Assembly: GCF_000424625.1 (NCBI RefSeq)
Contig: NZ_AUKG01000001.1
Location: 744,001-808,000 of the forward strand
DNA: 64,000 nucleotides
Direction of reading: 5' to 3'
DNA from: Conexibacter woesei Iso977N
GTDB taxonomy: Bacteria; Actinomycetota; Thermoleophilia; Solirubrobacterales; Solirubrobacteraceae
Under the pieces are notes generated by a model. The model was not told the origin of the DNA. It saw only the letters and a program-made list of their open reading frames with translations, and made no database searches. Each line of letters begins with the position of its first letter. The first letter of the stretch is position 1. The translations under genes and the position numbers were made by a program. This document shows positions 1 to 64,000 of this stretch, in pieces.

Positions 1-16
1 GAAGGGCTGAGCGCCG

Positions 17-781
17 ATGCCCCGCTTCGTCGACCTGTCAGCGCCGATCGTCGCCTCCCCGGCCGAGCTGCCGGACATCCTGCGCACGGACGTCGAGTTC
101 TCCGATCATGCGGAGGGCGCGAGGACGATCGAGACGATGCTCGGCGTCGGGCCGGAGCTGCTGCGCGACGGCGAGGGCTGGGCGGTCGAGACGTTCACGC
201 GGTTCGGGACGCACAACTCGACGCACGTCGATGCGCCGTACCACTACAACTCGACGATCGGCGGCGCGCCCGCCAAGACGATCGACCAGCTGCCGCTGGA
301 GTGGTTCTACGGGCCGGGCGTCGTGCTCGACATGTCGCACAAGGCCGACGGCGAGGCGATGACGGTGCAGGACGCGGAGGCCGCGCTCGATGCTGCGGGG
401 CATGTCCTGTCGCCGGGCGACATCGTCCTGGTCCGGACCGACCGTGACGAGTTCCTGGATGCCCTGGACTACATGACCCGCGGCCCGGGCGTGACCGTCG
501 AGGCGACCCGCTGGCTGCACGCCGCGGGCGTGCGCGTGATGGGCATCGACGCCTGGGGCTGGGACGCGCCGCTGCACCTCCAGGCCGCGGCGGCCAAGGA
601 GTCCGGCGAGGCCGGGATCTTCTGGGCCGCGCACCAGGCCGACCTCGAGTACTGCCAGATCGAACGGCTCGCGAACCTGCGCGAGCTGCCGCCGAACGGG
701 TTCACCATCTCGGTCTTCCCGCTGCGGCTCGTCGGGGGATCGGCCGCGCCGGCGCGCGCGGTTGCCATCATCCCCGGCTGA
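17..781 (+). CDS. Cyclase family protein (kynurenine formamidase-like)
   Basis: A 254-residue protein of the cyclase/metal-dependent hydrolase superfamily (PF04199), whose members hydrolyse amides or lactones, for example N-formylkynurenine. The family metal-binding signature HxxxHxDxxxH is complete at residues 66-76 (H66, H70, D72, H76). There is no signal peptide, so it should be cytoplasmic. The length is a little above the roughly 210 residues of KynB. The substrate cannot be assigned: no tryptophan-catabolism genes are nearby, and the next gene is a glycosidase. The ATG at 17 lies close to the window edge, so any upstream operon partner is not visible. Confidence 0.8.
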   Translation: MPRFVDLSAPIVASPAELPDILRTDVEFSDHAEGARTIETMLGVGPELLRDGEGWAVETFTRFGTHNSTHVDAPYHYNSTIGGAPAKTIDQLPLEWFYGPGVVLDMSHKADGEAMTVQDAEAALDAAGHVLSPGDIVLVRTDRDEFLDALDYMTRGPGVTVEATRWLHAAGVRVMGIDAWGWDAPLHLQAAAAKESGEAGIFWAAHQADLEYCQIERLANLRELPPNGFTISVFPLRLVGGSAAPARAVAIIPG

Positions 782-788
782 GCCCTGG

Positions 789-2678
789 ATGAAGAGCACC
801 GGCCTGAAGCTGACCCTCGTGGCCACGTTGATCGTGGCGGTGCTGGTCGGCGGGGCCGCGGTGGTGTTCGGGGCGGGCACGCAGAAGCCGAGTGGCGACG
901 CGTTCTCCGCGCCGATGGCGTCCGGGGGGCCGGCCGGGCGGCTGGCGCTGAGCGGCCCGTGGGTCGAGTCCGACGACCCCGCCGACGTCGGCGTCGAGTC
1001 CGGGTGGGCGAGCGGCCAGTTCACCGGCAGGTTGGTGGACATCCCCTACGTGCCCAACGCCGCGCACGTGACCGGCGCGGCGGGCGTCGCCGCCTACAGG
1101 GGCGGGATCGCGTGGTACCGGACGACGCTGACCGCGCCGCGCACGGGGTCCTACGCGCTGCGCTTCGAGTCGGTCCACCACATCGCGACCGTGTGGCTCG
1201 ACGGGCGCGAGATCGCGACGCACACCGGCGCGTACCTGCCGTTCGAGGTCGGGCTGCGGCTGCGCGAGGGCGTCGCGCACACGCTCGTCGTCCGCGCCGA
1301 CTTCCGCTGTCCGACGTGCCAGAAGCGCGCGGGCTGGCACCGCACGTGGTTCAACTACGGCGGCATCAACCGCGAGGTGACGCTGCGCCCGCTGGCGCGC
1401 AGCGAGGTCGAGGCGCCCGCGGTCCGCACGCGGCTCTACCGCGGCGCGGCGATCGTGGACGTCAGCACGACGGTCGACAACCGCGCCTCGTCGACCCGCT
1501 CGCTCCAGGCGCGCGGCACCCTCGGCCGTCGCGGCTCCGCCACGGCGTTCGCCTTCCCGCGCGTCCGGATCGCGCCGCACGAGAGCAAGCGCGTGACGAC
1601 GCGCGTCGTGATCAAGAACCCGCACTTGTGGCAGCCCGGCGCGCCCAACCTGTACGCCTTGCACGTCGGCGTCGCCGGCGAGGGGTCGTGGGACGACTCG
1701 GTCGGCCTGCGCGAGGTCACCCGCTCCGGGCGCGAGCTGCTGCTCAACGGCAGGCGCCTGCGCCTGCACGGCGCGTCGATCAACGAGGACGCCGACGGCC
1801 ACGGCGACGGCCTGACCGCCGCCGACATGGACCGCGTCGTGCGCGAGCTGAAGGCGATCGGCGCCAACGCGACGCGCGCGCAGCACGCGCTGTCGCCGCC
1901 GCTCTTGGAGCGCCTGGACCGCGCCGGGATCCTCGTGTGGCAGGGCGTCGGACCGGTCGACGCGCCCGGCGCCTGGACCTCCGGCACCCCGGAGCTCGCC
2001 CACGCCGCGCGCGAGCGCGTCCGGACCAGCGTGCGCCAGGAGCAGCTGCACCCGAGCGTCATCGCCTGGAACCTCGCCAACGAGATCGCCGGCAACGGCC
2101 ACGACGCGTCGCAGGTCGCCTACATCTCCGACATGGCGCGCGAGCTGCACCGCGAGGACCCGGGCCGGATCGTCGCCGTCGACCTCTGGGGCGCCCACCC
2201 ACCGAGGGTCCCGGGCGAGATCTACAAGAACGTCGATGCCGTCGCGCTGACCAACTACATCGGCTGGTACGAGGGCGCCGACGAGTCCCGCGCGCAGATC
2301 GCCTCGCGCCTCCACTCGACCGCGCTGGGCTTCACGCGCCTGTTCCCGAAGAAGGTCCTGCTCGTCTCCGAGTTCGGGGCGGAGGCCAACGCCGCCAACG
2401 CAGCCGAAGCACCCGGCGGCTACGCCTACCAGTCCTGGCTGCTGCGCCGCCACATCGCGACCTACCGCGCCCTCCCCCAGCTCTCGGGCATGTTGGTGTG
2501 GAACCTCCAGGACTTCGGCGTGGCCCCCACCTTCGCGGGCGGGTCCATCAGGTCGGTGATCCCGGCCATCGTGGTCGAACGCGGCCTCAACACCAAAGGC
2601 CTCTTCACCTACAACGGCACGGCGAAACCCGCCGCCGCCGCGGTCGCCCGCGCGTTCGCAGCACTCCCCGGGGGGTGA
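789..2678 (+). CDS. Glycoside hydrolase family 2 (beta-galactosidase/glucuronidase type), membrane-anchored
   Basis: A 629-residue GH2 protein: N-terminal signal-anchor (about residues 7-28, Leu/Val/Ala-rich), jelly-roll sugar-binding domain, Ig-like domain and C-terminal TIM barrel. The acid/base glutamate is in the NE dyad of NLANEIAG (E432) and the nucleophile in SEFGAE (E528), so both catalytic residues are present. I chose ATG 789, which gives a clean signal segment, over an in-frame ATG at 762 that would overlap the upstream gene. It probably cleaves beta-linked glycans outside the membrane; the sugar is unknown. The gene ends 8 bp before a palindromic repeat. Confidence 0.85.
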   Translation: MKSTGLKLTLVATLIVAVLVGGAAVVFGAGTQKPSGDAFSAPMASGGPAGRLALSGPWVESDDPADVGVESGWASGQFTGRLVDIPYVPNAAHVTGAAGVAAYRGGIAWYRTTLTAPRTGSYALRFESVHHIATVWLDGREIATHTGAYLPFEVGLRLREGVAHTLVVRADFRCPTCQKRAGWHRTWFNYGGINREVTLRPLARSEVEAPAVRTRLYRGAAIVDVSTTVDNRASSTRSLQARGTLGRRGSATAFAFPRVRIAPHESKRVTTRVVIKNPHLWQPGAPNLYALHVGVAGEGSWDDSVGLREVTRSGRELLLNGRRLRLHGASINEDADGHGDGLTAADMDRVVRELKAIGANATRAQHALSPPLLERLDRAGILVWQGVGPVDAPGAWTSGTPELAHAARERVRTSVRQEQLHPSVIAWNLANEIAGNGHDASQVAYISDMARELHREDPGRIVAVDLWGAHPPRVPGEIYKNVDAVALTNYIGWYEGADESRAQIASRLHSTALGFTRLFPKKVLLVSEFGAEANAANAAEAPGGYAYQSWLLRRHIATYRALPQLSGMLVWNLQDFGVAPTFAGGSIRSVIPAIVVERGLNTKGLFTYNGTAKPAAAAVARAFAALPGG

Positions 2679-2686
2679 GTTTCGGG

Positions 2687-2731
2687 TCCAAGTCGCCTAG
2701 ACCCCAATATGTGGGGGTCAAACGACTTGGA
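2687..2731. repeat. Palindromic repeat family 1, copy 1
   Basis: A 45-bp near-perfect palindrome. The outer arms TCCAAGTCG (2687-2695) and CGACTTGGA (2723-2731) enclose an inner stem GACCCC/GGGGTC around an AT-rich loop AATATGTG. The reverse complement closely matches copy 2 at 3617-3657, so the DUF559 gene between them is flanked by inverted copies. The annotated ATG of that gene (2709) lies inside the loop. It could act as a terminator for the GH2 gene, a start-region hairpin or a REP-like element. Confidence 0.8.
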
Positions 2732-3614
2732 ACATCGGTTGGCGGAGTTCGCCACCAACAACTACGGCGTCGCGTCGCGCGAGGAGCTCCGGGCGCTGGG
2801 GTTCGACGACAGGGCGATCGAGCACCGGCTCGCGGTGGGACGCCTCCAGCGCCTGCATCGCGGCGTCTACGCCGTCGGTCACGCGCACCTAGGCCGCGAG
2901 GGCCGGTGGCGCGCCGCGGTGCTGGCGTGCGGTGAGGGAGCGGTGCTGAGCCATTGGGACGCGGCCGCATTGCACGACCTGATGCCGTCGCGCGGCGCGC
3001 GGATCCACGTGGTGCGGCCGAGCAACGCGGGGCGCTCGCCCGATCCGGCGCGCATCGCGCTCCACCGCGTTGGCACCTTCCACCCCTGGGAGGGACGGCT
3101 CAGCGACGGGATACCGGCGACCACGGTGGCGCGGACGCTTCTGGACCTCGCGCCCAAGCTGCGACCTCGCGCGCTGGAGGACCTCATCGCCCGGGCGGAT
3201 CGCCTGCAGGTCTTCGACCTCCGCGCGCTCCACCGCTCCCTCCAGGCTCACCCACGCCAGCCCGGGGCGCCCCGGCTCCGGTCCGTCGTCGATGCCCTGT
3301 CCCACACCCCGGCCGCGGATCTGCGCAGCCCGCTGGAGGTCCGGCTCCTACAACTTTGCGACGACTACAACCTGCCGACGCCCCGAGCGAACACGACCAT
3401 CGCCGGCCTCCTCGTCGACTTCCACTGGCCGGGCACCAACCTCATCGTCGAGACCGACGGCTACGCCTACCACTCGACACCCTCGTCCTTCGAGCGCGAT
3501 CGCGAACGCGATCAGCGCCTCACCCTCGCCGGCTACACCGTCGTCCGGTTCACCTACAACCAGGTGACACGGACGCCGGAAGCGGTGGCGGCCCGCCTCC
3601 GGCGTCTCGTGTGA
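2709..3614 (+). CDS. AbiEi-antitoxin-like winged helix plus DUF559 endonuclease-like domain
   Basis: A 301-residue protein. The N-terminal 60 residues (GVASREELRALG... RLHRGVYAVGH) match the AbiEi-type antitoxin winged helix. The C-terminal 90 or so residues carry a DUF559/Vsr-like PD-(D/E)XK fold with LLVDFHWPGTNLIVETDGYAYH and a downstream RDRERDQRL helix. The function of this common actinobacterial family is unknown; nuclease activity is inferred from the fold. ATG 2709 sits within a palindromic repeat, so in-frame TTG codons at 2727 or 2739 are alternative starts. There is no partner toxin gene. Inverted palindromes flank the gene on both sides, which suggests it moves or duplicates as a unit. 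Confidence 0.7.
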   Translation: MWGSNDLEHRLAEFATNNYGVASREELRALGFDDRAIEHRLAVGRLQRLHRGVYAVGHAHLGREGRWRAAVLACGEGAVLSHWDAAALHDLMPSRGARIHVVRPSNAGRSPDPARIALHRVGTFHPWEGRLSDGIPATTVARTLLDLAPKLRPRALEDLIARADRLQVFDLRALHRSLQAHPRQPGAPRLRSVVDALSHTPAADLRSPLEVRLLQLCDDYNLPTPRANTTIAGLLVDFHWPGTNLIVETDGYAYHSTPSSFERDRERDQRLTLAGYTVVRFTYNQVTRTPEAVAARLRRLV

Positions 3615-3616
3615 TG

Positions 3617-3657
3617 CAAGTCGTCTAACCCCCACATATTGGGGGCCAGGCGACTTG
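3617..3657. repeat. Palindromic repeat family 1, copy 2
   Basis: A hairpin-forming palindrome with outer arms CAAGTCG (3617-3623) and CGACTTG (3651-3657) and an inner CCCCC/GGGGG stem (3629-3633 and 3641-3645) around ACATATT. It lies between the convergent DUF559 and fumarase genes, where it could serve both as a bidirectional terminator. Its loop is the reverse complement of copy 1. Confidence 0.8.
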
Positions 3658-3665
3658 GACCGCCG

Positions 3666-4997
3666 CTAGGCCTGGTTGCCGGCGGCGATCTTGCGGAGGT
3701 TGATGGTCTCGTCGTAGAGCTTGGCGTCGACGCCCTCTTCGAGGGCGACCTCGCGCAGGGGGCGGCCGGAGTCGGCGGCCTTCTTGACGATGACCGCGGC
3801 CTTGTCGTAGCCGATGGCGCCGTTGAGCGCCGTGGCCGTGGCGAGGGTCGCCTCGGCTGAGGCCTTGGTGCCGGCCCTGTTGACCGTGATGCCGTCCACG
3901 CACTTCTCGGCGAACGCCACCGACGTGGTGCTCAACAGGTGGATCGACTGCAGCAGGTTGCGCGCGATCAGCGGGATGCGCACGTTGAGCTCGAACTGGC
4001 CCTGCATGCCGCCGATCGTGATCGCGGTGTCGTTGCCGATCACCTGCGCGCTGACCTGGAGCACGACCTCCGGCAGGACCGGGTTGACCTTGCCCGGCAT
4101 GATCGACGAGCCCTTCTGCAGCTCGGGCAGGAAGATCTCGCCGATGCCCGCGCGCGGGCCGGAGCCCATCAGCGCGATGTCCTGCGCGATCTTGGTGAGC
4201 GAGACCGCGACGACCTTCAGCGCGCCGCTCAGCTCGACCAAGGCATCGCGGTTGGCCTGCGCCTCGAACGGATCGGCCGGCGGCGCGATCAGCCTCAGCT
4301 TCGAGTCCTTCGCCAGGCGCTTGCGCACCTCGGCGGCGAACCTCGGGTGCGTGTTCAGGCCCGTGCCCGTCGCGGTGCCGCCGAGCGGGATCTGGCCGAC
4401 GTGCACCAGCGCGCTGTTGATCCGCTCCTGGCCCAGCCGGATCTGCACGGCGTAGCCGGCGAACTCGGCGCCGAGCGTGACCGGCACCGCGTCCATCAGG
4501 TGCGTGCGGCCGGACTTCACGACGTCCTTGAACCTCCTGGCCTTGCGGTCGAACGACCGCTCCAACTGCCTCAGCGCCGGCAGCAGCGTGTTGGTCGCCT
4601 CGTCCAGCGCGGCAAGGTGGACGGCGCTCGGGAACACGTCGTTGGACGACTGGCCGAAGTTCACATGGTCATTGGGATGCGCGCGACCGTCGGTCAGCGC
4701 GCTGATGACCTCGTTGGTGTTCATGTTCGACGACGTGCCCGAGCCGGTCTGGAAGACGTCGATCGGGAACTGCGCGTCGTGCTCGCCGGCCGCGATCGCC
4801 TCGCCGGCCGCGGCGATCTCCGCAGCGAGCTTCTTGTCGAGGTTGCCGAGGTCGGCGTTGACCAGGGCGGCGGTGCCCTTGATCCGGCCGAGCCAGTGGA
4901 TGACCGCGAGCGGGACGGTCTCACCGGAGATCGGGAAGTTGTCGACGGCCTTCTTGGTCTCGCCGCCGTACAGCGTCTTCTTCTTCACAGGGGGCAT
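3666..4997 (-). CDS. fumC: Class II fumarate hydratase
   Basis: A 443-residue enzyme that hydrates fumarate to L-malate in the TCA cycle; cytoplasmic homotetramer. The superfamily signature GSSIMPGKVNP is at residues 296-306, and the substrate loop GSGTSSNMN is at 85-93. Length and motif spacing fit class II FumC rather than aspartase or argininosuccinate lyase, though the fumarase/aspartase split is always close. ATG 4997 is preceded by a TAGGCT -10 box (5011-5006) with 8 nt between and no Shine-Dalgarno, so the mRNA is probably leaderless. It is monocistronic and convergent with the DUF559 gene. Confidence 0.9.
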   Translation of the reverse strand: MPPVKKKTLYGGETKKAVDNFPISGETVPLAVIHWLGRIKGTAALVNADLGNLDKKLAAEIAAAGEAIAAGEHDAQFPIDVFQTGSGTSSNMNTNEVISALTDGRAHPNDHVNFGQSSNDVFPSAVHLAALDEATNTLLPALRQLERSFDRKARRFKDVVKSGRTHLMDAVPVTLGAEFAGYAVQIRLGQERINSALVHVGQIPLGGTATGTGLNTHPRFAAEVRKRLAKDSKLRLIAPPADPFEAQANRDALVELSGALKVVAVSLTKIAQDIALMGSGPRAGIGEIFLPELQKGSSIMPGKVNPVLPEVVLQVSAQVIGNDTAITIGGMQGQFELNVRIPLIARNLLQSIHLLSTTSVAFAEKCVDGITVNRAGTKASAEATLATATALNGAIGYDKAAVIVKKAADSGRPLREVALEEGVDAKLYDETINLRKIAAGNQA

Positions 4998-5024
4998 GGC
5001 CTCGAAGCCTACGACTTCAAGGCT

Positions 5025-6302
5025 TCACACCGCCGCGCGCGTGATCGTCACGCGCGCCGACGCCGGCACGCGGACGATCAGGCGGCCGCCCCTGGTCGCG
5101 CGCACGATCGCTGAGCGCTTCCGGAAGGTCCCCGCCGTCGTCGGTCGCATCGCCACGACGTAGCGAGCACGGCGCGCGTAGCCGGCGCGCGCCGTCACCG
5201 TCGTCGGCCCGTCGGTCTGCAGCGTGAAGCCGCCCGCGCGCACCCGCGACAGCGTCCGGAACGCGAGCCGGTCGCGCCCCGCGTGCACGGCGTAGCCGCG
5301 CATCGTCCAGTCGCGCTCGGTCGCCGTGAACGACCACGGGGCGGGCAGCGCCGTGGGGTGCGAGAACACGGACATGATGCCCGGCAGCGTCTGCCGCAGG
5401 TCCCGCTGCCAGTAGTCCCACTCGTGCCCGCCGGCGCCGTAGTCGTCGTACTGCCGCGCGATCCCGAGCGCCGCGGTGCGCGCGGCGAACGACGCGGTCT
5501 CGGCGTGGATCACCGGCTCGACCACGTCGTCGGGCCCACCGCCGCCGAACGGCCCGCCCGCCGCGCCCGTCCCCGTCGCGAGCCACAGCGCGACCCCGCG
5601 CAGGTTGCCCGCCAGGTCGGTCGGGTTGTGCCCGCGCCAGTCGACCTGCGGTCCGCTCCACGGCCCCCACGGCTGCGCGGAGACGATCCACCCCAGCTCG
5701 TGCCCGCCGTTGACGCCGACGTCGAGCGCGCCCGAGAAGCTCGCCGCCGCCGCGAAGACGTCCGGGTGGCGCGCCGCGTAGCTCAGCGCGCCGAACCCGC
5801 CCATCGACAACCCGGCGATCGCCCGCTGGCTGCGCGCCGCGATCACCGGCTCGTGCGCCTCGATCCACGGGATCAGCTGCTCGACGTGGAAGTCCTCCCA
5901 GCGCGGCCGGGACCCGTTGGGCCAGTTGGTGTACCAGCCCTCGGCGCCGCCGTCGGGCATGACCACGACCATCCCATAGTCCTTGGTCAGCGCCTCCGCG
6001 TCGCCCTGGTCGGTCCACGCCGTCGCGTCGCCGTCGCTGCCGTGCAGCAGGTACAGCGTCGGGTACCTGCGCCCGGGGTTCTCCGCGGCGTCGGCGGGCA
6101 GCAGGACGCGGACGCGGACCGGGTCGGCGAGCGCGTCGGTCGTGAACGTCAGCTCGGTCAGCCGCTCGTCGAGCGGGACGCTCGAGACGAGCCTCAGGCC
6201 GGACGCGCCGGAGACAGCGGCCGACGCGGCGCTCGCGCAGGCGAGCGTGAGGAGCGCGCCGAGCAGTGCAGCGCGGGACAGGCGGAGCATCACCATCATC
6301 AT
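5025..6302 (-). CDS. Secreted esterase D/antigen 85-type alpha/beta hydrolase
   Basis: A 425-residue protein with a typical signal peptide (about residues 1-28, ending ASAASAA). It has an N-terminal beta-rich segment, an esterase domain of the PF00756 family with nucleophile elbow GLSMGG (S166) and a histidine in GGHEWDYW (H293), and a basic C-terminal beta domain of roughly 100 residues. Related enzymes are feruloyl esterases, mycolyltransferases and S-formylglutathione hydrolases; the export signal favours an extracellular carbohydrate esterase. Several in-frame ATGs lie near the start (6302, 6299, 6296, 6290), so the exact start is uncertain. It is 6 bp from the downstream hydrolase gene. 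Confidence 0.8.
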   Translation of the reverse strand: MMMVMLRLSRAALLGALLTLACASAASAAVSGASGLRLVSSVPLDERLTELTFTTDALADPVRVRVLLPADAAENPGRRYPTLYLLHGSDGDATAWTDQGDAEALTKDYGMVVVMPDGGAEGWYTNWPNGSRPRWEDFHVEQLIPWIEAHEPVIAARSQRAIAGLSMGGFGALSYAARHPDVFAAAASFSGALDVGVNGGHELGWIVSAQPWGPWSGPQVDWRGHNPTDLAGNLRGVALWLATGTGAAGGPFGGGGPDDVVEPVIHAETASFAARTAALGIARQYDDYGAGGHEWDYWQRDLRQTLPGIMSVFSHPTALPAPWSFTATERDWTMRGYAVHAGRDRLAFRTLSRVRAGGFTLQTDGPTTVTARAGYARRARYVVAMRPTTAGTFRKRSAIVRATRGGRLIVRVPASARVTITRAAV

Positions 6303-6308
6303 GCCCGT

Positions 6309-7148
6309 TCAGCCGAAGAAGGCGATCAGCTCGCGCGCCACGCCGACGGGGTCGTCGTAGGCGATCAGGTAGCCCGTCCCGGGCAGCACGCGCAGGATCG
6401 CGTCGGGCAGCAGGTCCAGCGCCTCCTCCGCACCGCGCAGCGGATGGTGGCGGTCCTCGTCGGCCCACAGCAGCAGCACCGGGAAGCCGAGCTGCGGCAG
6501 CAGGTCGAGCACCTCGCGGCGCGCGCTGCGCGGAAGCTCGCGCGCGAGCTTGGACCACGACCGCGCGAGGTTCGCGTTGCCGCCGACGTCGGCCAGCGCG
6601 TGGCGCACGAGGTCGGCCGCCTCCGGGACGTCGCGCGCGGTCAGCGCGCTGCCGCGCTCGGGCCGGAACGCGAGCTTCACGGCATGTCCGGCGAGCCGGT
6701 CGAAGCCCGGCAGCCCCGCGGCGCGCGCCGCGCCCGACCAGGTCCCGCGCGCACGCGGGCGCTCGGGCGGCCGGTGCAGCCGGCACGGCATCAGCGCCAG
6801 CCGCCCCGGGGTCAAGGACCCCAACTCGATCGCGCGCACCAGCAGGTCGGCGCCGAGCCCGTGGCCGCCGACCAGCGGCCGGCGCCCGCCGACGTCGGTG
6901 CAGAACGCGGCCAGCACCGACGCCAGCCAGTCGAACGTGTACGGGTGGCGCGGCCGGTCCTCGCTGTCGCCGTGTGCGGGCAGGTCGGGCAGGATCAGCC
7001 GGAAGCGATGCGCGAGGTCCTCGACCGCCGGCTCGAACTCGCGGTGCGACAGGCCGACCGAGTGCACCAACACCAGCGGCGGCCCGGTCCCGGTCTCGCG
7101 GTAGGCGATCCGCGCGCCGTCGTCGGCGTGCCAGAGGCGCAGTCTCAT
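6309..7148 (-). CDS. Alpha/beta hydrolase-fold protein lacking catalytic Ser and His
   Basis: A 279-residue alpha/beta hydrolase of the 2-hydroxymuconate hydrolase/haloperoxidase type. The fold landmarks are present: the oxyanion-side VHS (28-30), PDLPAHGDS (54-62) and an acidic WADEDRHHP strand. The nucleophile elbow, however, reads GHGLG (95-99), with Gly at the position of the catalytic Ser, and the usual GH of the catalytic histidine reads GTGY (257-260). The protein is therefore probably non-catalytic, or uses another mechanism. Its ATG overlaps the stop of the upstream lipoprotein gene (ATGA), implying coupled translation. Confidence 0.75.
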   Translation of the reverse strand: MRLRLWHADDGARIAYRETGTGPPLVLVHSVGLSHREFEPAVEDLAHRFRLILPDLPAHGDSEDRPRHPYTFDWLASVLAAFCTDVGGRRPLVGGHGLGADLLVRAIELGSLTPGRLALMPCRLHRPPERPRARGTWSGAARAAGLPGFDRLAGHAVKLAFRPERGSALTARDVPEAADLVRHALADVGGNANLARSWSKLARELPRSARREVLDLLPQLGFPVLLLWADEDRHHPLRGAEEALDLLPDAILRVLPGTGYLIAYDDPVGVARELIAFFG

Positions 7149-7606
7149 CCGTTCACGCCTCCCGCCGCCGCGCCGCGCGCCAGCGCGCGCCGGACCGCCG
7201 GCGCGTCGCCCGCCGCGAGCACCGCGGTCTGCACGCGCCGCGCCAGCTCGGCGGCGATCCCGGTCGTCCCGGACCCGCGGTCGATCGCCGCGCTCAAGTA
7301 CCCCAACTGCAACGCGGCGACAGACGACCCCGCCGCCGCGCGCGTCGCCAGGTCCTCCGCGGCCTGGTGCATGTTGGTCCCCAGCACCTGCAGGTCGGCG
7401 TCGGTCAGGACCAACTTGGTGCACTTGGAGAGCGCCACCCCGCCGCGCAGCCGCACGGGCCCGGGCGCGGCGTGCAGCGCGCGCAGGAGGCCGGCGGAGT
7501 CGGTGTCGGTGCAGATCAGGGGCATGGCCGGCGGCTCGCTGCCGCACGCGAGGACCACCAGCGACGACGCTGTCAGCACGGCGGCGAGGGCGCGACGGCA
7601 CCGCAT
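7145..7606 (-). CDS. Putative small lipoprotein
   Basis: A 153-residue protein starting with a basic-hydrophobic signal segment that ends in VLAC (Cys21), a plausible lipobox, followed by a small Ala-rich helical domain with two further cysteines. No known family is recognised. I prefer ATG 7606 to the in-frame ATG 7615 because a TACGAT -10 box on the minus strand (7619-7614) leaves exactly 7 nt to 7606, which suits a leaderless mRNA. It is co-transcribed with the degenerate hydrolase, with stop and start overlapping by four bases, so the two products may work together at the membrane. Confidence 0.6.
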   Translation of the reverse strand: MRCRRALAAVLTASSLVVLACGSEPPAMPLICTDTDSAGLLRALHAAPGPVRLRGGVALSKCTKLVLTDADLQVLGTNMHQAAEDLATRAAAGSSVAALQLGYLSAAIDRGSGTTGIAAELARRVQTAVLAAGDAPAVRRALARGAAAGGVNG

Positions 7607-7613
7607 CGGGACC

Positions 7614-7623
7614 ATCGTAGAGT
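7614..7623. promoter_or_regulatory. Overlapping divergent -10 boxes (lipoprotein / MATE)
   Basis: The ten bases ATCGTAGAGT contain TAGAGT on the plus strand (7618-7623), 7 nt before the MATE GTG, and TACGAT on the minus strand (7619-7614), 7 nt before the lipoprotein ATG 7606. The two boxes share the central TA, and both genes would be transcribed as leaderless mRNAs from a single melted region. Confidence 0.55.
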
Positions 7624-7630
7624 CCGGACG

Positions 7631-8959
7631 GTGCCGTCCCGCAACCGCGCCTACGACCGGGAGATCCTGCGGCTCGCGGTCCCGGCGCTCGGCGCGCTGG
7701 CCGCCGAGCCGCTGTACCTGCTCGCCGACACCGCGATCGTCGGGCACATCGGGACCCAGCAGCTCGCCGCGCTGGCGCTCGCGGGCAGCGTCCTCTCCGC
7801 GATCGTCACGCTCTGCAACTTCCTGACCTACGGGACGACCGCGCAGGTCGCGCGCCTGCACGGCGCCGGCCAGGACGCGCGCGCGGGGGAGATCGCCGCG
7901 CAGTCGCTGTGGCTGGCGATCGCGATCGGCACGCTGATGACGCTCGTCAGCGCCGCGGCCGCGCACCCGCTGATGAGCCTCGTCGGCGGCCACGGCGACG
8001 TCGCCGACCTCGCCGCGCGCTACCTGCGGATCAGCGCGCTCGGGATCCCGTGCGCGCTGATCGCGCTCGCCGCACAGGGCTACCTGCGCGGCGTCGGCGA
8101 CCTCAGGACGCCGCTGGTCGTGGTCGTCGTGGCCAACATCATCAACATCGCGCTCGAGCTGCTGTTCGTCTACGGCTTCGGCTGGGGCCTGGACGGCAGC
8201 GCGGCCGGGACCGTCCTCGCGCAGGCCGGGATGGGCGCGGCGTTCGCGGTCCTGCTCCTGCGCGCGCCGGCGACCTCCCGGAAGCCGCACGCCCAGCAGC
8301 TCAGGTCGCTGCTGCGCATGGGCGGGCACATCGTGGTCCGGACCGGCTCGCTGCTGCTGGCGTTCATCATCGCCGGCGCGGTCCTGGCCCGGATGAGCGA
8401 CGCGGCGCTCGGCGCGCACCAGATCGCGTTCCAGGTCTTCATCTTCCTGGCGCTCGTGCTCGACGCGATCGCGATCGCCGGGCAGGTGCTCGTCGGCCGG
8501 ATGCTCGGCGCGGGCGACGCGCCCGGCGCGCTGGCCGCGGCCTACCGGATGTGCGTGTGGTCGCTCGCGGGCGGCGCGGTCCTGGCGGCGGCGCTGCTGG
8601 CGACATCGCACCTGATCCCGCACGCGTTCTCCAGCGACCCCGAGGTCATCGACAAGGCCGAGGAGCTCTGGCCGCTCTTCGCCCTGCTCCAGCTCCCCGG
8701 CGCGCTGGTCTTCGCGCTCGACGGGATCCTGCTCGGCGCGGGCGACACGCGCTACCTCGCCTACGCGATGGCCTTCAGCGCGTTCGGCGTGTTCGTCCCG
8801 ATCGCGCTGCTGAGCCTGCACTTCGGCTGGGGCGTGACCGGCGTCTGGTGGGGCCTGAACGCGCTGATGGTCGCGCGCCTGGCCACGATCGGCGCCCGCT
8901 TCCTCGGGCGCCGCTGGCTCGTGACCGGCGCGACGACCGCCGTCGAGGCCTACAACTAG
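7631..8959 (+). CDS. MATE family efflux transporter
   Basis: A 442-residue polytopic membrane protein (about 12 helices). The two internally similar halves are typical of DinF-type MATE exporters: the first contains PLYLLADTAIVGHIGT and GYLRGVGDLRTPL, the second ALGAHQIAFQ. It should extrude cationic drugs or metabolites using a Na+ or H+ gradient. The GTG at 7631 starts directly after a TAGAGT -10 box, so it is probably leaderless. The stop codon interlocks with that of the convergent thioesterase gene (CTAG at 8956-8959). Confidence 0.88.
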   Translation: MPSRNRAYDREILRLAVPALGALAAEPLYLLADTAIVGHIGTQQLAALALAGSVLSAIVTLCNFLTYGTTAQVARLHGAGQDARAGEIAAQSLWLAIAIGTLMTLVSAAAAHPLMSLVGGHGDVADLAARYLRISALGIPCALIALAAQGYLRGVGDLRTPLVVVVVANIINIALELLFVYGFGWGLDGSAAGTVLAQAGMGAAFAVLLLRAPATSRKPHAQQLRSLLRMGGHIVVRTGSLLLAFIIAGAVLARMSDAALGAHQIAFQVFIFLALVLDAIAIAGQVLVGRMLGAGDAPGALAAAYRMCVWSLAGGAVLAAALLATSHLIPHAFSSDPEVIDKAEELWPLFALLQLPGALVFALDGILLGAGDTRYLAYAMAFSAFGVFVPIALLSLHFGWGVTGVWWGLNALMVARLATIGARFLGRRWLVTGATTAVEAYN

Positions 8960-9384
8960 CCCGCGGAGCCGGCGGGTGCGCCCGTCTCGGACTCCAGCGT
9001 CTCGCGCAGCTCGTCCGGGAGCTGCGCCGCGGCCTGCGCGGTGTAGTCGAAGCCGACCAGGACGCCGTAGCCCTCGGCGACCAGGCGCGAGCCGACGCGC
9101 ATCTCGAACTCGACCCGGAACGACGAGCGCTTGACGTTGCCGATCGAGCACCTCACCGCGACCTCCTCGTCGAACAGCACCGGCGAGCGGTAGTTGATGT
9201 GGCACTCGGCGAAGATCAGCCCGAACGCGTCCGCCTCCGGGTTGGCGGGGTCGTGCGACGGGACGAGCTCGCGCAGGTACGCGATCCGGGCGGTCTCGAA
9301 GTAGCGCAGGAACACCACGTTGTTGAGGTGGCGGTTCGCGTCGAGGTCGCCGAAGCGGACCCGCTCGGTGTGGACGAAGCTCAT
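8956..9384 (-). CDS. Acyl-CoA thioesterase, 4HBT hot-dog fold
   Basis: A 142-residue hot-dog thioesterase of the 4-hydroxybenzoyl-CoA thioesterase/YbgC type. The N-terminal VRFGDLDANRHLNNVVFLRY holds the catalytic aspartate (position equivalent to YbgC D18) and the conserved N-x-V segment. It probably hydrolyses short or medium acyl-CoA in the cytoplasm. ATG 9384 overlaps the PPK2 stop codon (ATGA), so both are read from one transcript. Nothing in the sequence links the two functions directly. Confidence 0.82.
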   Translation of the reverse strand: MSFVHTERVRFGDLDANRHLNNVVFLRYFETARIAYLRELVPSHDPANPEADAFGLIFAECHINYRSPVLFDEEVAVRCSIGNVKRSSFRVEFEMRVGSRLVAEGYGVLVGFDYTAQAAAQLPDELRETLESETGAPAGSAG

Positions 9385-10163
9385 GCGTTGGTCTCCGGTT
9401 CTAGAGGTTGCGGCAGGGCGAACCCACGTGCGGCGCACCCGCGCTCGATCTGCTCGACCACGCACTCCATCACCTTCACGCGTGCGAAGCGCTTCGACTC
9501 GCCCTCGACCAGCGTCCACGGCGCCTCGAGCGTGTCGGTGCGCGCGAACATCTCCTCGACCGCCTCCTCGTACTGCGGGCGCTTGTCGCGGTTGCGCCAG
9601 TCCTCGTCGGTGATCTTGTAGGTCTTGAGCGGGTCCCTCTCGCGGCGCTTGAAGCGCTTGAGCTGCTCCTCGGGCGAGATGTGGAACCAGAACTTGCAGA
9701 AGATCGTGCCCTCGGCGGCCTGCGTGCGCTCGAACTCGTTGATCTCGTCGTAGGCGCGCCGCCACTGCTCCTCGGTGGCGAAGCCCTCGACGCGCTCGAC
9801 GAGGACGCGGCCGTACCAGGAGCGATCGAAGATCGTCATGCCGCCGTGGCCGGGGATCGCGATCCAGAAGCGCTTGAGGTAGTGGTGGCGCAGCTCGTCG
9901 GGCGTCGGCGCGGAGAACGACGCGACGCGCACGTGGCGCGAGTCGAGCGGCGCGACGAGGCGCTTGATCGCGCCGCCCTTGCCGCCGGCGTCCCAGCCCT
10001 CCATCACGATCGCCAGCGGCGGGCCGATCGGGTCGTCCGGATGGAGCTTGCCGCCGAGCGCCAGGCGCAGCTGCGCGAGCCGCCGGCCGGCGCGCATGAG
10101 GCGCTCGTCCTGCTCCCTGCGCTTGAGCTTGAGGGAGAGGTCGAGGTCGTCGAGCCGGGTCAT
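9381..10163 (-). CDS. Polyphosphate kinase 2 family protein
   Basis: A 260-residue PPK2-family kinase, which transfers phosphate between polyphosphate and nucleotides (AMP, ADP or GDP depending on subclass). The Walker A loop GWDAGGKGG is at residues 56-64, and Walker B FDRSWYGRVLVERVEGF follows the lid region. The one-domain length fits single-domain PPK2. I chose ATG 10163 (MTRLDDLDLS), which begins where family members begin; a GTG-type extension to 10268 would run through the divergent promoter region. It forms an overlapping two-gene operon with the thioesterase. Confidence 0.85.
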   Translation of the reverse strand: MTRLDDLDLSLKLKRREQDERLMRAGRRLAQLRLALGGKLHPDDPIGPPLAIVMEGWDAGGKGGAIKRLVAPLDSRHVRVASFSAPTPDELRHHYLKRFWIAIPGHGGMTIFDRSWYGRVLVERVEGFATEEQWRRAYDEINEFERTQAAEGTIFCKFWFHISPEEQLKRFKRRERDPLKTYKITDEDWRNRDKRPQYEEAVEEMFARTDTLEAPWTLVEGESKRFARVKVMECVVEQIERGCAARGFALPQPLEPETNA

Positions 10164-10276
10164 AAGTGACACAAATCCTCTCAGACCGCGCAGGCTCTGC
10201 AGCTGAGACGGCCGAAACCTGCGCAAAGCCGCAAGTGTGGTCGCGAAGCCTTCAGATCGAGCTAACACTGACCTTC

Positions 10277-10543
10277 ATGACGCGGTCCACGCATACCAGC
10301 CGTCTGGGTCTCACGACCTCAGAGGCGGCACGTCACCTCGGGGTCTCCCTCTCCACCGTCCGCCGGTGGTCCGACATGGGCTACCTGCGCGGCTACCGGA
10401 CGCCGGGCGGGCAGCGCCGCTTCCCGGTGCAGGAGCTCGACGAGTTCGTCTCCTCCCTGGAGGAGCGCACGACCGGCACCGGCCGGTTCGTGCGAGAGAA
10501 CGAGGCGGCGGCCGAGATGCCGCCCCTCGAGACTGACGAGTAG
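10277..10543 (+). CDS. BldC/excisionase-like MerR-superfamily DNA-binding protein
   Basis: An 88-residue protein that is essentially one winged helix-turn-helix: TTSEAARHLGVSLSTVRRWS, then a wing YRTPGGQRRFP. This is the single-domain architecture of BldC, a developmental regulator in Streptomyces that binds direct repeats cooperatively; the exact function here is inferred. I chose ATG 10277 because the sequence between 10166 and 10277 has no conserved features. The acidic tail (residues 65-88) is unlike the core. It is convergent with the HD-GYP gene, and a double hairpin separates them. Confidence 0.75.
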   Translation: MTRSTHTSRLGLTTSEAARHLGVSLSTVRRWSDMGYLRGYRTPGGQRRFPVQELDEFVSSLEERTTGTGRFVRENEAAAEMPPLETDE

Positions 10544-10564
10544 AACAACAACTTCAAGGGGGAC

Positions 10565-10615
10565 GCGCGCCGGAAGCGGCGCGCAGCGGGACTGCTCCGG
10601 CGCAAGCTGCGCCGG
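10565..10615. terminator. Double-hairpin terminator between convergent genes
   Basis: There are two perfect GC-rich hairpins: GCGCGCC/GGCGCGC (10565-10571 and 10578-10584) and CCGGCGCA/TGCGCCGG (10597-10604 and 10608-10615, 3-nt loop). They lie between the convergent BldC-like and HD-GYP genes. No U-tract follows, as is common in high-GC actinobacteria, so terminator function is inferred. Confidence 0.5.
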
Positions 10616-10618
10616 GCG

Positions 10619-11950
10619 TCAGCCTCCAGCGGCCTCGTTCATGCGCCGCTCGATCGCCAGCTCCTCGTCGTAGTCGGCCTCCGCGGCGTGGCGGTAGTCC
10701 GTCCCCTGGCCGGCGAGCAGCTCGGCCAGCATCTCGACGTAGGTCTCGTCCAGCTGCCTGCCCGCGACGCGGCGCAGCTCGGTCAGCGCCTCGAACGACG
10801 ACAGCTGCGTCCGGTAGGTGTCGGGCGCGGTCAGCGTGTCGTAGACCTCGGCGACCGCGATGATCTTGGCGATCTCCGGGATCTCCTCCGCGGTCAGCCG
10901 CCTCGGGTAGCCCTTGCCGTCCGGCCGCTCGTGGTGGGCGACGATGATCTCGCTCAGCGGGCCGTAGACGCCGATGTCGCGCAGCATCTCGGCGCCCAGC
11001 TCCGGGTGGCGGCGGATCGAGACCCAGTCCTCGTCGGTCAGGACGACGCCGCGCTCCATCACGCGGTCGCTCAGCGCGAACCGGCCGATGTCGTGCAGCA
11101 GGCCCGCGGTGTGCGCCAGCTCCTGGTCGCGCGTGGACATCCCCGCGTGGTGGGCGATGTCGCGTGAGAACCGCGCGACCGCGGCGCAGTGGCGGGCGGC
11201 GCGGTGGTCGCGGGCGTCGAGCGTCCGGATCAGGCCGCTCAGCACGCCCCAGCTGAGGTTCGCGTACTCCTTGGTCCGGTGGCGCGCGACGATCACCAGG
11301 CGCGTCATGTAGGTGAACGCGAGCAGCGCCACCAGCACGAGCGTGATGACCGCGAAGCCGGTCTGGGCGTAGAGGACGCCGATCGCGGTGACCAGCGCGA
11401 TGTTGATGGCGATCGTCGGCGCCAGGTCGGCCAGCGCCCTGCCGCGCTGCTGCAGCGGGTGGCCCTCGTAGACCGCCATCAGGACCGCGACCAGCTCGGA
11501 GTTGACGATCAGGACCGCGCCGCTGGCCACGGCCAGCGCGGCGGCGAACGCCGCGGACTCGTGGTCGAGGCCGAGCTGCTGGATGACGACCGCGGCGGCG
11601 ACCGTCGGCAGCGCGCTCGCGGCGAGGTTGATGAGCATCGGGATCGGGCGATAGCGCTCGATCGCCCAGCCGATCAGCTCGGAGAGCACCGGGACGCAGA
11701 ACGCGGCCGCGGCGCCGAGGAAGCCGGCGCCCAGGATCCCGCAGAGGAACGCGCCCGAGACGAACATCAGGCCGACGTTGACGTCGACGGCCAGCAGCCG
11801 TGAGGCCACCGCTGCGACGAGCAGCACTCCGAAGAGCGCGTCGGCAACCGTGCCGGGGCTCACGATCGCGACGACGGCGGCGATCGTCAGCCCCGACAGC
11901 GCCAGCGCGGTCGCGAGGCGCGGGTGTTGCACCACGTCCGGCCCGCTCAC
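10619..11950 (-). CDS. Membrane-anchored HD-GYP domain protein
   Basis: A 443-residue protein with about eight hydrophobic segments in the first 220 residues, followed by an HD-GYP domain. The HD pair is in LLHDIGR (H286, D287) and the second signature is complete, HHERPDGKGYP (339-349). HD-GYP enzymes hydrolyse cyclic di-GMP or related dinucleotides; intact motifs suggest activity. The membrane domain may sense a ligand. GTG 11950 follows a TAGCGT -10 box (11963-11958) by 7 nt, so it is probably leaderless. It sits among transcription regulators, consistent with a lifestyle or motility switch. Confidence 0.85.
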   Translation of the reverse strand: MSGPDVVQHPRLATALALSGLTIAAVVAIVSPGTVADALFGVLLVAAVASRLLAVDVNVGLMFVSGAFLCGILGAGFLGAAAAFCVPVLSELIGWAIERYRPIPMLINLAASALPTVAAAVVIQQLGLDHESAAFAAALAVASGAVLIVNSELVAVLMAVYEGHPLQQRGRALADLAPTIAINIALVTAIGVLYAQTGFAVITLVLVALLAFTYMTRLVIVARHRTKEYANLSWGVLSGLIRTLDARDHRAARHCAAVARFSRDIAHHAGMSTRDQELAHTAGLLHDIGRFALSDRVMERGVVLTDEDWVSIRRHPELGAEMLRDIGVYGPLSEIIVAHHERPDGKGYPRRLTAEEIPEIAKIIAVAEVYDTLTAPDTYRTQLSSFEALTELRRVAGRQLDETYVEMLAELLAGQGTDYRHAAEADYDEELAIERRMNEAAGG

Positions 11951-11995
11951 GACGGAGACGCTACAGCGCGCCTCCGGGACGGTCCAGGGGTAGGG

Positions 11996-12082
11996 CTAGC
12001 GGCTACCGACGTAACCGGCCATCGAGGCCACGAAGACCAGGACACCGGCGTAGGGCAGAGCACGGAGCTTCAAGTTGGACAC
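11996..12082 (-). CDS. 28-residue single-pass membrane peptide
   Basis: A very short ORF beginning GTG at 12082: a polar N-terminus (MSNLKLRALP), one hydrophobic helix (about residues 11-24) and a C-terminal GSR. It is preceded by the best Shine-Dalgarno of this region, GGGAGG (12093-12088), at a 5-nt spacing. That matters in a genome where many starts have none. No family is recognised. It sits 45 bp upstream of the HD-GYP start in the same direction and could be co-transcribed with it. A role as a small membrane partner or regulator is conjecture. Confidence 0.55.
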   Translation of the reverse strand: MSNLKLRALPYAGVLVFVASMAGYVGSR

Positions 12083-12164
12083 AGCAGCCTCCCGAAAGGT
12101 GTTGTTGGACGGATAACCGGCGGCGAGCGTAAGGTCCGCTTGTGGCTCTGCACGGGAAGCTGCG

Positions 12165-12183
12165 CAAAATCGATGCATTTTCG
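12165..12183. promoter_or_regulatory. AT-rich inverted repeat upstream of MerR gene
   Basis: AAAAT (12166-12170) and ATTTT (12177-12181) flank CGATGC. The palindrome is unusually AT-rich for this DNA and lies in the divergent spacer between the small membrane peptide and the first MerR gene. It could be the operator for that MerR protein, by the usual autoregulatory arrangement; this is inference. Confidence 0.35.
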
Positions 12184-12230
12184 ACAACAAGCGGGACTAA
12201 AGCTGTACTCCGTGATCCCGTTGAACGCGC

Positions 12231-13145
12231 GTGCGCACGCTGAAGACATCTGAAGCCGCTGCCGTCCTGAACGTCAGCCCAAATACGCTCCGTGCGTGGG
12301 AGCGTCGCTTCGGCTATCCCAAGCCGCAGCGGAGCCCCGGAAAGCACCGGCTCTACACGCACGGCGAGATCGCCGCGCTGCGCGATGCGCTGCAGGAGGG
12401 GCTGTCGATCTCGTCGGCCATCTCACGCGCTCGTGAGTCGGTCGCGGCCGACACGCACGTGCTCGTCGGGGCGCTGAGCGCCTACGAGCTGGAGCGGGCC
12501 GACCAGGCGATGGAGGGCGCGCTCGCGCTGCGCTCCGTCGAGCGGTCGGTCGAGGAGGTGCTGCTGCCCTCGATGGCCGAGATCGGCGAGCGCCACGGCA
12601 CCGACTCGGCGCCGTGGGCCGTGGCCGCGCGCTGGGCCGGCGAGTGGCTGCTGCGAGCGCAGCGGCTGTCGCCGCCGATGGCGACCGGCCCGGCCGTCCT
12701 CGTCGGCGACGCCACGCGCGACCAGCTCGACCCGGACTGCCTCGCGCTGCGCGCCCTCGAGCTGTGCTCGTCCAGGATCGGCCTGCGGGCCGTCACGCTG
12801 CCCGTCACCGGGCTTGCGGGCCTGGGCGACGTGATCGCCGCCTACGACCCGAAGGTCGTCGTCATCGCGGGCGGCGAGGAAGTCGACGACGACGTCGCGC
12901 GCTGGGCCTACAGGGTCCGCGCGTCAGCCGGCGCCCTGCCGGTCCTGCTCTACCGCCGCAACGGCCGCTCCACCACCCGCAACGCCGGGGCGCGCCACCT
13001 CGCGGACTCCGCCACGATCGCCGCCGGGCAGCTGCTCGACATCGCGGAGGGCGGCAGTGCCGAGGACGAGGCGGAGGAGCTGGAGTTCGAGGACATGTCC
13101 GGGCCGGTCTCCACCACCCAGAACCGCCGCCGGTTGTCCGCCTGA
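12231..13145 (+). CDS. MerR-family regulator with degenerate cobalamin-binding-like C-domain (paralog 1)
   Basis: A 304-residue regulator. The N-terminal MerR winged helix (NVSPNTLRAWERRFGYP, wing GKHRLYTHGEI) resembles the CarA/CarH/LitR group. Residues 75-280 resemble the helical plus Rossmann B12-binding module of those light sensors, but no DxHxxG cobalamin signature is visible; the matching region reads VGDATRDQLDPD. It probably binds another ligand, or none. It ends with an acidic tail. It starts with GTG 12231. A second MerR paralog lies 600 bp downstream, with a zinc-ribbon/PAS protein between them. Confidence 0.78.
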   Translation: MRTLKTSEAAAVLNVSPNTLRAWERRFGYPKPQRSPGKHRLYTHGEIAALRDALQEGLSISSAISRARESVAADTHVLVGALSAYELERADQAMEGALALRSVERSVEEVLLPSMAEIGERHGTDSAPWAVAARWAGEWLLRAQRLSPPMATGPAVLVGDATRDQLDPDCLALRALELCSSRIGLRAVTLPVTGLAGLGDVIAAYDPKVVVIAGGEEVDDDVARWAYRVRASAGALPVLLYRRNGRSTTRNAGARHLADSATIAAGQLLDIAEGGSAEDEAEELEFEDMSGPVSTTQNRRRLSA

Positions 13146-13167
13146 TGGCTGCTGAGGAGGATCCCGC

Positions 13168-13662
13168 TTGAGCTCTCGTCCGTCCCTCCGCCTGGTCCCG
13201 GATCTCGCCCCGCCGACACCCGTCGTCAGCTTCTGCGGGCATTGCGGCCAGGCCCCGGACCCGTCGACCGCGGCGCTGAACGCGCGTGTGTGCGGCCGCT
13301 GCGGGCTCGGGGTGATCGTCACCGCGGCCGCGGACCTCGCGCCGCGCGAGCGTGAGTCGTTCCTGATCGTCGACACGCAGCTGAAGGTGTGCGCGCTGTC
13401 GCGCGGCGCCGAGCGGCTGCTGGGGCTGGCCGAGCCCGACGCCGTGCATCTGCACGTGTCGGAGTTCCTCGAGCCCGCTGACGCCGAGGCCGGCGCCGGT
13501 GACGCGTTGTTGCAGCAGATCGTGTCGTCGGCGGCGATGGGCTTCGCGCCCGCGGTCAGCGTGACCGTGCGTCCGACCGGCGAGTACGGCGTCCGGTACG
13601 CCGCGCGTGTCGGGGCCTGCGGGCCGCCGGAAGGCGCGCTGATCGTGCTCGGGACGGTCTAG
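13168..13662 (+). CDS. Zinc-ribbon plus PAS-like sensor protein
   Basis: A 164-residue protein with two CxxC knuckles (CGHC at about 23-26 and CGRC at about 42-45), followed by a PAS-like domain: FLIVDTQLKVCALSRGAERLLG opens a typical PAS core, and a beta-sheet end closes it. There is no output domain, so it probably signals by protein contact. It starts with TTG 13168, supported by a strong GAGGAGG 7 nt upstream (13154-13160). It lies between two MerR paralogs on the same strand, 22 bp after the first, which suggests it modulates one or both. Confidence 0.65.
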   Translation: MSSRPSLRLVPDLAPPTPVVSFCGHCGQAPDPSTAALNARVCGRCGLGVIVTAAADLAPRERESFLIVDTQLKVCALSRGAERLLGLAEPDAVHLHVSEFLEPADAEAGAGDALLQQIVSSAAMGFAPAVSVTVRPTGEYGVRYAARVGACGPPEGALIVLGTV

Positions 13663-13770
13663 GCGTCGGCGTGTAGCTGCGCGTTCCTTCCTGGTGCAAG
13701 GCCCGTCCCGCCCTGCACCGGGCGTTGCGCAAGTTGCCCGAACCTCCACAAAGGGCGAGATTAACGGGAC

Positions 13771-14664
13771 ATGGGTGGCTCGATTCGGACCAACGCGGCG
13801 GCGGCGATGCTTGGCGTCAGCCCCAACACGCTGCGCTCGTGGGAGCGCCGGTTCGGCTTCCCGGAGCCGAAGCGGACCGCCGGCGGGCACCGGCAGTTCG
13901 ACCTCGCCGAGATCGAGGCGCTGCGCGCGGCCTTCGAGGAGACGCAGAACATCTCGTCTGCGGTTTCGGTTGCCCGCGAGCGGGGGGCGGGTCCCGCCTC
14001 CCCGGCGCGGCTGCAGTCGGCCTTCGGGCGCTTCGACGAGGACGGCGCGAACCGGTTGATGGAGGAGTCGCTCACGGTGCGCTCCGTCGAGCGGACGCTG
14101 GAAGAGGTCCTGCTGCCGACGATCGAGTCGATGGCGCCCGCGCTGAACGTGGCGCCGACGCCCGAGTACGGCTTCGCCTGGCGCTACGCCACGGGCTGGA
14201 TGGCCGCGACGCAGCGCATCTCGCCGCCGGCGTCGCGCGCCGAGGGCGTCCTGGTCTTCGACGCCTCGCGTCCCGGGGACTGCGAGGCGCTGCACGCGCA
14301 GGCCTTGGAGCTGGTGCTGCGCCGCGCCGGCCTTCGTACGTTGACGCTGACGGCCGACAGCGACCCCTCGCGGCTGTCGCACGCGATCGCCGCGCTGGAC
14401 CCCCGTGCCGTCGTGCTGACGGGCAAGGGCGCCTCCCTGGACTCCCTGGGCCGCCTCGTCTTCACCGCCCGCCGCGTGGCCGGGGACGACGTCGCGATCC
14501 TCGACTACCGCGGCGCGATCGCCCACACCGGCTCGTCCACCGTCGAAGCCCTGCCGGACCAGCCCCTCTCAGCCCGCGAATCCCTCCTGATGCGCCTCGA
14601 CGGCCGCCTGTCGACATCCGGCGGCCGCTTCGTCCGCGGCCCGTCGACGGCCATCGGCCTGTAG
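13771..14664 (+). CDS. MerR-family regulator with CarH-like C-domain (paralog 2)
   Basis: A 297-residue paralog of the 12231 gene. It has the same helix-turn-helix (GVSPNTLRSWERRFGFP), a near-identical RSVERTLEEVLLPTIE helix and a Rossmann-like C-terminal half, again without the DxHxxG cobalamin motif (the equivalent segment is VFDASRPGDCEAL). It may form homodimers or heterodimers with paralog 1. ATG 13771 follows GATTAACGGGAC; no clear Shine-Dalgarno is seen. It is separated from the Zn/PAS gene by about 108 bp, so it probably has its own promoter. Confidence 0.78.
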   Translation: MGGSIRTNAAAAMLGVSPNTLRSWERRFGFPEPKRTAGGHRQFDLAEIEALRAAFEETQNISSAVSVARERGAGPASPARLQSAFGRFDEDGANRLMEESLTVRSVERTLEEVLLPTIESMAPALNVAPTPEYGFAWRYATGWMAATQRISPPASRAEGVLVFDASRPGDCEALHAQALELVLRRAGLRTLTLTADSDPSRLSHAIAALDPRAVVLTGKGASLDSLGRLVFTARRVAGDDVAILDYRGAIAHTGSSTVEALPDQPLSARESLLMRLDGRLSTSGGRFVRGPSTAIGL

Positions 14665-14668
14665 GCGC

Positions 14669-14934
14669 TCGGCACACGCGCCTCGTCGCGCGCGTCGGCT
14701 CGACCGCCGCGGGGCGGTCATCGCCAACAACTGCGCCAACGTCTCGCAACCAATGCGTTGTCGAGCGCGGCGCCTCCGTCCTTCGCGCTCTCCGCGACTC
14801 TTCGGCACACGCGCCTCGTCGCCAGCGTCGGCGCGACCGCTGCGGGGCGGTCAGCCCAAGCACCTCCGCCGACGCTTGACAACCAGCGCGTCGTCGACCG
14901 CGGCACCTCCACCCCTCGCACCCTCCGCCCCGCA
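14669..14934. repeat. Imperfect tandem duplication, two units of 133 bp
   Basis: The gap after the second MerR gene consists of two diverged head-to-tail copies offset by exactly 133 bp (14669-14801 and 14802 to about 14930). Well-matched stretches include TCGGCACACGCGCCTCGTCG and GCGGGGCGGTCA. No gene is evident in either unit. The rest of the gap to about 15045 shows nothing further. Confidence 0.7.
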
Positions 14935-15057
14935 TCCCGCTCGGGGTCAACGGTGCATTTGGGCTCCATGCGAACCCCTCTGCGCCGCTGACGTTCGCGC
15001 GCCGTGGTCGCCGGTCGTTCGGAGCCGTCCGACCGGCTTGGAAGGATGGCCATCGCG

Positions 15058-15528
15058 ATGACGCTCACCCAGTCCGGCGACACCCTGGCCCACGAGGCGC
15101 TCGAGTCCTTGTTCCTCGCTGAGGCGAGCGTCCGGCGGCGCCTGGCCGCCGACCTCGAACGCGAGGGGCTGTCGTCGTCCGGCTTCAGCGTGCTCATGGT
15201 CCTCTCGTCGTCGGGCGGCGAGCTGGAGCTGCGCACGCTGCGCGCCCGCCTGCGCACGTCGAAGGCCAACGCGACCGAGGTCGTCACGACGCTCGAGACC
15301 CGCGGGATGGTCCAGCGCTTCCGCCTGCCGCACGACCGCCGCGCCGCGTCGGTCCGGCTGACCGTCCAGGGCCGCGAGCTCGTCGACCGCCTCGTCCCGG
15401 AGCACACCCAGCGCGTCACCGACGCGTTCGCGATGCTCGACGAGGCCGAGAAGCGCACCCTCGCCGACCTCTGCCGCAAGCTCACGGCTGAGGCCGAGGC
15501 GCAGGCCGCCGTCGCGCCCGCGCTGTAG
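15058..15528 (+). CDS. MarR family transcriptional regulator
   Basis: A 156-residue winged-helix regulator. The recognition region LRTSKANATEVVTTLETRGM is followed by the wing HDRRAASVRLTVQGRELV and C-terminal dimer helices. The DRRxxxVxLT signature is diagnostic of MarR. The effector is unknown. Starts at ATG 15058 and ATG 15046 are both possible; a GGAAGG lies at 15040-15045, and I chose 15058 for spacing. The gene is 33 bp upstream of ileS, but ileS has its own -10 box, so they are probably separate units. Confidence 0.82.
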   Translation: MTLTQSGDTLAHEALESLFLAEASVRRRLAADLEREGLSSSGFSVLMVLSSSGGELELRTLRARLRTSKANATEVVTTLETRGMVQRFRLPHDRRAASVRLTVQGRELVDRLVPEHTQRVTDAFAMLDEAEKRTLADLCRKLTAEAEAQAAVAPAL

Positions 15529-15561
15529 CCCCGCGGCGCGCCGAACTATCCTCCGGCGTCC

Positions 15562-18500
15562 ATGGCGCGCCGTCCTGTCGAGTCCAACCAGTCCTTCCCC
15601 CAGCTCGAAGAGCAGGTGCTCGCCCGCTGGCGCGAGCGCGACGTGTTCGCCGAGTCGCTCCGCATCCGCGAGGGCGCCGAGCGGTGGGTGTTCTGGGAGG
15701 GGCCGCCGACGGCCAACGGGCGCCCGGGCGTCCACCACGTCCTGGCGCGCGCGTTCAAGGACATCTACCCGCGCTACAAGACGATGCGCGGCCACCTCGT
15801 CGAGCGCAAGGGCGGCTGGGACACGCACGGCCTGCCGGTCGAGATCAACGTCGAGCAGCAGCTCGGGCTGCACAACAAGCACGACATCGAGCGCTACGGC
15901 ATCGCCGAGTTCAACAGGAAGTGCCGCGAGTCCGTCTTCGAGTACCTGGAGGACTGGAACCGCCTGACCGAACGGATCGGCTTCTGGGTCGACCTCGACA
16001 ACGCGTACCGGACGCTCGACGCGAGCTACGTCGAGTCGATCTGGTGGGCGCTGCGCCAGATCGCCGACAAGGACCTGCTCTACGAGGGCCACAAGGTGGT
16101 GCCCTACTGCCCGCGCTGCGGGACCGCGCTGTCCTCGCACGAGCTGGCGCAGGGCTACAGGGACGTCATCGACCCGTCGGTCTACGTGCGCTTCCCGGTC
16201 ACCGCGGCGGCCGGCCCGCTGCAGGCCGGCGACGAGCTCTTGGTGTGGACGACCACGCCGTGGACGCTCGTGTCCAACGCGGCGGTCGCGGTCGACCCCG
16301 AGCTGACCTACGTCCGGGCCCGCGCCGCGGGTCTCGATCAACCTGTCGTCCTTGCTCAGGCCCTGGTCGAGCGCGTCCTGGGCGCCGACACCGAGGTCGA
16401 GATCCTCGACTCCTTCCCGGGCGCGGCCCTGGACGGCGTCCGCTACGAGCCGCCGTTCCCGTTCATCTCCGGCGCCGAGTACGGCGAGCGCGGCCACACG
16501 GTGTTGTTGGGGGACTTCGTCACCGCCGACGACGGCACCGGCCTCGTCCACACCGCGATCGCCTTCGGTGAGGACGACTTCCGCCTCGGCGCGCAGTACG
16601 GGCTCAACGTGGTCAACCCGGTCACGCTCGAGGGCCTGTACGACGAGCGCATCAAGGGCTACGAGGGCCGCGCGGTGCGCGACGCCAACGCCGACCTCGT
16701 CGAGGACCTGCGCGCGTCCGGCCGGCTGCTGCGCGCGGAGGACTACGAGCACTCATACCCCCATTGCTGGCGATGCGGGACCGCTCTGCTCTACTACGCG
16801 AAGCCGTCGTGGTACATCGCCACGTCGAGGCTGCGCGACCAGCTCCTGGCCGCCAACGAGACCGTCGGCTGGCACCCGGAGCACGTCAAGCACGGGCGCT
16901 TCGGCCGCTGGCTGGAGAACAACGTCGACTGGGCGCTGTCGCGCGAGCGCTACTGGGGCACGCCGCTGCCGGTCTGGCGCGCGGAGGACGGCTCGGGCGA
17001 GATCCACGTGATCGGGTCGTTCGCCGAGCTGGAGGAGCTGTCGGGCGTCAAGCTCGAGGACCCGCACCGGCCCTACGTCGACGACGTCACGTTCATCTCG
17101 CCGAAGACCGGTGCCGTGATGCGCCGCGTGCCCGAGGTCATCGACGTCTGGTTCGACTCCGGAGCGATGCAGTTCGCTCAGTGGCATGCGCCGTTCGAGA
17201 ACGCTGAGCGGATGGAGACGTCGTGGCCGGCGGACTTCGTCTGCGAGGCGCTGGACCAGACGCGCGGGTGGTTCTACTCGCTGCTGGCGGTGTCCGTGCT
17301 GTTGTACGGCGAGTCGCCGTACAAGGACGTCGTCTGCCTCGGCCTGATCCTCGACGAGGACGGGCAGAAGATGTCCAAGTCGAAGGGGAACGTCGTCGAC
17401 CCGTTCGCGGTGCTCGACAAGTTCGGCGCGGACGCGTTGCGCTGGTACTTCTTCTCGTCCAAGCAGCCGTGGGACGGGTACCGGTTCAGCGAGGAGACGA
17501 TCGCCGAGGGCGTCCGACTGTTCCTCAACACGTTGTGGAACACCTACGGGTTCTTGGTGTTGTACGAGAACGCGGCGGAGGGGACGCCGGCGGCGGACGC
17601 TCCGATCGGCGAGCCGACCGACCTGGACCGCTGGGTGCTGTCGCGGCTGGCGGCGACGGTGGAATCCGTCACGACGTCGCTTGACGCATTCGACGCGACG
17701 ACCGGCGCGCGTGAGATCGCGACGTTCGTCGACGACCTGTCCAACTGGTACGTGCGCCGCAACCGGCGCCGGTTCTGGGACGGCGACAAGCGCGCGTTCG
17801 CGACGCTGCGCGAGTGCCTCGTGACGGTCGCGCAGCTGCTCGCGCCGTACACGCCGTTCATCGCGGACGAGATCTACGACAACTTGGACGCGTCGGCGGG
17901 GTCGGTGCACCTCACCGACTGGCCGGTGGCGGCCGCGCGCGATCTGGAGCTGGAGTCCGCGATGGCCACGGCGCGCGAGGCGGTCGCGCTGGGTCTGCGT
18001 GCGCGCGCGGGCGCGAAGGTCGGCCTGCGCCGGCCGCTGGGCGAGGCGGTCGTGGTGGCCGCGGGGCGCGAGCGCGCGGCGCTGGAGTCGCTGTCGGAGA
18101 TCGTGCGCGACGAGCTCAACGTGAAGGCCTTGCGGTTCGTCGATGAGGCCGACGAGCTGGGGTCCTACGAGCTCAAGCCCAACTACCGGGCGCTCGGCCC
18201 GCGCTTCGGCAAGAACATGCCCTTGGTCGCTGCTGCGGTCGCGGGCCTGGACGCCGACAGGGTCGCGGTCGCGCTGCGCGAAGGCCGGACGGTCGGGATC
18301 GCCGTCGACGGCCACGACCATGAGCTGACCACCGACGACTTGTTGGTGGGGTTGCAGCCGCTGGAGGGCTTCCAGGTCGAGCGCGAAGCCGGCCACGCCG
18401 TGGCGTTGGATCTCGCGATGTCCGAGGAGCTGCGCCGTGAAGGCTGGGCCCGCGAGGTCGTTCGTGCAGTCCAGAACGCGCGCAAGGACGCCGGCCTCGA

Positions 18501-18684
18501 GGTCTCCGACCGCATCGCGCTGTCACTCGGCGGCGACGCCGAGCTGGTCTCGGTCGCCCAGGAGTTCTCGTCCCTCGTTGCCGACGAGGTGCTGGCGACG
18601 TCGGTGTCCTTCGACGGCGCGACCGGCACCTTCTCAGCAACGATCGACGGCCACACCCTCTCCATCTCCGTCGAACGCGCCTAG
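15562..18684 (+). CDS. ileS: Isoleucyl-tRNA synthetase (long, IleS2-like)
   Basis: A 1040-residue class I aminoacyl-tRNA synthetase that charges tRNA-Ile and edits valine. The HIGH-type motif is GVHH (56-59), the KMSKS loop is at 603-607, and the CP1 editing domain and C-terminal anticodon-binding domain are present. The length and [12 protein letters not shown] context resemble the eukaryote-like IleS2 type, some members of which resist mupirocin. ATG 15562 follows TATCCT (15547-15552) by 9 nt without a Shine-Dalgarno, so it is probably leaderless. No T-box leader fits in the 33-bp gap. Confidence 0.95.
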
Positions 18685-18804
18685 CGGATCCTGCGGGCCG
18701 CCTCGCCGCGCCTGGAGCCACCGACCGGTCTCAAAGGGCGTCCGCCCTCCTTCGCTCGGCCGGCGGCCCCAGCCACGACGATCCGGGCCGCAGGATCTCG
18801 CTAG
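18681..18804. repeat. Structured intergenic element, copy A
   Basis: A roughly 124-bp element with three nested stems: P1 GATCCTGC/GCAGGATC (18687-18694 and 18790-18797), with outer CTAGC/GCTAG; P2 CTGGAGCC/GGCCCCAG (one mismatch); and P3 AGGGC-GTCC-GCCCT. The linkers between the stems nearly match copy B (25057-25181), whereas the stem sequences differ but still pair. It overlaps the ileS stop codon and precedes the alkyltransferase-like gene. Confidence 0.75.
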
Positions 18805-18817
18805 GGGGGGCGAGTTT

Positions 18818-18853
18818 TCGTCGCTCAGCCCCTAGTGGGGGCATGAGCGACGA
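18818..18853. repeat. Palindrome over the start codon of the alkyltransferase-like gene (family 1-like)
   Basis: Perfect outer arms TCGTCGCTCA (18818-18827) and TGAGCGACGA (18844-18853) surround CCCC-TAGT-GGGG. The two-tier layout and the TAGTGGGGG segment resemble repeat copy 3 (54990-55034), but the arms differ. The ATG at 18843 and the G-run in front of it are inside the hairpin, so it could modulate translation. Confidence 0.55.
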
Positions 18854-19166
18854 CGACATCACGATGGACGACGACGCGGTCCGTGCGGTCGTCGAGCGGA
18901 TCCCGCCGGGGCGGTGGATGTCCTACGGGGACGTCACGGCCGCGGCCGGCGGCGTGCCGCGCCAGGCGATCAGCATCAACCCGCGGCTGACGCGGATGAG
19001 GTGCGACGGCGCACACCGCGTCCTGAAGTCGGACGGCAGCATCGCCGGCACCGCGCTCGGCGATCCCGAGCGGGTCCGGCGGCGACTGCGGAGGGAGGGC
19101 CTCAAGTTCACGAGGGGGCGCGCCCCGGAGGACGCGCGGTTGACGCTCGCGTTGGTGGAGGCGTAG
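18843..19166 (+). CDS. Alkyltransferase-like (ATL) protein
   Basis: A 107-residue protein of the MGMT/ATL superfamily. The DNA-binding wing and helix [12 protein letters not shown] and INPRLTRMR are present, but the active-site PCHRV reads GAHRV (56-60), so the alkyl-accepting Cys is absent. ATL proteins bind O6-alkylguanine, flip it and recruit nucleotide-excision repair instead of removing the alkyl group. The start lies inside a palindrome. The gene lies in the gap between the plus-strand ileS and the convergent thioredoxin gene and is probably monocistronic. Confidence 0.8.
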
Positions 19167-19214
19167 GCGATGGCGACGCTGCGCGTTGGCGCGTCGCCAT
19201 CGCGGCGCGGCCGG

Positions 19215-19541
19215 CTAGGCCAGCGCCGGCTCCAGCTCGGCCTCGAGCTTGCGCTTCGGGTACGCGCCGATGATCTTCTTGGCGGCTGCGCCGTTCTTGA
19301 ACAGGATCATCGTCGGGATGCTGAGCACCTCGAAGTTGGCGGCCGTCTGCTGGTTCTCGTCGACGTTCAACTTCACGATCTTGAGCTCGGGGCGCTCGGC
19401 CGCGATCTCCTCGAGGACCGGCGCGACGACGCGGCACGGGCCACACCAGGGCGCCCAGAAGTCGACGAGGACGGGGCCGTCGGCCTCGAGGACCTCGGCC
19501 TGGAAGTTGCTGTCGGTGACGTCGGAGAGGGTTCCGGCCAT
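19215..19541 (-). CDS. trxA: Thioredoxin
   Basis: A 108-residue classical thioredoxin with active site WCGPC (32-36) and the cis-Pro in SIPTMILF. It reduces protein disulfides in the cytoplasm. ATG 19541 is preceded by AAGGAG at a good distance, which rules out the longer ORF start at 19580. It is transcribed after the SpoIIM-like gene on the minus strand with an approximately 107-bp gap, so it probably has its own promoter. Confidence 0.95.
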   Translation of the reverse strand: MAGTLSDVTDSNFQAEVLEADGPVLVDFWAPWCGPCRVVAPVLEEIAAERPELKIVKLNVDENQQTAANFEVLSIPTMILFKNGAAAKKIIGAYPKRKLEAELEPALA

Positions 19542-19648
19542 GTCGGGCTCCTTGGAAGGGGTAGGACCTGCACTATACAAAGTGAAGTGCAGTCTCGGGC
19601 GAAGCGGTCGCCGTTACGGCAACGCTACCCGCAACCGAGGCGCCTGGC

Positions 19649-20344
19649 TCAGCCGCGCAGCGCCAGGATGAGGTGCGGCGACACGTACACCTCGATGAAC
19701 GCGGCGGTGACCACGAACGGGACCGCGACGGCGACGGTCAGGAACGTCGCGGCCATCAACTCCTCCCAGGCGCCGCGCTTGCTCGCCGACGTCCAGGCGG
19801 CCAGCGGCAGGAACAGGCCGATCAGCTCCGGCACCGCGTGCGGGAGCAGGCCGACGATGAACACGTCCGGGCTCACGCCGCCCTGGGCGGCGAGCGTCGA
19901 GGCGTCGCCGCCGAGGATGTACGCCTGCGTGAGCAGCGAGAACGACGTCGCGCAGATCACGAAGCCGATCGCCAGCGGGCCGGCCTTCTCGTGGATCAAC
20001 CGCCACGTGCCGCTGTAGCGCTCGGCCTCCATCGGCATCGAACTGCCGGCGATGAACCCGGCGACGCACGCCATCGCGTGCAGCGCGAGCACGAGCGAGT
20101 TCCGGAACAGGATCCGGCCCACGTCGCTCAGCTGCGGCGATCGAGTGAGCCCGGGGAACTGCAGCGGCGTCGGGTCGGGCGTCGACATGTACGCGATCAC
20201 GACGACCGCGGCGAGCAGCAGCGCGCAGATCGCCGCAGACACGGCGAACCACGGCCCGAGCACCTTGAACGGGCGCGCGTTCCAGCGCTCCAGCGTGGCC
20301 CGCGTGTCACGCAGACCCTGAACGACCACAAGCTCGGGAGCCAT
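19649..20344 (-). CDS. SpoIIM-like (DUF95) integral membrane protein
   Basis: A 231-residue protein with five or six hydrophobic helices and the family segment LLPHAVPELIGLFLPLAAW, matching the stage II sporulation protein M family. In Bacillus, SpoIIM takes part in engulfment; in non-sporulating actinobacteria the role is unknown. The start could be ATG 20344 or the adjacent GTG 20347. No other sporulation genes are seen. The neighbour upstream on the same strand is a polyprenol-mannose synthase. Confidence 0.75.
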   Translation of the reverse strand: MAPELVVVQGLRDTRATLERWNARPFKVLGPWFAVSAAICALLLAAVVVIAYMSTPDPTPLQFPGLTRSPQLSDVGRILFRNSLVLALHAMACVAGFIAGSSMPMEAERYSGTWRLIHEKAGPLAIGFVICATSFSLLTQAYILGGDASTLAAQGGVSPDVFIVGLLPHAVPELIGLFLPLAAWTSASKRGAWEELMAATFLTVAVAVPFVVTAAFIEVYVSPHLILALRG

Positions 20345-20437
20345 CACCCCGGACGATCGGCCACTGCACCTCGACCCTTGAACCCACGGTCCGCGCGCTC
20401 AGCGCACGCGGCCGCCCCGTTCCGCGCCGCGATCGGC

Positions 20438-21172
20438 TCAGCGCGCGCGGCTGCGGCTGCGCAGCCTCGGCACGAGGAACATCGCCTCGATGGCGATCTT
20501 CGCGCTCATCTTCGACTTGCCCCGCAGGCGGTCCCGGAAGGTGATCGGGACCTCGACGACGCGGAAGCCGTGGCGGATCGCGCGGTTGGTCAGCTCGACC
20601 TGGAACGCGTAGCCGTGGGCCTCCACGCTCGGGAGGTCGATCGCCTCCAGCACCTCGGCGCGGAAGCACTTGAAGCCGCCGGTGAGGTCGCGCACGGTCA
20701 GCCCGAGGATCACCGCCGCGTACAGCGACCCACCGCGCGAGATGATCCGGCGCAGCAGGCCCCAGTCGAGCACCGCACCGCCGGCGACGTAGCGCGACCC
20801 GAGCGCGACGTCGGCGCGCCCGTCCCGGACCGCCTCGAGCAGGCGGGCGAGGTCCTTCGGGTCGTGCGAGAAGTCGCTGTCCATCTCGAAGACGAACCCC
20901 GCGCCCTGCGACAGCGCGCGCTGGAACCCGGCGACGTACGCCGGACCGAGCCCTTCGCGCTCGGTGCGGTGCAGCACCTGCACCTGCTCGTGCTCGGTCG
21001 CCAGCCGGTCGGCGATCCGGCCGGTCCCATCCGGCGAGTCGTCGTCGACGACGAGGATCCGGAACCCGTCCGGGGCCGCCTGCGCGAGCACCTCGAGCGA
21101 CGCGGCGACGATCAGCTCGATGTTCTCGGCCTCGTCGAAAGTGGGCAGGATGAGCCAGGGCAGACCGGACAC
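20438..21172 (-). CDS. Polyprenol monophosphomannose synthase (GT2)
   Basis: A 244-residue family 2 glycosyltransferase that transfers mannose from GDP-mannose to a polyprenyl phosphate, supplying membrane mannosyl donors. It shows the N-terminal LPTFDEAENI, LVVDDDSPDGTG, the DxD-like EMDSDFSHDP and LTGGFKCFRAEVL, all typical of the DPM1/Ppm1 group. No C-terminal transmembrane helices are present, as in the soluble form. GTG 21172 follows TAGGGT (21187-21182) by 9 nt, so it is probably leaderless. It is divergent from polX. Confidence 0.87.
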   Translation of the reverse strand: MSGLPWLILPTFDEAENIELIVAASLEVLAQAAPDGFRILVVDDDSPDGTGRIADRLATEHEQVQVLHRTEREGLGPAYVAGFQRALSQGAGFVFEMDSDFSHDPKDLARLLEAVRDGRADVALGSRYVAGGAVLDWGLLRRIISRGGSLYAAVILGLTVRDLTGGFKCFRAEVLEAIDLPSVEAHGYAFQVELTNRAIRHGFRVVEVPITFRDRLRGKSKMSAKIAIEAMFLVPRLRSRSRAR

Positions 21173-21259
21173 GACCGGGACACCCTAGAGCGCCTCGATC
21201 CCCCACGCCGCGCGACCCCTCGCAGCTCCCGGCGCCGCCGCCGTAGGCTGCACACCAGG

Positions 21260-22993
21260 ATGCCCGACCCCAGCAACGCGACCATCGCCGCCGCCTTCGA
21301 CGAGCTCGGCGACCTCTACGAGCTCGACGGCGCCGTCGTCCACCGCGTCGTCGCCTACCGCAACGCGGCGAAGGCGGTCCGGGACGCGCCGATGTCGATC
21401 GCCGCGCTCACGCGCGAGGGCAAGGTCACGACGCTGCCCGGGATCGGCAGGACGCTCGAGGAGAAGCTGCGCGCGCTGCTCGAGACCGGCACGATCCCCG
21501 CCGCTGAGAAGCTCCGCGCCAAGTTCCCGCCCGGCCTGATCGACCTCACGCGCCTGCCCGGCCTCGGCCCCAAGCGCGCGCGGCGGCTGTTCGACGAGTT
21601 GAACATCGACTCGCTCGACGCCCTCAAGACCGCCGCCGAAGGCCAGAGGCTCCGGTCGGTCAAGGGCTTCGGGCCCAAGTTCGAGGAGTCGGTCCTGGAG
21701 GCGTTCGCGTCCGGGGTCGCCGAGAAGGCGACGCCGCGCGTCCTGCTCCCGCGCGCGATCGAGCTGGCCGACGCGATCGTCTCCGAGCTGGAGAGGCACC
21801 CGGCGGCGGTCCGGGTCGAGGTCGCCGGCGGCGTCCGGCGCCTCGCCGACTCGGTCAAGGACCTCGACATCGTCGCGTCCGCCACCGACCCCGCGGCGCT
21901 CGCGGCGGCGCTCGCCGACATCGACCTGATCGAGTCGGCCGGCAACTCCGGCCCCAACGCGGCGCGCGCCCGGACCCACAACGGCGTCAGCATCGACCTG
22001 CGCGTGGTCGAGCCCGACCAGTTCGGCAACCTGCTGCAGCACTTCACGGGGTCCAAGAACCACAACATGCGCCTGCGCGAGCGCGCCGTGCGCAAGGGCC
22101 TGCACGTCTCCGAGTACGGGATCACCGACGACGCGACCGGCGAGACGCTGCGTTGCGAGACCGAGGAGGCCGTGTACGAGCGCCTCGGCCTGCCCTACAT
22201 CCCGCCGGAGCTGCGCGAGGACCGCGGCGAGCTCGATCCCGGCTTCGTGATCCCCGAGCTGATCGTGCAGGAGGACCTGAAGGGCGACCTGCACATGCAC
22301 ACGATCGCGTCCGACGGGCGCAACACCGCCGAGGAGATGGCGCGGGCCGCGCTCGAGCGCGGGCTGGAGTACATCGCGATCACCGACCACTCGGCAACGC
22401 ACGGGTTCGGCAACGACGTCTCGCCCGACGGGCTGAAGCGCCAGATCGAGCTGGTCCGCGGGATCAACGACAGGCTCGACGGGATCGAGGTGCTGGTCGG
22501 GACCGAGACCAACATCCTGCCCGACGGCGCGCCCGACTACGACGACGAGTTGTTGCAGCAGTTGGACTGGGTGGTCGCGTCCGTCCACACCTCATTCGGG
22601 ATCTCGTCGGCCGAGATGACCAAGCGCGTCATCACCGCGATCGAGCACCCGTACATCGATTGCATCGGACACCTGACCGGTCGCAAGATCGAATCACGCA
22701 AGCCCTACGAGCTGGACACCGACGCCATCTTCGCCGCCGCCGCGAAGCACGGGACCATGCTGGAGATCAACTCCGCACCCGACCGCCGCGACCTCTCCGA
22801 CGTCCACGCCCGCGCCGCCCACGCAGCCGGCGTCACGATCATCATCAACACCGACGCCCACGGCGCCAACACCCTCTCCAACTCCCGCTGGGGCATCGCC
22901 ACCGCCCGTCGCGCGGCCTTCACCAAGGCCGCGATCGCCAACACGCAGCCCTGGTCGACCTTCGGGCCACTGCGCAAGCACGCCAGGGCCTAG
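21260..22993 (+). CDS. polX: DNA polymerase X family with PHP domain
   Basis: A 577-residue bacterial PolX. It has an N-terminal 8-kDa-like HhH domain (LPGIGRTLEEKL, LPGLGPKRARRLF), a polymerase palm with KDLDIV and IDLRVV acidic residues, and a C-terminal PHP phosphoesterase (GDLHMHT at 342-348, later NTDAHG). Such enzymes fill gaps and have 3'-5' exonuclease or AP-endonuclease activity in base-excision repair. The metal ligands appear intact. ATG 21260 follows TAGGCT (21244-21249) by 10 nt. SOS-like boxes lie downstream, not upstream, of this gene. Confidence 0.92.
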   Translation: MPDPSNATIAAAFDELGDLYELDGAVVHRVVAYRNAAKAVRDAPMSIAALTREGKVTTLPGIGRTLEEKLRALLETGTIPAAEKLRAKFPPGLIDLTRLPGLGPKRARRLFDELNIDSLDALKTAAEGQRLRSVKGFGPKFEESVLEAFASGVAEKATPRVLLPRAIELADAIVSELERHPAAVRVEVAGGVRRLADSVKDLDIVASATDPAALAAALADIDLIESAGNSGPNAARARTHNGVSIDLRVVEPDQFGNLLQHFTGSKNHNMRLRERAVRKGLHVSEYGITDDATGETLRCETEEAVYERLGLPYIPPELREDRGELDPGFVIPELIVQEDLKGDLHMHTIASDGRNTAEEMARAALERGLEYIAITDHSATHGFGNDVSPDGLKRQIELVRGINDRLDGIEVLVGTETNILPDGAPDYDDELLQQLDWVVASVHTSFGISSAEMTKRVITAIEHPYIDCIGHLTGRKIESRKPYELDTDAIFAAAAKHGTMLEINSAPDRRDLSDVHARAAHAAGVTIIINTDAHGANTLSNSRWGIATARRAAFTKAAIANTQPWSTFGPLRKHARA

Positions 22994-23395
22994 CCCACCC
23001 GCAGCCGCGCTCGCCCACCTCGGGCTCATGCCGGCCCCACCTCGCACCAACCCTCTTGGCGCGCCGACTCGGCCCACCTCGGGCCCATGCCCGATGGGAA
23101 CGGCACGGCGATCACCGTTCCCTGCAAAGAGCGGACAGTTCGGCACCTACACGAACATGCGTTCGTCAAATGGCTGCGGTTATGCAAACATGTGTTCGTA
23201 TCGTGACGGGCGACGCTCACCTCACCCAACCGCCGTTCGGCCGACGTGGTCGGCGCAGCCGTGTTGCGCGGTGGCCGACGGGGCGACCTCCTGTCCCGCC
23301 GTGGTACAAGCCGCGTTGCAGCTCTGCTCGCGACGCACGCCCATCGCCCGTCGGTGTGTCCGCGGCGGGACGCAATTCCGAACCTCCAACCGAGC
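22994..23395. other. 400-bp gene-free region of atypical composition
   Basis: No convincing gene is found. The plus-strand frame from GTG 23203-23205 is Arg/Pro-rich with no GC3 bias, unlike neighbouring genes. The first 110 bp contain a direct repeat built around CCCACCTCGGGC with a CATGCC that follows (near 23015 and 23080). The middle contains the SOS-like boxes (separate entry). The rest shows nothing recognisable and may be the leader of the XRE gene or a small RNA. Confidence 0.5.
23152..23204 (+). promoter_or_regulatory. Two LexA/SOS-like boxes with a -10 element
   Basis: CGAACATGCGTTCG (23152-23165) is a perfect palindrome matching the actinobacterial/Gram-positive LexA consensus CGAACRNRYGTTYG. 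CAAACATGTGTTCG (23185-23198) differs at one position and starts 33 bp later, about three helical turns. TATCGT (23199-23204) directly abuts the second box and could be the -10. The transcript would run toward the two XRE genes. Confidence 0.6.
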
Positions 23396-23707
23396 ATGCC
23401 GGCGGGTCGTCCCAGGCGCGGTAGCCGGTCTCGCGACGACGCCGATCCGGACGCGCCGGCTCGCCGGGAGCTTCTCGCGCGCCGCGTCAGGGCGGCGCGC
23501 GCGCTGTCGGGCTTGACGCAGGAGGAGGCCGCTCATCGCGCGAGGATGCAGACGGCCGTCTACTCACGGATCGAACGCGGAGAGGTCGATCCGCACATCT
23601 CGACGATGTCCAGGATCGCGACGGCGCTCGCGTTCCCGTTGAACGAGCTGGTGGTCGATCTGGACCGGATCGGACGCCCGCGAGATCCAAACGCTGAGAG
23701 GAACTGA
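23396..23707 (+). CDS. XRE family HTH regulator (paralog 1)
   Basis: A 103-residue protein with a basic N-terminal arm (PAGRPRRGSRSR) and one Cro/C1-type helix-turn-helix: LSGLTQEEAAHRARMQTAVY, then SRIERGEVDPHISTMSRIA. It has no second domain. A shorter paralog sits 86 bp downstream and shares QTAVYSRIER. No toxin partner is visible. The gene follows a 400-bp region carrying two SOS-like boxes, so LexA or a similar repressor may control it. Confidence 0.7.
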   Translation: MPAGRPRRGSRSRDDADPDAPARRELLARRVRAARALSGLTQEEAAHRARMQTAVYSRIERGEVDPHISTMSRIATALAFPLNELVVDLDRIGRPRDPNAERN

Positions 23708-23738
23708 CTTCAAAGCGCGGATTGCGTTGACGACCAAA

Positions 23739-23754
23739 ACGACTTTCGAGTCGT
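23739..23754. other. Short hairpin with TTCG loop between XRE genes
   Basis: ACGACT-TTCG-AGTCGT is a perfect 6-bp stem with a four-base TTCG loop, located 31 bp after the first XRE gene. It could be a terminator, an RNA-stability element or an XRE operator; the palindrome alone does not decide. Confidence 0.4.
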
Positions 23755-23793
23755 GGACGATCGTGGCGCGATCGCGCAGGGTGGCGGGCCGCA

Positions 23794-24015
23794 GTGCGTC
23801 GCGACCTTCTTTCACGCAACATCAAGTCCGCCCGAGCCTCCGCGTTGGCCACGCAGGAAGAGATCGCGCACAAGGCCGGGCTGCAGACCGCCGTCTACTC
23901 GCGGATCGAGCGGGCGGAGGTCGCACCACGCCTCGACACGCTGGTCAAGATCTCCAACGCCCTCGACGTCCCGATCGGCGACCTGGTCTTCGGCGTCGAC
24001 GGCCGCCTGACCTAG
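23794..24015 (+). CDS. XRE family HTH regulator (paralog 2)
   Basis: A 73-residue minimal Cro/C1-type DNA-binding protein: ATQEEIAHKAGLQTAVYSRIE followed by a third helix LDTLVKISNALDVPIGDLV. It is close to the C-terminal part of the preceding gene, which suggests tandem duplication and trimming. It starts with GTG 23794. No output or ligand domain is present, so it should act as a simple repressor or activator. Confidence 0.7.
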   Translation: MRRDLLSRNIKSARASALATQEEIAHKAGLQTAVYSRIERAEVAPRLDTLVKISNALDVPIGDLVFGVDGRLT

Positions 24016-24036
24016 CCGCGCATCGTCCGGCGGAGT

Positions 24037-24065
24037 CTGGGTCCGGACGGTCGCCGGAGTCCCAG
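24037..24065. terminator. Imperfect GC hairpin after the XRE genes
   Basis: CTGGG (24037-24041) and CCCAG (24061-24065) enclose CCGG/CCGG. The stem lies 22 bp after the second XRE stop and before the convergent SDR gene. The rest of the gap to 24207 shows no gene. Confidence 0.35.
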
Positions 24066-24207
24066 GTCGGACGGAGCCGTCGCGAGCCTCGCCCCCCGTG
24101 CCGAACTCGGTCGAGCTGAGCTGAGCGGCGAGCCTCGGCTCCGTGTGGCGCGGTGGACTCGGCCGGCGGAGACGCGGAGGAGGGAGGCAGTCGGGGTGGA
24201 GGGCGCT

Positions 24208-25044
24208 TCAGGTCGCGTACGTCGCGGCGAGCGACTCGGTGCGCTCCCAGAGGGCTTCGGCGAGGATGGCGTCGCGGCCGGCGGCGGAGGGGTCGCGGAC
24301 CTTCTGGTCGATCACGTAGGAGCCGGAGGGGGCGGCCGACGGGTCGAGGGCGAGCCAGACGAGGGAGCGGGCGCCCTTCGCCGGCGAGCGTAGGAACGGG
24401 CCCGCGACGGTCAGCGCGACGCGGTAGAGCAGGCCGTCGTTCTTGCCGAACCCGGTCCGGACGACGCCCGGGTGGAAGCACGTCGCGGTCAGCTCCGGCG
24501 CGCGCCGAGCGAGCTCGCGGGTGAACAGGATGTTCATCAACTTGGTCGTGCCGTAGACGCGCATCGCCCGGAAGGGGCGGCGTTCCCACTGGAGGTCGTC
24601 GAGGTCGAGGTCGGCGGACTCGTGCGCGTCGGACGCCGTCGTGACGACGCGTCCGCCGGACGCCGCGAGCCGCTCGCGCAGCAGCGCAGTGAGCAGGAAC
24701 GGCGCGAGGTGGTTGAGCGCGAACGTCCGCTCGAAGCCGTCGGCGGTGACCTCTCGCGACGTGAACATCGCGCCCGCGTTGTTGGCGAGGACGTCGATCC
24801 GCGGGTGCGCGTCGAGCACCTCCGCGGCGAGGCGCCGGACCTCCGCCGGGCGCATGAGGTCGGCGACGTGCTCGTGGACCGCCGCGCCGCCGCCGGCGGC
24901 GCGGGCCTCCGCCGCAGTGGCCGCGACGCGCTCCGGCTCCCGCCCGACGATCGCCACCTCCGCACCCCGCCGCGCCAGCTCGACCGCCGCCGCAGCGCCG
25001 ATGCCCCGCGTCGCGCCGGTGATCAGGACCACGGGACCGCTCAT
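24208..25044 (-). CDS. Short-chain dehydrogenase/reductase (retinol dehydrogenase-like)
   Basis: A 278-residue SDR with NAD(P)-binding TGATRGIG (9-16), NNAG, catalytic Ser in TTASDAHES and YGTTK as the Tyr-x-x-x-Lys dyad. The arrangement resembles the retinol dehydrogenase/WW-oxidoreductase subgroup; the substrate is unknown. ATG 25044 follows TAAGCT (25056-25051) by 6 nt with no Shine-Dalgarno, so it is probably leaderless. Structured element copy B begins 13 bp upstream of the start, overlapping the promoter region. Confidence 0.83.
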   Translation of the reverse strand: MSGPVVLITGATRGIGAAAAVELARRGAEVAIVGREPERVAATAAEARAAGGGAAVHEHVADLMRPAEVRRLAAEVLDAHPRIDVLANNAGAMFTSREVTADGFERTFALNHLAPFLLTALLRERLAASGGRVVTTASDAHESADLDLDDLQWERRPFRAMRVYGTTKLMNILFTRELARRAPELTATCFHPGVVRTGFGKNDGLLYRVALTVAGPFLRSPAKGARSLVWLALDPSAAPSGSYVIDQKVRDPSAAGRDAILAEALWERTESLAATYAT

Positions 25045-25056
25045 CGGCCGAGCTTA

Positions 25057-25181
25057 CTAGGGCGATTTTCCGGGCCGCCTCGCCGCGCCTGACGGTCGCC
25101 GCCCGGTCTCATGTGCTGGCGCACACCACGCTCGGCCGGCAACCGTCAGCCACGACGATCCGGGCCGGAAAATCGGCCTAG
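25057..25181. repeat. Structured intergenic element, copy B
   Basis: The second copy of the element at 18681. The outer stem CTAGG/CCTAG plus CGATTTTCC/GGAAAATCG (25063-25071 and 25167-25175), P2 CTGACGGT/ACCGTCAG and P3 TGTGC-TGGC-GCACA are all fully paired yet differ from copy A. The linkers, including GGGCCGCCTCGCCGCGCCTG and CAGCCACGACGATCCGGGCC, are shared. It lies between the glycosyltransferase stop and the SDR promoter. Confidence 0.78.
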
Positions 25182-25213
25182 GACGCGGGTGCCGGGGCGA
25201 GGGTGCGCCCGGC

Positions 25214-26203
25214 TCAGTGGTCGTCGAGGAGGCGGGGGAGGAGGGACTCCGCGATCGTCGTGTCGACGGTGGTGCGGCGGAAGGGGGCCAGCGCTGAGAG
25301 GGCGTGGTCGGCGTAGGTGGCGTCAGGCGTTGGGTCGTCCAGGGCGGAGCGGAGGGCTGTCGAAAGGGGGGCGGGCGCGGGATCCGACACCCAGCCCAGG
25401 CCCGCTTGCAGCAGCGGGAGCGCTGCGTAGGGGCCGGGTGCGGGGGTGGTGACGACGCGGGCTCCGTCGGCCAGGGCTTCGAGTTGGGCGATGCCGTAGT
25501 CCTCGCGGCGGGGGGCGGTCACGTAGACGCGGGTGCGGCGGAGCAACGCTCTGTAGGCGTCGTGGTCCAACGTTCCCGCGTAGGTGATGCCGTCGCGGTC
25601 GGGGCCGCGGAGGCCGGCGATAACCAGCTCCTCGTCGGGCTCCCGCGCGAGGTCCCAGGCGGCGAGGATCCGGTCCAGGCCCTTCTTGTAGGGGTTGGTC
25701 GCGTAGGTGAGCGCCGCGATGTCGCGGGGGCCGTCGACCGGACCGGAGGGCTCGACCGGGATCGGCACCACGATGCTCGGCGTCGACGGCGAGCCGGCTT
25801 CCTCGAGCGCTCCGGCGTCCTGCGGGATCAGCAGCGGCGCCTGCGCCAACCGCCTGCGCTCGACGGGCCGCTGCCACACCCCGTGCCGGCCGGGCCGGTT
25901 CCCGGCCGCCGCGGCGTCGAACCGGATCGCGCCCGGCTGCGGCCACAGCAGCGCCGCGGTCGTCGTCGAGTAGATGATCGCGCGCGGCGACGTATCGGCC
26001 AGCGCCTCGACCGCCGCCCGGCGCGCCGCGCGCGCCCAGACCAGATCGGTGAGCGCCAGCGTCCGGACCTCCCGCGGCCGCTCGGCCCGCACGAGCATCG
26101 CGTCGGCCCCCGCCCGCAGCAGGGATCCGGCCAGCTCGTCCTCCGCCGCACGCAGCCCATGCGTCGACCCGAGCCCCACGATCAGCACGTCAAGCGAAGC
26201 CAT
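25214..26203 (-). CDS. Glycosyltransferase, GT-B fold (GT4-like)
   Basis: A 329-residue GT-B glycosyltransferase. The N-terminal domain starts LDVLIVGLGSTHG; the C-terminal nucleotide-sugar domain has ALTYATNPYKKGLDRILAAW and the E-x7-E-like EDYGIAQLEALADGARVVT. It is shorter than typical GT4 enzymes (about 370 residues). Donor and acceptor are unknown, and there is no cell-wall cluster around it. ATG 26203 is the only good start. Confidence 0.75.
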   Translation of the reverse strand: MASLDVLIVGLGSTHGLRAAEDELAGSLLRAGADAMLVRAERPREVRTLALTDLVWARAARRAAVEALADTSPRAIIYSTTTAALLWPQPGAIRFDAAAAGNRPGRHGVWQRPVERRRLAQAPLLIPQDAGALEEAGSPSTPSIVVPIPVEPSGPVDGPRDIAALTYATNPYKKGLDRILAAWDLAREPDEELVIAGLRGPDRDGITYAGTLDHDAYRALLRRTRVYVTAPRREDYGIAQLEALADGARVVTTPAPGPYAALPLLQAGLGWVSDPAPAPLSTALRSALDDPTPDATYADHALSALAPFRRTTVDTTIAESLLPRLLDDH

Positions 26204-26296
26204 CTACCTGCCATTCTCCCGCGTCGCGATGCACGGCACACCCCACGCCCCCGCCGCCCCGGCGAGCAACGCCCCGGCGCGCGACGCCCCGCGCGC

Positions 26297-26995
26297 GTGA
26301 CCGGCACGTTCGTCAACGTCGGAGCGATCCTCCTCGGCACGCTGATCGGCGAGCTCGTCGGCGGCCGCCTCAGCCAGCAGCTGCAGACCCGGATCCTGCA
26401 GGGCCTCGGGCTCGTCGTGCTTGTCATAGGCATTGACAACGCGCTGCAATGGCGCGACACCAACCCGCTGTTCGTCCTCGGCGGCGTCCTGCTCGGCGGC
26501 CTCGCGGGAGAGGCGCTCAGGATCGAGGACCGCCTCCAGGCGGTCGGCGACCGCGCGCAGCGCACCCTCGCGCGCGGCGGGGAGTCGACCGTCGCCGAGG
26601 GCTTCTTCACCGCCAGCCTCATCTTCTGCGTCGGCGCGCTCGCGGTCGTCGGGTCGATCCAGGACGGGCTCACCGGCAACCACGACACGCTCTACACGAA
26701 GGCCCTGCTCGACGGCTTCGCCTCGGTGGCGCTCGCCGCGTCCCTCGGCTGGGGCGTCGCGCTGAGCGCCGTCTCGGTCCTGATCTACCAGGGCGCGCTG
26801 ACGCTCGGCGCCGGCCTCTTCCAGAACATCCTCACCGACGGCAGCGACGCGCTGCTCAGCCTCACCTCGGCCGGCGGCGTCCTGATCATCGGGCTCTCCC
26901 TCAAGCTCCTCGACATCCAGGACGTCAAGGTCGGCAACTTCCTCCCGGCGCTGCTCTTCGCCCCCGCCATCGCGGGAATCGCGAGCGCCTTCTAA
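26297..26995 (+). CDS. DUF554 family membrane protein
   Basis: A 232-residue membrane protein starting GTG 26297 (MTGTFVNVGAILLGTLIG), a near-diagnostic N-terminus for DUF554 (YdfK-like). It has six or seven hydrophobic segments, a conserved EGFFTASLIFCVGALAVVGS and an NFLPAL near the end. Function is unknown; members are thought to be transporters. The stop codon interlocks with that of the convergent membrane gene (CTAA, 26992-26995). Confidence 0.82.
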   Translation: MTGTFVNVGAILLGTLIGELVGGRLSQQLQTRILQGLGLVVLVIGIDNALQWRDTNPLFVLGGVLLGGLAGEALRIEDRLQAVGDRAQRTLARGGESTVAEGFFTASLIFCVGALAVVGSIQDGLTGNHDTLYTKALLDGFASVALAASLGWGVALSAVSVLIYQGALTLGAGLFQNILTDGSDALLSLTSAGGVLIIGLSLKLLDIQDVKVGNFLPALLFAPAIAGIASAF

Positions 26996-27525
26996 GCGCC
27001 CGGCTCGACGCCGTTGACCGTCGGCCGCTCGCGCCGGAACCCCGGCAGCCGGATCAGCTGCACCGGCCGGAACGGCGACGTCCGCTCCACGAAGAACGTC
27101 ACGCCGTCGCGCTCCTCGACGGCAGCCACCGCGCTCTCCTGCCGCCGCCACGCCAGCGCCCAGATGATCGTGAACCCCGCCGCGATCCCCGGGATCTGCG
27201 GCCCCAGGAACGACAGCGCGACCGCTGCGATCACCACCAACAACAGCGGCCACAGCCGGTTGAGCACCGTGAACCCCGGCCGGATCTCCGGCATCATCGT
27301 GCCCGCCTTCGCGTCAGCCAGAAGCCTTGCGATCGGCGGCGAGACCTCGAAGCGCCGCCCGACCCAGCCGCCGACCAGCGTCGCCACGACCCACCACGCC
27401 GTCGCGACCAAGGCCACCGTGTCGTCCTGATCGCGCGTCGCCGCGACGAGCGTCAGGACACCCAGAGCGGTCGCCGCGCCACCGCTCAGGAGCACCGTCG
27501 CCCGCAGGAAGTCGCGGAACCTCAT
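26992..27525 (-). CDS. Unknown four-helix membrane protein
   Basis: A 177-residue protein with four predicted transmembrane helices in two pairs (about 8-30, 35-55, 85-105 and 108-125) and a basic, Pro-rich C-terminus. No family is recognised. ATG 27525 overlaps the trehalose-phosphatase stop (ATGA), so the two are translationally coupled. That hints at a role linked to trehalose or the envelope, but nothing more can be said. Confidence 0.65.
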   Translation of the reverse strand: MRFRDFLRATVLLSGGAATALGVLTLVAATRDQDDTVALVATAWWVVATLVGGWVGRRFEVSPPIARLLADAKAGTMMPEIRPGFTVLNRLWPLLLVVIAAVALSFLGPQIPGIAAGFTIIWALAWRRQESAVAAVEERDGVTFFVERTSPFRPVQLIRLPGFRRERPTVNGVEPGA

Positions 27526-28337
27526 CCCGCCAGCGTCTCGAGGACGCCGCGCACCCCGAGCGGCCCGTCGACCAGGATGTCCGCCGCGTCCGACAGCTCG
27601 ACCGGCGTCTCGTCGCCGCTCGACACGCCGATGCACACACACGACTTCAAGACCCCCGAAGCCACCGCCGCGCGCAACGCGTCGAAGGCGTCCACGTCGG
27701 TCCGGTCGTCGCCCGCGTACAGCGCGACGTCCAGCCCGCCGGCCGCGTCCTCCAGCAGCGTCTTGATGCCCAACCCCTTGTTCAAGTCCACCGGCGGCCG
27801 CACCTCCAGGATCTTGCGCCCCCAGTGCGTCACGAACCCGGCGTCCTCGGCCCGCGCGGCGACACCCCGTGCCGCCTCCTCGGCCGCTTCCTCATCCGGC
27901 GCGCCGCGCCAGTGGAACCCGAAGATCACGTCCTTGTCCTCGCCCCGCACCCGCAGCCGGTGCAGCTCCTCGCCCCTCAGCTCGCCCTCGCCGAACGCCC
28001 GGACGCGCCGCGCCCACTCGGCGATCTCCGGCGCGATCTCCGGCGTCGTCTGGCCCCCGCGCAGGATCTCCGCCCCGTGGTTGCCCACGTACGTGATCGA
28101 CCCCAGCGACACGATCCGCCGCGCGGTCGCCGCCTGGCGGCCCGAGATGCAGGCGACCAAGCCGTAGGCCTTGGCGATCTTGATCAGCGGCGCGCGGGTC
28201 GGCTCCGGCACGTGTGCGTCGTCGGCGTGGCGGACGATCGGCGCGAGCGTCCCGTCGATGTCCAGCAGGACCGCGGCACGCGCGGGGTCGGCCAGCAGCG
28301 GCGCGAGGACTTCGTCGAGGGTCGCGGCGTTGGGCAC
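27522..28337 (-). CDS. otsB: Trehalose-6-phosphate phosphatase
   Basis: A 271-residue HAD phosphatase that converts trehalose-6-phosphate to trehalose, an osmoprotectant. HAD motif I DIDGT has nucleophile D26 and acid D28. Later come SGRQ, the OtsB-type GRKILEVRP...NKG and motif IV GDDRTDVDAF. No otsA is in the window. GTG 28337 lies just 18 bp from the divergent TauE start; the minus-strand GATGAT (28349-28344) may be its -10, overlapping the plus-strand TATCAT. Confidence 0.88.
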   Translation of the reverse strand: MPNAATLDEVLAPLLADPARAAVLLDIDGTLAPIVRHADDAHVPEPTRAPLIKIAKAYGLVACISGRQAATARRIVSLGSITYVGNHGAEILRGGQTTPEIAPEIAEWARRVRAFGEGELRGEELHRLRVRGEDKDVIFGFHWRGAPDEEAAEEAARGVAARAEDAGFVTHWGRKILEVRPPVDLNKGLGIKTLLEDAAGGLDVALYAGDDRTDVDAFDALRAAVASGVLKSCVCIGVSSGDETPVELSDAADILVDGPLGVRGVLETLAG

Positions 28338-28354
28338 GCACCTATCATCGCAGC

Positions 28355-28744
28355 ATGCCGCGCCCTGACCCTCCGCTGGCCGGCGGCGCGCAACGCACCT
28401 TGTGCCTCGCCCTGATCGGTACCGGTGCCGGTCTGTTCAGCGGGCTCTTCGGGGTCGGCGGCGGGACCGTCATCGTGCCGCTGCTCGTGCTGTGGCTCGG
28501 CTACGGGACGCGCGAGGCCACCGGGACGTCGCTCGGCGCGATCGTCCTGATCGCCCTCGCGGCGATGCTGACCCAGGGCGCGTACGGCAAGGTCCACTTC
28601 GGCGCCGGGCTGCAGGTGGGCGTGCCGGCGGTCGCCGGGGTGCTGGCCGGGACGGCGTTCCAGCAGCGCGTCGACCCGCGCTGGGTGTCGCTGCTGTTCG
28701 CCGCGCTGATGGTCGTGGTCGCGATCACGCTCCTGATCCCATGA
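28355..28744 (+). CDS. Half-size TauE/SafE permease subunit (N-terminal half)
   Basis: A 129-residue protein with four transmembrane helices and the TauE/SafE repeat start GTGAGLFSGLFGVGGGTVIVP. Standard TauE/SafE sulfite/organosulfonate exporters are about 250 residues with two such repeats; here each repeat is its own gene. ATG 28355 follows TATCAT (28343-28348) by 6 nt. The stop overlaps the second half's ATG. The two proteins probably form a heterodimer. Confidence 0.75.
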   Translation: MPRPDPPLAGGAQRTLCLALIGTGAGLFSGLFGVGGGTVIVPLLVLWLGYGTREATGTSLGAIVLIALAAMLTQGAYGKVHFGAGLQVGVPAVAGVLAGTAFQQRVDPRWVSLLFAALMVVVAITLLIP

Positions 28745-29124
28745 GTGCCGGGGCCCTGATCGTGGGCTTCGCCGCGGGCGTCGTCGCCGGGATGCTCGGC
28801 GTCGGCGGCGGGATCCTGTTCGTCCCCGCGTTGGTGTTGTTCCTCAACTTGCCCCAGGTCGACGCTGAGGCGACGTCGCTGCTGGCGATCATCCCGGTGG
28901 CGCTGGTCGGCGCGGCCAACCAGAACCGCTACGGGAACCTCCGGCTGCGCGAGGCGATCCTGCTCGGCCTGCTCGCGGTCCCGGGCGCGATCGGCGGCGT
29001 GGCGATCGTCAACGCGATCCCGGAACGGCTGACCGAGGTGCTCTTCGCGTTGTTGATGTTGTTCGTCGCGTTCCAGATGGCGCGCCGCGCGCTGATCCCG
29101 GAACACCAGGAGGACCCGCTGTGA
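28741..29124 (+). CDS. Half-size TauE/SafE permease subunit (C-terminal half)
   Basis: A 127-residue, four-helix protein again beginning with the family repeat (GFAAGVVAGMLGVGGGILFVP). It is in a different reading frame from the first half, with an ATGA overlap, so this is not a simple nonsense split. It overlaps the following histidine kinase by GTGA, placing exporter and two-component system on one transcript. The exported anion (sulfite, sulfonate or other) is not determined. Confidence 0.75.
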   Translation: MSAGALIVGFAAGVVAGMLGVGGGILFVPALVLFLNLPQVDAEATSLLAIIPVALVGAANQNRYGNLRLREAILLGLLAVPGAIGGVAIVNAIPERLTEVLFALLMLFVAFQMARRALIPEHQEDPL

Positions 29125-30448
29125 AGCCCGCGGCCGCCGCGGTCGCCGGGATCGCGCTGGCGACGCTCGTCGTCTTCGGCCTGCGCGAGCTGGCGCCGGT
29201 CCTGTCGCTCGGCGTCGTCTACCTGCTCGTCGTCCTGGTCGTCGCGACGGTCTGGGGCTTCTGGGCCGGGATCGGGACCGCGGTCCTCTCGGCGTTGGCC
29301 TACAACTTCTTCCACATCCCGCCGACCGGGCGGTTCACGATCGCCTCGTCCCGGAACCTCGTCGGCCTGCTGGCGTTCATCGGCGTCGCGGCGGCGGCGT
29401 CCGCGGTCGCCGAGCTGGCGCGGCGGCGCGCGATCGAGGCGACCCAGCGCCGTGAGGAGGCCGACCTCGCGGCCGCCGCGGCGCGCGACCTGCTCGGCGG
29501 AGCGCGGCTGGAGGACGGGCTGGCGGTCACCGCCCAGGCGATCGCCGACGCGCTCGGCGTGCGCAGCGCCCAGCTGGTCCTCGGCGCGCAGCCCGATCGA
29601 CCCAATGCCTATGTGTTGGGTGACGGCGCCGCGACGCTCGCGCTGCCGGAGCCGCTTCAGCCGGACATGGACGCGCGCGTGCGCGAGCGGATCGTCCCCG
29701 CGCTGGAGGCGATCCTGACCTCCGCGATCGAGCGTGACGCGCTGCTCGAGGAGGTCGTCGAGACGAGCGCGCTGCGCCGCTCCGACGACCTCAAGACCTC
29801 GATCCTGCGCGCGGTCTCCCACGACCTGCGCTCGCCGTTGACCGCGATGATCACCTCCGGCGAGGCGCTCGGCTCGCCCGCGCTGGACGACGAGGACCGA
29901 GCGGCGCTGAGCGGCGCGATCGTCGCCGAGGGCGCCCGCCTGGAACGGCTCATCGGCAAGTTGTTGGACTTGAGCCGCCTGGAGGCGGGTGAGGCGGAGC
30001 CGCGCGTCGACCTCGTCGACCTCGCCGAGGTCCTGACCGCGGCGCGCGACGACCTCGCCGACCCGGACACCGCGACGCGCCTCGTCACGCTCCAGCTCGA
30101 CCGCGACCTCCCGCCGCTGCGCGCCGACGCCGTCCAGCTCGAGCGCGCGTTCGCCAACCTGATGGAGAACGCGCTGTCGCACGGCGGCGGCCAGCCGGTC
30201 TCGGTCCGGGCGCGGGCGGTGGGGCACCGCGTCGTCGTGCGGGTGGTCGATCGCGGTCCCGGGATCCCGGCCGGCGAGCAGGCCCGGATCTTCTCGCCGT
30301 TCTACCGCGGCCCGGACGCGTCGCCGACCGCGACCGGCGCCGGCCTGGGCCTTGCGATCGTCCGCGGGTTCGTGGAGGCCAACGGCGGCACGGTGCGCGT
30401 CGAGTCGCTGCCGGGCCAGGGCGCGTCGTTCGTGGTTGAGTTCCCGCT

Positions 30449-30452
<4 letters not shown>
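29121..30452 (+). CDS. KdpD-type sensor histidine kinase (C-terminal part only)
   Basis: A 443-residue kinase: DUF4118 four-helix membrane domain (residues 5-85, with NFFHIPPTGRFTI), a degenerate GAF-like region, HisKA with phosphoacceptor H234 in VSHDLRSPLTAM, and HATPase_c with N-box LMENALSHG and G-boxes DRGPGIP and GAGLGLAI. It matches KdpD without its N-terminal KdpD/USP domains. Since no kdpABC genes follow, it may sense something other than K+, perhaps for the adjacent TauE exporter. It starts with GTG. Confidence 0.85.
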
Positions 30453-31144
<692 letters not shown>

Positions 31145-31159
31145 GTACTGTTCCTCGGC

Positions 31160-32101
31160 GTGCCTCCGATCATCGACGTCGCCGACCTGCGCAAGACGTA
31201 CGCGGGGGCCAAGCAGGAGGCGGTCGCGGGTGTGTCGTTCAGCGTCGAGGAGGGCGAGGTCTTCGGGCTGCTCGGCCCCAACGGCGCGGGTAAGACGACG
31301 ACGATCGGGACGCTGACGACGCGCGTCCGGCCGTCGTCGGGGCGCGTGATGGTGGACGGCGTGGACGTCGTCGCCGACCCGGTGGCGGCCAAGCTCCGGA
31401 TCGCCGTCGTGCCCCAGCGCGCGAACCTCGATCGTTCGCTGAGCGCTCTGGAGAACCTCACGTTCCACGCCGCGTACTTCGGCTACGGGCGGCGCGAGCG
31501 CAACCGCCGCGCGCGCGAGATGCTCGCGCAGTTCGGGCTGGAGGGCCGCGGCGACGACCGCGTCGACAACTACTCCGGCGGCATGGCGCAGCGGCTGATC
31601 ATCGCCCGCGCGCTGATGCACGACCCGCGCGTCCTGTTCCTCGACGAGCCGACGACCGGCCTGGACCCGCAGTCGCGCCTGTTCCTGTGGGACCAGATGG
31701 AGGCCCTGATCGCCCGCGGCGTCACGTTGCTGCTGACGACGCACGACATGGCCGAGGCGGATCGCCTGTGCGACCGCATCGCGATCGTCGACCATGGCAA
31801 GGTGATTGCCTCGGACACGCCGCGCGGGCTGCGGCGGCTGCTGCCCGGCAGCGAGGGCCTGGAGCTGACGCTGGCCAGCGCGACCGACCCGGCGCCGTCG
31901 CTCGGCGGGCTGGGGACGAGCGTCGACACCGAGGCCGACGGCGACGAGCAGTGGAAGGCCCGCATCTACGGCGAGAACGTCGAGCCCTCGGCCGCGATCG
32001 CCGCCGCCGAGTCCGCCGGCGCCCGCCTCGTCGACCTGCGCCGCATCGAAGGGACCCTCGAAGACGTGTTCGTCCACCTCACGGGCCGGGACCTGCGATG
32101 A
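31160..32101 (+). CDS. ABC exporter ATP-binding protein (DrrA-like)
   Basis: A 313-residue ATPase with Walker A GPNGAGKTTT, Q-loop PQRANLDRS, signature YSGGMAQRL, Walker B VLFLDEPTTGLDP and H-loop TTHDM. The C-terminal extension is typical of daunorubicin-resistance DrrA. It drives the membrane partner encoded next; substrates are likely drugs, lipids or polysaccharides. GTG 31160 follows TACTGT (31146-31151) by 8 nt, so it is probably leaderless and separate from the two-component operon. Confidence 0.9.
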   Translation: MPPIIDVADLRKTYAGAKQEAVAGVSFSVEEGEVFGLLGPNGAGKTTTIGTLTTRVRPSSGRVMVDGVDVVADPVAAKLRIAVVPQRANLDRSLSALENLTFHAAYFGYGRRERNRRAREMLAQFGLEGRGDDRVDNYSGGMAQRLIIARALMHDPRVLFLDEPTTGLDPQSRLFLWDQMEALIARGVTLLLTTHDMAEADRLCDRIAIVDHGKVIASDTPRGLRRLLPGSEGLELTLASATDPAPSLGGLGTSVDTEADGDEQWKARIYGENVEPSAAIAAAESAGARLVDLRRIEGTLEDVFVHLTGRDLR

Positions 32102-32952
32102 GCGCCGCCGAGCAGCCCGCGGCCACCACCGCCGCGCCTTCGCCACCGCCAGCGCGCCCCGCCGGCGCCGCCACCCGCCGGGCCCAGATGGTCGCCTTCT
32201 GGGCCCTCTGCGAGCGCGATTTCTGGGTCGCGTTCCGCCGTCAGGTCGGCGGCTTCCTGGCGCAGACGCTCCTGCAGCCGGTCTTCTACCTGTTCATCTT
32301 CGGCCGCGTCCTGCCCGAGATCGGCGCGGCCGGCCAGGGCTACGGCTCGCAGCTGCTGCCCGGCGTCATCGCGCTCACGCTGTTCCTGACCGCGCTGCAG
32401 AACACGTCGCTGCCGCTCGTCATCGAGTTCTCGTTCACCAAGGAGATCGAGGACCGGCTGCTCGCGCCGCTGCCGGCCGGGCTGGTCGGGCTCCAGAAGG
32501 TGGTCGTCGCGGCGGTCCGCGGGATCGTCGGCGCGATCATCATCCTGCCGCTGGCCGCGGTGATCCTGCCCGGCGGCGTCGACTTCTCCGACATCTCGTG
32601 GCCGGGCTTCATCGCGGTGATGCTGATCGGCCCGCTCGCGGGCGCCGCGGTCGGGCTCGTCCTCGGGACCGCGGTCGAGGCGCGGCAGATCAACGTCGTC
32701 TTCGCGGTCGTCCTGACGCCGCTGCTGTTCACCGGTGCGACGTTCTACCCGTGGGCGGCCCTGGACTCGATGAGGTGGTTCCAGGTCATCACGCTGCTGA
32801 ACCCGTTGACCTACGTGTCGGAGGGCCTGCGCGCGGCGGTGACCGACGCCGACCACCTCGGGAACGGCTGGATCGCGCTCGGCCTCGTCGGCTGGACCGT
32901 CGCCTTCACGCTCGTCGGCGTGCGGCTGTTCGAGCGCCGCGCGGTCGACTAG
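32098..32952 (+). CDS. ABC-2 type permease (DrrB-like)
   Basis: A 284-residue permease with an Ala/Pro-rich cytoplasmic N-terminus (about 30 residues), six hydrophobic helices and the ABC-2 signature region around KEIEDRLLAPLPAGLVGLQK. It pairs with the upstream ATPase (ATGA overlap) to form an exporter. The stop codon interlocks with that of the convergent HD-domain gene (CTAG, 32949-32952). Confidence 0.88.
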   Translation: MSAAEQPAATTAAPSPPPARPAGAATRRAQMVAFWALCERDFWVAFRRQVGGFLAQTLLQPVFYLFIFGRVLPEIGAAGQGYGSQLLPGVIALTLFLTALQNTSLPLVIEFSFTKEIEDRLLAPLPAGLVGLQKVVVAAVRGIVGAIIILPLAAVILPGGVDFSDISWPGFIAVMLIGPLAGAAVGLVLGTAVEARQINVVFAVVLTPLLFTGATFYPWAALDSMRWFQVITLLNPLTYVSEGLRAAVTDADHLGNGWIALGLVGWTVAFTLVGVRLFERRAVD

Positions 32953-33854
32953 GCCGACGGCGCGCCGTCGAGCCCGAGCCCCTGCTCGAGCGCGCCCTTG
33001 ACGGACGCGTCGAGCGCGTTGATCCGGTGGAGCGCGAGCGCCTCGGCCGAGCCGAAGCGCCGGTTCGGCGCGGCGTCCGCGCCGTGGTGGGTCAGGACGC
33101 AGTGGGCGAGCGCGAGGCGCCGCTCGTCGTCCATCGCCGGGATCCGTGCGGCGTGGCGCTCGATGATCCGCAGCCCCAGCTCGACGTGTCCGAGCAGCCG
33201 GCCGGCCTCGGACTGCGCGATCTCCGCGCCGTAGGTGAACTCCTCGGTCTTGCCGATGTCGTGCAGGAGCGCGGCGGTGATCAGCAGGTCGGAGTTCAGC
33301 TTGATGTGCAGCTGGCAGGTCTCCAGCGCGAGCGTCCCGACCGCGACCGTGTGCTCCAGCAGGCCCCCGAGGTACGCGTGGTGCCCGCCGCGCGTGCACG
33401 GCGCGCGGTGCAGGGCTTCACGTAGGGGTTGATCGGCCAGGACGGCGCCGAGCAGCGCCGCGAACCCCGGGTCGTGGACCTCGTTGGCGAGGTGCTCGAA
33501 GAAGCCGTCGAGCTCGTCGAGATCCCGGTAGGCGACCGGCAGGAACGCCGCCGGGTCGGCCTGCGGCGCGCGCTCGATCGTCCTGACGTCGAGCTGGAGC
33601 TGGTCCCGGAAGCGCTCGACGCGCGCGGTCACGGTGACGAGGTCGCCGCGGTCGAAGCGCGCGGCGGCGACGTCGGCGTCGCGGAAGATCCGTGCCGGGA
33701 TCGCGCCGGACTTGTCGCGCAGCTCCAGCGCGAGGTACGGGGTCCCCGCGCGGGACATCAGGCGCTCCTTCCGCGTGCACGCGAACGTGGCAGCGACCTC
33801 GTCTCCGGCGCGGAGCGTGGCGATCGTCGGGATGGTCTCGGCGTGGTCGGTCAT
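32949..33854 (-). CDS. OB-fold/HD-domain 3'-5' exoribonuclease, YhaM-like
   Basis: A 301-residue protein. An N-terminal OB-fold (residues 10-95: TRKERLMSRAGTPYLALELRDKSG) is followed by an HD phosphohydrolase domain with GGHHAYLGGLLEHT and AALLHDIGK. This matches YhaM, a 3'-5' exoribonuclease, in both order and length. RNA processing or phosphodiesterase activity is inferred. ATG 33854 is divergent from PAC2 and shares an overlapping -10 region with it. Confidence 0.8.
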   Translation of the reverse strand: MTDHAETIPTIATLRAGDEVAATFACTRKERLMSRAGTPYLALELRDKSGAIPARIFRDADVAAARFDRGDLVTVTARVERFRDQLQLDVRTIERAPQADPAAFLPVAYRDLDELDGFFEHLANEVHDPGFAALLGAVLADQPLREALHRAPCTRGGHHAYLGGLLEHTVAVGTLALETCQLHIKLNSDLLITAALLHDIGKTEEFTYGAEIAQSEAGRLLGHVELGLRIIERHAARIPAMDDERRLALAHCVLTHHGADAAPNRRFGSAEALALHRINALDASVKGALEQGLGLDGAPSA

Positions 33855-33871
33855 GGAGAAGCGCTGCGAGG

Positions 33872-33881
33872 ACGCTACCGT
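33872..33881. promoter_or_regulatory. Overlapping divergent -10 boxes (HD / PAC2)
   Basis: ACGCTACCGT contains TACCGT on the plus strand (33876-33881; PAC2 ATG 7 nt later) and TAGCGT on the minus strand (33877-33872; HD-protein ATG 17 nt later). The two boxes share the central TA, the same layout as at 7614-7623. Confidence 0.5.
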
Positions 33882-33888
33882 CCAGTCG

Positions 33889-34779
33889 ATGCAGCCGCTC
33901 ATCTGGGAGAGCCGGCCGGATGGCCTTCGTGCCCCGGCCCTGGTCTGCGCCTTCACCGGCTGGAACGACGCCGGCGATGCGGCGTCCGCCGCGCTGCGCT
34001 TCTTCGGCGCGTCGCTGGGCGCCACGCGCTTCGCGCAGATCGACCCCGAGGAGTTCTTCGACTTCCAGGCGACGCGCCCGAAGGTGACGCTCGTCGACGG
34101 GGACACCCGCGGGCTGGAGTGGCCGTCGGTGGAGATCTACGAGGCCCGCGTTCCGCGCGCGCCGCGCGACCTCGTCCTGCTGAGCGGGCCCGAGCCGTCG
34201 TTCCGCTGGCGGACGTTCTCGAAGCTGATCGTCGACCTGGCGGAGGCCTTGGGCACGCAGATGGTCGTCTCTTTGGGCGCGTTGCTCGCCGACGTGCCGC
34301 ACTCGCGCCCGGTCGGGATCACCGGGCTGTCGAGCGACCCGACGCTGATCGAGGGCCTCGAGCTGGCGCCGACGTCCTACGAGGGACCGACCGGCATCGT
34401 CGGCGTCCTGCAGGCGGCGTGCCAGGACGCGGGGCTGCCGAGCGCGTCGCTGTGGGCGTCCGTTCCGCATTATGTCGCTGCCGCGCCCAACCCCAAGGCG
34501 GCGCTGGCGCTGGTGCGCAAGTTGGAGGGGTTGGTCGGGGTGAGCGTCGACGCCGAGGAGCTGGAGCTGGCGTCCGCCGACTACGAGCGCCAGGTGTCGC
34601 TGGCCGTGCAGAGCGACCCGGACGTCCAGGCCTTCGTCGAGCGGCTGGAGAGGACCGCCGCCGAGGAGGAAGAGGACGCCGACCCGACCGAGCTCCCGAG
34701 CGGCGACGTGATCGCCCGCGAGTTCCAGCGCTTCCTGCGCCAGCGCGGGCCCGAAGGCCCCGACATCGCCGGGATGTAG
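33889..34779 (+). CDS. PAC2 family protein (proteasome assembly chaperone-like)
   Basis: A 296-residue PAC2-family protein. It shows the family pattern CAFTGWNDAGDAASAAL near residue 20, LLSGPEPSFRW, and VGITGLSSD with SYEGPTGIVGVL. Actinobacterial PAC2 proteins are cytoplasmic homotrimers linked by homology to proteasome assembly; their role is not settled. ATG 33889 follows TACCGT by 7 nt, so it is probably leaderless. It ends in TAG, directly followed in the same frame by coding-looking sequence of the methyltransferase gene. Confidence 0.85.
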   Translation: MQPLIWESRPDGLRAPALVCAFTGWNDAGDAASAALRFFGASLGATRFAQIDPEEFFDFQATRPKVTLVDGDTRGLEWPSVEIYEARVPRAPRDLVLLSGPEPSFRWRTFSKLIVDLAEALGTQMVVSLGALLADVPHSRPVGITGLSSDPTLIEGLELAPTSYEGPTGIVGVLQAACQDAGLPSASLWASVPHYVAAAPNPKAALALVRKLEGLVGVSVDAEELELASADYERQVSLAVQSDPDVQAFVERLERTAAEEEEDADPTELPSGDVIAREFQRFLRQRGPEGPDIAGM

Positions 34780-34827
34780 CACTTTGACCTCGCCTCCCTG
34801 ACCGCGCTGCTGGCCCGCAACGGGTTC

Positions 34828-35562
34828 GTGGCGGCGGAGGAGGAGGCGGCGGAACTGCTGGAGCACGCGGCGTCGGCGAGTTCCGCGGCGCGCCTGGAGG
34901 CGGCGATCGAGCGCCGCCTGACCGGCGAACCCCTCGCCTGGATCACCGGCAGCGCACCCTTCTGCGACCTGACGGTCGTCGTCGCACCTGGCGTCTACGT
35001 CCCGCGCTGGCAGACCGAGCTGCTCGCTCACCGCGGCCGCGCGCTGCTCGCTGCCACGCCGGACGGCGGCGCAGGGGCGACGGCGATCGATCTCTGCACC
35101 GGCTGCGGCGCGGTCGCGGCGGTGCTGGCGACGAGCGGCGCTCGGGTGCTGGCGACCGATGTCGAGCCCGCGGCGGTGGCGTGCGCGCTGGCCAACGGCG
35201 TCGAGGCCCATGGCGGCGATCTCTTCGCGCCGGTGGATCCCGCGCTGCAGGGCGCGGTCGATGTCGTCACCGGCGTCGTGCCGTACGTCCCGACGCCGGA
35301 GCTGCACCTGCTCCAGCGCGACACGTTCACGTTCGAGACGCCGGTCGCCTACGACGGCGGTCCGGACGGCTGCGCGATCCTGCGCCGCGCGATCGAAGGC
35401 GCGAGCGCGTTCCTGCGCCCCGGCGGCACGCTGCTGCTGGAGCTCGGGGGCGACCAGGCGGCGCTCGTGGCGCCCGACCTCAGCGCTGCGGGCTTCGCGC
35501 CCGCGTCACTGCTCCTCGACGAGGACGGCGACCTCCGCGGCATCGAGGCGCGCCGCCTCTGA
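34828..35562 (+). CDS. PrmC-like SAM-dependent methyltransferase
   Basis: A 244-residue class I methyltransferase with SAM motif IDLCTGCGAVAAVLA. The expected NPPY of PrmC/HemK reads GVVPYVP. The N-terminal helical segment (LTGEPLAWITGSAPFCD) matches PrmC-type enzymes that methylate release-factor Gln, but loss of the NPP suggests a different substrate. The first acceptable start is GTG 34828, yet the 16 in-frame codons back to the PAC2 stop also look coding, so the true start may be CTG 34798/34807 or readthrough. Confidence 0.7.
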   Translation: MAAEEEAAELLEHAASASSAARLEAAIERRLTGEPLAWITGSAPFCDLTVVVAPGVYVPRWQTELLAHRGRALLAATPDGGAGATAIDLCTGCGAVAAVLATSGARVLATDVEPAAVACALANGVEAHGGDLFAPVDPALQGAVDVVTGVVPYVPTPELHLLQRDTFTFETPVAYDGGPDGCAILRRAIEGASAFLRPGGTLLLELGGDQAALVAPDLSAAGFAPASLLLDEDGDLRGIEARRL

Positions 35563-35967
35563 CGCGCGCGCCGCGAGGCGGTTGCGCACCCACGTCCCGG
35601 CGAGCGCGAGCAGCGTCCCGGCGATCATCGTCACCACCGCCTGGACGATCGGCGGCGAGGCGATCCTCGCGACGCGGTCGTCGACGACCAGCGCGTCGGC
35701 GAGCACGAGCGACAGGCCGAACAGCAGCCCGCCCGCAGCACCCCGCCGCGCCGCCTCGCCGAACCGGTCGTGGTCGAAGCCGGCCAGGAACCCACCGAGC
35801 GTCGCGAGCACGTTGGCGAGCACCCACGCGCCGACGCTCCAGCCGAGCGTCGCGCCCGTCAGGAACCCGCCGATCAGCGGCGGCACGACCACCGCGCCGA
35901 GCTGGACCGGCCGTGGCCGGGACGAAAGCAGCGGCGGGAGGAACGGCGCGCGGTCGGGCATCGCCAC
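35506..35967 (-). CDS. Small integral membrane protein, unknown
   Basis: A 153-residue protein with about four hydrophobic helices and GG-rich turns (VVVPPLIGGFLTGATLGW). No family is recognised. Its C-terminal 19 codons overlap the end of the convergent methyltransferase gene (57 bp), unusual even in this compact genome; the membrane pattern and GC3 support a real gene. ATG at 35967 or 35961. Confidence 0.55.
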   Translation of the reverse strand: MAMPDRAPFLPPLLSSRPRPVQLGAVVVPPLIGGFLTGATLGWSVGAWVLANVLATLGGFLAGFDHDRFGEAARRGAAGGLLFGLSLVLADALVVDDRVARIASPPIVQAVVTMIAGTLLALAGTWVRNRLAARASEAARLDAAEVAVLVEEQ

Positions 35968-35998
35968 GAGCCTCGCCCTCGCCGGTCACGATGTCAAC

Positions 35999-36685
35999 TC
36001 ATACAACTTCCCGCAGCTCGGCCAACCCCCTCAGCTGCGCGCCGTCGCCATCGAAGTTCTCCGGCGCCAGCCACGCCTCGAAGGCGGCCCGGACCCCCGG
36101 CCACTCCACGTCCACGATCGAGAACCACGCCGTGTCGCGGTTGCGCTCCTTGACGACCATGTGCTGGCGGAACGTCCCCTCGTAGGTGAACCCGAACCGC
36201 CGCGCCGCCGCCTGCGAGCGCGCGTTGGCCGCGTCGCACTTCCACTCCAGCCGCCGGTTCCCCAGCTCGTCGAACGCGTGGCGGGCGAGCAACCACACCA
36301 CCTCGGTCGCCGCGGCCGTCCGCTGCAGCGCGGCGCCGAACCAGATGTGCCCGATCTCGATCACGCCGTGCGCGGGCTCCATCCGCAGGTAGCTCACGAC
36401 CCCGCAGGCGACCCCACCGACGACCACCGCGTAGAAGCGCGGGTCCGCCGAGGCCTCCTGCGCGCGCAGGTGCGCGTCGAACCCCGCGCGGTCGCCGTCG
36501 AACGGCCCGTAGCCGAGGTAGTGCCACAACAACGGGTCGGCGTCCTCGGTCGCGGCGACCCACAGCGCGTCGCCGTGCTCGTCCACGCGCAGCGGCTCGA
36601 CCGCCACCCGCGCGCCCCGCAGCGCCGTCGTCGCGTCCGGCACGCGCGCCGGCCCCGTCCACCCATGCAGTCCGTCATCGCTCAT
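35999..36685 (-). CDS. GNAT acetyltransferase, RimJ/RimL-like
   Basis: A 228-residue GNAT protein with LRVDEHGDALWVAATEDAD, IEIGHIWFG (beta4) and the acceptor-site helices ATEVVWLLARHAFDELGNRRLEW and NARSQAAARRFGF. This resembles YjdJ/RimJ-type N-acetyltransferases of amino groups. The start could be ATG 36685 or ATG 36697. Its 5' end is 22 bp from the end of the ECF gene on the same strand, so it may be part of that transcript. Confidence 0.75.
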   Translation of the reverse strand: MSDDGLHGWTGPARVPDATTALRGARVAVEPLRVDEHGDALWVAATEDADPLLWHYLGYGPFDGDRAGFDAHLRAQEASADPRFYAVVVGGVACGVVSYLRMEPAHGVIEIGHIWFGAALQRTAAATEVVWLLARHAFDELGNRRLEWKCDAANARSQAAARRFGFTYEGTFRQHMVVKERNRDTAWFSIVDVEWPGVRAAFEAWLAPENFDGDGAQLRGLAELREVV

Positions 36686-36707
36686 CGCGTCACGCATCCT
36701 GCCACTG

Positions 36708-37958
36708 CTAGGGCGCCGGACCAGGGCCATGACGCACTTCCGTTGCAGGTCCAACGCGAACCCGTGACCGCGCGTGTGCCGCCCGTCGCACGAGGTGGTC
36801 GTGCTCGCCGACGTTCGTCGCCCGCCGCGCGGCCTCCGCGTACGCCGTCGCGGCGGCCGCGAAGTCCTGGTTGAGCTCGTGCAGGTGCCCGCGCACCGCG
36901 TGCCAGCGGTGGCGCTCGCCGAGCACCGCGCGCAGCCGCTCGGTCTCGCGCAACCCCGCGGCCGGACCGAGCACCTGCCCGACCGCGACCGCCCGCGCCA
37001 GCACCGCCGCCGGGTCCTGGCGGACCGGGTCGCCGGTCAGCCCGACGAGGTCGTCGTACCAGGCGAGGATCTGCTGCCAGTCGGTCTCCTCCGCACGCGC
37101 GGCGTCGTCGTGCAGGGCCGCGATCGCCGCCTCGATCTGGTACCGGCCCGGCCGCTCCATGCTGAGCGCCGACTGCAGCACGCGCACGCCCTCGGCGATC
37201 TCGCGCGTGTCCCAGAGCCCGCGGTCCTGGCGGTCGAGCGTGACGATCCGGCCCTCGCCGTCCAGCCGGGCGCCGCGCCGCGCGTGGTTGAGCAACATCA
37301 ACGCGAGCAGCCCGCGCGCCTCCGGCTCCTCGGTCGCCAGCGTGAGCTGGCGCGCCAGCCGGATCGCCTCGGCCGCGAGGTCGACGCGCGCCCCGCTGTG
37401 CCCCGTCGTGTAGATGATGTACAAGACGCGCAGGACGACCGCGAGGTCGCCGGGGCGGCCGAACCGCCTGCCGCCCAGCGTCCGCTTGGCGCGCGAGATC
37501 CGCTGCGCCATCGTCGCCTCCGGGACGTAGAACGCGTCAGCGATCTCGCGCGTCGTCAGGCCGCCGACCGCGCGCAACGTCAGCGCGACCTGCGAAGCGG
37601 GCGCGAGGTCCGGATGGCAGCAGCAGAAGAGCAGGAACAACGTGTCGTCGCCGACCTCGTCGCTCACCGACGGCGGCGCGGCCCCCGGCTCGGCGCCACC
37701 GACCACCTCCTCCCGCGCGCGCCGCGACGCCTCGCTGCGGCGCGCGTCGATCAGCCGCCGCCGCGCGACGCTCGCCAGCCACGCCTGCGGCTCGTCCGGC
37801 GGGTGCGCCGGCCACACGCGCAGCGCCTCGATCAGCGCCTCCTGGAGCGCGTCCTCGGCGGCGTCGAAGTCCTCGCCGCGCCGGACCAGCCCGGCCAGGA
37901 CGCGCGGGACGAGCGCGCGCAGTGCGCCCTCGTCCACCGCATGCGCGTCGTCGGTCAC
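36708..37958 (-). CDS. ECF42-type RNA polymerase sigma factor
   Basis: A 416-residue ECF sigma factor, longer than normal because a TPR-like C-terminal domain (about residues 185-400) follows sigma2 (DFDAAEDALQEALIEALRVW) and sigma4 (LTTREIADAFYVPEATMAQR). Together with the DGPF protein immediately upstream, this is the ECF42 group, which lacks an anti-sigma and is thought to be controlled by its C-terminal extension. It starts with GTG 37958, 6 bp after the DGPF stop. Confidence 0.85.
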   Translation of the reverse strand: MTDDAHAVDEGALRALVPRVLAGLVRRGEDFDAAEDALQEALIEALRVWPAHPPDEPQAWLASVARRRLIDARRSEASRRAREEVVGGAEPGAAPPSVSDEVGDDTLFLLFCCCHPDLAPASQVALTLRAVGGLTTREIADAFYVPEATMAQRISRAKRTLGGRRFGRPGDLAVVLRVLYIIYTTGHSGARVDLAAEAIRLARQLTLATEEPEARGLLALMLLNHARRGARLDGEGRIVTLDRQDRGLWDTREIAEGVRVLQSALSMERPGRYQIEAAIAALHDDAARAEETDWQQILAWYDDLVGLTGDPVRQDPAAVLARAVAVGQVLGPAAGLRETERLRAVLGERHRWHAVRGHLHELNQDFAAAATAYAEAARRATNVGEHDHLVRRAAHARSRVRVGPATEVRHGPGPAP

Positions 37959-37964
37959 AGGCCT

Positions 37965-38360
37965 TCAGTGATCCATGATCTCGCGGATGTCGATCCACTC
38001 GTGCAGCGGCCCGCCGCCCGGCCCGGGCTCGGAGGAGATGTGCGCCGCGATCTCGACCGCGCGCTCGTGGGAGTCGACCTCGACCATGTACCAGCCGGCG
38101 ACGAGGTCGTTGGTCTCGGGCAGCGGGCCGTCGGTCGTGACCGGCGCGGCGTCCGGGCCGCCGTAGCGGACCCAGGTCTGGGCGGGCGTCAGCGCCTGGA
38201 CGCCGAGCAGCTCGCCGCTCTCCTCCAACATGGCGGAGACGTTGCGCAGGAACGCGAAGTGCGCCTCGACGTCGGCGGGGTCCCAGCGGTCCATCGGCGG
38301 GTACGGCCTGTGGTGCTCGGGGCCGCCGGCGTAGTGCTTGAGGAGCAGGTACTTGGGCAT
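37965..38360 (-). CDS. DGPF/YCII-related protein
   Basis: A 131-residue ferredoxin-like-fold protein of the YCII-related family. The DGPF signature reads TTDGPLPETNDLVAGWYMVEV, with Leu for the Phe. It starts MPKYLLLKHY, typical of the family. ECF42 sigmas are almost always paired with such a protein and are known to direct their transcription. A GGAGA Shine-Dalgarno lies upstream of ATG 38360. Confidence 0.85.
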   Translation of the reverse strand: MPKYLLLKHYAGGPEHHRPYPPMDRWDPADVEAHFAFLRNVSAMLEESGELLGVQALTPAQTWVRYGGPDAAPVTTDGPLPETNDLVAGWYMVEVDSHERAVEIAAHISSEPGPGGGPLHEWIDIREIMDH

Positions 38361-38454
38361 CGTGGGTCTCCTTGGGGGTCGCGGGCCGCGCTCGTTCGTG
38401 GCCCTTCACCCTGTGAGCGGAGCCGGTCGCAGTCTCTCGACACGCGAGGTCGGC

Positions 38455-38946
38455 CTATCGTTGCGTGCCCGGCTCCGCGGCGCCCCAGATGCCCGGCCCG
38501 CGGCGGTGCTCGTAGATCAGCGACGTCTCGGCGTGCGCGACCGCGGGGTGCGTCGCGAGGTGGTCGACGACGAACTCGCGCAGGCCCTGGGCGTCGGCGG
38601 CCGCCAGCCAGACGAGGTAGTCGGTCGCGCCCGCGAGGTGGAAGACGGTCAGGACGCCGGGGAGGTCCCGGACCGCGTTGGTGAACGTGTCGATCTGCTC
38701 GCGGTTGTGGACGGCGAGGCGCACCGCGACCATCGCCTGCAGCGGGCGCCCGAGCGCCGCGAGGTCGACCTCGGCGTGGAAGCCGCGCAGCACGCCGGCC
38801 TCGCGCAACGCGCGCACGCGTTGCAGTGCGGTCGACGGCGCGACGCCCACGCGCTCGGCGAGCTTGTTGTTGGGGATGCGCGCGTTCTCGCTCAGCGCCT
38901 CGAGGATCGCGCGGTCCGTCTCGTCGATCCGCAGCTCGTTCGGCAT
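38455..38946 (-). CDS. Lrp/AsnC family transcriptional regulator
   Basis: A 163-residue regulator: N-terminal HTH (ARIPNNKLAERVGVAPSTALQRV) and C-terminal RAM ligand domain (GVLTVFHLAGATDYLVWL). Such proteins sense amino acids. It is divergent, with a 109-bp spacer, from the cystathionine beta-synthase/gamma-synthase operon, so it is a reasonable candidate to control it in response to cysteine, methionine or homologues. The spacer has AT-rich patches (GCATTTGCTACGGAATTGCG) suitable for binding. Confidence 0.85.
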   Translation of the reverse strand: MPNELRIDETDRAILEALSENARIPNNKLAERVGVAPSTALQRVRALREAGVLRGFHAEVDLAALGRPLQAMVAVRLAVHNREQIDTFTNAVRDLPGVLTVFHLAGATDYLVWLAAADAQGLREFVVDHLATHPAVAHAETSLIYEHRRGPGIWGAAEPGTQR

Positions 38947-39055
38947 GGGCGAGAGTGTTGCAGATCAGACCGCATTTGCTACGGAATTGCGACGACTTCC
39001 CGAAGATCCTGCGGGGTTCTGGCGCTACGGCGAAACAGATGCTTCACTGGACGCC

Positions 39056-40456
39056 ATGGAACACGCGCTGCAGGCCTCCGAGGCCGTCATCCACGACTCG
39101 ATCGTCGAGACGGTCGGCAACACGCCCTTGGTCCGCCTGAGCCGCATCGGCGCGGGCCTGACGCCGCAGATCGTGGCCAAGGTGGAGGCGCTCAACCCGG
39201 GCGGCTCGATCAAGGACCGCGCGGCGCTGGCGATGATCGAGGCGGCCGAGCGCGAGGGGCTGCTGCGCCCCGGCGGGACGATCGTCGAGCCGACGTCGGG
39301 CAACACCGGCACCGGCCTGGCGATGGCCGCGCGGTTGAAGGGCTACCACGTGATCGCCGTGATGCCGGACAAGATGTCGAAGGAGAAGATCGACCTGCTG
39401 CGCGCCTACGGCGCCGAGGTCGTGGTCTGCCCGACCAACGTCGAGCCGGAGTCGCCCGAGTCCTACTACTCGGTGTCGGACCGCCTGGCGGCCGAGATCC
39501 CGGGCGCGTTCAAGCCGAACCAGTACTTCAACCCCAACAACCCGCGCGCGCACTACGAGTCCACGGGCCCGGAGATCTGGGAGCAGACCGGGGGCAGGAT
39601 CACGCACCTGGTCGCGGGCGTCGGGACCGGCGGGACGATCTCGGGGATCGGCCGCTACCTGAAGGAGCAGAACCCGGACATCCAGATCATCGGCGCCGAC
39701 CCGGTCGGGTCGATCTACAGCGCACCGTCGGACGACGAGATCAAGGGGTACTTGGTCGAGGGCGTCGGCGAGGACTTCTGGCCCGAGACGTTCGACCGCT
39801 CGATCGTCGATCGCTGGATCGCGGTCACCGACAAGGACTCGTTCCTGACCACGCGCCGCCTGGCGATGGAGGAGGGCATCCTGGCCGGCGGCTCGTGCGG
39901 CACCGCGATGTGGGCGACGCTGGAGGCGGCGAAGACGATCGACGACCCGGACGCGCTCGTTGTTGTCGTCCTTCCGGACGGCGGGCGCTCGTACCTGTCG
40001 AAGATCTTCAACGACGCGTGGATGACGCAGTACGGGTTCCTGGACCGGACCGGCGACGCCGCGGTCGGCGACGTGCTGGCGCGCAAGGCCGACGGCGGCG
40101 GAACGCCGTCGCTGGTGACGGTGCAGACGCACCAGAAGGTCCGGGACGCGGTGGCGCTGCTGCACGAGCACGGCGTCTCGCAGCTGCCGGTGGTCTCGGC
40201 GAAGGACCCGGGGACGGTCGTCGGGTCGGTCGGCGAGCGCGGGCTGCTCGCGCGCGCCGTGGACGAGCCGGCGCTGCTGGCCGCGGAGATCGTGAGCGTC
40301 ATGGAGCCGCCGCTGCACGCGGTGTCGGCGGAGGACTCGGTGCGCGAGGCGGTCGAGCTGCTGACCGGCGAGCGCCAGGCGCTGCTCGTCGTCGCCGACG
40401 GGCGCCCGGCGGGCATCGTCACGCGCGCCGACCTTCTGGAATCGTTGGCTCGATGA
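39056..40456 (+). CDS. cbs: Cystathionine beta-synthase
   Basis: A 466-residue fold-type II PLP enzyme that condenses serine and homocysteine to cystathionine, the first step of reverse transsulfuration. PLP Lys is K53 in GGSIKDRAAL; the substrate loop is TSGNTGTGLA. Residues 340-466 form two CBS motifs (QKVRDAVALLHEHGVSQLPV and DSVREAVELLTGERQALLVV), separating it from plain cysteine synthase. It is followed with ATGA overlap by the next enzyme of the pathway. It is divergent from an Lrp regulator. Confidence 0.9.
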   Translation: MEHALQASEAVIHDSIVETVGNTPLVRLSRIGAGLTPQIVAKVEALNPGGSIKDRAALAMIEAAEREGLLRPGGTIVEPTSGNTGTGLAMAARLKGYHVIAVMPDKMSKEKIDLLRAYGAEVVVCPTNVEPESPESYYSVSDRLAAEIPGAFKPNQYFNPNNPRAHYESTGPEIWEQTGGRITHLVAGVGTGGTISGIGRYLKEQNPDIQIIGADPVGSIYSAPSDDEIKGYLVEGVGEDFWPETFDRSIVDRWIAVTDKDSFLTTRRLAMEEGILAGGSCGTAMWATLEAAKTIDDPDALVVVVLPDGGRSYLSKIFNDAWMTQYGFLDRTGDAAVGDVLARKADGGGTPSLVTVQTHQKVRDAVALLHEHGVSQLPVVSAKDPGTVVGSVGERGLLARAVDEPALLAAEIVSVMEPPLHAVSAEDSVREAVELLTGERQALLVVADGRPAGIVTRADLLESLAR

Positions 40457-41529
40457 AGTTCGCCACCCGCGCCGTCCACGCCGGCCTCGAGCCGGATCCC
40501 ACGTATCGCTCGGTCATCCCGGCCATCCACCAGACCTCGACGTTCGCGCAGCCCGCGGTCGGCGAGTTCGTGGAGGACTACGACTACGCGCGCTCGGCGA
40601 ACCCGACGCGCTCCGCCCTGGAGGCTGCGCTCGGGGAGCTGGAGGGCGGGCTGGCGTCGTCGTTCTCGTCCGGGATGGCGGCGACGCACGCGCTGCTGAC
40701 CGCGGTGTGCTCGGCCGGCGACCACGTCGTGATGCCCAACGACCTGTACGGCGGGACGTTCCGGCTGGTCGACAAGGTGCTGACGCGGTTCGGGTTGACC
40801 TACACGTTGGTCGACCAGGCCGATCCGGGGGCGATCGTGGGCGCGCTGCAGGAGAACACCAAGTTGGTGTGGGTGGAGTCGCCGACCAACCCCTTGTTGA
40901 ACGTCGTCGACCTGAAGGCGGAGATCGCCGCGGTCGGCGGGCGGGCGTTCGTCGCGGTCGACAACACGTTCGCGACGCCGGTCAACCAGCGCCCGCTGGA
41001 GCTGGAGGCCGACGCGGTCGTGCACTCGGTCACCAAGTACCTCGGAGGGCACTCGGACACGGTCGGCGGCGCGGTCGTCGTCCGGGATCCGTCGGTGCAC
41101 GAGAGCGTCCGGTTCGTCCAGAACAGCGTGGGCGCCGTGCCCGGGCCGTTCGACTGCTTCCTCGTGCACCGCGGGCTGCGGACGCTGCACCTGCGGATGG
41201 CCGCGCACGCGGCGAGCGCCGAGGCGGTCGTGGGGTTCCTGAAGTCGGCGCCGGGTGTGGTCGACGTGCGCTGGCCGGGCTTCAGCGGCATGGTCTCGTT
41301 CCGCCATCCCGACGCGATCGGGATCGCGCAGCGCACCAGGCTCTTCACGCTGGCCGAGTCGCTCGGCGGCGTCGAGTCGCTGATCGAGGTGCCCCAGGCG
41401 ATGACCCACCAGTCCGTCGAGGGCTCCGACGCGGCCGTGCCGGCGGACCTCGTCCGGCTGTCGTGCGGCGTCGAGGCGCCGGAGGACCTGGTCGCCGACC
41501 TCCACGCTGCGATCGGGGCCGGCGCCTAG
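40453..41529 (+). CDS. Cystathionine gamma-synthase/gamma-lyase (Cys/Met PLP enzyme)
   Basis: A 358-residue fold-type I PLP enzyme of the Cys/Met metabolism family. PLP Lys is K195 in SVTKYLGGHSD, the phosphate-binding region is SSGMAATHA, and YARSANPTR is at about 45-53. Adjacent cystathionine beta-synthase argues for the gamma-lyase direction (cystathionine to cysteine), but sequence alone cannot exclude MetB. It overlaps the upstream gene by ATGA. A short hairpin follows the stop. Confidence 0.88.
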   Translation: MKFATRAVHAGLEPDPTYRSVIPAIHQTSTFAQPAVGEFVEDYDYARSANPTRSALEAALGELEGGLASSFSSGMAATHALLTAVCSAGDHVVMPNDLYGGTFRLVDKVLTRFGLTYTLVDQADPGAIVGALQENTKLVWVESPTNPLLNVVDLKAEIAAVGGRAFVAVDNTFATPVNQRPLELEADAVVHSVTKYLGGHSDTVGGAVVVRDPSVHESVRFVQNSVGAVPGPFDCFLVHRGLRTLHLRMAAHAASAEAVVGFLKSAPGVVDVRWPGFSGMVSFRHPDAIGIAQRTRLFTLAESLGGVESLIEVPQAMTHQSVEGSDAAVPADLVRLSCGVEAPEDLVADLHAAIGAGA

Positions 41530-41551
41530 CACCGGCCTGCGATCGGCGCGA

Positions 41552-41565
41552 GCAGGGATTCCTGC
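41552..41565 (+). terminator. Hairpin after transsulfuration operon
   Basis: GCAGG-GATT-CCTGC, a 5-bp stem with four-base loop, 22 bp after the stop codon and between convergent genes. T-rich sequence follows at a distance (TCTCTTCCTG), so weak termination is plausible. Confidence 0.4.
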
Positions 41566-41580
41566 CAACGTCTCTTCCTG

Positions 41581-41817
41581 CTACACGGTCGCTGGCGGGT
41601 CCTGGTTGTTTTCGCGATGTTGAGACATCTGCCCGAACCAGAAGATCACGACGCCGAGCGGTACCAGGACGAAGACCGCAGTGACGCAGATCTGCGTCGC
41701 CAGTGGGATCGGCAAGACCCAGACGGTCGCCAACGCGACGGCAGCGCAGAAAAGAGCAAGGAAGCCATTGATGAACGAGAGTGGAAACCGAGGCCGAGGG
41801 CGTAGGTCATTCGTCAT
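41581..41817 (-). CDS. Small two-helix membrane protein
   Basis: A 78-residue protein with two strongly hydrophobic helices (about 15-35 and 40-62) joined by PIPLAT, plus a polar C-terminus (SQHRENNQDPPATV). There is no known family. The start ATG 41817 lies 11 bp inside the upstream RHH gene, so it is probably translated by coupling. Size, membrane nature and pairing with a DNA-binding protein recall toxin-antitoxin modules. Lower GC than the surrounding genes suggests recent acquisition. Confidence 0.6.
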   Translation of the reverse strand: MTNDLRPRPRFPLSFINGFLALFCAAVALATVWVLPIPLATQICVTAVFVLVPLGVVIFWFGQMSQHRENNQDPPATV

Positions 41818-42055
41818 TGACAGCTCGCGATCGATGACGCGTAGGGAATCCGCGCAAGTTGGTGTCGACCCGAGTTCGGGCATCTCGGGCCTGGATCGCA
41901 AGCTGGACGGCTCGCTCGTTCAGAAGGTCATCGGCTAGGTCTTCGATCGCCGCTCGGACGAGGTCCGGAACGCTCCGACCATCCACGAAGGCAGCCGCCT
42001 CAAGGATCTCGAGCTTTCGAGAGTCAAGCCGAACGTTCACTTGGCTAGTGGCCAT
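41807..42055 (-). CDS. Ribbon-helix-helix DNA-binding protein
   Basis: An 82-residue protein with an N-terminal beta-strand SQVNVRLDSRKLEILEAAAF and two helices (GRSVPDLVRAAIEDLADDLL), the CopG/MetJ/Arc fold, and a basic C-terminus. RHH proteins bind operators as dimers and are common antitoxins. It overlaps the small membrane protein by 11 bp. Upstream are repeated GCTAC motifs (42091-42122), consistent with autoregulation. Confidence 0.7.
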   Translation of the reverse strand: MATSQVNVRLDSRKLEILEAAAFVDGRSVPDLVRAAIEDLADDLLNERAVQLAIQARDARTRVDTNLRGFPTRHRSRAVNDE

Positions 42056-42090
42056 GCGCGAGTCTCATTCCGTCTGCGACGAGAGCTATA

Positions 42091-42122
42091 TTGCTACGTT
42101 CCCATTTTGCTACAGATGTAGC
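42091..42122. promoter_or_regulatory. GCTAC-repeat operator upstream of the RHH gene
   Basis: TTGCTAC occurs at 42091-42097 and again at 42107-42113 (16 bp apart); the second forms a perfect inverted repeat GCTAC-AGAT-GTAGC (42109-42122). On the minus strand an AT-rich ATATAGC (near 42085-42091) may be the -10 of the RHH gene. The local AT content is far above the surroundings. Confidence 0.5.
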
Positions 42123-42282
42123 GAGTTTGCGAACCTGAGCCCACACTTCCCGTCCTTCAGTTCATCGAGCTATTCGCCGTGACCTTCGAAACTCCTTGTT
42201 TCGAGGGAGTTCGAGTGGTTGCCGACGGCGAGGGCCCGCTAGTTGGGTGTCATCTGGAAGACCTCGGGGAAGAGATCGAGAC

Positions 42283-43065
42283 ATGCCTCGTCGCATCGAC
42301 CTTGGTCGCGCCGTGCTCGCAGCCGGATCCGCGCTGCTGTTCGTCTCGCTGTTCCTGCACTGGTACGACAACGGCGTCGGGAACGTCTCCGGGTGGGAGG
42401 TGTTCGAGACGCTCGACCTCGTGCTGACCGCGCTCGCCGCCGCCGGGATCCTCGTGTCGGTGCGCCCGGAGGTGGCGCCGCCGTGGGCCGGGATCGGCGT
42501 TCCGGCCGCCGCGCTGGTGATCGTCTTCGTCCAGCTCGTCAACGTGCCGCCGGCCGCGGCCGGGGCGGACCCGTCCTCCGGCGCCTGGCTGGCGCTCGCC
42601 GCCACGCTGCTGATGGGCGCGGGCTCGGCGCTGTCGCTCTCGGCGATCTCGATCACCGTCCAGGTCCGCGAGCGCGACATCCGCCGCCGTGTCGCCGCCG
42701 TCGACCGCCGCGGCGCGACCGACGACGACCTCGCCGAGGACCTCGACGCCGACGCCGGCGAGCCGGCCCCCCGCTCCACCAGCCTCTTCGGCTCGCTGCC
42801 CGGCCGCGACGCCGAGTCCGAAGATCCGGCTCCCCGCAGGACCGGGCGCTTCACGCCCCGCGACGCCGAGGACGACGAGGCTGCCGCCGCAACCGCCCAC
42901 CGCGACGCCGACGCCACGCGTAGCGGCAGCACGACCGCGGCGACCCACCGCGACGCCGATGCCGCCCGCGGCGGCAGCGCGGCGTCGCCGGGCCACGGCT
43001 CCGCCGCCGACCTGGAGCGCACGCAGCCGCTGTCCTCGCTGCCGGACGACGACGAGGGCGCGTGA
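42283..43065 (+). CDS. Four-helix membrane protein with acidic/repetitive cytoplasmic tail
   Basis: A 260-residue protein. The first 130 residues hold four hydrophobic helices (AVLAAGSALLFVSLFLHW begins the first). The rest is a low-complexity Asp/Ala/Arg tail with repeated HRDADA units and PRSTSLF/PRRTGRF segments. No family is recognised. ATG 42283 follows GGGGAAGAG. It overlaps the following coiled-coil gene by GTGA, so the two are an operon and probably interact. Confidence 0.65.
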   Translation: MPRRIDLGRAVLAAGSALLFVSLFLHWYDNGVGNVSGWEVFETLDLVLTALAAAGILVSVRPEVAPPWAGIGVPAAALVIVFVQLVNVPPAAAGADPSSGAWLALAATLLMGAGSALSLSAISITVQVRERDIRRRVAAVDRRGATDDDLAEDLDADAGEPAPRSTSLFGSLPGRDAESEDPAPRRTGRFTPRDAEDDEAAAATAHRDADATRSGSTTAATHRDADAARGGSAASPGHGSAADLERTQPLSSLPDDDEGA

Positions 43066-44462
43066 CGCCGCCGGCGCGCAGCGGCGCCGCGTCGTTCGAG
43101 CTGCGGCGGTTCGAGGCCGCGCCGGTCACCGGCGCGATCGTCGTGCTGGAGGTCGAAGGGCGCTTCCACCAGTCGACCCGCTTCGGCCGTCCACCCGTGC
43201 TCGTCATCGAGCCGGGCGAGGACGCAGGTCGCCGCCGGATCGAGCTCCAGCCCGTCCGGACGCGCGACGACGGCCCGCGCTGGAACGCCTCCTACGCGGT
43301 GCCGGCCGAGGCGCTGACCGCCGACGCCCGCCTCGCGCTCGGGATCCGCGGCACGCTGCTGGAGCTGCCCGCACCCGACGAGCCCGACGACGGCCAGCGC
43401 CTCACCGCGTTGGCCCGCGAGGCCAACGCGCTCCGCCGCCGGCTCGAGACCGCCGAGGCCGACGCCACCACTGCCCGCGACGAGGCCGCCGCGACCACCG
43501 CCGACCGCGACGCCGCCGTCACAACCGCGCGCGAAGCGGCCGAGTCGGCCGCCGCCGAGCGCATCTCGGCCCTCGAGCTCGAGGTCAACGAAGCCCACCG
43601 CCTCGCCGCCTCCGACGCCGAGACGGCCAAGACCGCCGCCGAAGCCACCCTCGCCGAGGCGACCGCCCGCGCGACCGAGCTGGAGTCCTCACTCCGCACG
43701 ACCGAGGAGTCGCTGCGCGCCGCCGAGCAGCGCGCCACCGACACGGAGGGATCGCTGCGCGTCGCCGAGCAGCGTGCCACCGACGCGGAGGAGTCACTTC
43801 GCGTCGCCGAGCAGCGCGCCGGCGATGCTGAGGAGTCGCTGCGGGTCGCCGAGGCGGCGGTGGCCGAGGCGCAGGAGCAGGCGACCGCGGAGGTCGATGC
43901 GCCGCTGACGACCGAGATGGCGTCGGTCATCGACGCCGAGGCGCGGGCGACCGATGCCGAGCGGGAGCTGCGGGTCGCGCGGGAGGGCATCGCCGTCCTG
44001 CGCGCCGAGCTGGCCGAGGAGCGCGAGCGGTCCCAGGCGATGGTCGACGAGCTGGAAGCCACCCACTCCCGCGCCGCCACGCCCTCCGGCGACGAGGACG
44101 CGACCCGCGTCGTCTCGCCTCGCGACGAGGACAAGACGAGCGTCGCGCCGTCTCGCAGCGAGGACAAGACGCGTGTCGTCTCGCCCCGCGACGACGCCGA
44201 CTCGCGCGGCGACGACAAGACGCGCGTTCTGCGGCCCGCGTTCGGCGCCGACGGCGAAGACGACGACGCGACGCGCCCCTTCAGCGTCACCGATGAGGCC
44301 GATGCGACGGCCGATCCGCCCGCCAGGCCGCTGGAGCGGCAGGGTGTCCCGCATGCCCCGACGCATGCGAGGAGCGGTGGGGTCTGGATCGGGCGGTGGA
44401 TCGCCCTCGCGGCCCTGGTCCTCTTCGCGATCGTGTTGATCGCGTTGCTCTTCGGCCTCTAG
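43062..44462 (+). CDS. Tail-anchored coiled-coil protein with internal repeats
   Basis: A 466-residue protein. A compact N-terminal beta-rich domain (1-110) precedes a long coiled coil (about 120-345) that includes about four 14-residue repeats of the type SLRVAEQRATDAEE, then short repeats of D-K-T-R-V-V-S-P-R type (about 350-390), and a single C-terminal transmembrane helix. The Thr-rich repeats look like possible phosphorylation or FHA-binding sites. No family is recognised. It starts with GTG. The stop codon interlocks with the convergent helicase (CTAG). Confidence 0.65.
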   Translation: MTPPARSGAASFELRRFEAAPVTGAIVVLEVEGRFHQSTRFGRPPVLVIEPGEDAGRRRIELQPVRTRDDGPRWNASYAVPAEALTADARLALGIRGTLLELPAPDEPDDGQRLTALAREANALRRRLETAEADATTARDEAAATTADRDAAVTTAREAAESAAAERISALELEVNEAHRLAASDAETAKTAAEATLAEATARATELESSLRTTEESLRAAEQRATDTEGSLRVAEQRATDAEESLRVAEQRAGDAEESLRVAEAAVAEAQEQATAEVDAPLTTEMASVIDAEARATDAERELRVAREGIAVLRAELAEERERSQAMVDELEATHSRAATPSGDEDATRVVSPRDEDKTSVAPSRSEDKTRVVSPRDDADSRGDDKTRVLRPAFGADGEDDDATRPFSVTDEADATADPPARPLERQGVPHAPTHARSGGVWIGRWIALAALVLFAIVLIALLFGL

Positions 44463-47400
44463 CGCTCGGCGGCCGGGCAGGCGATGCGGTAGTCGCAGAT
44501 CGAGCAGGCGGCGTAGGACGGCGTCGGCTCGAAGCCCTGCGACAGGATCCCGTCGGCGACCTCGAGCACGGTCTCGGCGATCCACTCGGCGTCGTTGGCG
44601 TCGTCGGGCAGCGGGACCTTCTGGTCGTCCAACACGTACAAGTACGACTGCACGCTCGAGTCCAGCGACCAGGCCGACTCCGCGGCGACGGCGTACAAGG
44701 CCAGCTGCACGTCGTCGCGCAGCTGCGCCGGCGACTTGGGCCGGCCGGTCTTGTAGTCGATCAGCTCGTAGCGGCCATCGGCCAGCCGGTCGACGCGGTC
44801 CACGCGGCCGCGCAGCGTGTGCGCGCCGATCCTGAAGTTGAAGGACTTCTCGAACCACATCGGCTCGCTGTCGTCGGCGGCGAAGCGCGTGTGGTACTTG
44901 CGCAGCGCGTTCTCGGCCTTGCCGTGCAGCTGGCGCTCCTCGTCGCTGCCGCCGAACCCGGACCGCCGCCAGGACGCCTCCAACAACCCCAACAACTCGT
45001 CGACGCTCTGCCCGTTGGACTGGTGGTAGCGCTCCAGCACCTGGTGGACGACGATCCCGAAGCGCTGGTTGATCGTCGGCTCCTGCGGCACCCGGAACAC
45101 GCGCGCGAACTTGTACTTCAACGGGCACGTCCGGTAGGTGTCGATGTCGGAGGCCGACAACGCCAGCCCGTCGCCCTTGGTCGGCAGGAACGGCGCCAGC
45201 GACGGCTCGTGGCGGGCCGCGCTCGCCTTGGCCCGGACGGTCGCGTCGCGCTCGCCGTCGAGCAGCACATCGTCCAACGACGACGTCTGCAGGATCTCGC
45301 GCTGCTGCGACGTCGCCGCGTGCAGGATCGCCGCGTTGATCCCCGGCAGGACGTCCTCGATCGCCTGCCCCTCGGGCCGCGCGTGCAAGGCGGACAACTT
45401 CAACAGCTCCAGGTACCGCGACACGCCGTGCGCCACGTCGAGGTCGGTGTCCAGCCGCAGCTCGCCCAGCCGCGAGCCGATCTGCTGGACGTCCCGGAGC
45501 AGCTCGTCGCGCAGCTGCCCGATCGCGGCATGCAGCGCCTCGTCCGGCCCGAAGAGCTGTTCTTCTACATCTTCCCACTCCTCGCCCAGCACCTCCCGCG
45601 CCTCTTCGGCGAACGGCGACGGATGCTGCGGCGCGCCCCGCTCGGAGAACGCGCTGTAGGCAAGGACCAGTCCTTCTCGCGCCCGCGTCATCGCGACATG
45701 GAGGACTCGCCGCATCTCCGCGACGTGCTCCTCGCGCGAGTCGGAACCCGCGGCGTCGTCGAGCCCGAACGGGATCGGCTCGACCAGCACGCGCCGCGCG
45801 CCCGGCATCCGCGACGACTGCAGCCCGCACACGAAGACGTGGTCGAACTCCAGCCCCTTCACGGCATGCAGCGGCAGCACGGCAACCGCATCATCTCGGT
45901 GCGACGCGCCGTCGCGCTCCTCCTCGTCGCCGAGCCCGCCCGCCTCGGCCACCGCCGCCAGCCAGCGCGCGAACTCGCGCGGCGTCGCCTGCGGCGCCCG
46001 CCGGACGTACGACGCAGCAAGTTCCCCAACATGCGCCAGCGAGACCAACCGCTCAACCACATCAGCTTGAGCCGCGAAGACCTGCTGCCGTCGCAGCCCC
46101 AGCCGCTCGATCAGCCGGTGCACGAACAGGTCCGGGCGCGTCGTGTCCAGCGCGGCCGCCGCCTCGCGGTGCAGCCTCAGGAACGCCAGGACGCGCTCGC
46201 GCGCCTCCGGCGGCAGTTGCGGCGACTCGGTCGCCGCGACCAGCCCCGTCACCATGTCCAGCCTGCGCCGCTTGGCGATCTGGATGCAGCGCGCGAGGTC
46301 GACCGCGTGCAGCTCGATCGGCGGCCGCGCCAGCGCGCGCACCACGGCGCCCGCGTCGTTGGGGTTGACCAACAGCCGCAGCCACGCCAGGACGTCCCGG
46401 ACCTCGGCCTGCCCGAAGAACGCCGCCGCGCCCGCCAGCCGGAACGGCAGCGCGCGCTCCTCCAGGGCAACCGCAAGCTCTTGCCCCTCGGACCGCACCG
46501 ACCGCACCAGCACGCCGATCCGCCCTGGCGAGACGCCCTCGCGCACGAGCCGCTCGATCGCCTCGGCGACGGCCTGGGCCTGCGCGCGATCCGACGCGCA
46601 CCGCCACCAGCGCACGTCGCCCTCGACGCCGCGGCCGACCACGTCGGTCCCGGACCACGACTCCTCCAGCCGGTCGGCGATCGGCGCGACGACCGCCTCG
46701 GCGGCGGCGACCACGCGGTCCGGGCAGCGCGCGCTCTGGGCGAGGACGACAACTTCGAACCCACGCCCGCCGACCACGGACGACAACATGCCCCGCAGCC
46801 GCGCCGCGACGCCGCGCGGTTCCTCCACCGCCTGGTCGTCGTCGGCGGTGACGACGAGCGACCCGTGCTCGCGCGCGAGCAACATGATCAACTTGAGCTG
46901 CGCCGGCGTCAGGTCCTCGACGTCATCCACCAGCACATGCCGCCAGCGCCCCGCGACCCGCGCGCGCACGTGCGGCCGCTGCTCCAGCAGCGACGACGCG
47001 CGCAGCACCAGCTCGCCGAAGTCCAGCAGCCCGTGCTCGAGCATCAGCCGGTCGTGGGCCTCGTACAGCGCGGCGAACTCCCGCTCGCGCGCGGAGGAAT
47101 CGACCCCGTCCGGCAGCGCGGCGGCCCACTCCGTGAACCGCGCGGGGGCGACGCCCGCCTCCTTCAGCCGGTCGATCCGCCCGATCACCGACGACAGGAC
47201 CGCCGCCGGGCGCCCGCGCAGGTCGTGGCGGCGCAGCGTCAGCTCGTCGACGCGGTCCAGCAGCAGCGCCAGGCGATCCGCGGGCGTCGCGGTGACCGCG
47301 AACGGGTCGACGCCCGCCTCCAGCGCCTCGTCGCGCAGCAGCCGCGCGCACATCCCGAAGATCGGCAGGACCGGCAGGTCCTCGAACGCGCGGTCGCCCA

Positions 47401-47638
47401 TCGCGTCCTCCACGCGGGCGCGCAGCGACTCCGCCGCGGCGGCGCTGCGCGTGAGCACCAGGATCTCCTCCGGCGCCGCGCCGCCCGCCACCAGCGCGGC
47501 GAACCGCGCCACCAGGACGCCGGTCCGGCCGGACCCCGCGCCGCCGAGCACGAGCAGGGGCCCGCGACCGTGCGAGACGGCACGCGCCTGGGCCGCCGCA
47601 GCGGACTCAGGGGTGATGGCGCCGGACTCAGCGGGCAC
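44459..47638 (-). CDS. UvrD/RecB-like helicase-nuclease with degenerate ATPase motif (AdnA/AddB-like)
   Basis: A 1059-residue protein: N-terminal UvrD-like motor and C-terminal RecB-type nuclease with DYKTG (D961, K963) and cysteines RTCP plus CSICDYRIAC, typical of AddB/AdnA Fe-S nucleases. The Walker A reads GGAGSGRTG (32-40), with Arg38 where the invariant Lys should be, and the DExx box reads DDVED (238-242). The motor is probably impaired while the nuclease looks intact, as in a two-subunit AdnAB-type break-processing enzyme. No adnB is in the window. GTG 47638 is 6 nt from a TATCCT box. Confidence 0.82.
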   Translation of the reverse strand: MPAESGAITPESAAAAQARAVSHGRGPLLVLGGAGSGRTGVLVARFAALVAGGAAPEEILVLTRSAAAAESLRARVEDAMGDRAFEDLPVLPIFGMCARLLRDEALEAGVDPFAVTATPADRLALLLDRVDELTLRRHDLRGRPAAVLSSVIGRIDRLKEAGVAPARFTEWAAALPDGVDSSAREREFAALYEAHDRLMLEHGLLDFGELVLRASSLLEQRPHVRARVAGRWRHVLVDDVEDLTPAQLKLIMLLAREHGSLVVTADDDQAVEEPRGVAARLRGMLSSVVGGRGFEVVVLAQSARCPDRVVAAAEAVVAPIADRLEESWSGTDVVGRGVEGDVRWWRCASDRAQAQAVAEAIERLVREGVSPGRIGVLVRSVRSEGQELAVALEERALPFRLAGAAAFFGQAEVRDVLAWLRLLVNPNDAGAVVRALARPPIELHAVDLARCIQIAKRRRLDMVTGLVAATESPQLPPEARERVLAFLRLHREAAAALDTTRPDLFVHRLIERLGLRRQQVFAAQADVVERLVSLAHVGELAASYVRRAPQATPREFARWLAAVAEAGGLGDEEERDGASHRDDAVAVLPLHAVKGLEFDHVFVCGLQSSRMPGARRVLVEPIPFGLDDAAGSDSREEHVAEMRRVLHVAMTRAREGLVLAYSAFSERGAPQHPSPFAEEAREVLGEEWEDVEEQLFGPDEALHAAIGQLRDELLRDVQQIGSRLGELRLDTDLDVAHGVSRYLELLKLSALHARPEGQAIEDVLPGINAAILHAATSQQREILQTSSLDDVLLDGERDATVRAKASAARHEPSLAPFLPTKGDGLALSASDIDTYRTCPLKYKFARVFRVPQEPTINQRFGIVVHQVLERYHQSNGQSVDELLGLLEASWRRSGFGGSDEERQLHGKAENALRKYHTRFAADDSEPMWFEKSFNFRIGAHTLRGRVDRVDRLADGRYELIDYKTGRPKSPAQLRDDVQLALYAVAAESAWSLDSSVQSYLYVLDDQKVPLPDDANDAEWIAETVLEVADGILSQGFEPTPSYAACSICDYRIACPAAER

Positions 47639-47643
47639 GACCC

Positions 47644-47650
47644 TAGGATA
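47644..47650. promoter_or_regulatory. TANNNTA bidirectional -10 (helicase / IMPase)
   Basis: TAGGATA reads as TAGGAT on the plus strand (47644-47649) and TATCCT on the minus strand (47650-47645). The plus start ATG 47659 and minus start GTG 47638 lie 9 and 6 nt from their boxes. Predicted transcription starts are about 18 bp apart, the arrangement described for bidirectional bacterial promoters. Confidence 0.6.
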
Positions 47651-47658
47651 TGGCCCTG

Positions 47659-48510
47659 ATGAGCACGCATCCCGCCCTCGAACACGACTGGCTGGGGGCA
47701 TGCCGTGCGGCGGCCGACGGGTTGCGCGCCGTGCTGGCCGATCACCCGACCTCGATCGAGCGCGTGATCGAGACCGGCGAGCGCGGCGAGGGCGGCGACA
47801 AGACGCTCGTGATCGACGCCGAGGCCGAGGACCGCGTCTTCCAAGCGCTACAACAACTGCACGACGACGGGGCGCGCTTCACGGTCGTCTCCGAGGAGCG
47901 CGGGACTGTCGACTTCGGCGGGGGCGACATCCTGGTGGTCGTCGACCCGATCGACGGCTCGCTGAACGCCAAGCGCGGCCTGCCGCACCACGCGCTGTCG
48001 ATCGCGGTCGCGGTCGGGCAGACCATGGAGGACGTCCTCTTCGGCTACGTCTACGACCTCGGCCCGGGCGAGGAGTGGCGCGCGACGCTCGGCGGCGGCG
48101 CCTTCATCAACGACAGGAAGATCACCGACCCTCCGCCGGAGCGGCGCACGCCCGACGGGCGCCTGGAGCTGATCGCCGTCGAGTCCGCCGACCCGCGCTG
48201 GCTCGCGCTCGCCTCCGACGACCTCGTCGCCGCCACGCGCCGGATCCGCGCGATGGGGTCGATCGCGGTGTCGATGTGCCAGGTCGCGGCGACGCGCGTG
48301 GACGCCATGGCCTCGCTGGCCCGCACGCGCGCGGTCGACGCGGCCGCCGCGCAGCTGATCGTCCGCGAGTCCGGCGGCGAGGTCGCGTTCCTGGGCGCCC
48401 CCGGCGGGCCGCTCGGCGCGCCGCTGGACCTCGAGCCGCACCACCCGGTCGTCGCCGCCCGGACGCCGGAGTCGCTGCAGGCGCTGATGGCGCTGCCCGC
48501 GGTGTCCTAG
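47659..48510 (+). CDS. Inositol monophosphatase family protein
   Basis: A 283-residue lithium-sensitive phosphatase-fold enzyme with metal motif DPIDGSLN (D96, D99), an upstream EERG and the C-terminal AVDAAAAQLIVRESGG. The substrate could be inositol phosphate, fructose-1,6-bisphosphate or PAP; sequence does not decide. ATG 47659 is preferred to ATG 47650 because the TAGGAT -10 (47644-47649) would put transcription start at 47659. Divergent from the helicase, and followed by a DUF2342 gene with its own -10. Confidence 0.83.
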   Translation: MSTHPALEHDWLGACRAAADGLRAVLADHPTSIERVIETGERGEGGDKTLVIDAEAEDRVFQALQQLHDDGARFTVVSEERGTVDFGGGDILVVVDPIDGSLNAKRGLPHHALSIAVAVGQTMEDVLFGYVYDLGPGEEWRATLGGGAFINDRKITDPPPERRTPDGRLELIAVESADPRWLALASDDLVAATRRIRAMGSIAVSMCQVAATRVDAMASLARTRAVDAAAAQLIVRESGGEVAFLGAPGGPLGAPLDLEPHHPVVAARTPESLQALMALPAVS

Positions 48511-48521
48511 CGTCTAGGCGT

Positions 48522-49580
48522 ATGCACGTCGACTGGGAGCTCGCCGCTCGGATCGCCCGCAGCACGGCCGGGGACGACAGCGCGGGGCCGAGCACCGCGC
48601 CGCCGCGGCTGGCGGAGATCGCGACCGCCGCGCGCGACCAGGTCGTCACGGCGACCGGGCTGGAGCCGCGCGGCGAGCTGCCGCCGGCCGAGTGGGTCGA
48701 CCGCGGTGCCTGGATCGACGCCAACTTGGCGACGATGCGCAAGACGATCGGGCCCGCGCTGGAGGGCGCCGACGGCGCCGAGCCGCCCGCGCCCGGGAGC
48801 TTCACGGGGCGGATCCAGCAGGCCGGCGGCGCGGTCGTGGCCGCCGAGATCGGCGGGCTGCTCGGCCTCTTCGCGCGCCGCGTCCTGGGCCAGTACGAGC
48901 TCGACCTCACCGATCCGGACGCCCCGCCGCGGCTGCTGCTGGTCGGCCCGAACCTCGACCGCGCGGCGCGCGAGCTGGACGCCGAGCGCGACAACCTGGT
49001 CACCTGGGTGACGCTGCACGAGGTCACGCATGCGGTGCAGTTCGGCGCGGTCGACTGGCTACGACCGACGCTCGGCGGCGCGCTGCAGGAGCTGCTGGGC
49101 GCGCTCGACACCAGGCTCGACCCGCGCACGCTGCTGAAGACCAACATGGATGACTTGAAGGCGCTGGCCGACTCGGTCCGCGAGGGCGGCCTCGTCGGTG
49201 CCGTGATCGGCGCGGAGCGCAAGGCGATCCTGGACCGCGTCCAGGGGACGATGGGGTTGGTTGAGGGCCACGCCGAGTGGGCGATGGACCGCGCGGGGGA
49301 GGACGTCGTACGCGACGTCGACGCGCTCCGCGACGCCATGGACCGCCGCCGCGACGACCGCGCCCCACTCTGGCGCATCCTCGACCGCCTCCTCGGCTTC
49401 GACCTCAAGCTCAAGCAGTACGCCCAAGGCCGCCAGTTCTGCGACGCGATCGTCGCCGCCCGCGGCGAAGCCGGCCTCCGCGACGCCTGGTCCTCCGCCG
49501 ACCTGGCCCCGACCTCCGCCGAGCTGGCCGCGCCGTCGTCCTGGCTCCTCCGCACCGAGCCGCCCGCCGCGGCGGCCTAG
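48522..49580 (+). CDS. DUF2342 zinc metalloprotease-like protein
   Basis: A 352-residue zincin-like protein with HEVTH (166-170), the HExxH zinc motif, and the conserved EGHAEWAMDRAGEDVV further on (third ligand candidate). It matches the 'coenzyme F420 biosynthesis associated' DUF2342 family widespread in actinobacteria; the real function is unknown and no F420 genes are here. ATG 48522 follows TAGCGT (48508-48513) by 8 nt, so it is probably leaderless. Confidence 0.82.
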   Translation: MHVDWELAARIARSTAGDDSAGPSTAPPRLAEIATAARDQVVTATGLEPRGELPPAEWVDRGAWIDANLATMRKTIGPALEGADGAEPPAPGSFTGRIQQAGGAVVAAEIGGLLGLFARRVLGQYELDLTDPDAPPRLLLVGPNLDRAARELDAERDNLVTWVTLHEVTHAVQFGAVDWLRPTLGGALQELLGALDTRLDPRTLLKTNMDDLKALADSVREGGLVGAVIGAERKAILDRVQGTMGLVEGHAEWAMDRAGEDVVRDVDALRDAMDRRRDDRAPLWRILDRLLGFDLKLKQYAQGRQFCDAIVAARGEAGLRDAWSSADLAPTSAELAAPSSWLLRTEPPAAAA

Positions 49581-49682
49581 TCGCGCCCTGGGGGCCACTC
49601 GGCGGCCCCGCTGCGCGCCGCCGCCGCTCCTCCCGAGCGGCGACGCACGCATGTTCGAAATGTAACCGTGGCGACGGACGGG

Positions 49683-49710
49683 TTTACAAACGTGTGTTCG
49701 CTGGTATTCT
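49683..49710 (+). promoter_or_regulatory. Sigma-70-like promoter with embedded SOS-like box
   Basis: TTTACA (49683-49688), 16-nt spacer and TATTCT (49705-49710) form a good -35/-10 pair. Between them sits CAAACGTGTGTTCG (49687-49700), one mismatch from the box at 23185-23198 and fitting CRAACRNRYGTTCG. A repressor bound there would block RNA polymerase. Downstream is the basic nucleoid-like protein at 49761. Confidence 0.62.
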
Positions 49711-49760
49711 CCATGGCGAACACCGACTTAGATCTAACTTCCTTAGAACGAGGAGCCCAC

Positions 49761-50357
49761 ATGCCCGCCCCGCGCAACACCGCCGCCACCACTCGCAAGA
49801 CCAACGCCACCAGGCGCTCGACCGCTGCCAAGAAGGCCGCTGCCACCCGCGCGTCCAACCAGGCTGCTGAGACGCGCAAGCGCACCGCCGCCGCCAAGAA
49901 GGCCGCCGCCACGCGCGCCGAGAACGCCAAGACGCCGCTCGACCGCGCGCAGGACGTCGCCGGCCGCGTCGCCTACGTGCAGGTCGGCGCCGCGCTCGTC
50001 GCCCGTGACGCGATCACCGAGGCCGTCGACACCGTCCGCTCCACGCTGGCCTCGCGCGACGCCGTCGAGAAGGAGCTGCAGGTCCGCCGCCAGCGCTTCG
50101 AGGCCGAGCTCAAGCGCTTCGAGCGCCGTGGCTCGACCGAGGTCAAGCGCTTCGAGCGCGAGGCCAAGAGGACCCGCACCGACGTGACGAAGAACGTCAA
50201 GTCGCTGCGCACCGACGTCACCAAGCAGGTCAAGCCGATCACGTCGCAGGCCGACCTCGTCGCCGCCCGCGCGCAGAACCTGCTCCAGACGGGCCTGACC
50301 GCCGGCACCAAGGCCGCCGCCACGGTCCAGGAGCGCGTCGTCTCCACCATCGCCTAA
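49761..50357 (+). CDS. Basic histone-H1-like / coiled-coil protein
   Basis: A 198-residue protein. The first 60 residues are Ala/Lys/Arg/Thr repeats (AAKKAAATRA twice), like histone H1 or HU tails, suggesting DNA binding. Residues 65-198 form amphipathic helices with a strongly charged central part (RFEAELKRFERRGSTEVKRF). It resembles mycobacterial HBHA with the basic tail at the opposite end; function is unknown. ATG 49761 has AGGAG upstream. A promoter with an SOS-like box lies 50 bp before the start, so DNA damage may induce it. Confidence 0.7.
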   Translation: MPAPRNTAATTRKTNATRRSTAAKKAAATRASNQAAETRKRTAAAKKAAATRAENAKTPLDRAQDVAGRVAYVQVGAALVARDAITEAVDTVRSTLASRDAVEKELQVRRQRFEAELKRFERRGSTEVKRFEREAKRTRTDVTKNVKSLRTDVTKQVKPITSQADLVAARAQNLLQTGLTAGTKAAATVQERVVSTIA

Positions 50358-50418
50358 GGGCTCTCCGAGGACATATCTCCTCCCCGGCGCGGGCCGTCCC
50401 TCACGGGGCGGCCCGTCG

Positions 50419-51063
50419 TCATTCCGGGCCCGGGCCCTGCCAGACGAACATCCCCGCCTCGCGCCACCCGCTGAGCCCCAGCTCCGCGACCGCCTCCGCC
50501 ACGCCCGGGAAGTCCGGGTGGCCGTGGTCGTCGAAGACGACCAGCGCGCCCGGCGCCAGGCGCGGGCGCCACGCGTGCCACTCCTGAAGCGTCGCGTCGC
50601 GCGTATGGCTGGAGTCGACGAACAGCAGGTCGACCGGCCCCTCCGCGACGCCGTCCGCCGCCGCGTCCGCACCATCGACCGCCAGCAGCGTCAGCCGCGC
50701 GCGGTCGGGCGCGCGCAGCAGGTCCAGGTAGCGCTCGCGGTTGGGCTGGACGACCGGATCGCAGGACACGACCCGCCGCTCCGGGTCGGCGAGCACCAGC
50801 GCCGCCGCGGTCCAGCCGGTCGCCGTCCCGAGCTCCACGACGCGCCGCCGGCCGCGCGCCAGGCCCAGCAGCACCGCGACCTGCCGGGGCGACGACGCGC
50901 TGCGCAGCGTGAAGCCGTCGTCGCGCGCAAGCGCCTGGCGCAGCGCGCGGGCATGGAACCAGACGACGGCCGGCGGCAGCGCCGGAGCGGCTGCGGCCAG
51001 GCGCTGCAGCAGCCGCAGCCGGGTGCGTGTGGTGATCGCGGTGGCATCGGTCCCGCTCGGCAT
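50419..51063 (-). CDS. Class I SAM-dependent methyltransferase (Methyltransf_24)
   Basis: A 214-residue methyltransferase: motif I VVELGTATGWTAAALVLA, acidic end of beta2 (VSCDPVV), LLFVDSSHTRDATLQEW and VVFDDHG. This matches O-methyltransferase-like Methyltransf_24 proteins. The substrate is unknown. It is monocistronic, divergent from mrp, with an 84-bp or longer spacer. Confidence 0.78.
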   Translation of the reverse strand: MPSGTDATAITTRTRLRLLQRLAAAAPALPPAVVWFHARALRQALARDDGFTLRSASSPRQVAVLLGLARGRRRVVELGTATGWTAAALVLADPERRVVSCDPVVQPNRERYLDLLRAPDRARLTLLAVDGADAAADGVAEGPVDLLFVDSSHTRDATLQEWHAWRPRLAPGALVVFDDHGHPDFPGVAEAVAELGLSGWREAGMFVWQGPGPE

Positions 51064-51156
51064 GTCGGCCCAGACGGGCGGCCGCCCGGAAGGTTGCGCA
51101 CTCCCGCGTGCTCGCCGACATCTGAGTGCCCGCGCAACTTTGCGACAATGTCACGC

Positions 51157-52332
51157 ATGGCCTCACCCTCCCGCGACGAGATCCTCCAGGCGCTCACGGT
51201 CGTCATCGACCCCGAGCTGCGCGAGAACATCGTCGAGCTCGGCATGGTTCGCTCGATCGACATCGCCGACGACGGCTCCGTCGCCGTCACCGTGTCGCTG
51301 ACGACCGCCGGCTGCCCGATCCGCAACCACTTCCAGACCGCGGTCGCCAAGGCCGTGCAGGAGCTGGGCGTCCCGAAGGTCAGCGTGGCCTTCGACGTCC
51401 TGAGCGACTCCGAGAGGGCCAACCTCCAGAAGAAGCTCGGCCGTGGCGGCTCGCTGCCGACCGGCGCGCTCGCGCAGGTCGCCAACGTGATCTGCATCGG
51501 CTCGGGCAAGGGCGGCGTCGGCAAGTCGACGCTGACCTCCAACCTCGCCGCGGCCCTGGCCGCCGACGGCAAGAAGGTCGGGATCCTCGACGCCGACGTC
51601 TGGGGCTACTCGATCCCGCGCATGTTCGGCCTCGGCGGCGACCGGCCGCCGGTCTCGCCCGAGCGCAGGATCCTGCCGCTCGAGGCCCACGGCGTGAAGA
51701 TCATGTCGATCGGCTTCTTCGTCCAGGAGGACAGCGCGGTCGTCTGGCGCGGCCCGATGCTGCACAAGGCGCTCACGCAGTTCCTGGAGGACGTCGACTG
51801 GGGCGAGCTCGACTTCCTGCTCGTCGACCTGCCGCCGGGCACCGGCGACGTCTCGATGACGCTCGCGCAGCTGCTGCCCGACGCCAAGTTCCTGCTCGTC
51901 ACCACGCCGCAGCCGACCGCGCAGAAGGTCGCGCGCCGTGCCGCCGAGATGGCGCACAAGGTGTCGCTGGACATCGCGGGCGTCGTCGAGAACATGTCCG
52001 GCTTCACGACGCCGGACGGCCAGCGCTTCCAGCTCTTCGGCGAGGGCGGCGGCCAGGAGCTGGCCGACGAGCTCGACGTCCCGCTGCTCGGCAAGGTCCC
52101 GCTGACGATGCCGCTGCGCGAGCAGGCCGACGCCGGCGCGCCGCTGGTCGGGACCGACCCGGACGACGCCGCCGCGCAGGCGATCCGCCAGGCCGCCCGC
52201 GGCCTGATCGCGCTGATGCCGGTCGAGCTGCCGATGATGGCCGCCGCGCCGATCCCGGCCGACGCGCCGGTGCTCGACGTGATCCCGCCGGCCAAGAAGA
52301 CCAGCGGGATCAGCCTGCCCATGGCCGGCTAG
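51157..52332 (+). CDS. Mrp/ApbC iron-sulfur cluster carrier ATPase
   Basis: A 391-residue protein: N-terminal MIP18/DUF59 domain (DPELRENIVELGMVRSIDI) and a C-terminal deviant Walker A P-loop GSGKGGVGKS (115-124). Related proteins hand Fe-S clusters to apoproteins. The CxxC cluster motif of the ApbC group is absent (the region reads NMSGFTTPDGQRF). ATG 51157 or ATG 51148; GACAAT (51144-51149) could be a -10 for a leaderless start at 51157. It interlocks stops with carbonic anhydrase (CTAG, 52329-52332). Confidence 0.88.
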   Translation: MASPSRDEILQALTVVIDPELRENIVELGMVRSIDIADDGSVAVTVSLTTAGCPIRNHFQTAVAKAVQELGVPKVSVAFDVLSDSERANLQKKLGRGGSLPTGALAQVANVICIGSGKGGVGKSTLTSNLAAALAADGKKVGILDADVWGYSIPRMFGLGGDRPPVSPERRILPLEAHGVKIMSIGFFVQEDSAVVWRGPMLHKALTQFLEDVDWGELDFLLVDLPPGTGDVSMTLAQLLPDAKFLLVTTPQPTAQKVARRAAEMAHKVSLDIAGVVENMSGFTTPDGQRFQLFGEGGGQELADELDVPLLGKVPLTMPLREQADAGAPLVGTDPDDAAAQAIRQAARGLIALMPVELPMMAAAPIPADAPVLDVIPPAKKTSGISLPMAG

Positions 52333-52826
52333 GCCGCGGGCACCTCCCGCAGCCTCCCGGTCTCGACCTCGTAGACGAACCCGCGCACGGACTCCGTGCG
52401 CGGGACGAACGGGCTCGCGCGGATCCGCGCGATCGACTGCTGGACGTCCTCGTCGAGATCCGGGAACGCCTCGGCCGCCCACTCGGGCTTGATGCCGGTG
52501 TCGTCCTGGATCGAGCGGCGGAAGTCGTCGTCCTTGAACGTGAGCATGCCGCAGTCGGTGTGGTGGATCAGGATGATCTCCTCGGTCCCCAGCAGCCGCT
52601 GCGAGATCGCCAGCGAGCGGATCTCGTCGTCGGTGATCACGCCGCCCGCGTTGCGGATGACGTGCGCGTCGCCCTCGCTCAGGCCGAGCAGCGCCTGCGG
52701 ATCGAGCCGCGCGTCCATGCACGCGACGATCGCGACCTTCTTGGCGGGCGGCAACGGCAGGCCGCCCTTGTCGAAGCGCGCCGCGTAGTCCTCCGCGTTG
52801 CGCAGCAGCTCATCGGTGACCGACAT
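52329..52826 (-). CDS. Beta-class carbonic anhydrase
   Basis: A 165-residue enzyme interconverting CO2 and bicarbonate. Zinc ligands are C36 (ACMDAR; D38/R40 dyad), H89 and C92 (HHTDCG). The short form fits beta-carbonic anhydrases of the Rv1284 type. ATG 52826 has a strong GAGGAGG (52842-52836) at a 9-nt spacing, and this sequence is the 3' arm of a perfect 10-bp hairpin, so the RBS may be masked. Confidence 0.92.
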   Translation of the reverse strand: MSVTDELLRNAEDYAARFDKGGLPLPPAKKVAIVACMDARLDPQALLGLSEGDAHVIRNAGGVITDDEIRSLAISQRLLGTEEIILIHHTDCGMLTFKDDDFRRSIQDDTGIKPEWAAEAFPDLDEDVQQSIARIRASPFVPRTESVRGFVYEVETGRLREVPAA

Positions 52827-52832
52827 GTGGCC

Positions 52833-52861
52833 TTGCCTCCTCGTTGACGGTGAGGAGGCAA
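52833..52861 (-). promoter_or_regulatory. Hairpin sequestering the carbonic anhydrase RBS
   Basis: On the minus strand, TTGCCTCCTC (52861-52852) pairs perfectly with GAGGAGGCAA (52842-52833), with a nine-base loop. The RBS GAGGAGG is in the 3' arm. A TAGGCT -10-like box (52867-52862) overlaps the 5' arm, so whether the mRNA contains the full hairpin depends on its start; a read-through transcript from the ferredoxin gene would. Confidence 0.5.
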
Positions 52862-52887
52862 AGCCTACAAAGTCGGTGGAGAAAGCT

Positions 52888-53151
52888 CTACGGCTTCCTG
52901 AAGTAGTCCGCGTTGATCTGGACGAACTTGTTCCACTCGTCCGGGACCTGGTCCTCGGCGAAGCAGGCGTCGACCGGGCAGGCCTCGACGCAGGCGTCGC
53001 AGTCGATGCACTCCTCCGGGTCGATGTAGAGCATCTCGACCGAGTCGTAGTCGGGCTCGTCCGGGGTCGGGTGGATGCAGTCGACCGGGCAGACCTCGAC
53101 GCAGGAGTTGTCCTTGGTGCCGATGCAGGGCTCGGTGATCACGTACGCCAT
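52888..53151 (-). CDS. fdxA: 7Fe ferredoxin (3Fe-4S/4Fe-4S)
   Basis: An 87-residue ferredoxin. Cysteines C9, C17, C21 and C25, then C48, C51, C54, C58, fit a 3Fe-4S plus 4Fe-4S protein (C..CVEVCPVDC and CIDCDACVEACP). It is cytoplasmic, probably an electron donor for P450s or other reductases. Start ATG 53151 gives the standard MAYVITEPCI. It is upstream of carbonic anhydrase on the same strand, separated by a possible RBS hairpin. Confidence 0.92.
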   Translation of the reverse strand: MAYVITEPCIGTKDNSCVEVCPVDCIHPTPDEPDYDSVEMLYIDPEECIDCDACVEACPVDACFAEDQVPDEWNKFVQINADYFRKP

Positions 53152-53347
53152 GAAGTTCCTCGTGCGTTTCGAACGGGGGTTGGACGCGGCATTCTGCCAA
53201 ACGCTCCGCCGAGGTGTTCCCGCGGTCCGTTGGAGCTTCGCTGCGCCAGGAGGGACAGAAGCCATGCACTTCTCCCATCGCGCGCTCATCCCTCCAAACC
53301 ACCACCACAATGGGCGGTGGCTGAGGGTGACGCACGACATACCGCAC

Positions 53348-53503
53348 ATGGCGACGCCACCCATCTCATCGACACATGCTCCCGCCCGGACGACCCGGCG
53401 GCGACGCCTCGCGCGCTGGCTCACCGCCCGCGCCGCGTGGCTGATCGCCGACATCGTCGCGATCCTCACCTGCCTGGCGCTCTTCGCCCACGTGCTCCCA
53501 TAG
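53348..53503 (+). CDS. Small single-pass membrane peptide (51 aa)
   Basis: A 51-residue ORF: a Thr/Arg-rich N-terminus with an RRRR stretch, and a C-terminal helix LIADIVAILTCLALFAHVLP. It has the positive-inside pattern of a tail-anchored or type II protein. No family is recognised and no Shine-Dalgarno is clear, so it could be spurious. It lies 15 bp upstream of the NAD(P)-binding gene. Confidence 0.4.
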   Translation: MATPPISSTHAPARTTRRRRLARWLTARAAWLIADIVAILTCLALFAHVLP

Positions 53504-53518
53504 TCTGCGAGGCAGCTC

Positions 53519-54400
53519 ATGCTGCTGCTCACCGGCGCCACCGGCCTTGTCGGCTCCCGGCTCCTGCGCCGCCTCACCGCTGCGCGCAAGCCCGTCCGCT
53601 GCCTGGTCCGCGATCCGCGGCGCCTGGGCGAGGACCGTGTGCGCGTGCAGATCGCGCTCGGCGACCTCGCCGACCCGCCGTCGTTCCGCAACGCGCTGCG
53701 CGGCGTGACGACCGTCGTGCACCTCGCGGCCGCGATCCGCGACCAGCCGCGCGGGTCGATCGAGGAGCTCAACGGGATCGCGACGTGGCGGATGGTCCAG
53801 GCCGCCGAGGCCGCGGGCGTCAGGCGCTTCATCTTCTTCTCTGCGCTCGGCGCGACCGCCCACGACCGGACGCGCTTCCTGCGCGCCAAGGCGCTGGCGG
53901 AGGAGGCGGTCCTGGCCGCCGACCTGGAGTCCGTGATCGTCGCGCCGTCGATCATCTACGCGCCCGGCGACCCGTTCAGCACGCTGCTGTCGCGGATGGC
54001 GCTGGCGCCGATCGTCCCGATCAGCGGCAACGGCCGCGCGCGCTACCAGCCGATCTGGGCCGAGGACGTCGCGGAGTGCGTCCTGCCGCTGCTCGGCGCG
54101 GTCCGCCCCGGCGAGGACCGCTACGAGCTGGCCGGCCCGGACACGCTGAGCTACACGGAGATCACCGAGCTGCTGCTGGCCGCCGCCGGCCGCCCGCGCC
54201 CGCTGCTGCGCGTCCCGACGCCGATCGTGTCCCGGACGCTGCGCGCCACCGAGGCGCTGCTGAAGTCCAAGGCGCCCGCCACATGGGACGAAGCCGAGCT
54301 GATGGAGGTCTCCATGCTGACCTCCCGCGGGACCACCGACGCGCAGATCCTGGGCGTCAGGCCGGAACCCATGCGCAGCGTCCTTAAGCTGGACGACTGA
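53519..54400 (+). CDS. Atypical SDR NAD(P)H-binding protein (NDUFA9-like)
   Basis: A 293-residue Rossmann protein of the atypical SDR class: N-terminal LLLTGATGLVGSRLLRRL and a YPxxK-less middle, with FFSALGATAHDRTRFLRAKALAEE. It resembles complex I NDUFA9-type proteins and quinone oxidoreductase-like NmrA proteins, many of which have regulatory or quinone-related roles. ATG 53519 follows TAGTCT (53501-53506) by 12 nt. Its role is unknown. Confidence 0.78.
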   Translation: MLLLTGATGLVGSRLLRRLTAARKPVRCLVRDPRRLGEDRVRVQIALGDLADPPSFRNALRGVTTVVHLAAAIRDQPRGSIEELNGIATWRMVQAAEAAGVRRFIFFSALGATAHDRTRFLRAKALAEEAVLAADLESVIVAPSIIYAPGDPFSTLLSRMALAPIVPISGNGRARYQPIWAEDVAECVLPLLGAVRPGEDRYELAGPDTLSYTEITELLLAAAGRPRPLLRVPTPIVSRTLRATEALLKSKAPATWDEAELMEVSMLTSRGTTDAQILGVRPEPMRSVLKLDD

Positions 54401-54423
54401 CTCGCCTGCTAGAGGTGAGGGGA

Positions 54424-54981
54424 ATGCCGTTCCCCACCCCGACCCTGAACTCGCGCGCGGCCGCGCTCCTGGCGGTGCTCGCCCTCGGCGGCGGCGCCGG
54501 TGCGATCGCCGGCTGCGGCGGCTCCTCGTCGTCGAGCGACACCACGCAGACCACGCAGTCGACCGCCGACGGCGAGACGAACCCGAACGTCGACAACCCC
54601 GCGATCACCGACGAGAGCAGCGAGGCCGTCCCGGCCTCGACCGACGCGCCCGGCTCGACCGCCACGCCCGGCGGGACGTCGACCGTCCCCGGCGGCTCGC
54701 CCTCGGGCTCGCCCACGTCGACCGCCAAGACGACCACGACGCCGCCGGCCACCGGTGGCAACGCGGCGCCCGAGGACAACGTCAGCGGCGGCACCTCCGG
54801 CGACGACGACAACACGTCGACCAACACCACCAACAACGGCGGGACCTCGACGTCGACCACGAAGTCCAGCGGCTCCTCGTCCGCCGGCCAGGACCCCGAC
54901 TGCAAGCCCGGCACCGGCCCCGGCCAGGCCGACCCCCAGTGCGAGCCCGTCGACGGGCCCGACTCGAACGACGAAGGCTAG
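54424..54981 (+). CDS. Ser/Thr-rich lipoprotein
   Basis: A 185-residue protein with a signal peptide ending in IAGC (Cys31), a good lipobox, and then a low-complexity tail dominated by Ser, Thr, Gly and Pro with repeated TTT and GGTS. It should be anchored to the membrane and exposed, possibly O-mannosylated (a polyprenol-mannose synthase exists at 20438). The function is unknown. It starts with ATG 54424, next to GAGGTGAGGGGA. A palindromic repeat follows the stop. Confidence 0.65.
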   Translation: MPFPTPTLNSRAAALLAVLALGGGAGAIAGCGGSSSSSDTTQTTQSTADGETNPNVDNPAITDESSEAVPASTDAPGSTATPGGTSTVPGGSPSGSPTSTAKTTTTPPATGGNAAPEDNVSGGTSGDDDNTSTNTTNNGGTSTSTTKSSGSSSAGQDPDCKPGTGPGQADPQCEPVDGPDSNDEG

Positions 54982-54989
54982 GCGCGAGG

Positions 54990-55034
54990 TGCAAGTCGTC
55001 TGGCCCCCACATAGTGGGGGTGAGACGACTTGCA
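54990..55034. repeat. Palindromic repeat family 1, copy 3
   Basis: Perfect outer arms TGCAAGTCGTCT (54990-55001) and AGACGACTTGCA (55023-55034); inner CCCCCAC/GTGGGGG (55004-55010 and 55014-55020) around ATA. It lies between the convergent lipoprotein and amidase genes. It is the most symmetrical copy, with a two-tier cruciform-like structure, and matches copies at 2687 and 3617. Confidence 0.82.
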
Positions 55035-55047
55035 CCGGCCGAGCGGC

Positions 55048-56484
55048 CTACAGGTCCGGGCGGCGGTCCGTCCAGTCGTTGGCCTCCTCGAGTTGGGCGG
55101 CGAGCGCGAGCAGCGCGCCCTCCTGCGCGGGCTGGCCGATGAACTGGACGCCGAGCGGCAGGCCGTCGTCGCGCTGGAAGAGCGGCAGCGAGATCGCCGG
55201 CTGGCCGCTGATGTTGCACGGCGGCGTGTACGGCGTGAACAGCGCGCTGCGCGTGAACGCGCCGAGCGGGTCGCTCTCGTCCTGCGGGTTGAGCGTCCCC
55301 AGCGGCAGCGGCGCCTCGGCCAGCGCGGGCGTCATCAGGACGTCGTACTGATCGACGAACGTGACGAGCTCACGCCCGACGCCGTGCAGCTGGAAGTTCG
55401 CCAGCAGCGCGTCGACCGAGTTGATGCCCTTGCACAGCTCGTACAGCGCCCACGACAACGCCTCCATGTCGCCGGCCGTCGCCTCGCGCCCCGCGATCAT
55501 CTCCGCGAGCCTGATCTGCGTGCAGACCGCGGGCCCGAACGACGCGGTGAAGACCGCCGACAGCTCCGGCCGCGACCACGGCGGGTCGGCCTCGACGACC
55601 TCGTGACCCAAGGACTCCAACAACGCCGCGGCGTCCTGCACGGCCTGGATCGCGACCGGGTCGATCGGCGCGTCCGGGACCGGCGACAGCGACGTCATCG
55701 CGATCCGCAGCTTGCCGGGCGTGCGGCCCGCGGACGCCGCGAACGCCTCGGCCGGCGGCGCCGCCCAGCTCATGTCGCCCAGCGCCGGCCCGTGCAGCAC
55801 GTCGAGCACCTCGGCGGTCTCGCGCACGCTGCGCGTCAGGACGCCGTCGCTGACCAGGAAGATCTCGCCCGCCTCCGGCGCCGTCGAGATCCGGCCGCGC
55901 TGCGGCTTGAGCCCGACCAGCCCGCAGCACGCCGCCGGGATCCGCGTCGAGCCGCCGCCGTCGTTGGCGTGCGCGATCGGGACCATCCCGGACGCGACCG
56001 CCGCCGCGCTGCCGCCGCTGGAGCCGCCCGGCGTCCGCGACTGGTCCCACGGGTTGCGCGTCGCGCCGAAGCGCGCGGTCTCGGTGGTCGGCAGGATGCC
56101 CCACTCCGGCAGCGTCGTCGTGCCGACGACGATGAAGCCCGCGGCCTTCAGGCGCAGCACGACGTTGTGGTCGTAGGGCGCGACGAAGTCGCCGATCAGG
56201 TTCGCGGCGAACGTCAGCCGCCGGCCCGCGACCGCGCGGTTGTTCTTGATCGCGATCGGGACGCCCGCGAACGGCCGCGGGTCGCCGGGCCTGATCTGAT
56301 CGGCCTCGGCGAGCGCGTCCTCGCCGAACACGTCGACGAACGCGTTGAGCGTGGGGTTGAGGGCCTCGATCCGGTCGAGGGAGGCCTGGACGAGCTCGCG
56401 CGCGGTCAGCTCGCCCGACCGCACCATCGCGGCGAGCTCGTGGACAGGGCGGAACAGGAGATCGGCGCCGGCGGCGGTGGACAT
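55048..56484 (-). CDS. Amidase signature family enzyme
   Basis: A 478-residue amidase with the Ser-cisSer-Lys triad: Lys in IAIKNN, cis-Ser in PGGSSGGSAAAVAS and nucleophile Ser in DGGGSTRIPA. Subfamily resemblance is to 6-aminohexanoate-cyclic-dimer hydrolases and similar amidases; the substrate is unknown. I chose ATG 56484. It is divergent from the ABATE/CGNR regulator, with a perfect palindrome between them that may control both. Confidence 0.85.
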   Translation of the reverse strand: MSTAAGADLLFRPVHELAAMVRSGELTARELVQASLDRIEALNPTLNAFVDVFGEDALAEADQIRPGDPRPFAGVPIAIKNNRAVAGRRLTFAANLIGDFVAPYDHNVVLRLKAAGFIVVGTTTLPEWGILPTTETARFGATRNPWDQSRTPGGSSGGSAAAVASGMVPIAHANDGGGSTRIPAACCGLVGLKPQRGRISTAPEAGEIFLVSDGVLTRSVRETAEVLDVLHGPALGDMSWAAPPAEAFAASAGRTPGKLRIAMTSLSPVPDAPIDPVAIQAVQDAAALLESLGHEVVEADPPWSRPELSAVFTASFGPAVCTQIRLAEMIAGREATAGDMEALSWALYELCKGINSVDALLANFQLHGVGRELVTFVDQYDVLMTPALAEAPLPLGTLNPQDESDPLGAFTRSALFTPYTPPCNISGQPAISLPLFQRDDGLPLGVQFIGQPAQEGALLALAAQLEEANDWTDRRPDL

Positions 56485-56527
56485 GGGGCGGACACTAACG
56501 GCGGTGTCCAGACACGCGCCCCGCGTA

Positions 56528-56558
56528 GTAACCACATGGCAACATGTCATGTGGTTAC
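56528..56558. promoter_or_regulatory. Perfect 11-bp-arm palindrome (amidase / ABATE operator)
   Basis: GTAACCACATG (56528-56538) and CATGTGGTTAC (56548-56558) are perfect inverted repeats separated by 9 bp. The right arm ends one base before the ATG of the regulator gene. It is a strong candidate operator of that protein, also close to the amidase start. Confidence 0.6.
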
Positions 56559-57224
56559 ATGTCGGCCGTGCCCGACCGCGACCTCCCCGAGGAGCTCGTC
56601 CTCCCGCTCGCCACCGGCGAGCCGTGGTGGTACTGGTCCGGCGGGCGCCCGGCGGTCGACCTCGTCAACACCCACCGCGAGCGCTGGCGCCGTGGCGTCG
56701 AGACGCTCGTCACGCCCGACGACCTCACGACCTGGCTGGTTCGCGCCGGCGTGATGGACCACCCGGAGCCCGTGACCGCCACGGTCCTCGAGCAGGCGCG
56801 CGAGCTGCGCGAGGCGATCGACGCGCTGCTGGTCGCCGCGATCGCCGGGACGCCCGCCGCGCCGCCGCCCGCCGCGATCGCGCTGGTCGACGAGTGGCTC
56901 GCGTTCGCGGGCACGCGCCCGCAGCTCGTCATCGACCCGGCGACCGGCGCGCCCCTGCTGGCCGAGCGTGCCGCCGCCGACTCGCCGCGCCGCGCGCTGG
57001 GCATGATCGCCCTCGACGCCGCGCAGATGCTCGGCACCCCCGCGCAGAGCGCGCGGATCCGGATCTGCGCGAGCGAGACGTGCTCCGGGCGCTTCTTCGA
57101 CCGCTCGCCGGGCGGCCGCCGCCGCTGGTGCTCGATGCGCACCTGCGGCAACGCGACCAAGGCGCGCCGCCACCGCGAGCGCCAGCGCGCAACAACAACA
57201 ACTTCAACAACGAGCAAGGACTAG
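56559..57224 (+). CDS. ABATE/CGNR zinc-finger regulator
   Basis: A 221-residue protein: N-terminal ABATE domain (WWYWSGGRPAVDLVNTHRERW) and C-terminal CGNR zinc finger (CASETC ... CSMRTCGN). Such proteins are putative stress-induced transcription regulators. The tail is Thr-rich. ATG 56559 sits right at the end of a perfect palindrome, suggesting autoregulation. Citrate synthase follows 12 bp later on the same strand, so the two may share a transcript. Confidence 0.8.
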   Translation: MSAVPDRDLPEELVLPLATGEPWWYWSGGRPAVDLVNTHRERWRRGVETLVTPDDLTTWLVRAGVMDHPEPVTATVLEQARELREAIDALLVAAIAGTPAAPPPAAIALVDEWLAFAGTRPQLVIDPATGAPLLAERAAADSPRRALGMIALDAAQMLGTPAQSARIRICASETCSGRFFDRSPGGRRRWCSMRTCGNATKARRHRERQRATTTTSTTSKD

Positions 57225-57236
57225 GAGAACTCAGAG

Positions 57237-58334
57237 ATGAGCACCACCATCGAAGGCGTGCAGTCGGGCCTGGAGGGCGTCGTCGCGTTCGCGACCGAGA
57301 TCGCCGAGCCCGACAAGGAAGGCGGCGCGCTGCGCTACCGCGGCGTGGACATCGAGGACCTCGTCGGCACCGTCCCCTACGAGAAGGTCTGGGGCCTGCT
57401 CGTCGACGGCGACTTCGACCCGGGCCTGGCGCCCGCCGAGCAGCACCCCTTGACGATCCGCAGCGGCGACCCGCGCGTCGACGTCCAGGCGGCGATCGCC
57501 GCGCTGGCGCCCGAGTGGGGCCTGCAGCAGCTGATCGACATCAGCGACGAGCAGGCGCGCACCGATCTTGCCCGCGCCTCGGTCATGGCGCTGTCGTTCG
57601 TAGCGCAGTCCGCGCGCGGCCTCGGCAAGCCGTGGGTCCCGCAGGCGACGATCGACGAGGGCAGCACGCTCGCCGAGCGCTTCCTGCTGCGCTGGCGCGG
57701 CGAGGCCCACCCGGACCACGCCAAGGCGGTCGACGCCTACTGGATCTCCGCCGCCGAGCACGGCATGAACGCCTCGACGTTCACCGCCCGCGTCGTCGCC
57801 TCGACCGGCGCCGACGTCGCCGCCGCGCTGTCGAGCGCGATCGGCGCGCTCTCCGGCCCGCTGCACGGCGGCGCGCCGTCGCGCGTCCTGAAGATGCTCG
57901 ACGAGGTCGAGCAGCTCGGCGACGCCGACAAGTGGGTCAAGGACGCGCTGGACCGCGGTGAGCGGCTGATGGGCTTCGGCCACCGCGTCTACCGCGCCGA
58001 GGACCCGCGCGCCCGTGTCCTGCGCCGGACCGCGAAGGACATCGGGTCGGCCCGCTTCGAGGTCGCCGAGGCGCTGGAGCAGGCCGCGCTCGCCGAGCTC
58101 AAGGCCCGCCGCCCGGACCGCGTCCTGGCGACGAACGTCGAGTTCTGGTCCGCGGTCGTCCTCGACACCGCCGAGGTCCCGCCGGAGCTGTTCACCTCGA
58201 TGTTCACCTGCGCCCGCGTCGCGGGCTGGTCGGCGCACATCCTGGAGCAGAAGCGCGAGGCGCGCCTGATCCGCCCGACCGCGAAGTACGTCGGCCCGGG
58301 CCCGCGGCCCGTCTCCGAGGTCCCGGGCGCCTAG
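57237..58334 (+). CDS. Citrate synthase (CitA-like)
   Basis: A 365-residue citrate/2-methylcitrate synthase family enzyme. The catalytic histidines are in GPLHGGAPS and GFGHRVYRAEDPRA. The usual catalytic Asp region reads NVEFWSAVVLD, with Glu, as in other actinobacterial CitA-like enzymes. It condenses oxaloacetate with acetyl- or propionyl-CoA. AGGAGA precedes ATG 57237. It follows the ABATE regulator by 12 bp. Confidence 0.88.
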   Translation: MSTTIEGVQSGLEGVVAFATEIAEPDKEGGALRYRGVDIEDLVGTVPYEKVWGLLVDGDFDPGLAPAEQHPLTIRSGDPRVDVQAAIAALAPEWGLQQLIDISDEQARTDLARASVMALSFVAQSARGLGKPWVPQATIDEGSTLAERFLLRWRGEAHPDHAKAVDAYWISAAEHGMNASTFTARVVASTGADVAAALSSAIGALSGPLHGGAPSRVLKMLDEVEQLGDADKWVKDALDRGERLMGFGHRVYRAEDPRARVLRRTAKDIGSARFEVAEALEQAALAELKARRPDRVLATNVEFWSAVVLDTAEVPPELFTSMFTCARVAGWSAHILEQKREARLIRPTAKYVGPGPRPVSEVPGA

Positions 58335-58402
58335 CGGCGCGCCGGCCGGACCATCTCGCACCGGCGCCCGGGGAGACCCGGGCGCCAGCACCTGCGGAAG
58401 AG

Positions 58403-58435
58403 GCTGCGCGACCTATATGTGTGGGTCGGCGCAGC
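58403..58435. repeat. Palindrome downstream of citrate synthase (family 1-like)
   Basis: GCTGCGC-GACC (58403-58413) and GGTC-G-GCGCAGC (58424-58435) pair around TATATGTGTG. The loop resembles copy 1 (GACCCCAATATGTGGGGGTC) but the outer arms are different, again suggesting the arms drift while pairing is kept. It may be the terminator of the citrate synthase transcript. Confidence 0.45.
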
Positions 58436-58580
58436 TTGCGCGGGTCGATGGTCCAGCGCACGACCAACCGTAGACGAACACACAGCTATGTGCAAATCGA
58501 CACTTGTGTGTATCGGAAACCGCGCAGTGGTGCTGCGTGTTTATGAACGGTGTGAGGGCGCAGCACGGCCAGCGGCACTC

Positions 58581-58610
58581 TTGACATTCTGGTCAGTATC
58601 CGGATACCGT
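58581..58610 (+). promoter_or_regulatory. P450/TetR promoter with palindromic operator
   Basis: A consensus -35 TTGACA (58581-58586) and TACCGT (58605-58610) with an 18-nt spacer. Between them is a perfect 12-bp palindrome GTATCCGGATAC (58596-58607), and CAGTATC occurs twice nearby. This suits a TetR-type repressor such as the one encoded downstream. The 250 bp before it (58336-58580) contain no gene. Confidence 0.6.
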
Positions 58611-58620
58611 CCAGTATCTG

Positions 58621-59976
58621 ATGGCTGCCACGACCGCCGAAGCGCCCGCACCGCCGCCGCCTCCCGCCGCCGCTCCGAGGCACGCCGGCCTCCCGCCGCG
58701 GATCAGGATGCCGATGCCGATCCAGACGCTCGGCTGGCTCAGCCGCCCGTTCCCGTTCATCGAGCGGGCCCGCGCCAGGTACGGCGACACGTTCCGGATG
58801 GACCTCGGCCGCGACGAGTTCGTCGTCATGACCGACCCCGCCGACATCAAGCAGGTCTTCACCGGCGACCCGGCGATCTACCACGCCGGGATCAGCAACA
58901 TCATCTTGCTCCCGTTCCTGGGATCCAAGTCGGTGTTGTTGCTCGACGGCGCCCAGCACCTCAGTCAGCGGCGCCTGCTGCTGCCGCCGTTCCACGGCGA
59001 GAAGATGCGCCGCCACGTCGACCTGATGACCGAGATCGCCGAGCGCGACGTCGCCGCGTGGCCGCGCGACGTGCCGTTCAGGGCGCACCCGCGGATGCAG
59101 GGCGTGACGCTCGAGGTGATCATGCGGATCGTCTTCGGCATCGACGAGGGCGACCCGCTGCTCACCCAGCTGCGCACGAACCTCCGGACGTTCCTCGACG
59201 CGTCGGTCGACGGCAGGGTCATGCGCAAGCTGCTCTTCCACGGCCCGGTCAAGGCGGACAACAAGCGGATCTTCGCCGCCGTGCTGGACCCGATGAACGC
59301 GACGATCCAGAAGGTCATCGCCCAGGCCAAGCGCCGCGACGACCTCGAGGATCGCGACGACGTGTTGTCGATGTTGTTGCTCGCGCGCCACGAGGACGGC
59401 ACGCCGATGGACGACACCGAGCTGCGCGACGAGCTCGTCACGCTGCTGGTCGCCGGCCACGAGACGACCGCGACCGCGCTCGCCTGGGCGCTGGAGCGCC
59501 TGACCCGCCACCCGGACGCGCTGGAGCGCCTGACGGCCGAGGTGCGGGAGGGCAAGTCGGAGGAGTACGTCGACGCCGTGATCCGCGAGACGCTGCGGCT
59601 GCGCCCGGTGATCCCGTTCGTCGGCCGCAAGCTCCAGGAGCCGCAGACGATCGGCGGCTGGGACCTGCCCGCGGGCGCCAGGGTCGCGCCGTCGATCCAC
59701 TTGATGCACCGCCGCGCCGACATCTATCCCGACCCGGCGGCGTTCAAGCCCGAGCGCTGGCTCGGCGTGCGACCCAACCCCTACACCTTCCTGCCGTTCG
59801 GCGGCGGCATCCGCCGCTGCCTCGGCGCCAGCTTCGCGGAGACCGAGATGCGCGCCGTGCTCGGCGCGATCGTCCGCAACGTGAGCCTACGGCCCGCAGC
59901 CCCCGTGTCCGAGCGTGTCGGCCGTCGGGTCATCACGCTCGTTCCGGGGCGCGGGGCTGAGATCATCGCCTCGTGA
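58621..59976 (+). CDS. Cytochrome P450
   Basis: A 451-residue P450 with I-helix AGHETT (278-283), ETLRLRP (ExxR), a PERW motif, and the heme loop FGGGIRRCLGASFA with axial C400. The Pro-rich N-terminus replaces a membrane anchor, so it is probably soluble. It monooxygenates an unknown lipophilic substrate; a 7Fe ferredoxin at 52888 could be a redox partner. It is co-transcribed with tetR (GTGA overlap). Confidence 0.9.
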   Translation: MAATTAEAPAPPPPPAAAPRHAGLPPRIRMPMPIQTLGWLSRPFPFIERARARYGDTFRMDLGRDEFVVMTDPADIKQVFTGDPAIYHAGISNIILLPFLGSKSVLLLDGAQHLSQRRLLLPPFHGEKMRRHVDLMTEIAERDVAAWPRDVPFRAHPRMQGVTLEVIMRIVFGIDEGDPLLTQLRTNLRTFLDASVDGRVMRKLLFHGPVKADNKRIFAAVLDPMNATIQKVIAQAKRRDDLEDRDDVLSMLLLARHEDGTPMDDTELRDELVTLLVAGHETTATALAWALERLTRHPDALERLTAEVREGKSEEYVDAVIRETLRLRPVIPFVGRKLQEPQTIGGWDLPAGARVAPSIHLMHRRADIYPDPAAFKPERWLGVRPNPYTFLPFGGGIRRCLGASFAETEMRAVLGAIVRNVSLRPAAPVSERVGRRVITLVPGRGAEIIAS

Positions 59977-60608
59977 GCGAACCGCAGCGCCTGACCCGCA
60001 AGGAGCGCCAGGAGCACACGCGCAGGTGCCTGCTGGAAGCGGCGGGCCGCGTGTTCGCCAGGCGCGGCCTGGTCCAGGCGTCGGTCGACGAGGTCGCCGC
60101 CGACGCCGGCTTCACGAAGGGCGCGGTGTACGCGAACTTCGGGTCCAAGGAGGCGCTGTTCCTGGAGATGCTCGACGAGCGCTTCGCTCGGCGGCTGCAG
60201 GACATGGAGCGCGCGATGTCCACCGACGAGCCGCCGGAGATCCAGGCGCGCACCGCCGGCCGCGACTTCGTGGACTTCCTGGGCAGCGACCCGGACTGGC
60301 AGCGCCTGTTCGTCGAGGCCGCGCTGCACGCGTCGCGTGACGAGGCGTTCCGGGTCAAGCTCAGCGCGCACTACGCGACGATGCGCGAGCGCATGGCGGA
60401 CCTGCTGCGCGCGCGCTCGGAGACCGGCGGCTTCGATCCCGGCGTGCCGTTCGACCAGCTGGCCGCGATGATCGTGGCGATGGCCAACGGCGTGGGCTTC
60501 GAGCGCCTGGTCGCGCCGGAGGCGGTGCCGGACGACCTGTTCTCCACCATGTTGGAGATCTTCGCCCTGGGCGCGGCGGCGCGCGCGGGTCAGGCCAGCG
60601 CGACCTGA
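59973..60608 (+). CDS. TetR family repressor
   Basis: A 211-residue TetR regulator with HTH VDEVAADAGFTKGAVYANFGSK (split here: FTKGAVYANF is the recognition region) and a helical ligand domain. It starts GTG inside the P450 stop codon, so it is in the same operon. Likely represses its own promoter at 58581-58610 and is relieved by the P450 substrate. The end overlaps the MOSC gene by 19 bp. Confidence 0.88.
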   Translation: MSEPQRLTRKERQEHTRRCLLEAAGRVFARRGLVQASVDEVAADAGFTKGAVYANFGSKEALFLEMLDERFARRLQDMERAMSTDEPPEIQARTAGRDFVDFLGSDPDWQRLFVEAALHASRDEAFRVKLSAHYATMRERMADLLRARSETGGFDPGVPFDQLAAMIVAMANGVGFERLVAPEAVPDDLFSTMLEIFALGAAARAGQASAT

Positions 60609-61327
60609 TCGCCGACGCGCACGGTGCCGAGGACACCGTCCCCGCCCACCCGCGCGTTGATCCCGAACAGCCCGCGGTGCTCGCGCGTGAGCCACTTGAG
60701 GATGTTGGGGTCCTTGACCTGTGTGTCGGGGTCGCGCGTCGGGATCACGCAGCGCTCGCACGGATGCAGGAGGTCGAGCGCGACGTCGCCGACGCGGAGC
60801 GAGCGGCCCTCCCAGGACTCCTCGGCATACGGCGGCGTGTCGTCGTCGAGGACGACGTGGATGTTGGTGCGGAACCGGCGCAGGTCCAGCGCGCGGCCGA
60901 GTTCCCGCGCCACCGCGTCGAGCGTCGCCTGGGTCGTGACCAGGATGGAGTTGTTGAGGTCCTGCATCAGCGCGAGGTCGCGCTTGAGCGTGACCTCGCG
61001 CCCGAGGTCGTCGCTCAGCGCCGCCGGCAGGTCCGGGTCGTCCCAGCGGAACACGGTCCCGTCGGGCGCGGTCAGGACCGGCAGCGGGACGTCGTCGGTG
61101 CTCAGCGCCCCGCCCGGCGTGCCGGCGTAGGACGCGTGCCAGCGCAGCATCCCCGGCACCTGGCGCACGGTCAGCCGCCGCGGCGCGCCCTTGAACGTGT
61201 CGTACAGCGCGTGGGCGCGGTCGCCGGCGACCCCGCGCGCGTCGAGGTTCAGCGCGTCGGCGTCCTCGCCGCCCAGCGACTTGACGGGCCAGCGATGCAG
61301 CGAGGTCACGGTTCCGGACGGCACCAT
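60590..61327 (-). CDS. MOSC domain protein
   Basis: A 245-residue protein with an N-terminal MOSC beta-barrel part (LHRWPVKSLGGEDADAL) and C-terminal MOSC with the conserved Cys region CERCVIPTRDPDT. It resembles mARC/YcbX proteins that bind molybdenum cofactor and reduce N-hydroxylated compounds; no ferredoxin domain is fused. ATG 61327 or GTG 61324; TACATT on the minus strand (61337-61332) favours a leaderless start at 61324. Convergent overlap with tetR of 19 bp. Confidence 0.82.
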   Translation of the reverse strand: MVPSGTVTSLHRWPVKSLGGEDADALNLDARGVAGDRAHALYDTFKGAPRRLTVRQVPGMLRWHASYAGTPGGALSTDDVPLPVLTAPDGTVFRWDDPDLPAALSDDLGREVTLKRDLALMQDLNNSILVTTQATLDAVARELGRALDLRRFRTNIHVVLDDDTPPYAEESWEGRSLRVGDVALDLLHPCERCVIPTRDPDTQVKDPNILKWLTREHRGLFGINARVGGDGVLGTVRVGDQVALA

Positions 61328-61330
61328 CCG

Positions 61331-61337
61331 TAATGTA
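61331..61337. promoter_or_regulatory. TANNNTA bidirectional -10 (MOSC / reductase)
   Basis: TAATGTA reads TAATGT on plus (61331-61336) and TACATT on minus (61337-61332). Downstream starts are GTG 61346 (9 nt) and GTG 61324/ATG 61327 (7/4 nt). This is the same geometry as at 47644-47650. Confidence 0.55.
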
Positions 61338-61345
61338 GAAGGCGC

Positions 61346-62158
61346 GTGCCCAGGCTTCTCGTGACCGGTGCCACTGGCGATCTCGGCGGCGTCGTCGTAC
61401 GTCGCGCTGCCGCGGACGGGTGGGACGTGACCGGCTGGGCGGGCCGCGCCGCGCTCGACATCCGCGACGCGGCGGCGGTCGGCGCCGGGATGCGCGCGGC
61501 CGCGCCGGACGCGGTGATCCACACCGCCTACGTGCAGGGCGACGGCGCGCACGCGGTCAACGCGGACGGCTCGGAGCACGTCGCGCGCGCGGCGGCCGCG
61601 GTCGGCGCGCGGCTCGTGCACGTCTCCAGCGACGCGATCTTCGACGGCTCGCTCGGCCGGCCACTGCGCGAGGAGGACGTCGTCTCGCCGGTCACGCCCT
61701 ACGGCGCGACCAAGGCCGAGGCCGAGGCGCGCGTGGCGCTCGCCGCGCCGGACGCGGTGCTGGTCCGGACGTCGCTGATCTACGCCGGGCCGCCCGCCGA
61801 GCCGACCGCGCAGGAGCGCACGCCGCTGGCCGTCGCGCGCGGCGAGAGCGACATGATGTTCTACTCCGACGAGATCCGCAGCGCCGTCCAGGTCGACGAC
61901 CTCGCGGCCGCGCTGCTGGAGCTGGCGAGCCTCGACTGGGCCGGGCCGCTGAACGTCGCGGGCGCCGACGCGGTCTCGCGCCTGGAGCTGGCGCGCCTGA
62001 TCGTCGCCGCGCGCGGGCTGGACCCGGACCGCTTGCGCGGCGCGCCCGCGCCGCCGTCGCGGCCGAGGGACTGCGCGCTCGACGTCGCCCGCGCGCAGGC
62101 GCTCCTGGGCACACCCCTGCGCGGTGCCCTTGCAGCGCTCGCTCCGGCCGAGCGCTGA
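61346..62158 (+). CDS. RmlD-like NAD-dependent sugar reductase/epimerase
   Basis: A 270-residue extended SDR resembling dTDP-4-dehydrorhamnose reductase: LLVTGATGDLGGVVVRRAAA at the start, DAVIHTAYVQGD, HVSSDAIFDG and the TPYGATKAEAEARV Tyr-Lys pair. The other rhamnose genes are absent, so the substrate may differ. GTG 61346 follows TAATGT by 9 nt, probably leaderless. It is followed by the chemoreceptor gene. Confidence 0.82.
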   Translation: MPRLLVTGATGDLGGVVVRRAAADGWDVTGWAGRAALDIRDAAAVGAGMRAAAPDAVIHTAYVQGDGAHAVNADGSEHVARAAAAVGARLVHVSSDAIFDGSLGRPLREEDVVSPVTPYGATKAEAEARVALAAPDAVLVRTSLIYAGPPAEPTAQERTPLAVARGESDMMFYSDEIRSAVQVDDLAAALLELASLDWAGPLNVAGADAVSRLELARLIVAARGLDPDRLRGAPAPPSRPRDCALDVARAQALLGTPLRGALAALAPAER

Positions 62159-62226
62159 CGCGCCAGCCTGTCAGGGGTCTGCCACCGCGACTGATGAGCG
62201 ATCCCGCGCGCGCCGAACCATGAGGC

Positions 62227-64000
62227 GTGCCCTCCTCCGCCTCCGCACGCGGCCGCCTGCCGCGTGCCACCCTCGCCGTCAAGCTCTTCGGCCTCTCCGG
62301 TGCGCTGCTCGCCGTGCTCGCGATCGTGACGCTCGTCGCCGTCCACGGGATCGACAGCGTCTCCAGCGACACGCAGGCGGAGTACACGAAGTCGGTCGAG
62401 CCGCTGCGCAACCTCGGCGACGCGCGCGGCACGTTCAACCTCAACCGCGCGCTCGCCTTCAAGCACCTGCTGGTCAGGACCGACGCCGACCGCGCGGAGC
62501 TGGCCAAGACGATCGCCGCCAACGCGGCCACCGTCGACAACGAGCTGGCGCTGGTCCGCCCGACGCTCGTGCGCCCCGCCGCCAAGCGCGACTTCGCGCA
62601 GCTGGAGGCCGCGATCGACAAGTACAACACGTCGCGCGACCGGATGCTGGCGCTCTCGGACGCCGGCCGCACCGACGCGGCGTTCACGCTCTCGGTCGAC
62701 AAGACCACGCCGATCGGCAACACGGTCACCGCCGAGTTCGAGGCGCTGTTCGCCTCCAAGGCCGACCTCGGCAAGGCGACCGCCGCGTCCGCCGCCGACC
62801 GCGCGTCGTCGGTCAAGCGCACGGTCCTGGTCCTGCTCGTCCTCGCGCTGCTGGCGGGCGCGGCCGCGTCGTTCGTGATCGTCCGCGGCGTGCGCCGCAC
62901 GGTCGCCGACGTCGTCGACCGCCTGGCGATGCTGCGCGACAACTGCACCCGCGACCTGCGCGGCGCGCTCGGCGGGCTCGCCGAGGGCGACCTGACCCGC
63001 ACGGTCACGCCGGTCACGCCGCTGATCACGCGCCTGCCCGCCGACGAGCTGGGCGACGTCGCCCGCGCCGTCAACGAGGTCCGCGACAACACGGTGGCGT
63101 CGGTCGAGGCCTACAACTCGTCGCGCGCCGCGCTGTCGGAGCTGCTGGGCGAGATGACCGCCGCCGCCTCCGACGTGTCCGCCGCGTCGCGCCAGATGGC
63201 CTCGACGTCGGGTGAGACCGGCCGTGCCGTCAACGAGATCTCCTCCGCGATGGAGCACGTCGTCGAGGGCGCCGAGCGCCAGGTCCGGGCGGTCAACTCG
63301 ACCGCCGGCACGATCGACGAGGTCGCGCGCGCGTCCGCCGAGAGCGCGTCGCAGGCGCAGGAGACCGCGCGGGCCGCGACCGACGCGCGCCGCGTCGCCG
63401 CCGAGGGCGGGGCGTCGGTGGCCGAGGCGACCGAGGCGATGGCCGCCGTGCGCAACGCCTCGGCGCAGGCGACCGAGGCGATCCGCCAGCTCGGCGCCAA
63501 GTCGGCCGAGATCGGCGGGATCGTGGACGCGATCACCGGGATCGCCGAGCAGACCAACCTGTTGGCCTTGAACGCCGCCATCGAGGCGGCGCGGGCCGGG
63601 GACCAGGGCCGGGGCTTCGCGGTCGTCGCCGACGAGGTCCGCAAGCTGGCCGAGGAGTCGCAGACCGCCGCAGCCTCGATCTCGTCGCTGATCGGCGAGA
63701 TCCAGGACGAGACCGCGCGGGCCGTGACCGTCGTCGAGGACGGCGCGACGCGGACCGAGCAGGGCACCAGGACCGTCGAGGACGCCCGCGCGGGCTTCAC
63801 CGCGATCGACGCGTCGGTGAGCGACATGGTCGCGCGGGTCGAGGCGATCGCCGAGTCGGTCGGCGGGATCGCCGGCAGCGCCGAGGCGATGCGCGAGGAG
63901 ATCGCGGCCGTGTCCGCCGTGGCCGAGCAGACGTCGGCGTCGTCCGAGCAGGTCAGCGCGTCGACCCAGGAGACGTCCGCCTCCACCACCGAGATCGCGA
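62227..64000 (+). CDS. Methyl-accepting chemotaxis protein (partial, continues beyond window)
   Basis: At least 591 residues. GTG 62227 is followed by a transmembrane helix ([20 protein letters not shown]), a four-helix-bundle sensor (about 45-200), a second transmembrane helix ([20 protein letters not shown]), HAMP-like linker and signalling domain with the hairpin tip [19 protein letters not shown]. It is a sensor for chemotaxis; no CheA or flagellar genes are in the window. No stop before the end. It may be leaderless or lack a clear Shine-Dalgarno. Confidence 0.88.

What the first reader, a model, noticed from the sequence alone, without database searches (positions are those of the whole stretch)
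2687..3657. DUF559 endonuclease-like gene flanked by inverted palindromic repeats
Copy 1 (2687-2731) and copy 2 (3617-3657) are the same palindrome in opposite orientation (loops CAATATGTG and CACATATTG), with a single gene between. That protein has an AbiEi-like winged helix and a PD-(D/E)XK-like domain. A third, solo copy lies at 54990. A repeat-flanked nuclease gene with solo repeats elsewhere resembles a non-autonomous or REP-associated mobile unit, as in RAYT-like systems, with a nuclease in place of the usual transposase. Mobility is inference.
Basis: partly seen in the sequence, partly recalled or inferred. Interest (0 to 1): 0.6.

Follow-up and report, generated by a model that had tools for sequence, protein, structure and literature searches.

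The report
Nuclease gene with private palindrome family
A little-studied bacterial gene, a DNA-binding domain joined to a DNA-cutting domain, sits between two copies of a long palindrome that is also scattered through the same genome, and some relatives carry similar genes paired with different scattered palindromes, which looks like a previously unrecognised kind of spreading repeat system.

Summary
The window's AbiEi-DUF559 gene (2709-3614) lies between two inverted copies of a ~49-bp palindrome. Its genome holds 18 sites (16 solo); 80 relatives gave one doubtful hit. Solos lie mainly between convergent genes. At 4 of 4 solo sites compared, a syntenic congener lacks the palindrome, while the gene stays beside fumarase in three congeners with palindromes that differ between species. 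The pattern is wider: 18 of 111 such genes have a strong inverted palindrome pair against 0 of 454 other genes of one genome, and 48 of 111 have a strong hairpin at or near their start. In 1.2 Mb of relative G027, the palindromes of all 8 of its AbiEi-DUF559 genes have dispersed copies; 43 foreign palindromes have none. The nuclease domain matches homing endonuclease I-Bth0305I. Best reading: a REP/RAYT-like system with an unrelated enzyme. The pairing is shown; that the nuclease spreads the palindromes is inferred.

The parts
2685..2734 (+). palindrome copy 1 (5' copy); the gene's ATG (2709) lies in its loop
   Evidence: a hairpin at or near the start in 48 of 111 homologous genes
2709..3614 (+). 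AbiEi-DUF559 fusion gene, 301 aa
2736..2876 (+). N-terminal winged helix, AbiEi_4 domain (residues 10-56; PADLOC AbiEi models extend to residue 183)
3390..3599 (+). DUF559 nuclease domain, Pfam match residues 228-297; conserved E210 (just before it), D237, E248, D250, H255, D264, R280
3612..3661 (-). palindrome copy 2 (3' copy), inverted relative to copy 1
54988..55036 (.). solo palindrome between two convergent genes; absent at the same junction in G001 and G002
3666..4997 (-). fumarase (context: syntenic anchor beside the nuclease gene in congeners)
762..2678 (+). glycosyl hydrolase family 2 gene (context: upstream neighbour)

Best explanation
It is a REP/RAYT-like partnership built on a different enzyme. 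A host-resident gene encodes an AbiEi-type winged-helix DNA-binding module fused to an EDxHD-like nuclease (PD-(D/E)XK / Vsr superfamily). The protein has its own palindrome of about 45-55 bp, which overlaps its start (probably its operator, as for AbiEi), often recurs inverted after the stop, and is dispersed in extragenic copies. Shown: the pairing and its specificity in the genomes tested, the presence of solo copies in one species and absence in another at syntenic junctions, parallel change of both arms in two of three families tested, and conserved active-site residues. Inferred: the AbiEi module binds the palindrome as a dimer; the nuclease nicks or cuts DNA; host break repair then copies the palindrome into new sites, mainly after gene ends; repeats and gene co-evolve while the gene is inherited vertically.
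For: 18 sites, own genome only, apart from one 3-mismatch hit in G001; 10 sites of another palindrome, G027 only of 81; own family in G001: 12 solos and a flank; 31 against 61 (18 of 111 against 0 of 454 genes at score 42; Fisher p 6e-14); 71, 72 (5' hairpins); 93, 96 (8 of 8 own, 0 of 43 foreign); 48-50 (copies absent from the relative); 65, 103 (compensatory arm changes); 67 (E210, D237, D250, H255 in 111 of 111; E248, D264 110; R280 109); 86, 97 (I-Bth0305I, 3hrl, Vsr); 8 (AbiEi). AbiEi of S. agalactiae binds a 23 bp-N3-23 bp inverted repeat in its own promoter (passages of PMC3985639), the size class of these palindromes.
Against: No movement, binding or cleavage has been observed. A hydrolytic nuclease has no strand-transfer chemistry of its own, so spreading needs a repair route not shown. 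91 of 111 genes lack a paired flank at score 35. The second gene of this genome has a flanking pair but no copies in 524 kb. In the samples of G001 (160 kb) and G002 (180 kb) the 5 own queries found only the two genes' own copies. The G000 family shows no within-family covariation. G002 and G003 gave no clear genus-type family. Absence in a relative could be loss. No clear target duplication was seen. The control genes come from one genome. In a separate 28-row alignment H255 is nearly, not fully, invariant.
Confidence: 0.6

Rival explanations
1. The palindromes are operators and dispersed binding sites of an AbiEi-type regulator, kept by selection (regulation, transcript ends, chromosome organisation) and not spread by the nuclease.
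For: AbiEi binds a 49-bp palindrome in its own promoter; hairpins sit at the start in 48 of 111 genes, also where no paired 3' copy was found.
Against: Of 16 solos in G000, 13 are between convergent or co-directional genes, 3 inside genes, none between divergent genes; 4 of 35 in G027 are divergent. Eight unrelated families in one genome, one for each gene. A conserved nuclease site is not needed by a regulator.
Confidence: 0.2
2. Another mobile enzyme (a Y1/RAYT or IS transposase) spreads the palindromes, and the nuclease gene merely sits between two copies.
For: G000 and G001 each hold one Y1_Tnp gene.
Against: G027 holds none at E 0.001 yet has 8 palindrome families, each matched to one DUF559 gene. 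No GTAG tag at the palindrome ends. The association with DUF559 genes is far above control. Other transposase families were not searched.
Confidence: 0.08
3. The palindromes are ordinary bidirectional transcription terminators, homogenised by chance or gene conversion.
For: Strong hairpins; 9 of 13 intergenic solos in G000 are convergent against 70 of 456 junctions; 11 of 32 in G027 (p 0.012).
Against: No T run at the flanking copies; each family confined to the genome of its cognate gene; copies inside genes and between divergent genes.
Confidence: 0.07
4. A fused toxin-antitoxin or defence gene (AbiEi antitoxin with nuclease toxin), with the palindromes as titration or guard sites.
For: PADLOC AbiEi matches.
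Against: The two neighbours are a glycosyl hydrolase and fumarase, not an AbiEii partner. Up to 15 homologues per genome. Retention at one site in congeners.
Confidence: 0.05

Closest known systems
REP/REPIN - RAYT systems (REP-associated tyrosine transposases)
   Same: Palindromes beside the gene; dispersed extragenic copies mainly at gene ends; several private families in one genome; gene largely vertical at species level; co-evolution proposed (PMC3116915 passages; PMC3733652 abstract, passages and section 15)
   Different: Enzyme is not a Y1/HUH transposase; no GTAG tag; longer palindrome; start codon inside the palindrome; fewer copies found
CGTC-tagged REPs and Rickettsia palindromic elements
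   Same: Short palindromes at gene 3' ends and inside genes; reported to lack a dedicated transposase (PMC3733652)
   Different: Unpaired CGTC tag and 8-9 bp stems there; arms of about 20 bp here. No sequence relation was tested
EDxHD homing endonucleases (I-Bth0305I, PDB 3r3p)
   Same: Catalytic domain matched by profile (E 4e-6) and first in the fold search (E 1.9e-3); conserved E, D, H, D residues; I-Bth0305I is described as dimerising on a target of nearly 60 bp (PMC3943268 passages)
   Different: Not in an intron or intein; fused to an AbiEi module
AbiEi antitoxin (type IV AbiE toxin-antitoxin)
   Same: N-terminal winged helix and following region; palindromic operator of similar size (PMC3985639 passages)
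   Different: No AbiEii partner beside it; C-terminal nuclease added

Membership tests
REP/RAYT | Y1 (HUH) transposase encoded by the palindrome-flanked gene | tested here: not met
   The gene is AbiEi_4 + DUF559; G027 has no Y1_Tnp match at E 0.001 genome-wide
REP/RAYT | GTAG tetranucleotide at the palindrome end | tested here: not met
   18 aligned copies, none with GTAG at its end
REP/RAYT | dispersed, mainly extragenic palindromes of the kind flanking the gene | tested here: met
   13 of 16 solos in G000 and 32 of 35 in the G027 sample called intergenic, by an approximate gene caller
REP/RAYT | mobile repeats | tested here: inconclusive
   Absent from G001 at 4 of 4 sites; gain against loss not decided, movement not observed
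EDxHD homing endonucleases | catalytic domain fold and conserved residues | tested here: met
   the motif positions were not mapped residue by residue onto 3r3p, and the meaning of the motif letters is recalled
EDxHD homing endonucleases | residence in an intron, intein or fractured gene | tested here: not met
   Free-standing gene between two complete genes
EDxHD homing endonucleases | homing into its own cut site | not testable with these tools
   needs an experiment
AbiE toxin-antitoxin | AbiEii nucleotidyltransferase partner in an operon | tested here: not met
   Neighbours are GH2 and fumarase
AbiE toxin-antitoxin | AbiEi winged-helix module | tested here: met
MITE / IS | terminal inverted repeats with target-site duplication | tested here: inconclusive
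   Inverted pair present; no clear duplication in alignments with G001, but that relative is distant (most blocks 78-90% identical)

The most novel reading that the evidence does not exclude
AbiEi-EDxHD nucleases are a second, independent solution to REP-type repeats: each nuclease drives the spread of its own palindrome by break-induced copying rather than transposition, with palindrome and DNA-binding domain co-evolving so that one genome carries many non-cross-reacting repeat-nuclease pairs. Related nucleases might be the missing partner of CGTC-tagged REPs, which are reported to lack a transposase.
Probability: 0.45. Interest if true: 0.92.

Novelty: categorically new. Interest (0 to 1): 0.85.

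Why it matters
Short palindromic repeats are common in bacteria, and among those described in the papers read here only the GTAG kind, tied to Y1 transposases, has a proposed mover. A link between private palindrome families and a homing-endonuclease-like protein would give an uncharacterised gene family (up to 15 homologues per genome) a function, offer a mover for other orphan palindromes, and provide a natural series of matched protein-DNA pairs for working out how specificity changes. The rating 'categorically new' concerns the enzyme and the pairing; the functional kind (REP-like) is known, and my literature check covers only the held library.

Tried and rejected
Ordinary terminator: rejected as the main reading. 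Mobile gene unit: not supported, the gene is syntenic in part of the genus. RAYT in trans: not compatible with G027. Clean in-gene insertion: the copy inside a urea-amidolyase-like gene sits in a hypervariable linker of its relatives, so the junction test was inconclusive; copies in a TPP-enzyme gene (in a linker longer than in the PDB relatives), an MFS gene and a chelatase-like gene were not resolved either. The genome pattern for the second gene's palindrome was too strict to match even its own copies, so that negative says nothing. One clade of flanked genes: rejected, the label needs 15 changes on the tree, although it is more clustered than chance (1 of 500 shuffles as low). Within-family covariation in G000: absent. 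The structure model is poor (mean pLDDT 58, 3 sequences); no fold match reached E 0.001, and large mitoribosomal proteins, probably spurious, rank among the first seven. The plasmid search gave 3 weak relatives, one looked at. NCBIfam gave nothing.

Rows dropped or not used; dropped before the count of 35 solos were four weak or short hits of P85d and P87, one P84 hit that is a P71 site, and one weak P83 hit; of 24 G001 places, 13 were judged by eye to be of the family, 1 is the 5' palindrome of another DUF559 gene, 10 were set aside; two further unsure palindromes in G005 were not counted. The 111 genes are those fetched from the listing, which was itself cut; two have truncated flanks. One search used the palindromes of 51 of 111 genes: those with hairpin score 22 or more, or 14 or more in four sampled genomes; both genes of G000 were among four left out for a score under 14. 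Gene calls come from my own codon-usage caller and are approximate. In one search some fumarase loci end at contig ends; in G004 the contig stops 8 bases after the gene, so that locus could not be judged.

Full report
Observation. The two palindromes around the 301-codon gene at 2709-3614 are real: arms 2685-2734 and 3612-3661, 88% complementary as an inverted pair, each a stable hairpin, with a stronger third copy at 54988-55036. The gene encodes an AbiEi_4 winged helix and a DUF559 nuclease domain. Its ATG lies in the loop of the first palindrome. Its neighbours are a family 2 glycosyl hydrolase gene and a fumarase gene.

Copies in the genome. A pattern of the core with up to 3 mismatches gives 19 hits, 18 sites, in the window's 5.7 Mb genome; the reversed control gives none. 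Two sites flank the gene and 16 are solo. Of the solos, 9 lie between convergent genes, 4 between co-directional genes, 3 inside genes and none between divergent genes (approximate gene calls). Convergent junctions are 70 of 456 in a 524 kb sample; for 9 of 13 the binomial p is 2e-5 by junctions and 1e-3 by intergenic bases. Of 81 genomes searched, only this one has the family; G001 gave one 3-mismatch hit.

Difference between species at matched places. The region is syntenic with congener G001 (most blocks 78-90% identical). At four of four solo sites in the region compared (736779, 799005, 808565, 854963 of contig 1) G001 lacks the palindrome; at 808565 only the left flank could be aligned. 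G002 was shown at three of the four and lacks it there. The gene itself stays: of 30 fumarase loci examined, those of G000, G001, G002 and G005 have the homologue beside them and 26 do not, among them G003 and G006. G004 could not be judged there, because its contig ends, but it has the homologue beside a fumarase fragment on another contig. Where the gene is shared its palindromes differ in both arms, for example CAAGTCG...CCCC in G000 against CGTGTCG...GTGTCCC in G001. G001 has its own dispersed family that matches its own flanks: 12 solos and a flank, picked by eye from 24 places. G004 shows 4 such sites and a flank, G005 one further site and a flank; G002 and G003 show no clear family.

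The pattern is wider. I fetched 111 homologous genes of the order from the listing. Comparing the region before each gene with the reverse complement of the region after it, 20 of 111 score 35 or more and 18 score 42 or more; of 12,210 mismatched pairs 37 and 9 do. Of 455 genes in the 524 kb sample of G000 only the DUF559 gene itself reaches 42, and 5 including it reach 35 (Fisher p 6e-14 at 42). This gene control comes from one genome. In 48 of 111 genes a hairpin of score 22 or more lies within about 100 nt before to 40 nt after the extrapolated start; its centre is a median 6 nt before that start (middle half -9 to -3), a few lie further upstream, and in 21 an in-frame ATG lies near the loop. 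Among genes without a paired flank, 32 of 91 have a 5' hairpin of score 24 or more against 7 of 455 control genes. Their downstream side is hardly enriched: 5 of 91 against 21 of 455 at 24, 4 of 91 against 4 of 455 at 32. The palindrome sequences differ from gene to gene. On the protein tree the flanked genes are not one clade (15 changes; shuffled mean 18.6, 1 of 500 shuffles as low).

One gene, one family. The palindrome of gene L071 has 10 sites in G027 and none in the other 80 genomes. In 1.2 Mb of G027, about 23% of it, the palindromes of all 8 homologues that one search found in G027 have dispersed matches: 6, 6, 6, 8, 1, 5, 1 and 2 solo copies for L071, L082, L085, L086, L084, L087, L083 and L042, after dropping weak rows. 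With one fixed, stricter threshold 8 of 8 own queries match (37 sites, copies at the genes themselves included), 0 of 43 palindromes from other genomes match the same DNA, and the 8 G027 queries match nothing in 864 kb of three other genomes. Four of the eight genes (L042, L083, L084, L087) have a 5' palindrome but no paired flank at score 35, yet have copies elsewhere. The same test was weak in G001 and G002: 5 own queries against 160 and 180 kb found only the two genes' own copies. Of the 35 G027 solos, 17 are co-directional, 11 convergent, 4 divergent, 3 in genes; convergent ones are 11 of 32 intergenic against 17% of intergenic bases (p 0.012). G027 has no Y1 transposase match at E 0.001, so a RAYT in trans is unlikely there; G000 and G001 have one each.

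Symmetry. In the L087 family (parent and 5 copies) 98.5% of arm positions pair and 7 of 22 pairs change on both sides in some copy; no shuffle of 500 reaches the observed pairing, the count of double changes per cell, or the covariation score. In the L071 family no shuffle reaches the pairing or the covariation score, but 71 of 500 reach its number of pairs with double changes. The G000 family shows no covariation: 491 of 500 shuffles are as high, which is against my reading.

The protein. Across 111 proteins E210, D237, D250 and H255 are invariant, E248 and D264 in 110, R280 in 109; in a separate alignment of 28, H255 is nearly invariant. A profile of those 28 finds two solved relatives below E 0.001: 3hrl, an endonuclease-like protein, and 3r3p, a mobile intron protein. 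Foldseek ranks 3r3p, the catalytic domain of homing endonuclease I-Bth0305I, first (E 1.9e-3); 3hrl ranks 8, AbiEi (6y8q) 11 and Vsr 15, among unlikely matches, and nothing reaches E 0.001 on a weak model. EDxHD enzymes are described as dimerising on a target of nearly 60 bp (PMC3943268, passages). AbiEi of Streptococcus agalactiae binds a 23 bp-N3-23 bp inverted repeat in its promoter and represses itself (PMC3985639, passages). The palindromes here are of that size class, which makes them plausible sites for the AbiEi module; binding was not tested.

How it may work. The AbiEi module recognises the palindrome at its own start (autoregulation) and at solo copies. The nuclease module breaks DNA, and repair copies the palindrome elsewhere, mostly after gene ends where insertion is tolerated. 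A hydrolytic nuclease cannot join strands by itself, so the chemistry differs from that of RAYTs, and the repair route is a guess.

Known systems. REP/RAYT systems share the layout, the private families, the largely vertical gene and the proposed co-evolution (PMC3116915, passages; PMC3733652, abstract, passages and section 15). The defining enzyme and the GTAG tag were tested and not met, so this is not filed as a RAYT system. PMC3733652 reports that CGTC-tagged REPs lack a dedicated transposase, that REPs favour convergent and co-directional gene ends, and that some lie inside genes. A link from DUF559 nucleases to those repeats is speculation. In the held library, searches for DUF559 with palindromic, AbiEi with DUF559, Conexibacter with REP, DUF559 alone, AbiEi with palindromic, REP with Vsr or homing endonuclease, and COG2852 / DUF559 / Vsr-like (listings only, except the papers named and PMC551604, of which two passages were seen) showed no description of this association in the rows listed; lists were capped, and most subscription papers are not held. 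The genus name Conexibacter comes from the record titles of two homologous loci.

Noticed in passing
L075, L076, L077 (G006): Three close AbiEi-DUF559 paralogues (one clade at 100% support) carry different flanking palindromes, as if the palindrome switches faster than the protein.
   Followed up: no
L021 (G000 C1:996403-997260): The second DUF559 gene of the same genome has its own, different flanking pair (score 47) but no further copies in 524 kb.
   Followed up: partly
L006, L011, L013 near 1499-1543; L139 near 1495-1545: Palindromes lie inside genes with Pfam support (urea-amidolyase-like, chelatase-like, MFS, TPP enzyme); in L006 and L013 they read through in frame as linkers such as PSRLTPTYRGPDDLD, reminiscent of Rickettsia palindromic elements (recalled, and named).
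   Followed up: partly
G001 C1:1376274 and 1385463; C1:5007086 and 5204975: Two pairs of solo palindromes with identical cores, possibly recent copies or parts of larger duplications.
   Followed up: no
PDB 3hrl; control genome Caulobacter vibrioides: DUF559 occurs in Neisseria gonorrhoeae (3hrl) and Caulobacter, lineages reported to carry CGTC-tagged REPs, which lack a known transposase.
   Followed up: no
L082, L085, L086 (G027): A second loop class (CTCAG/CTGAG-like) exists beside the TATG-like loop class.
   Followed up: no
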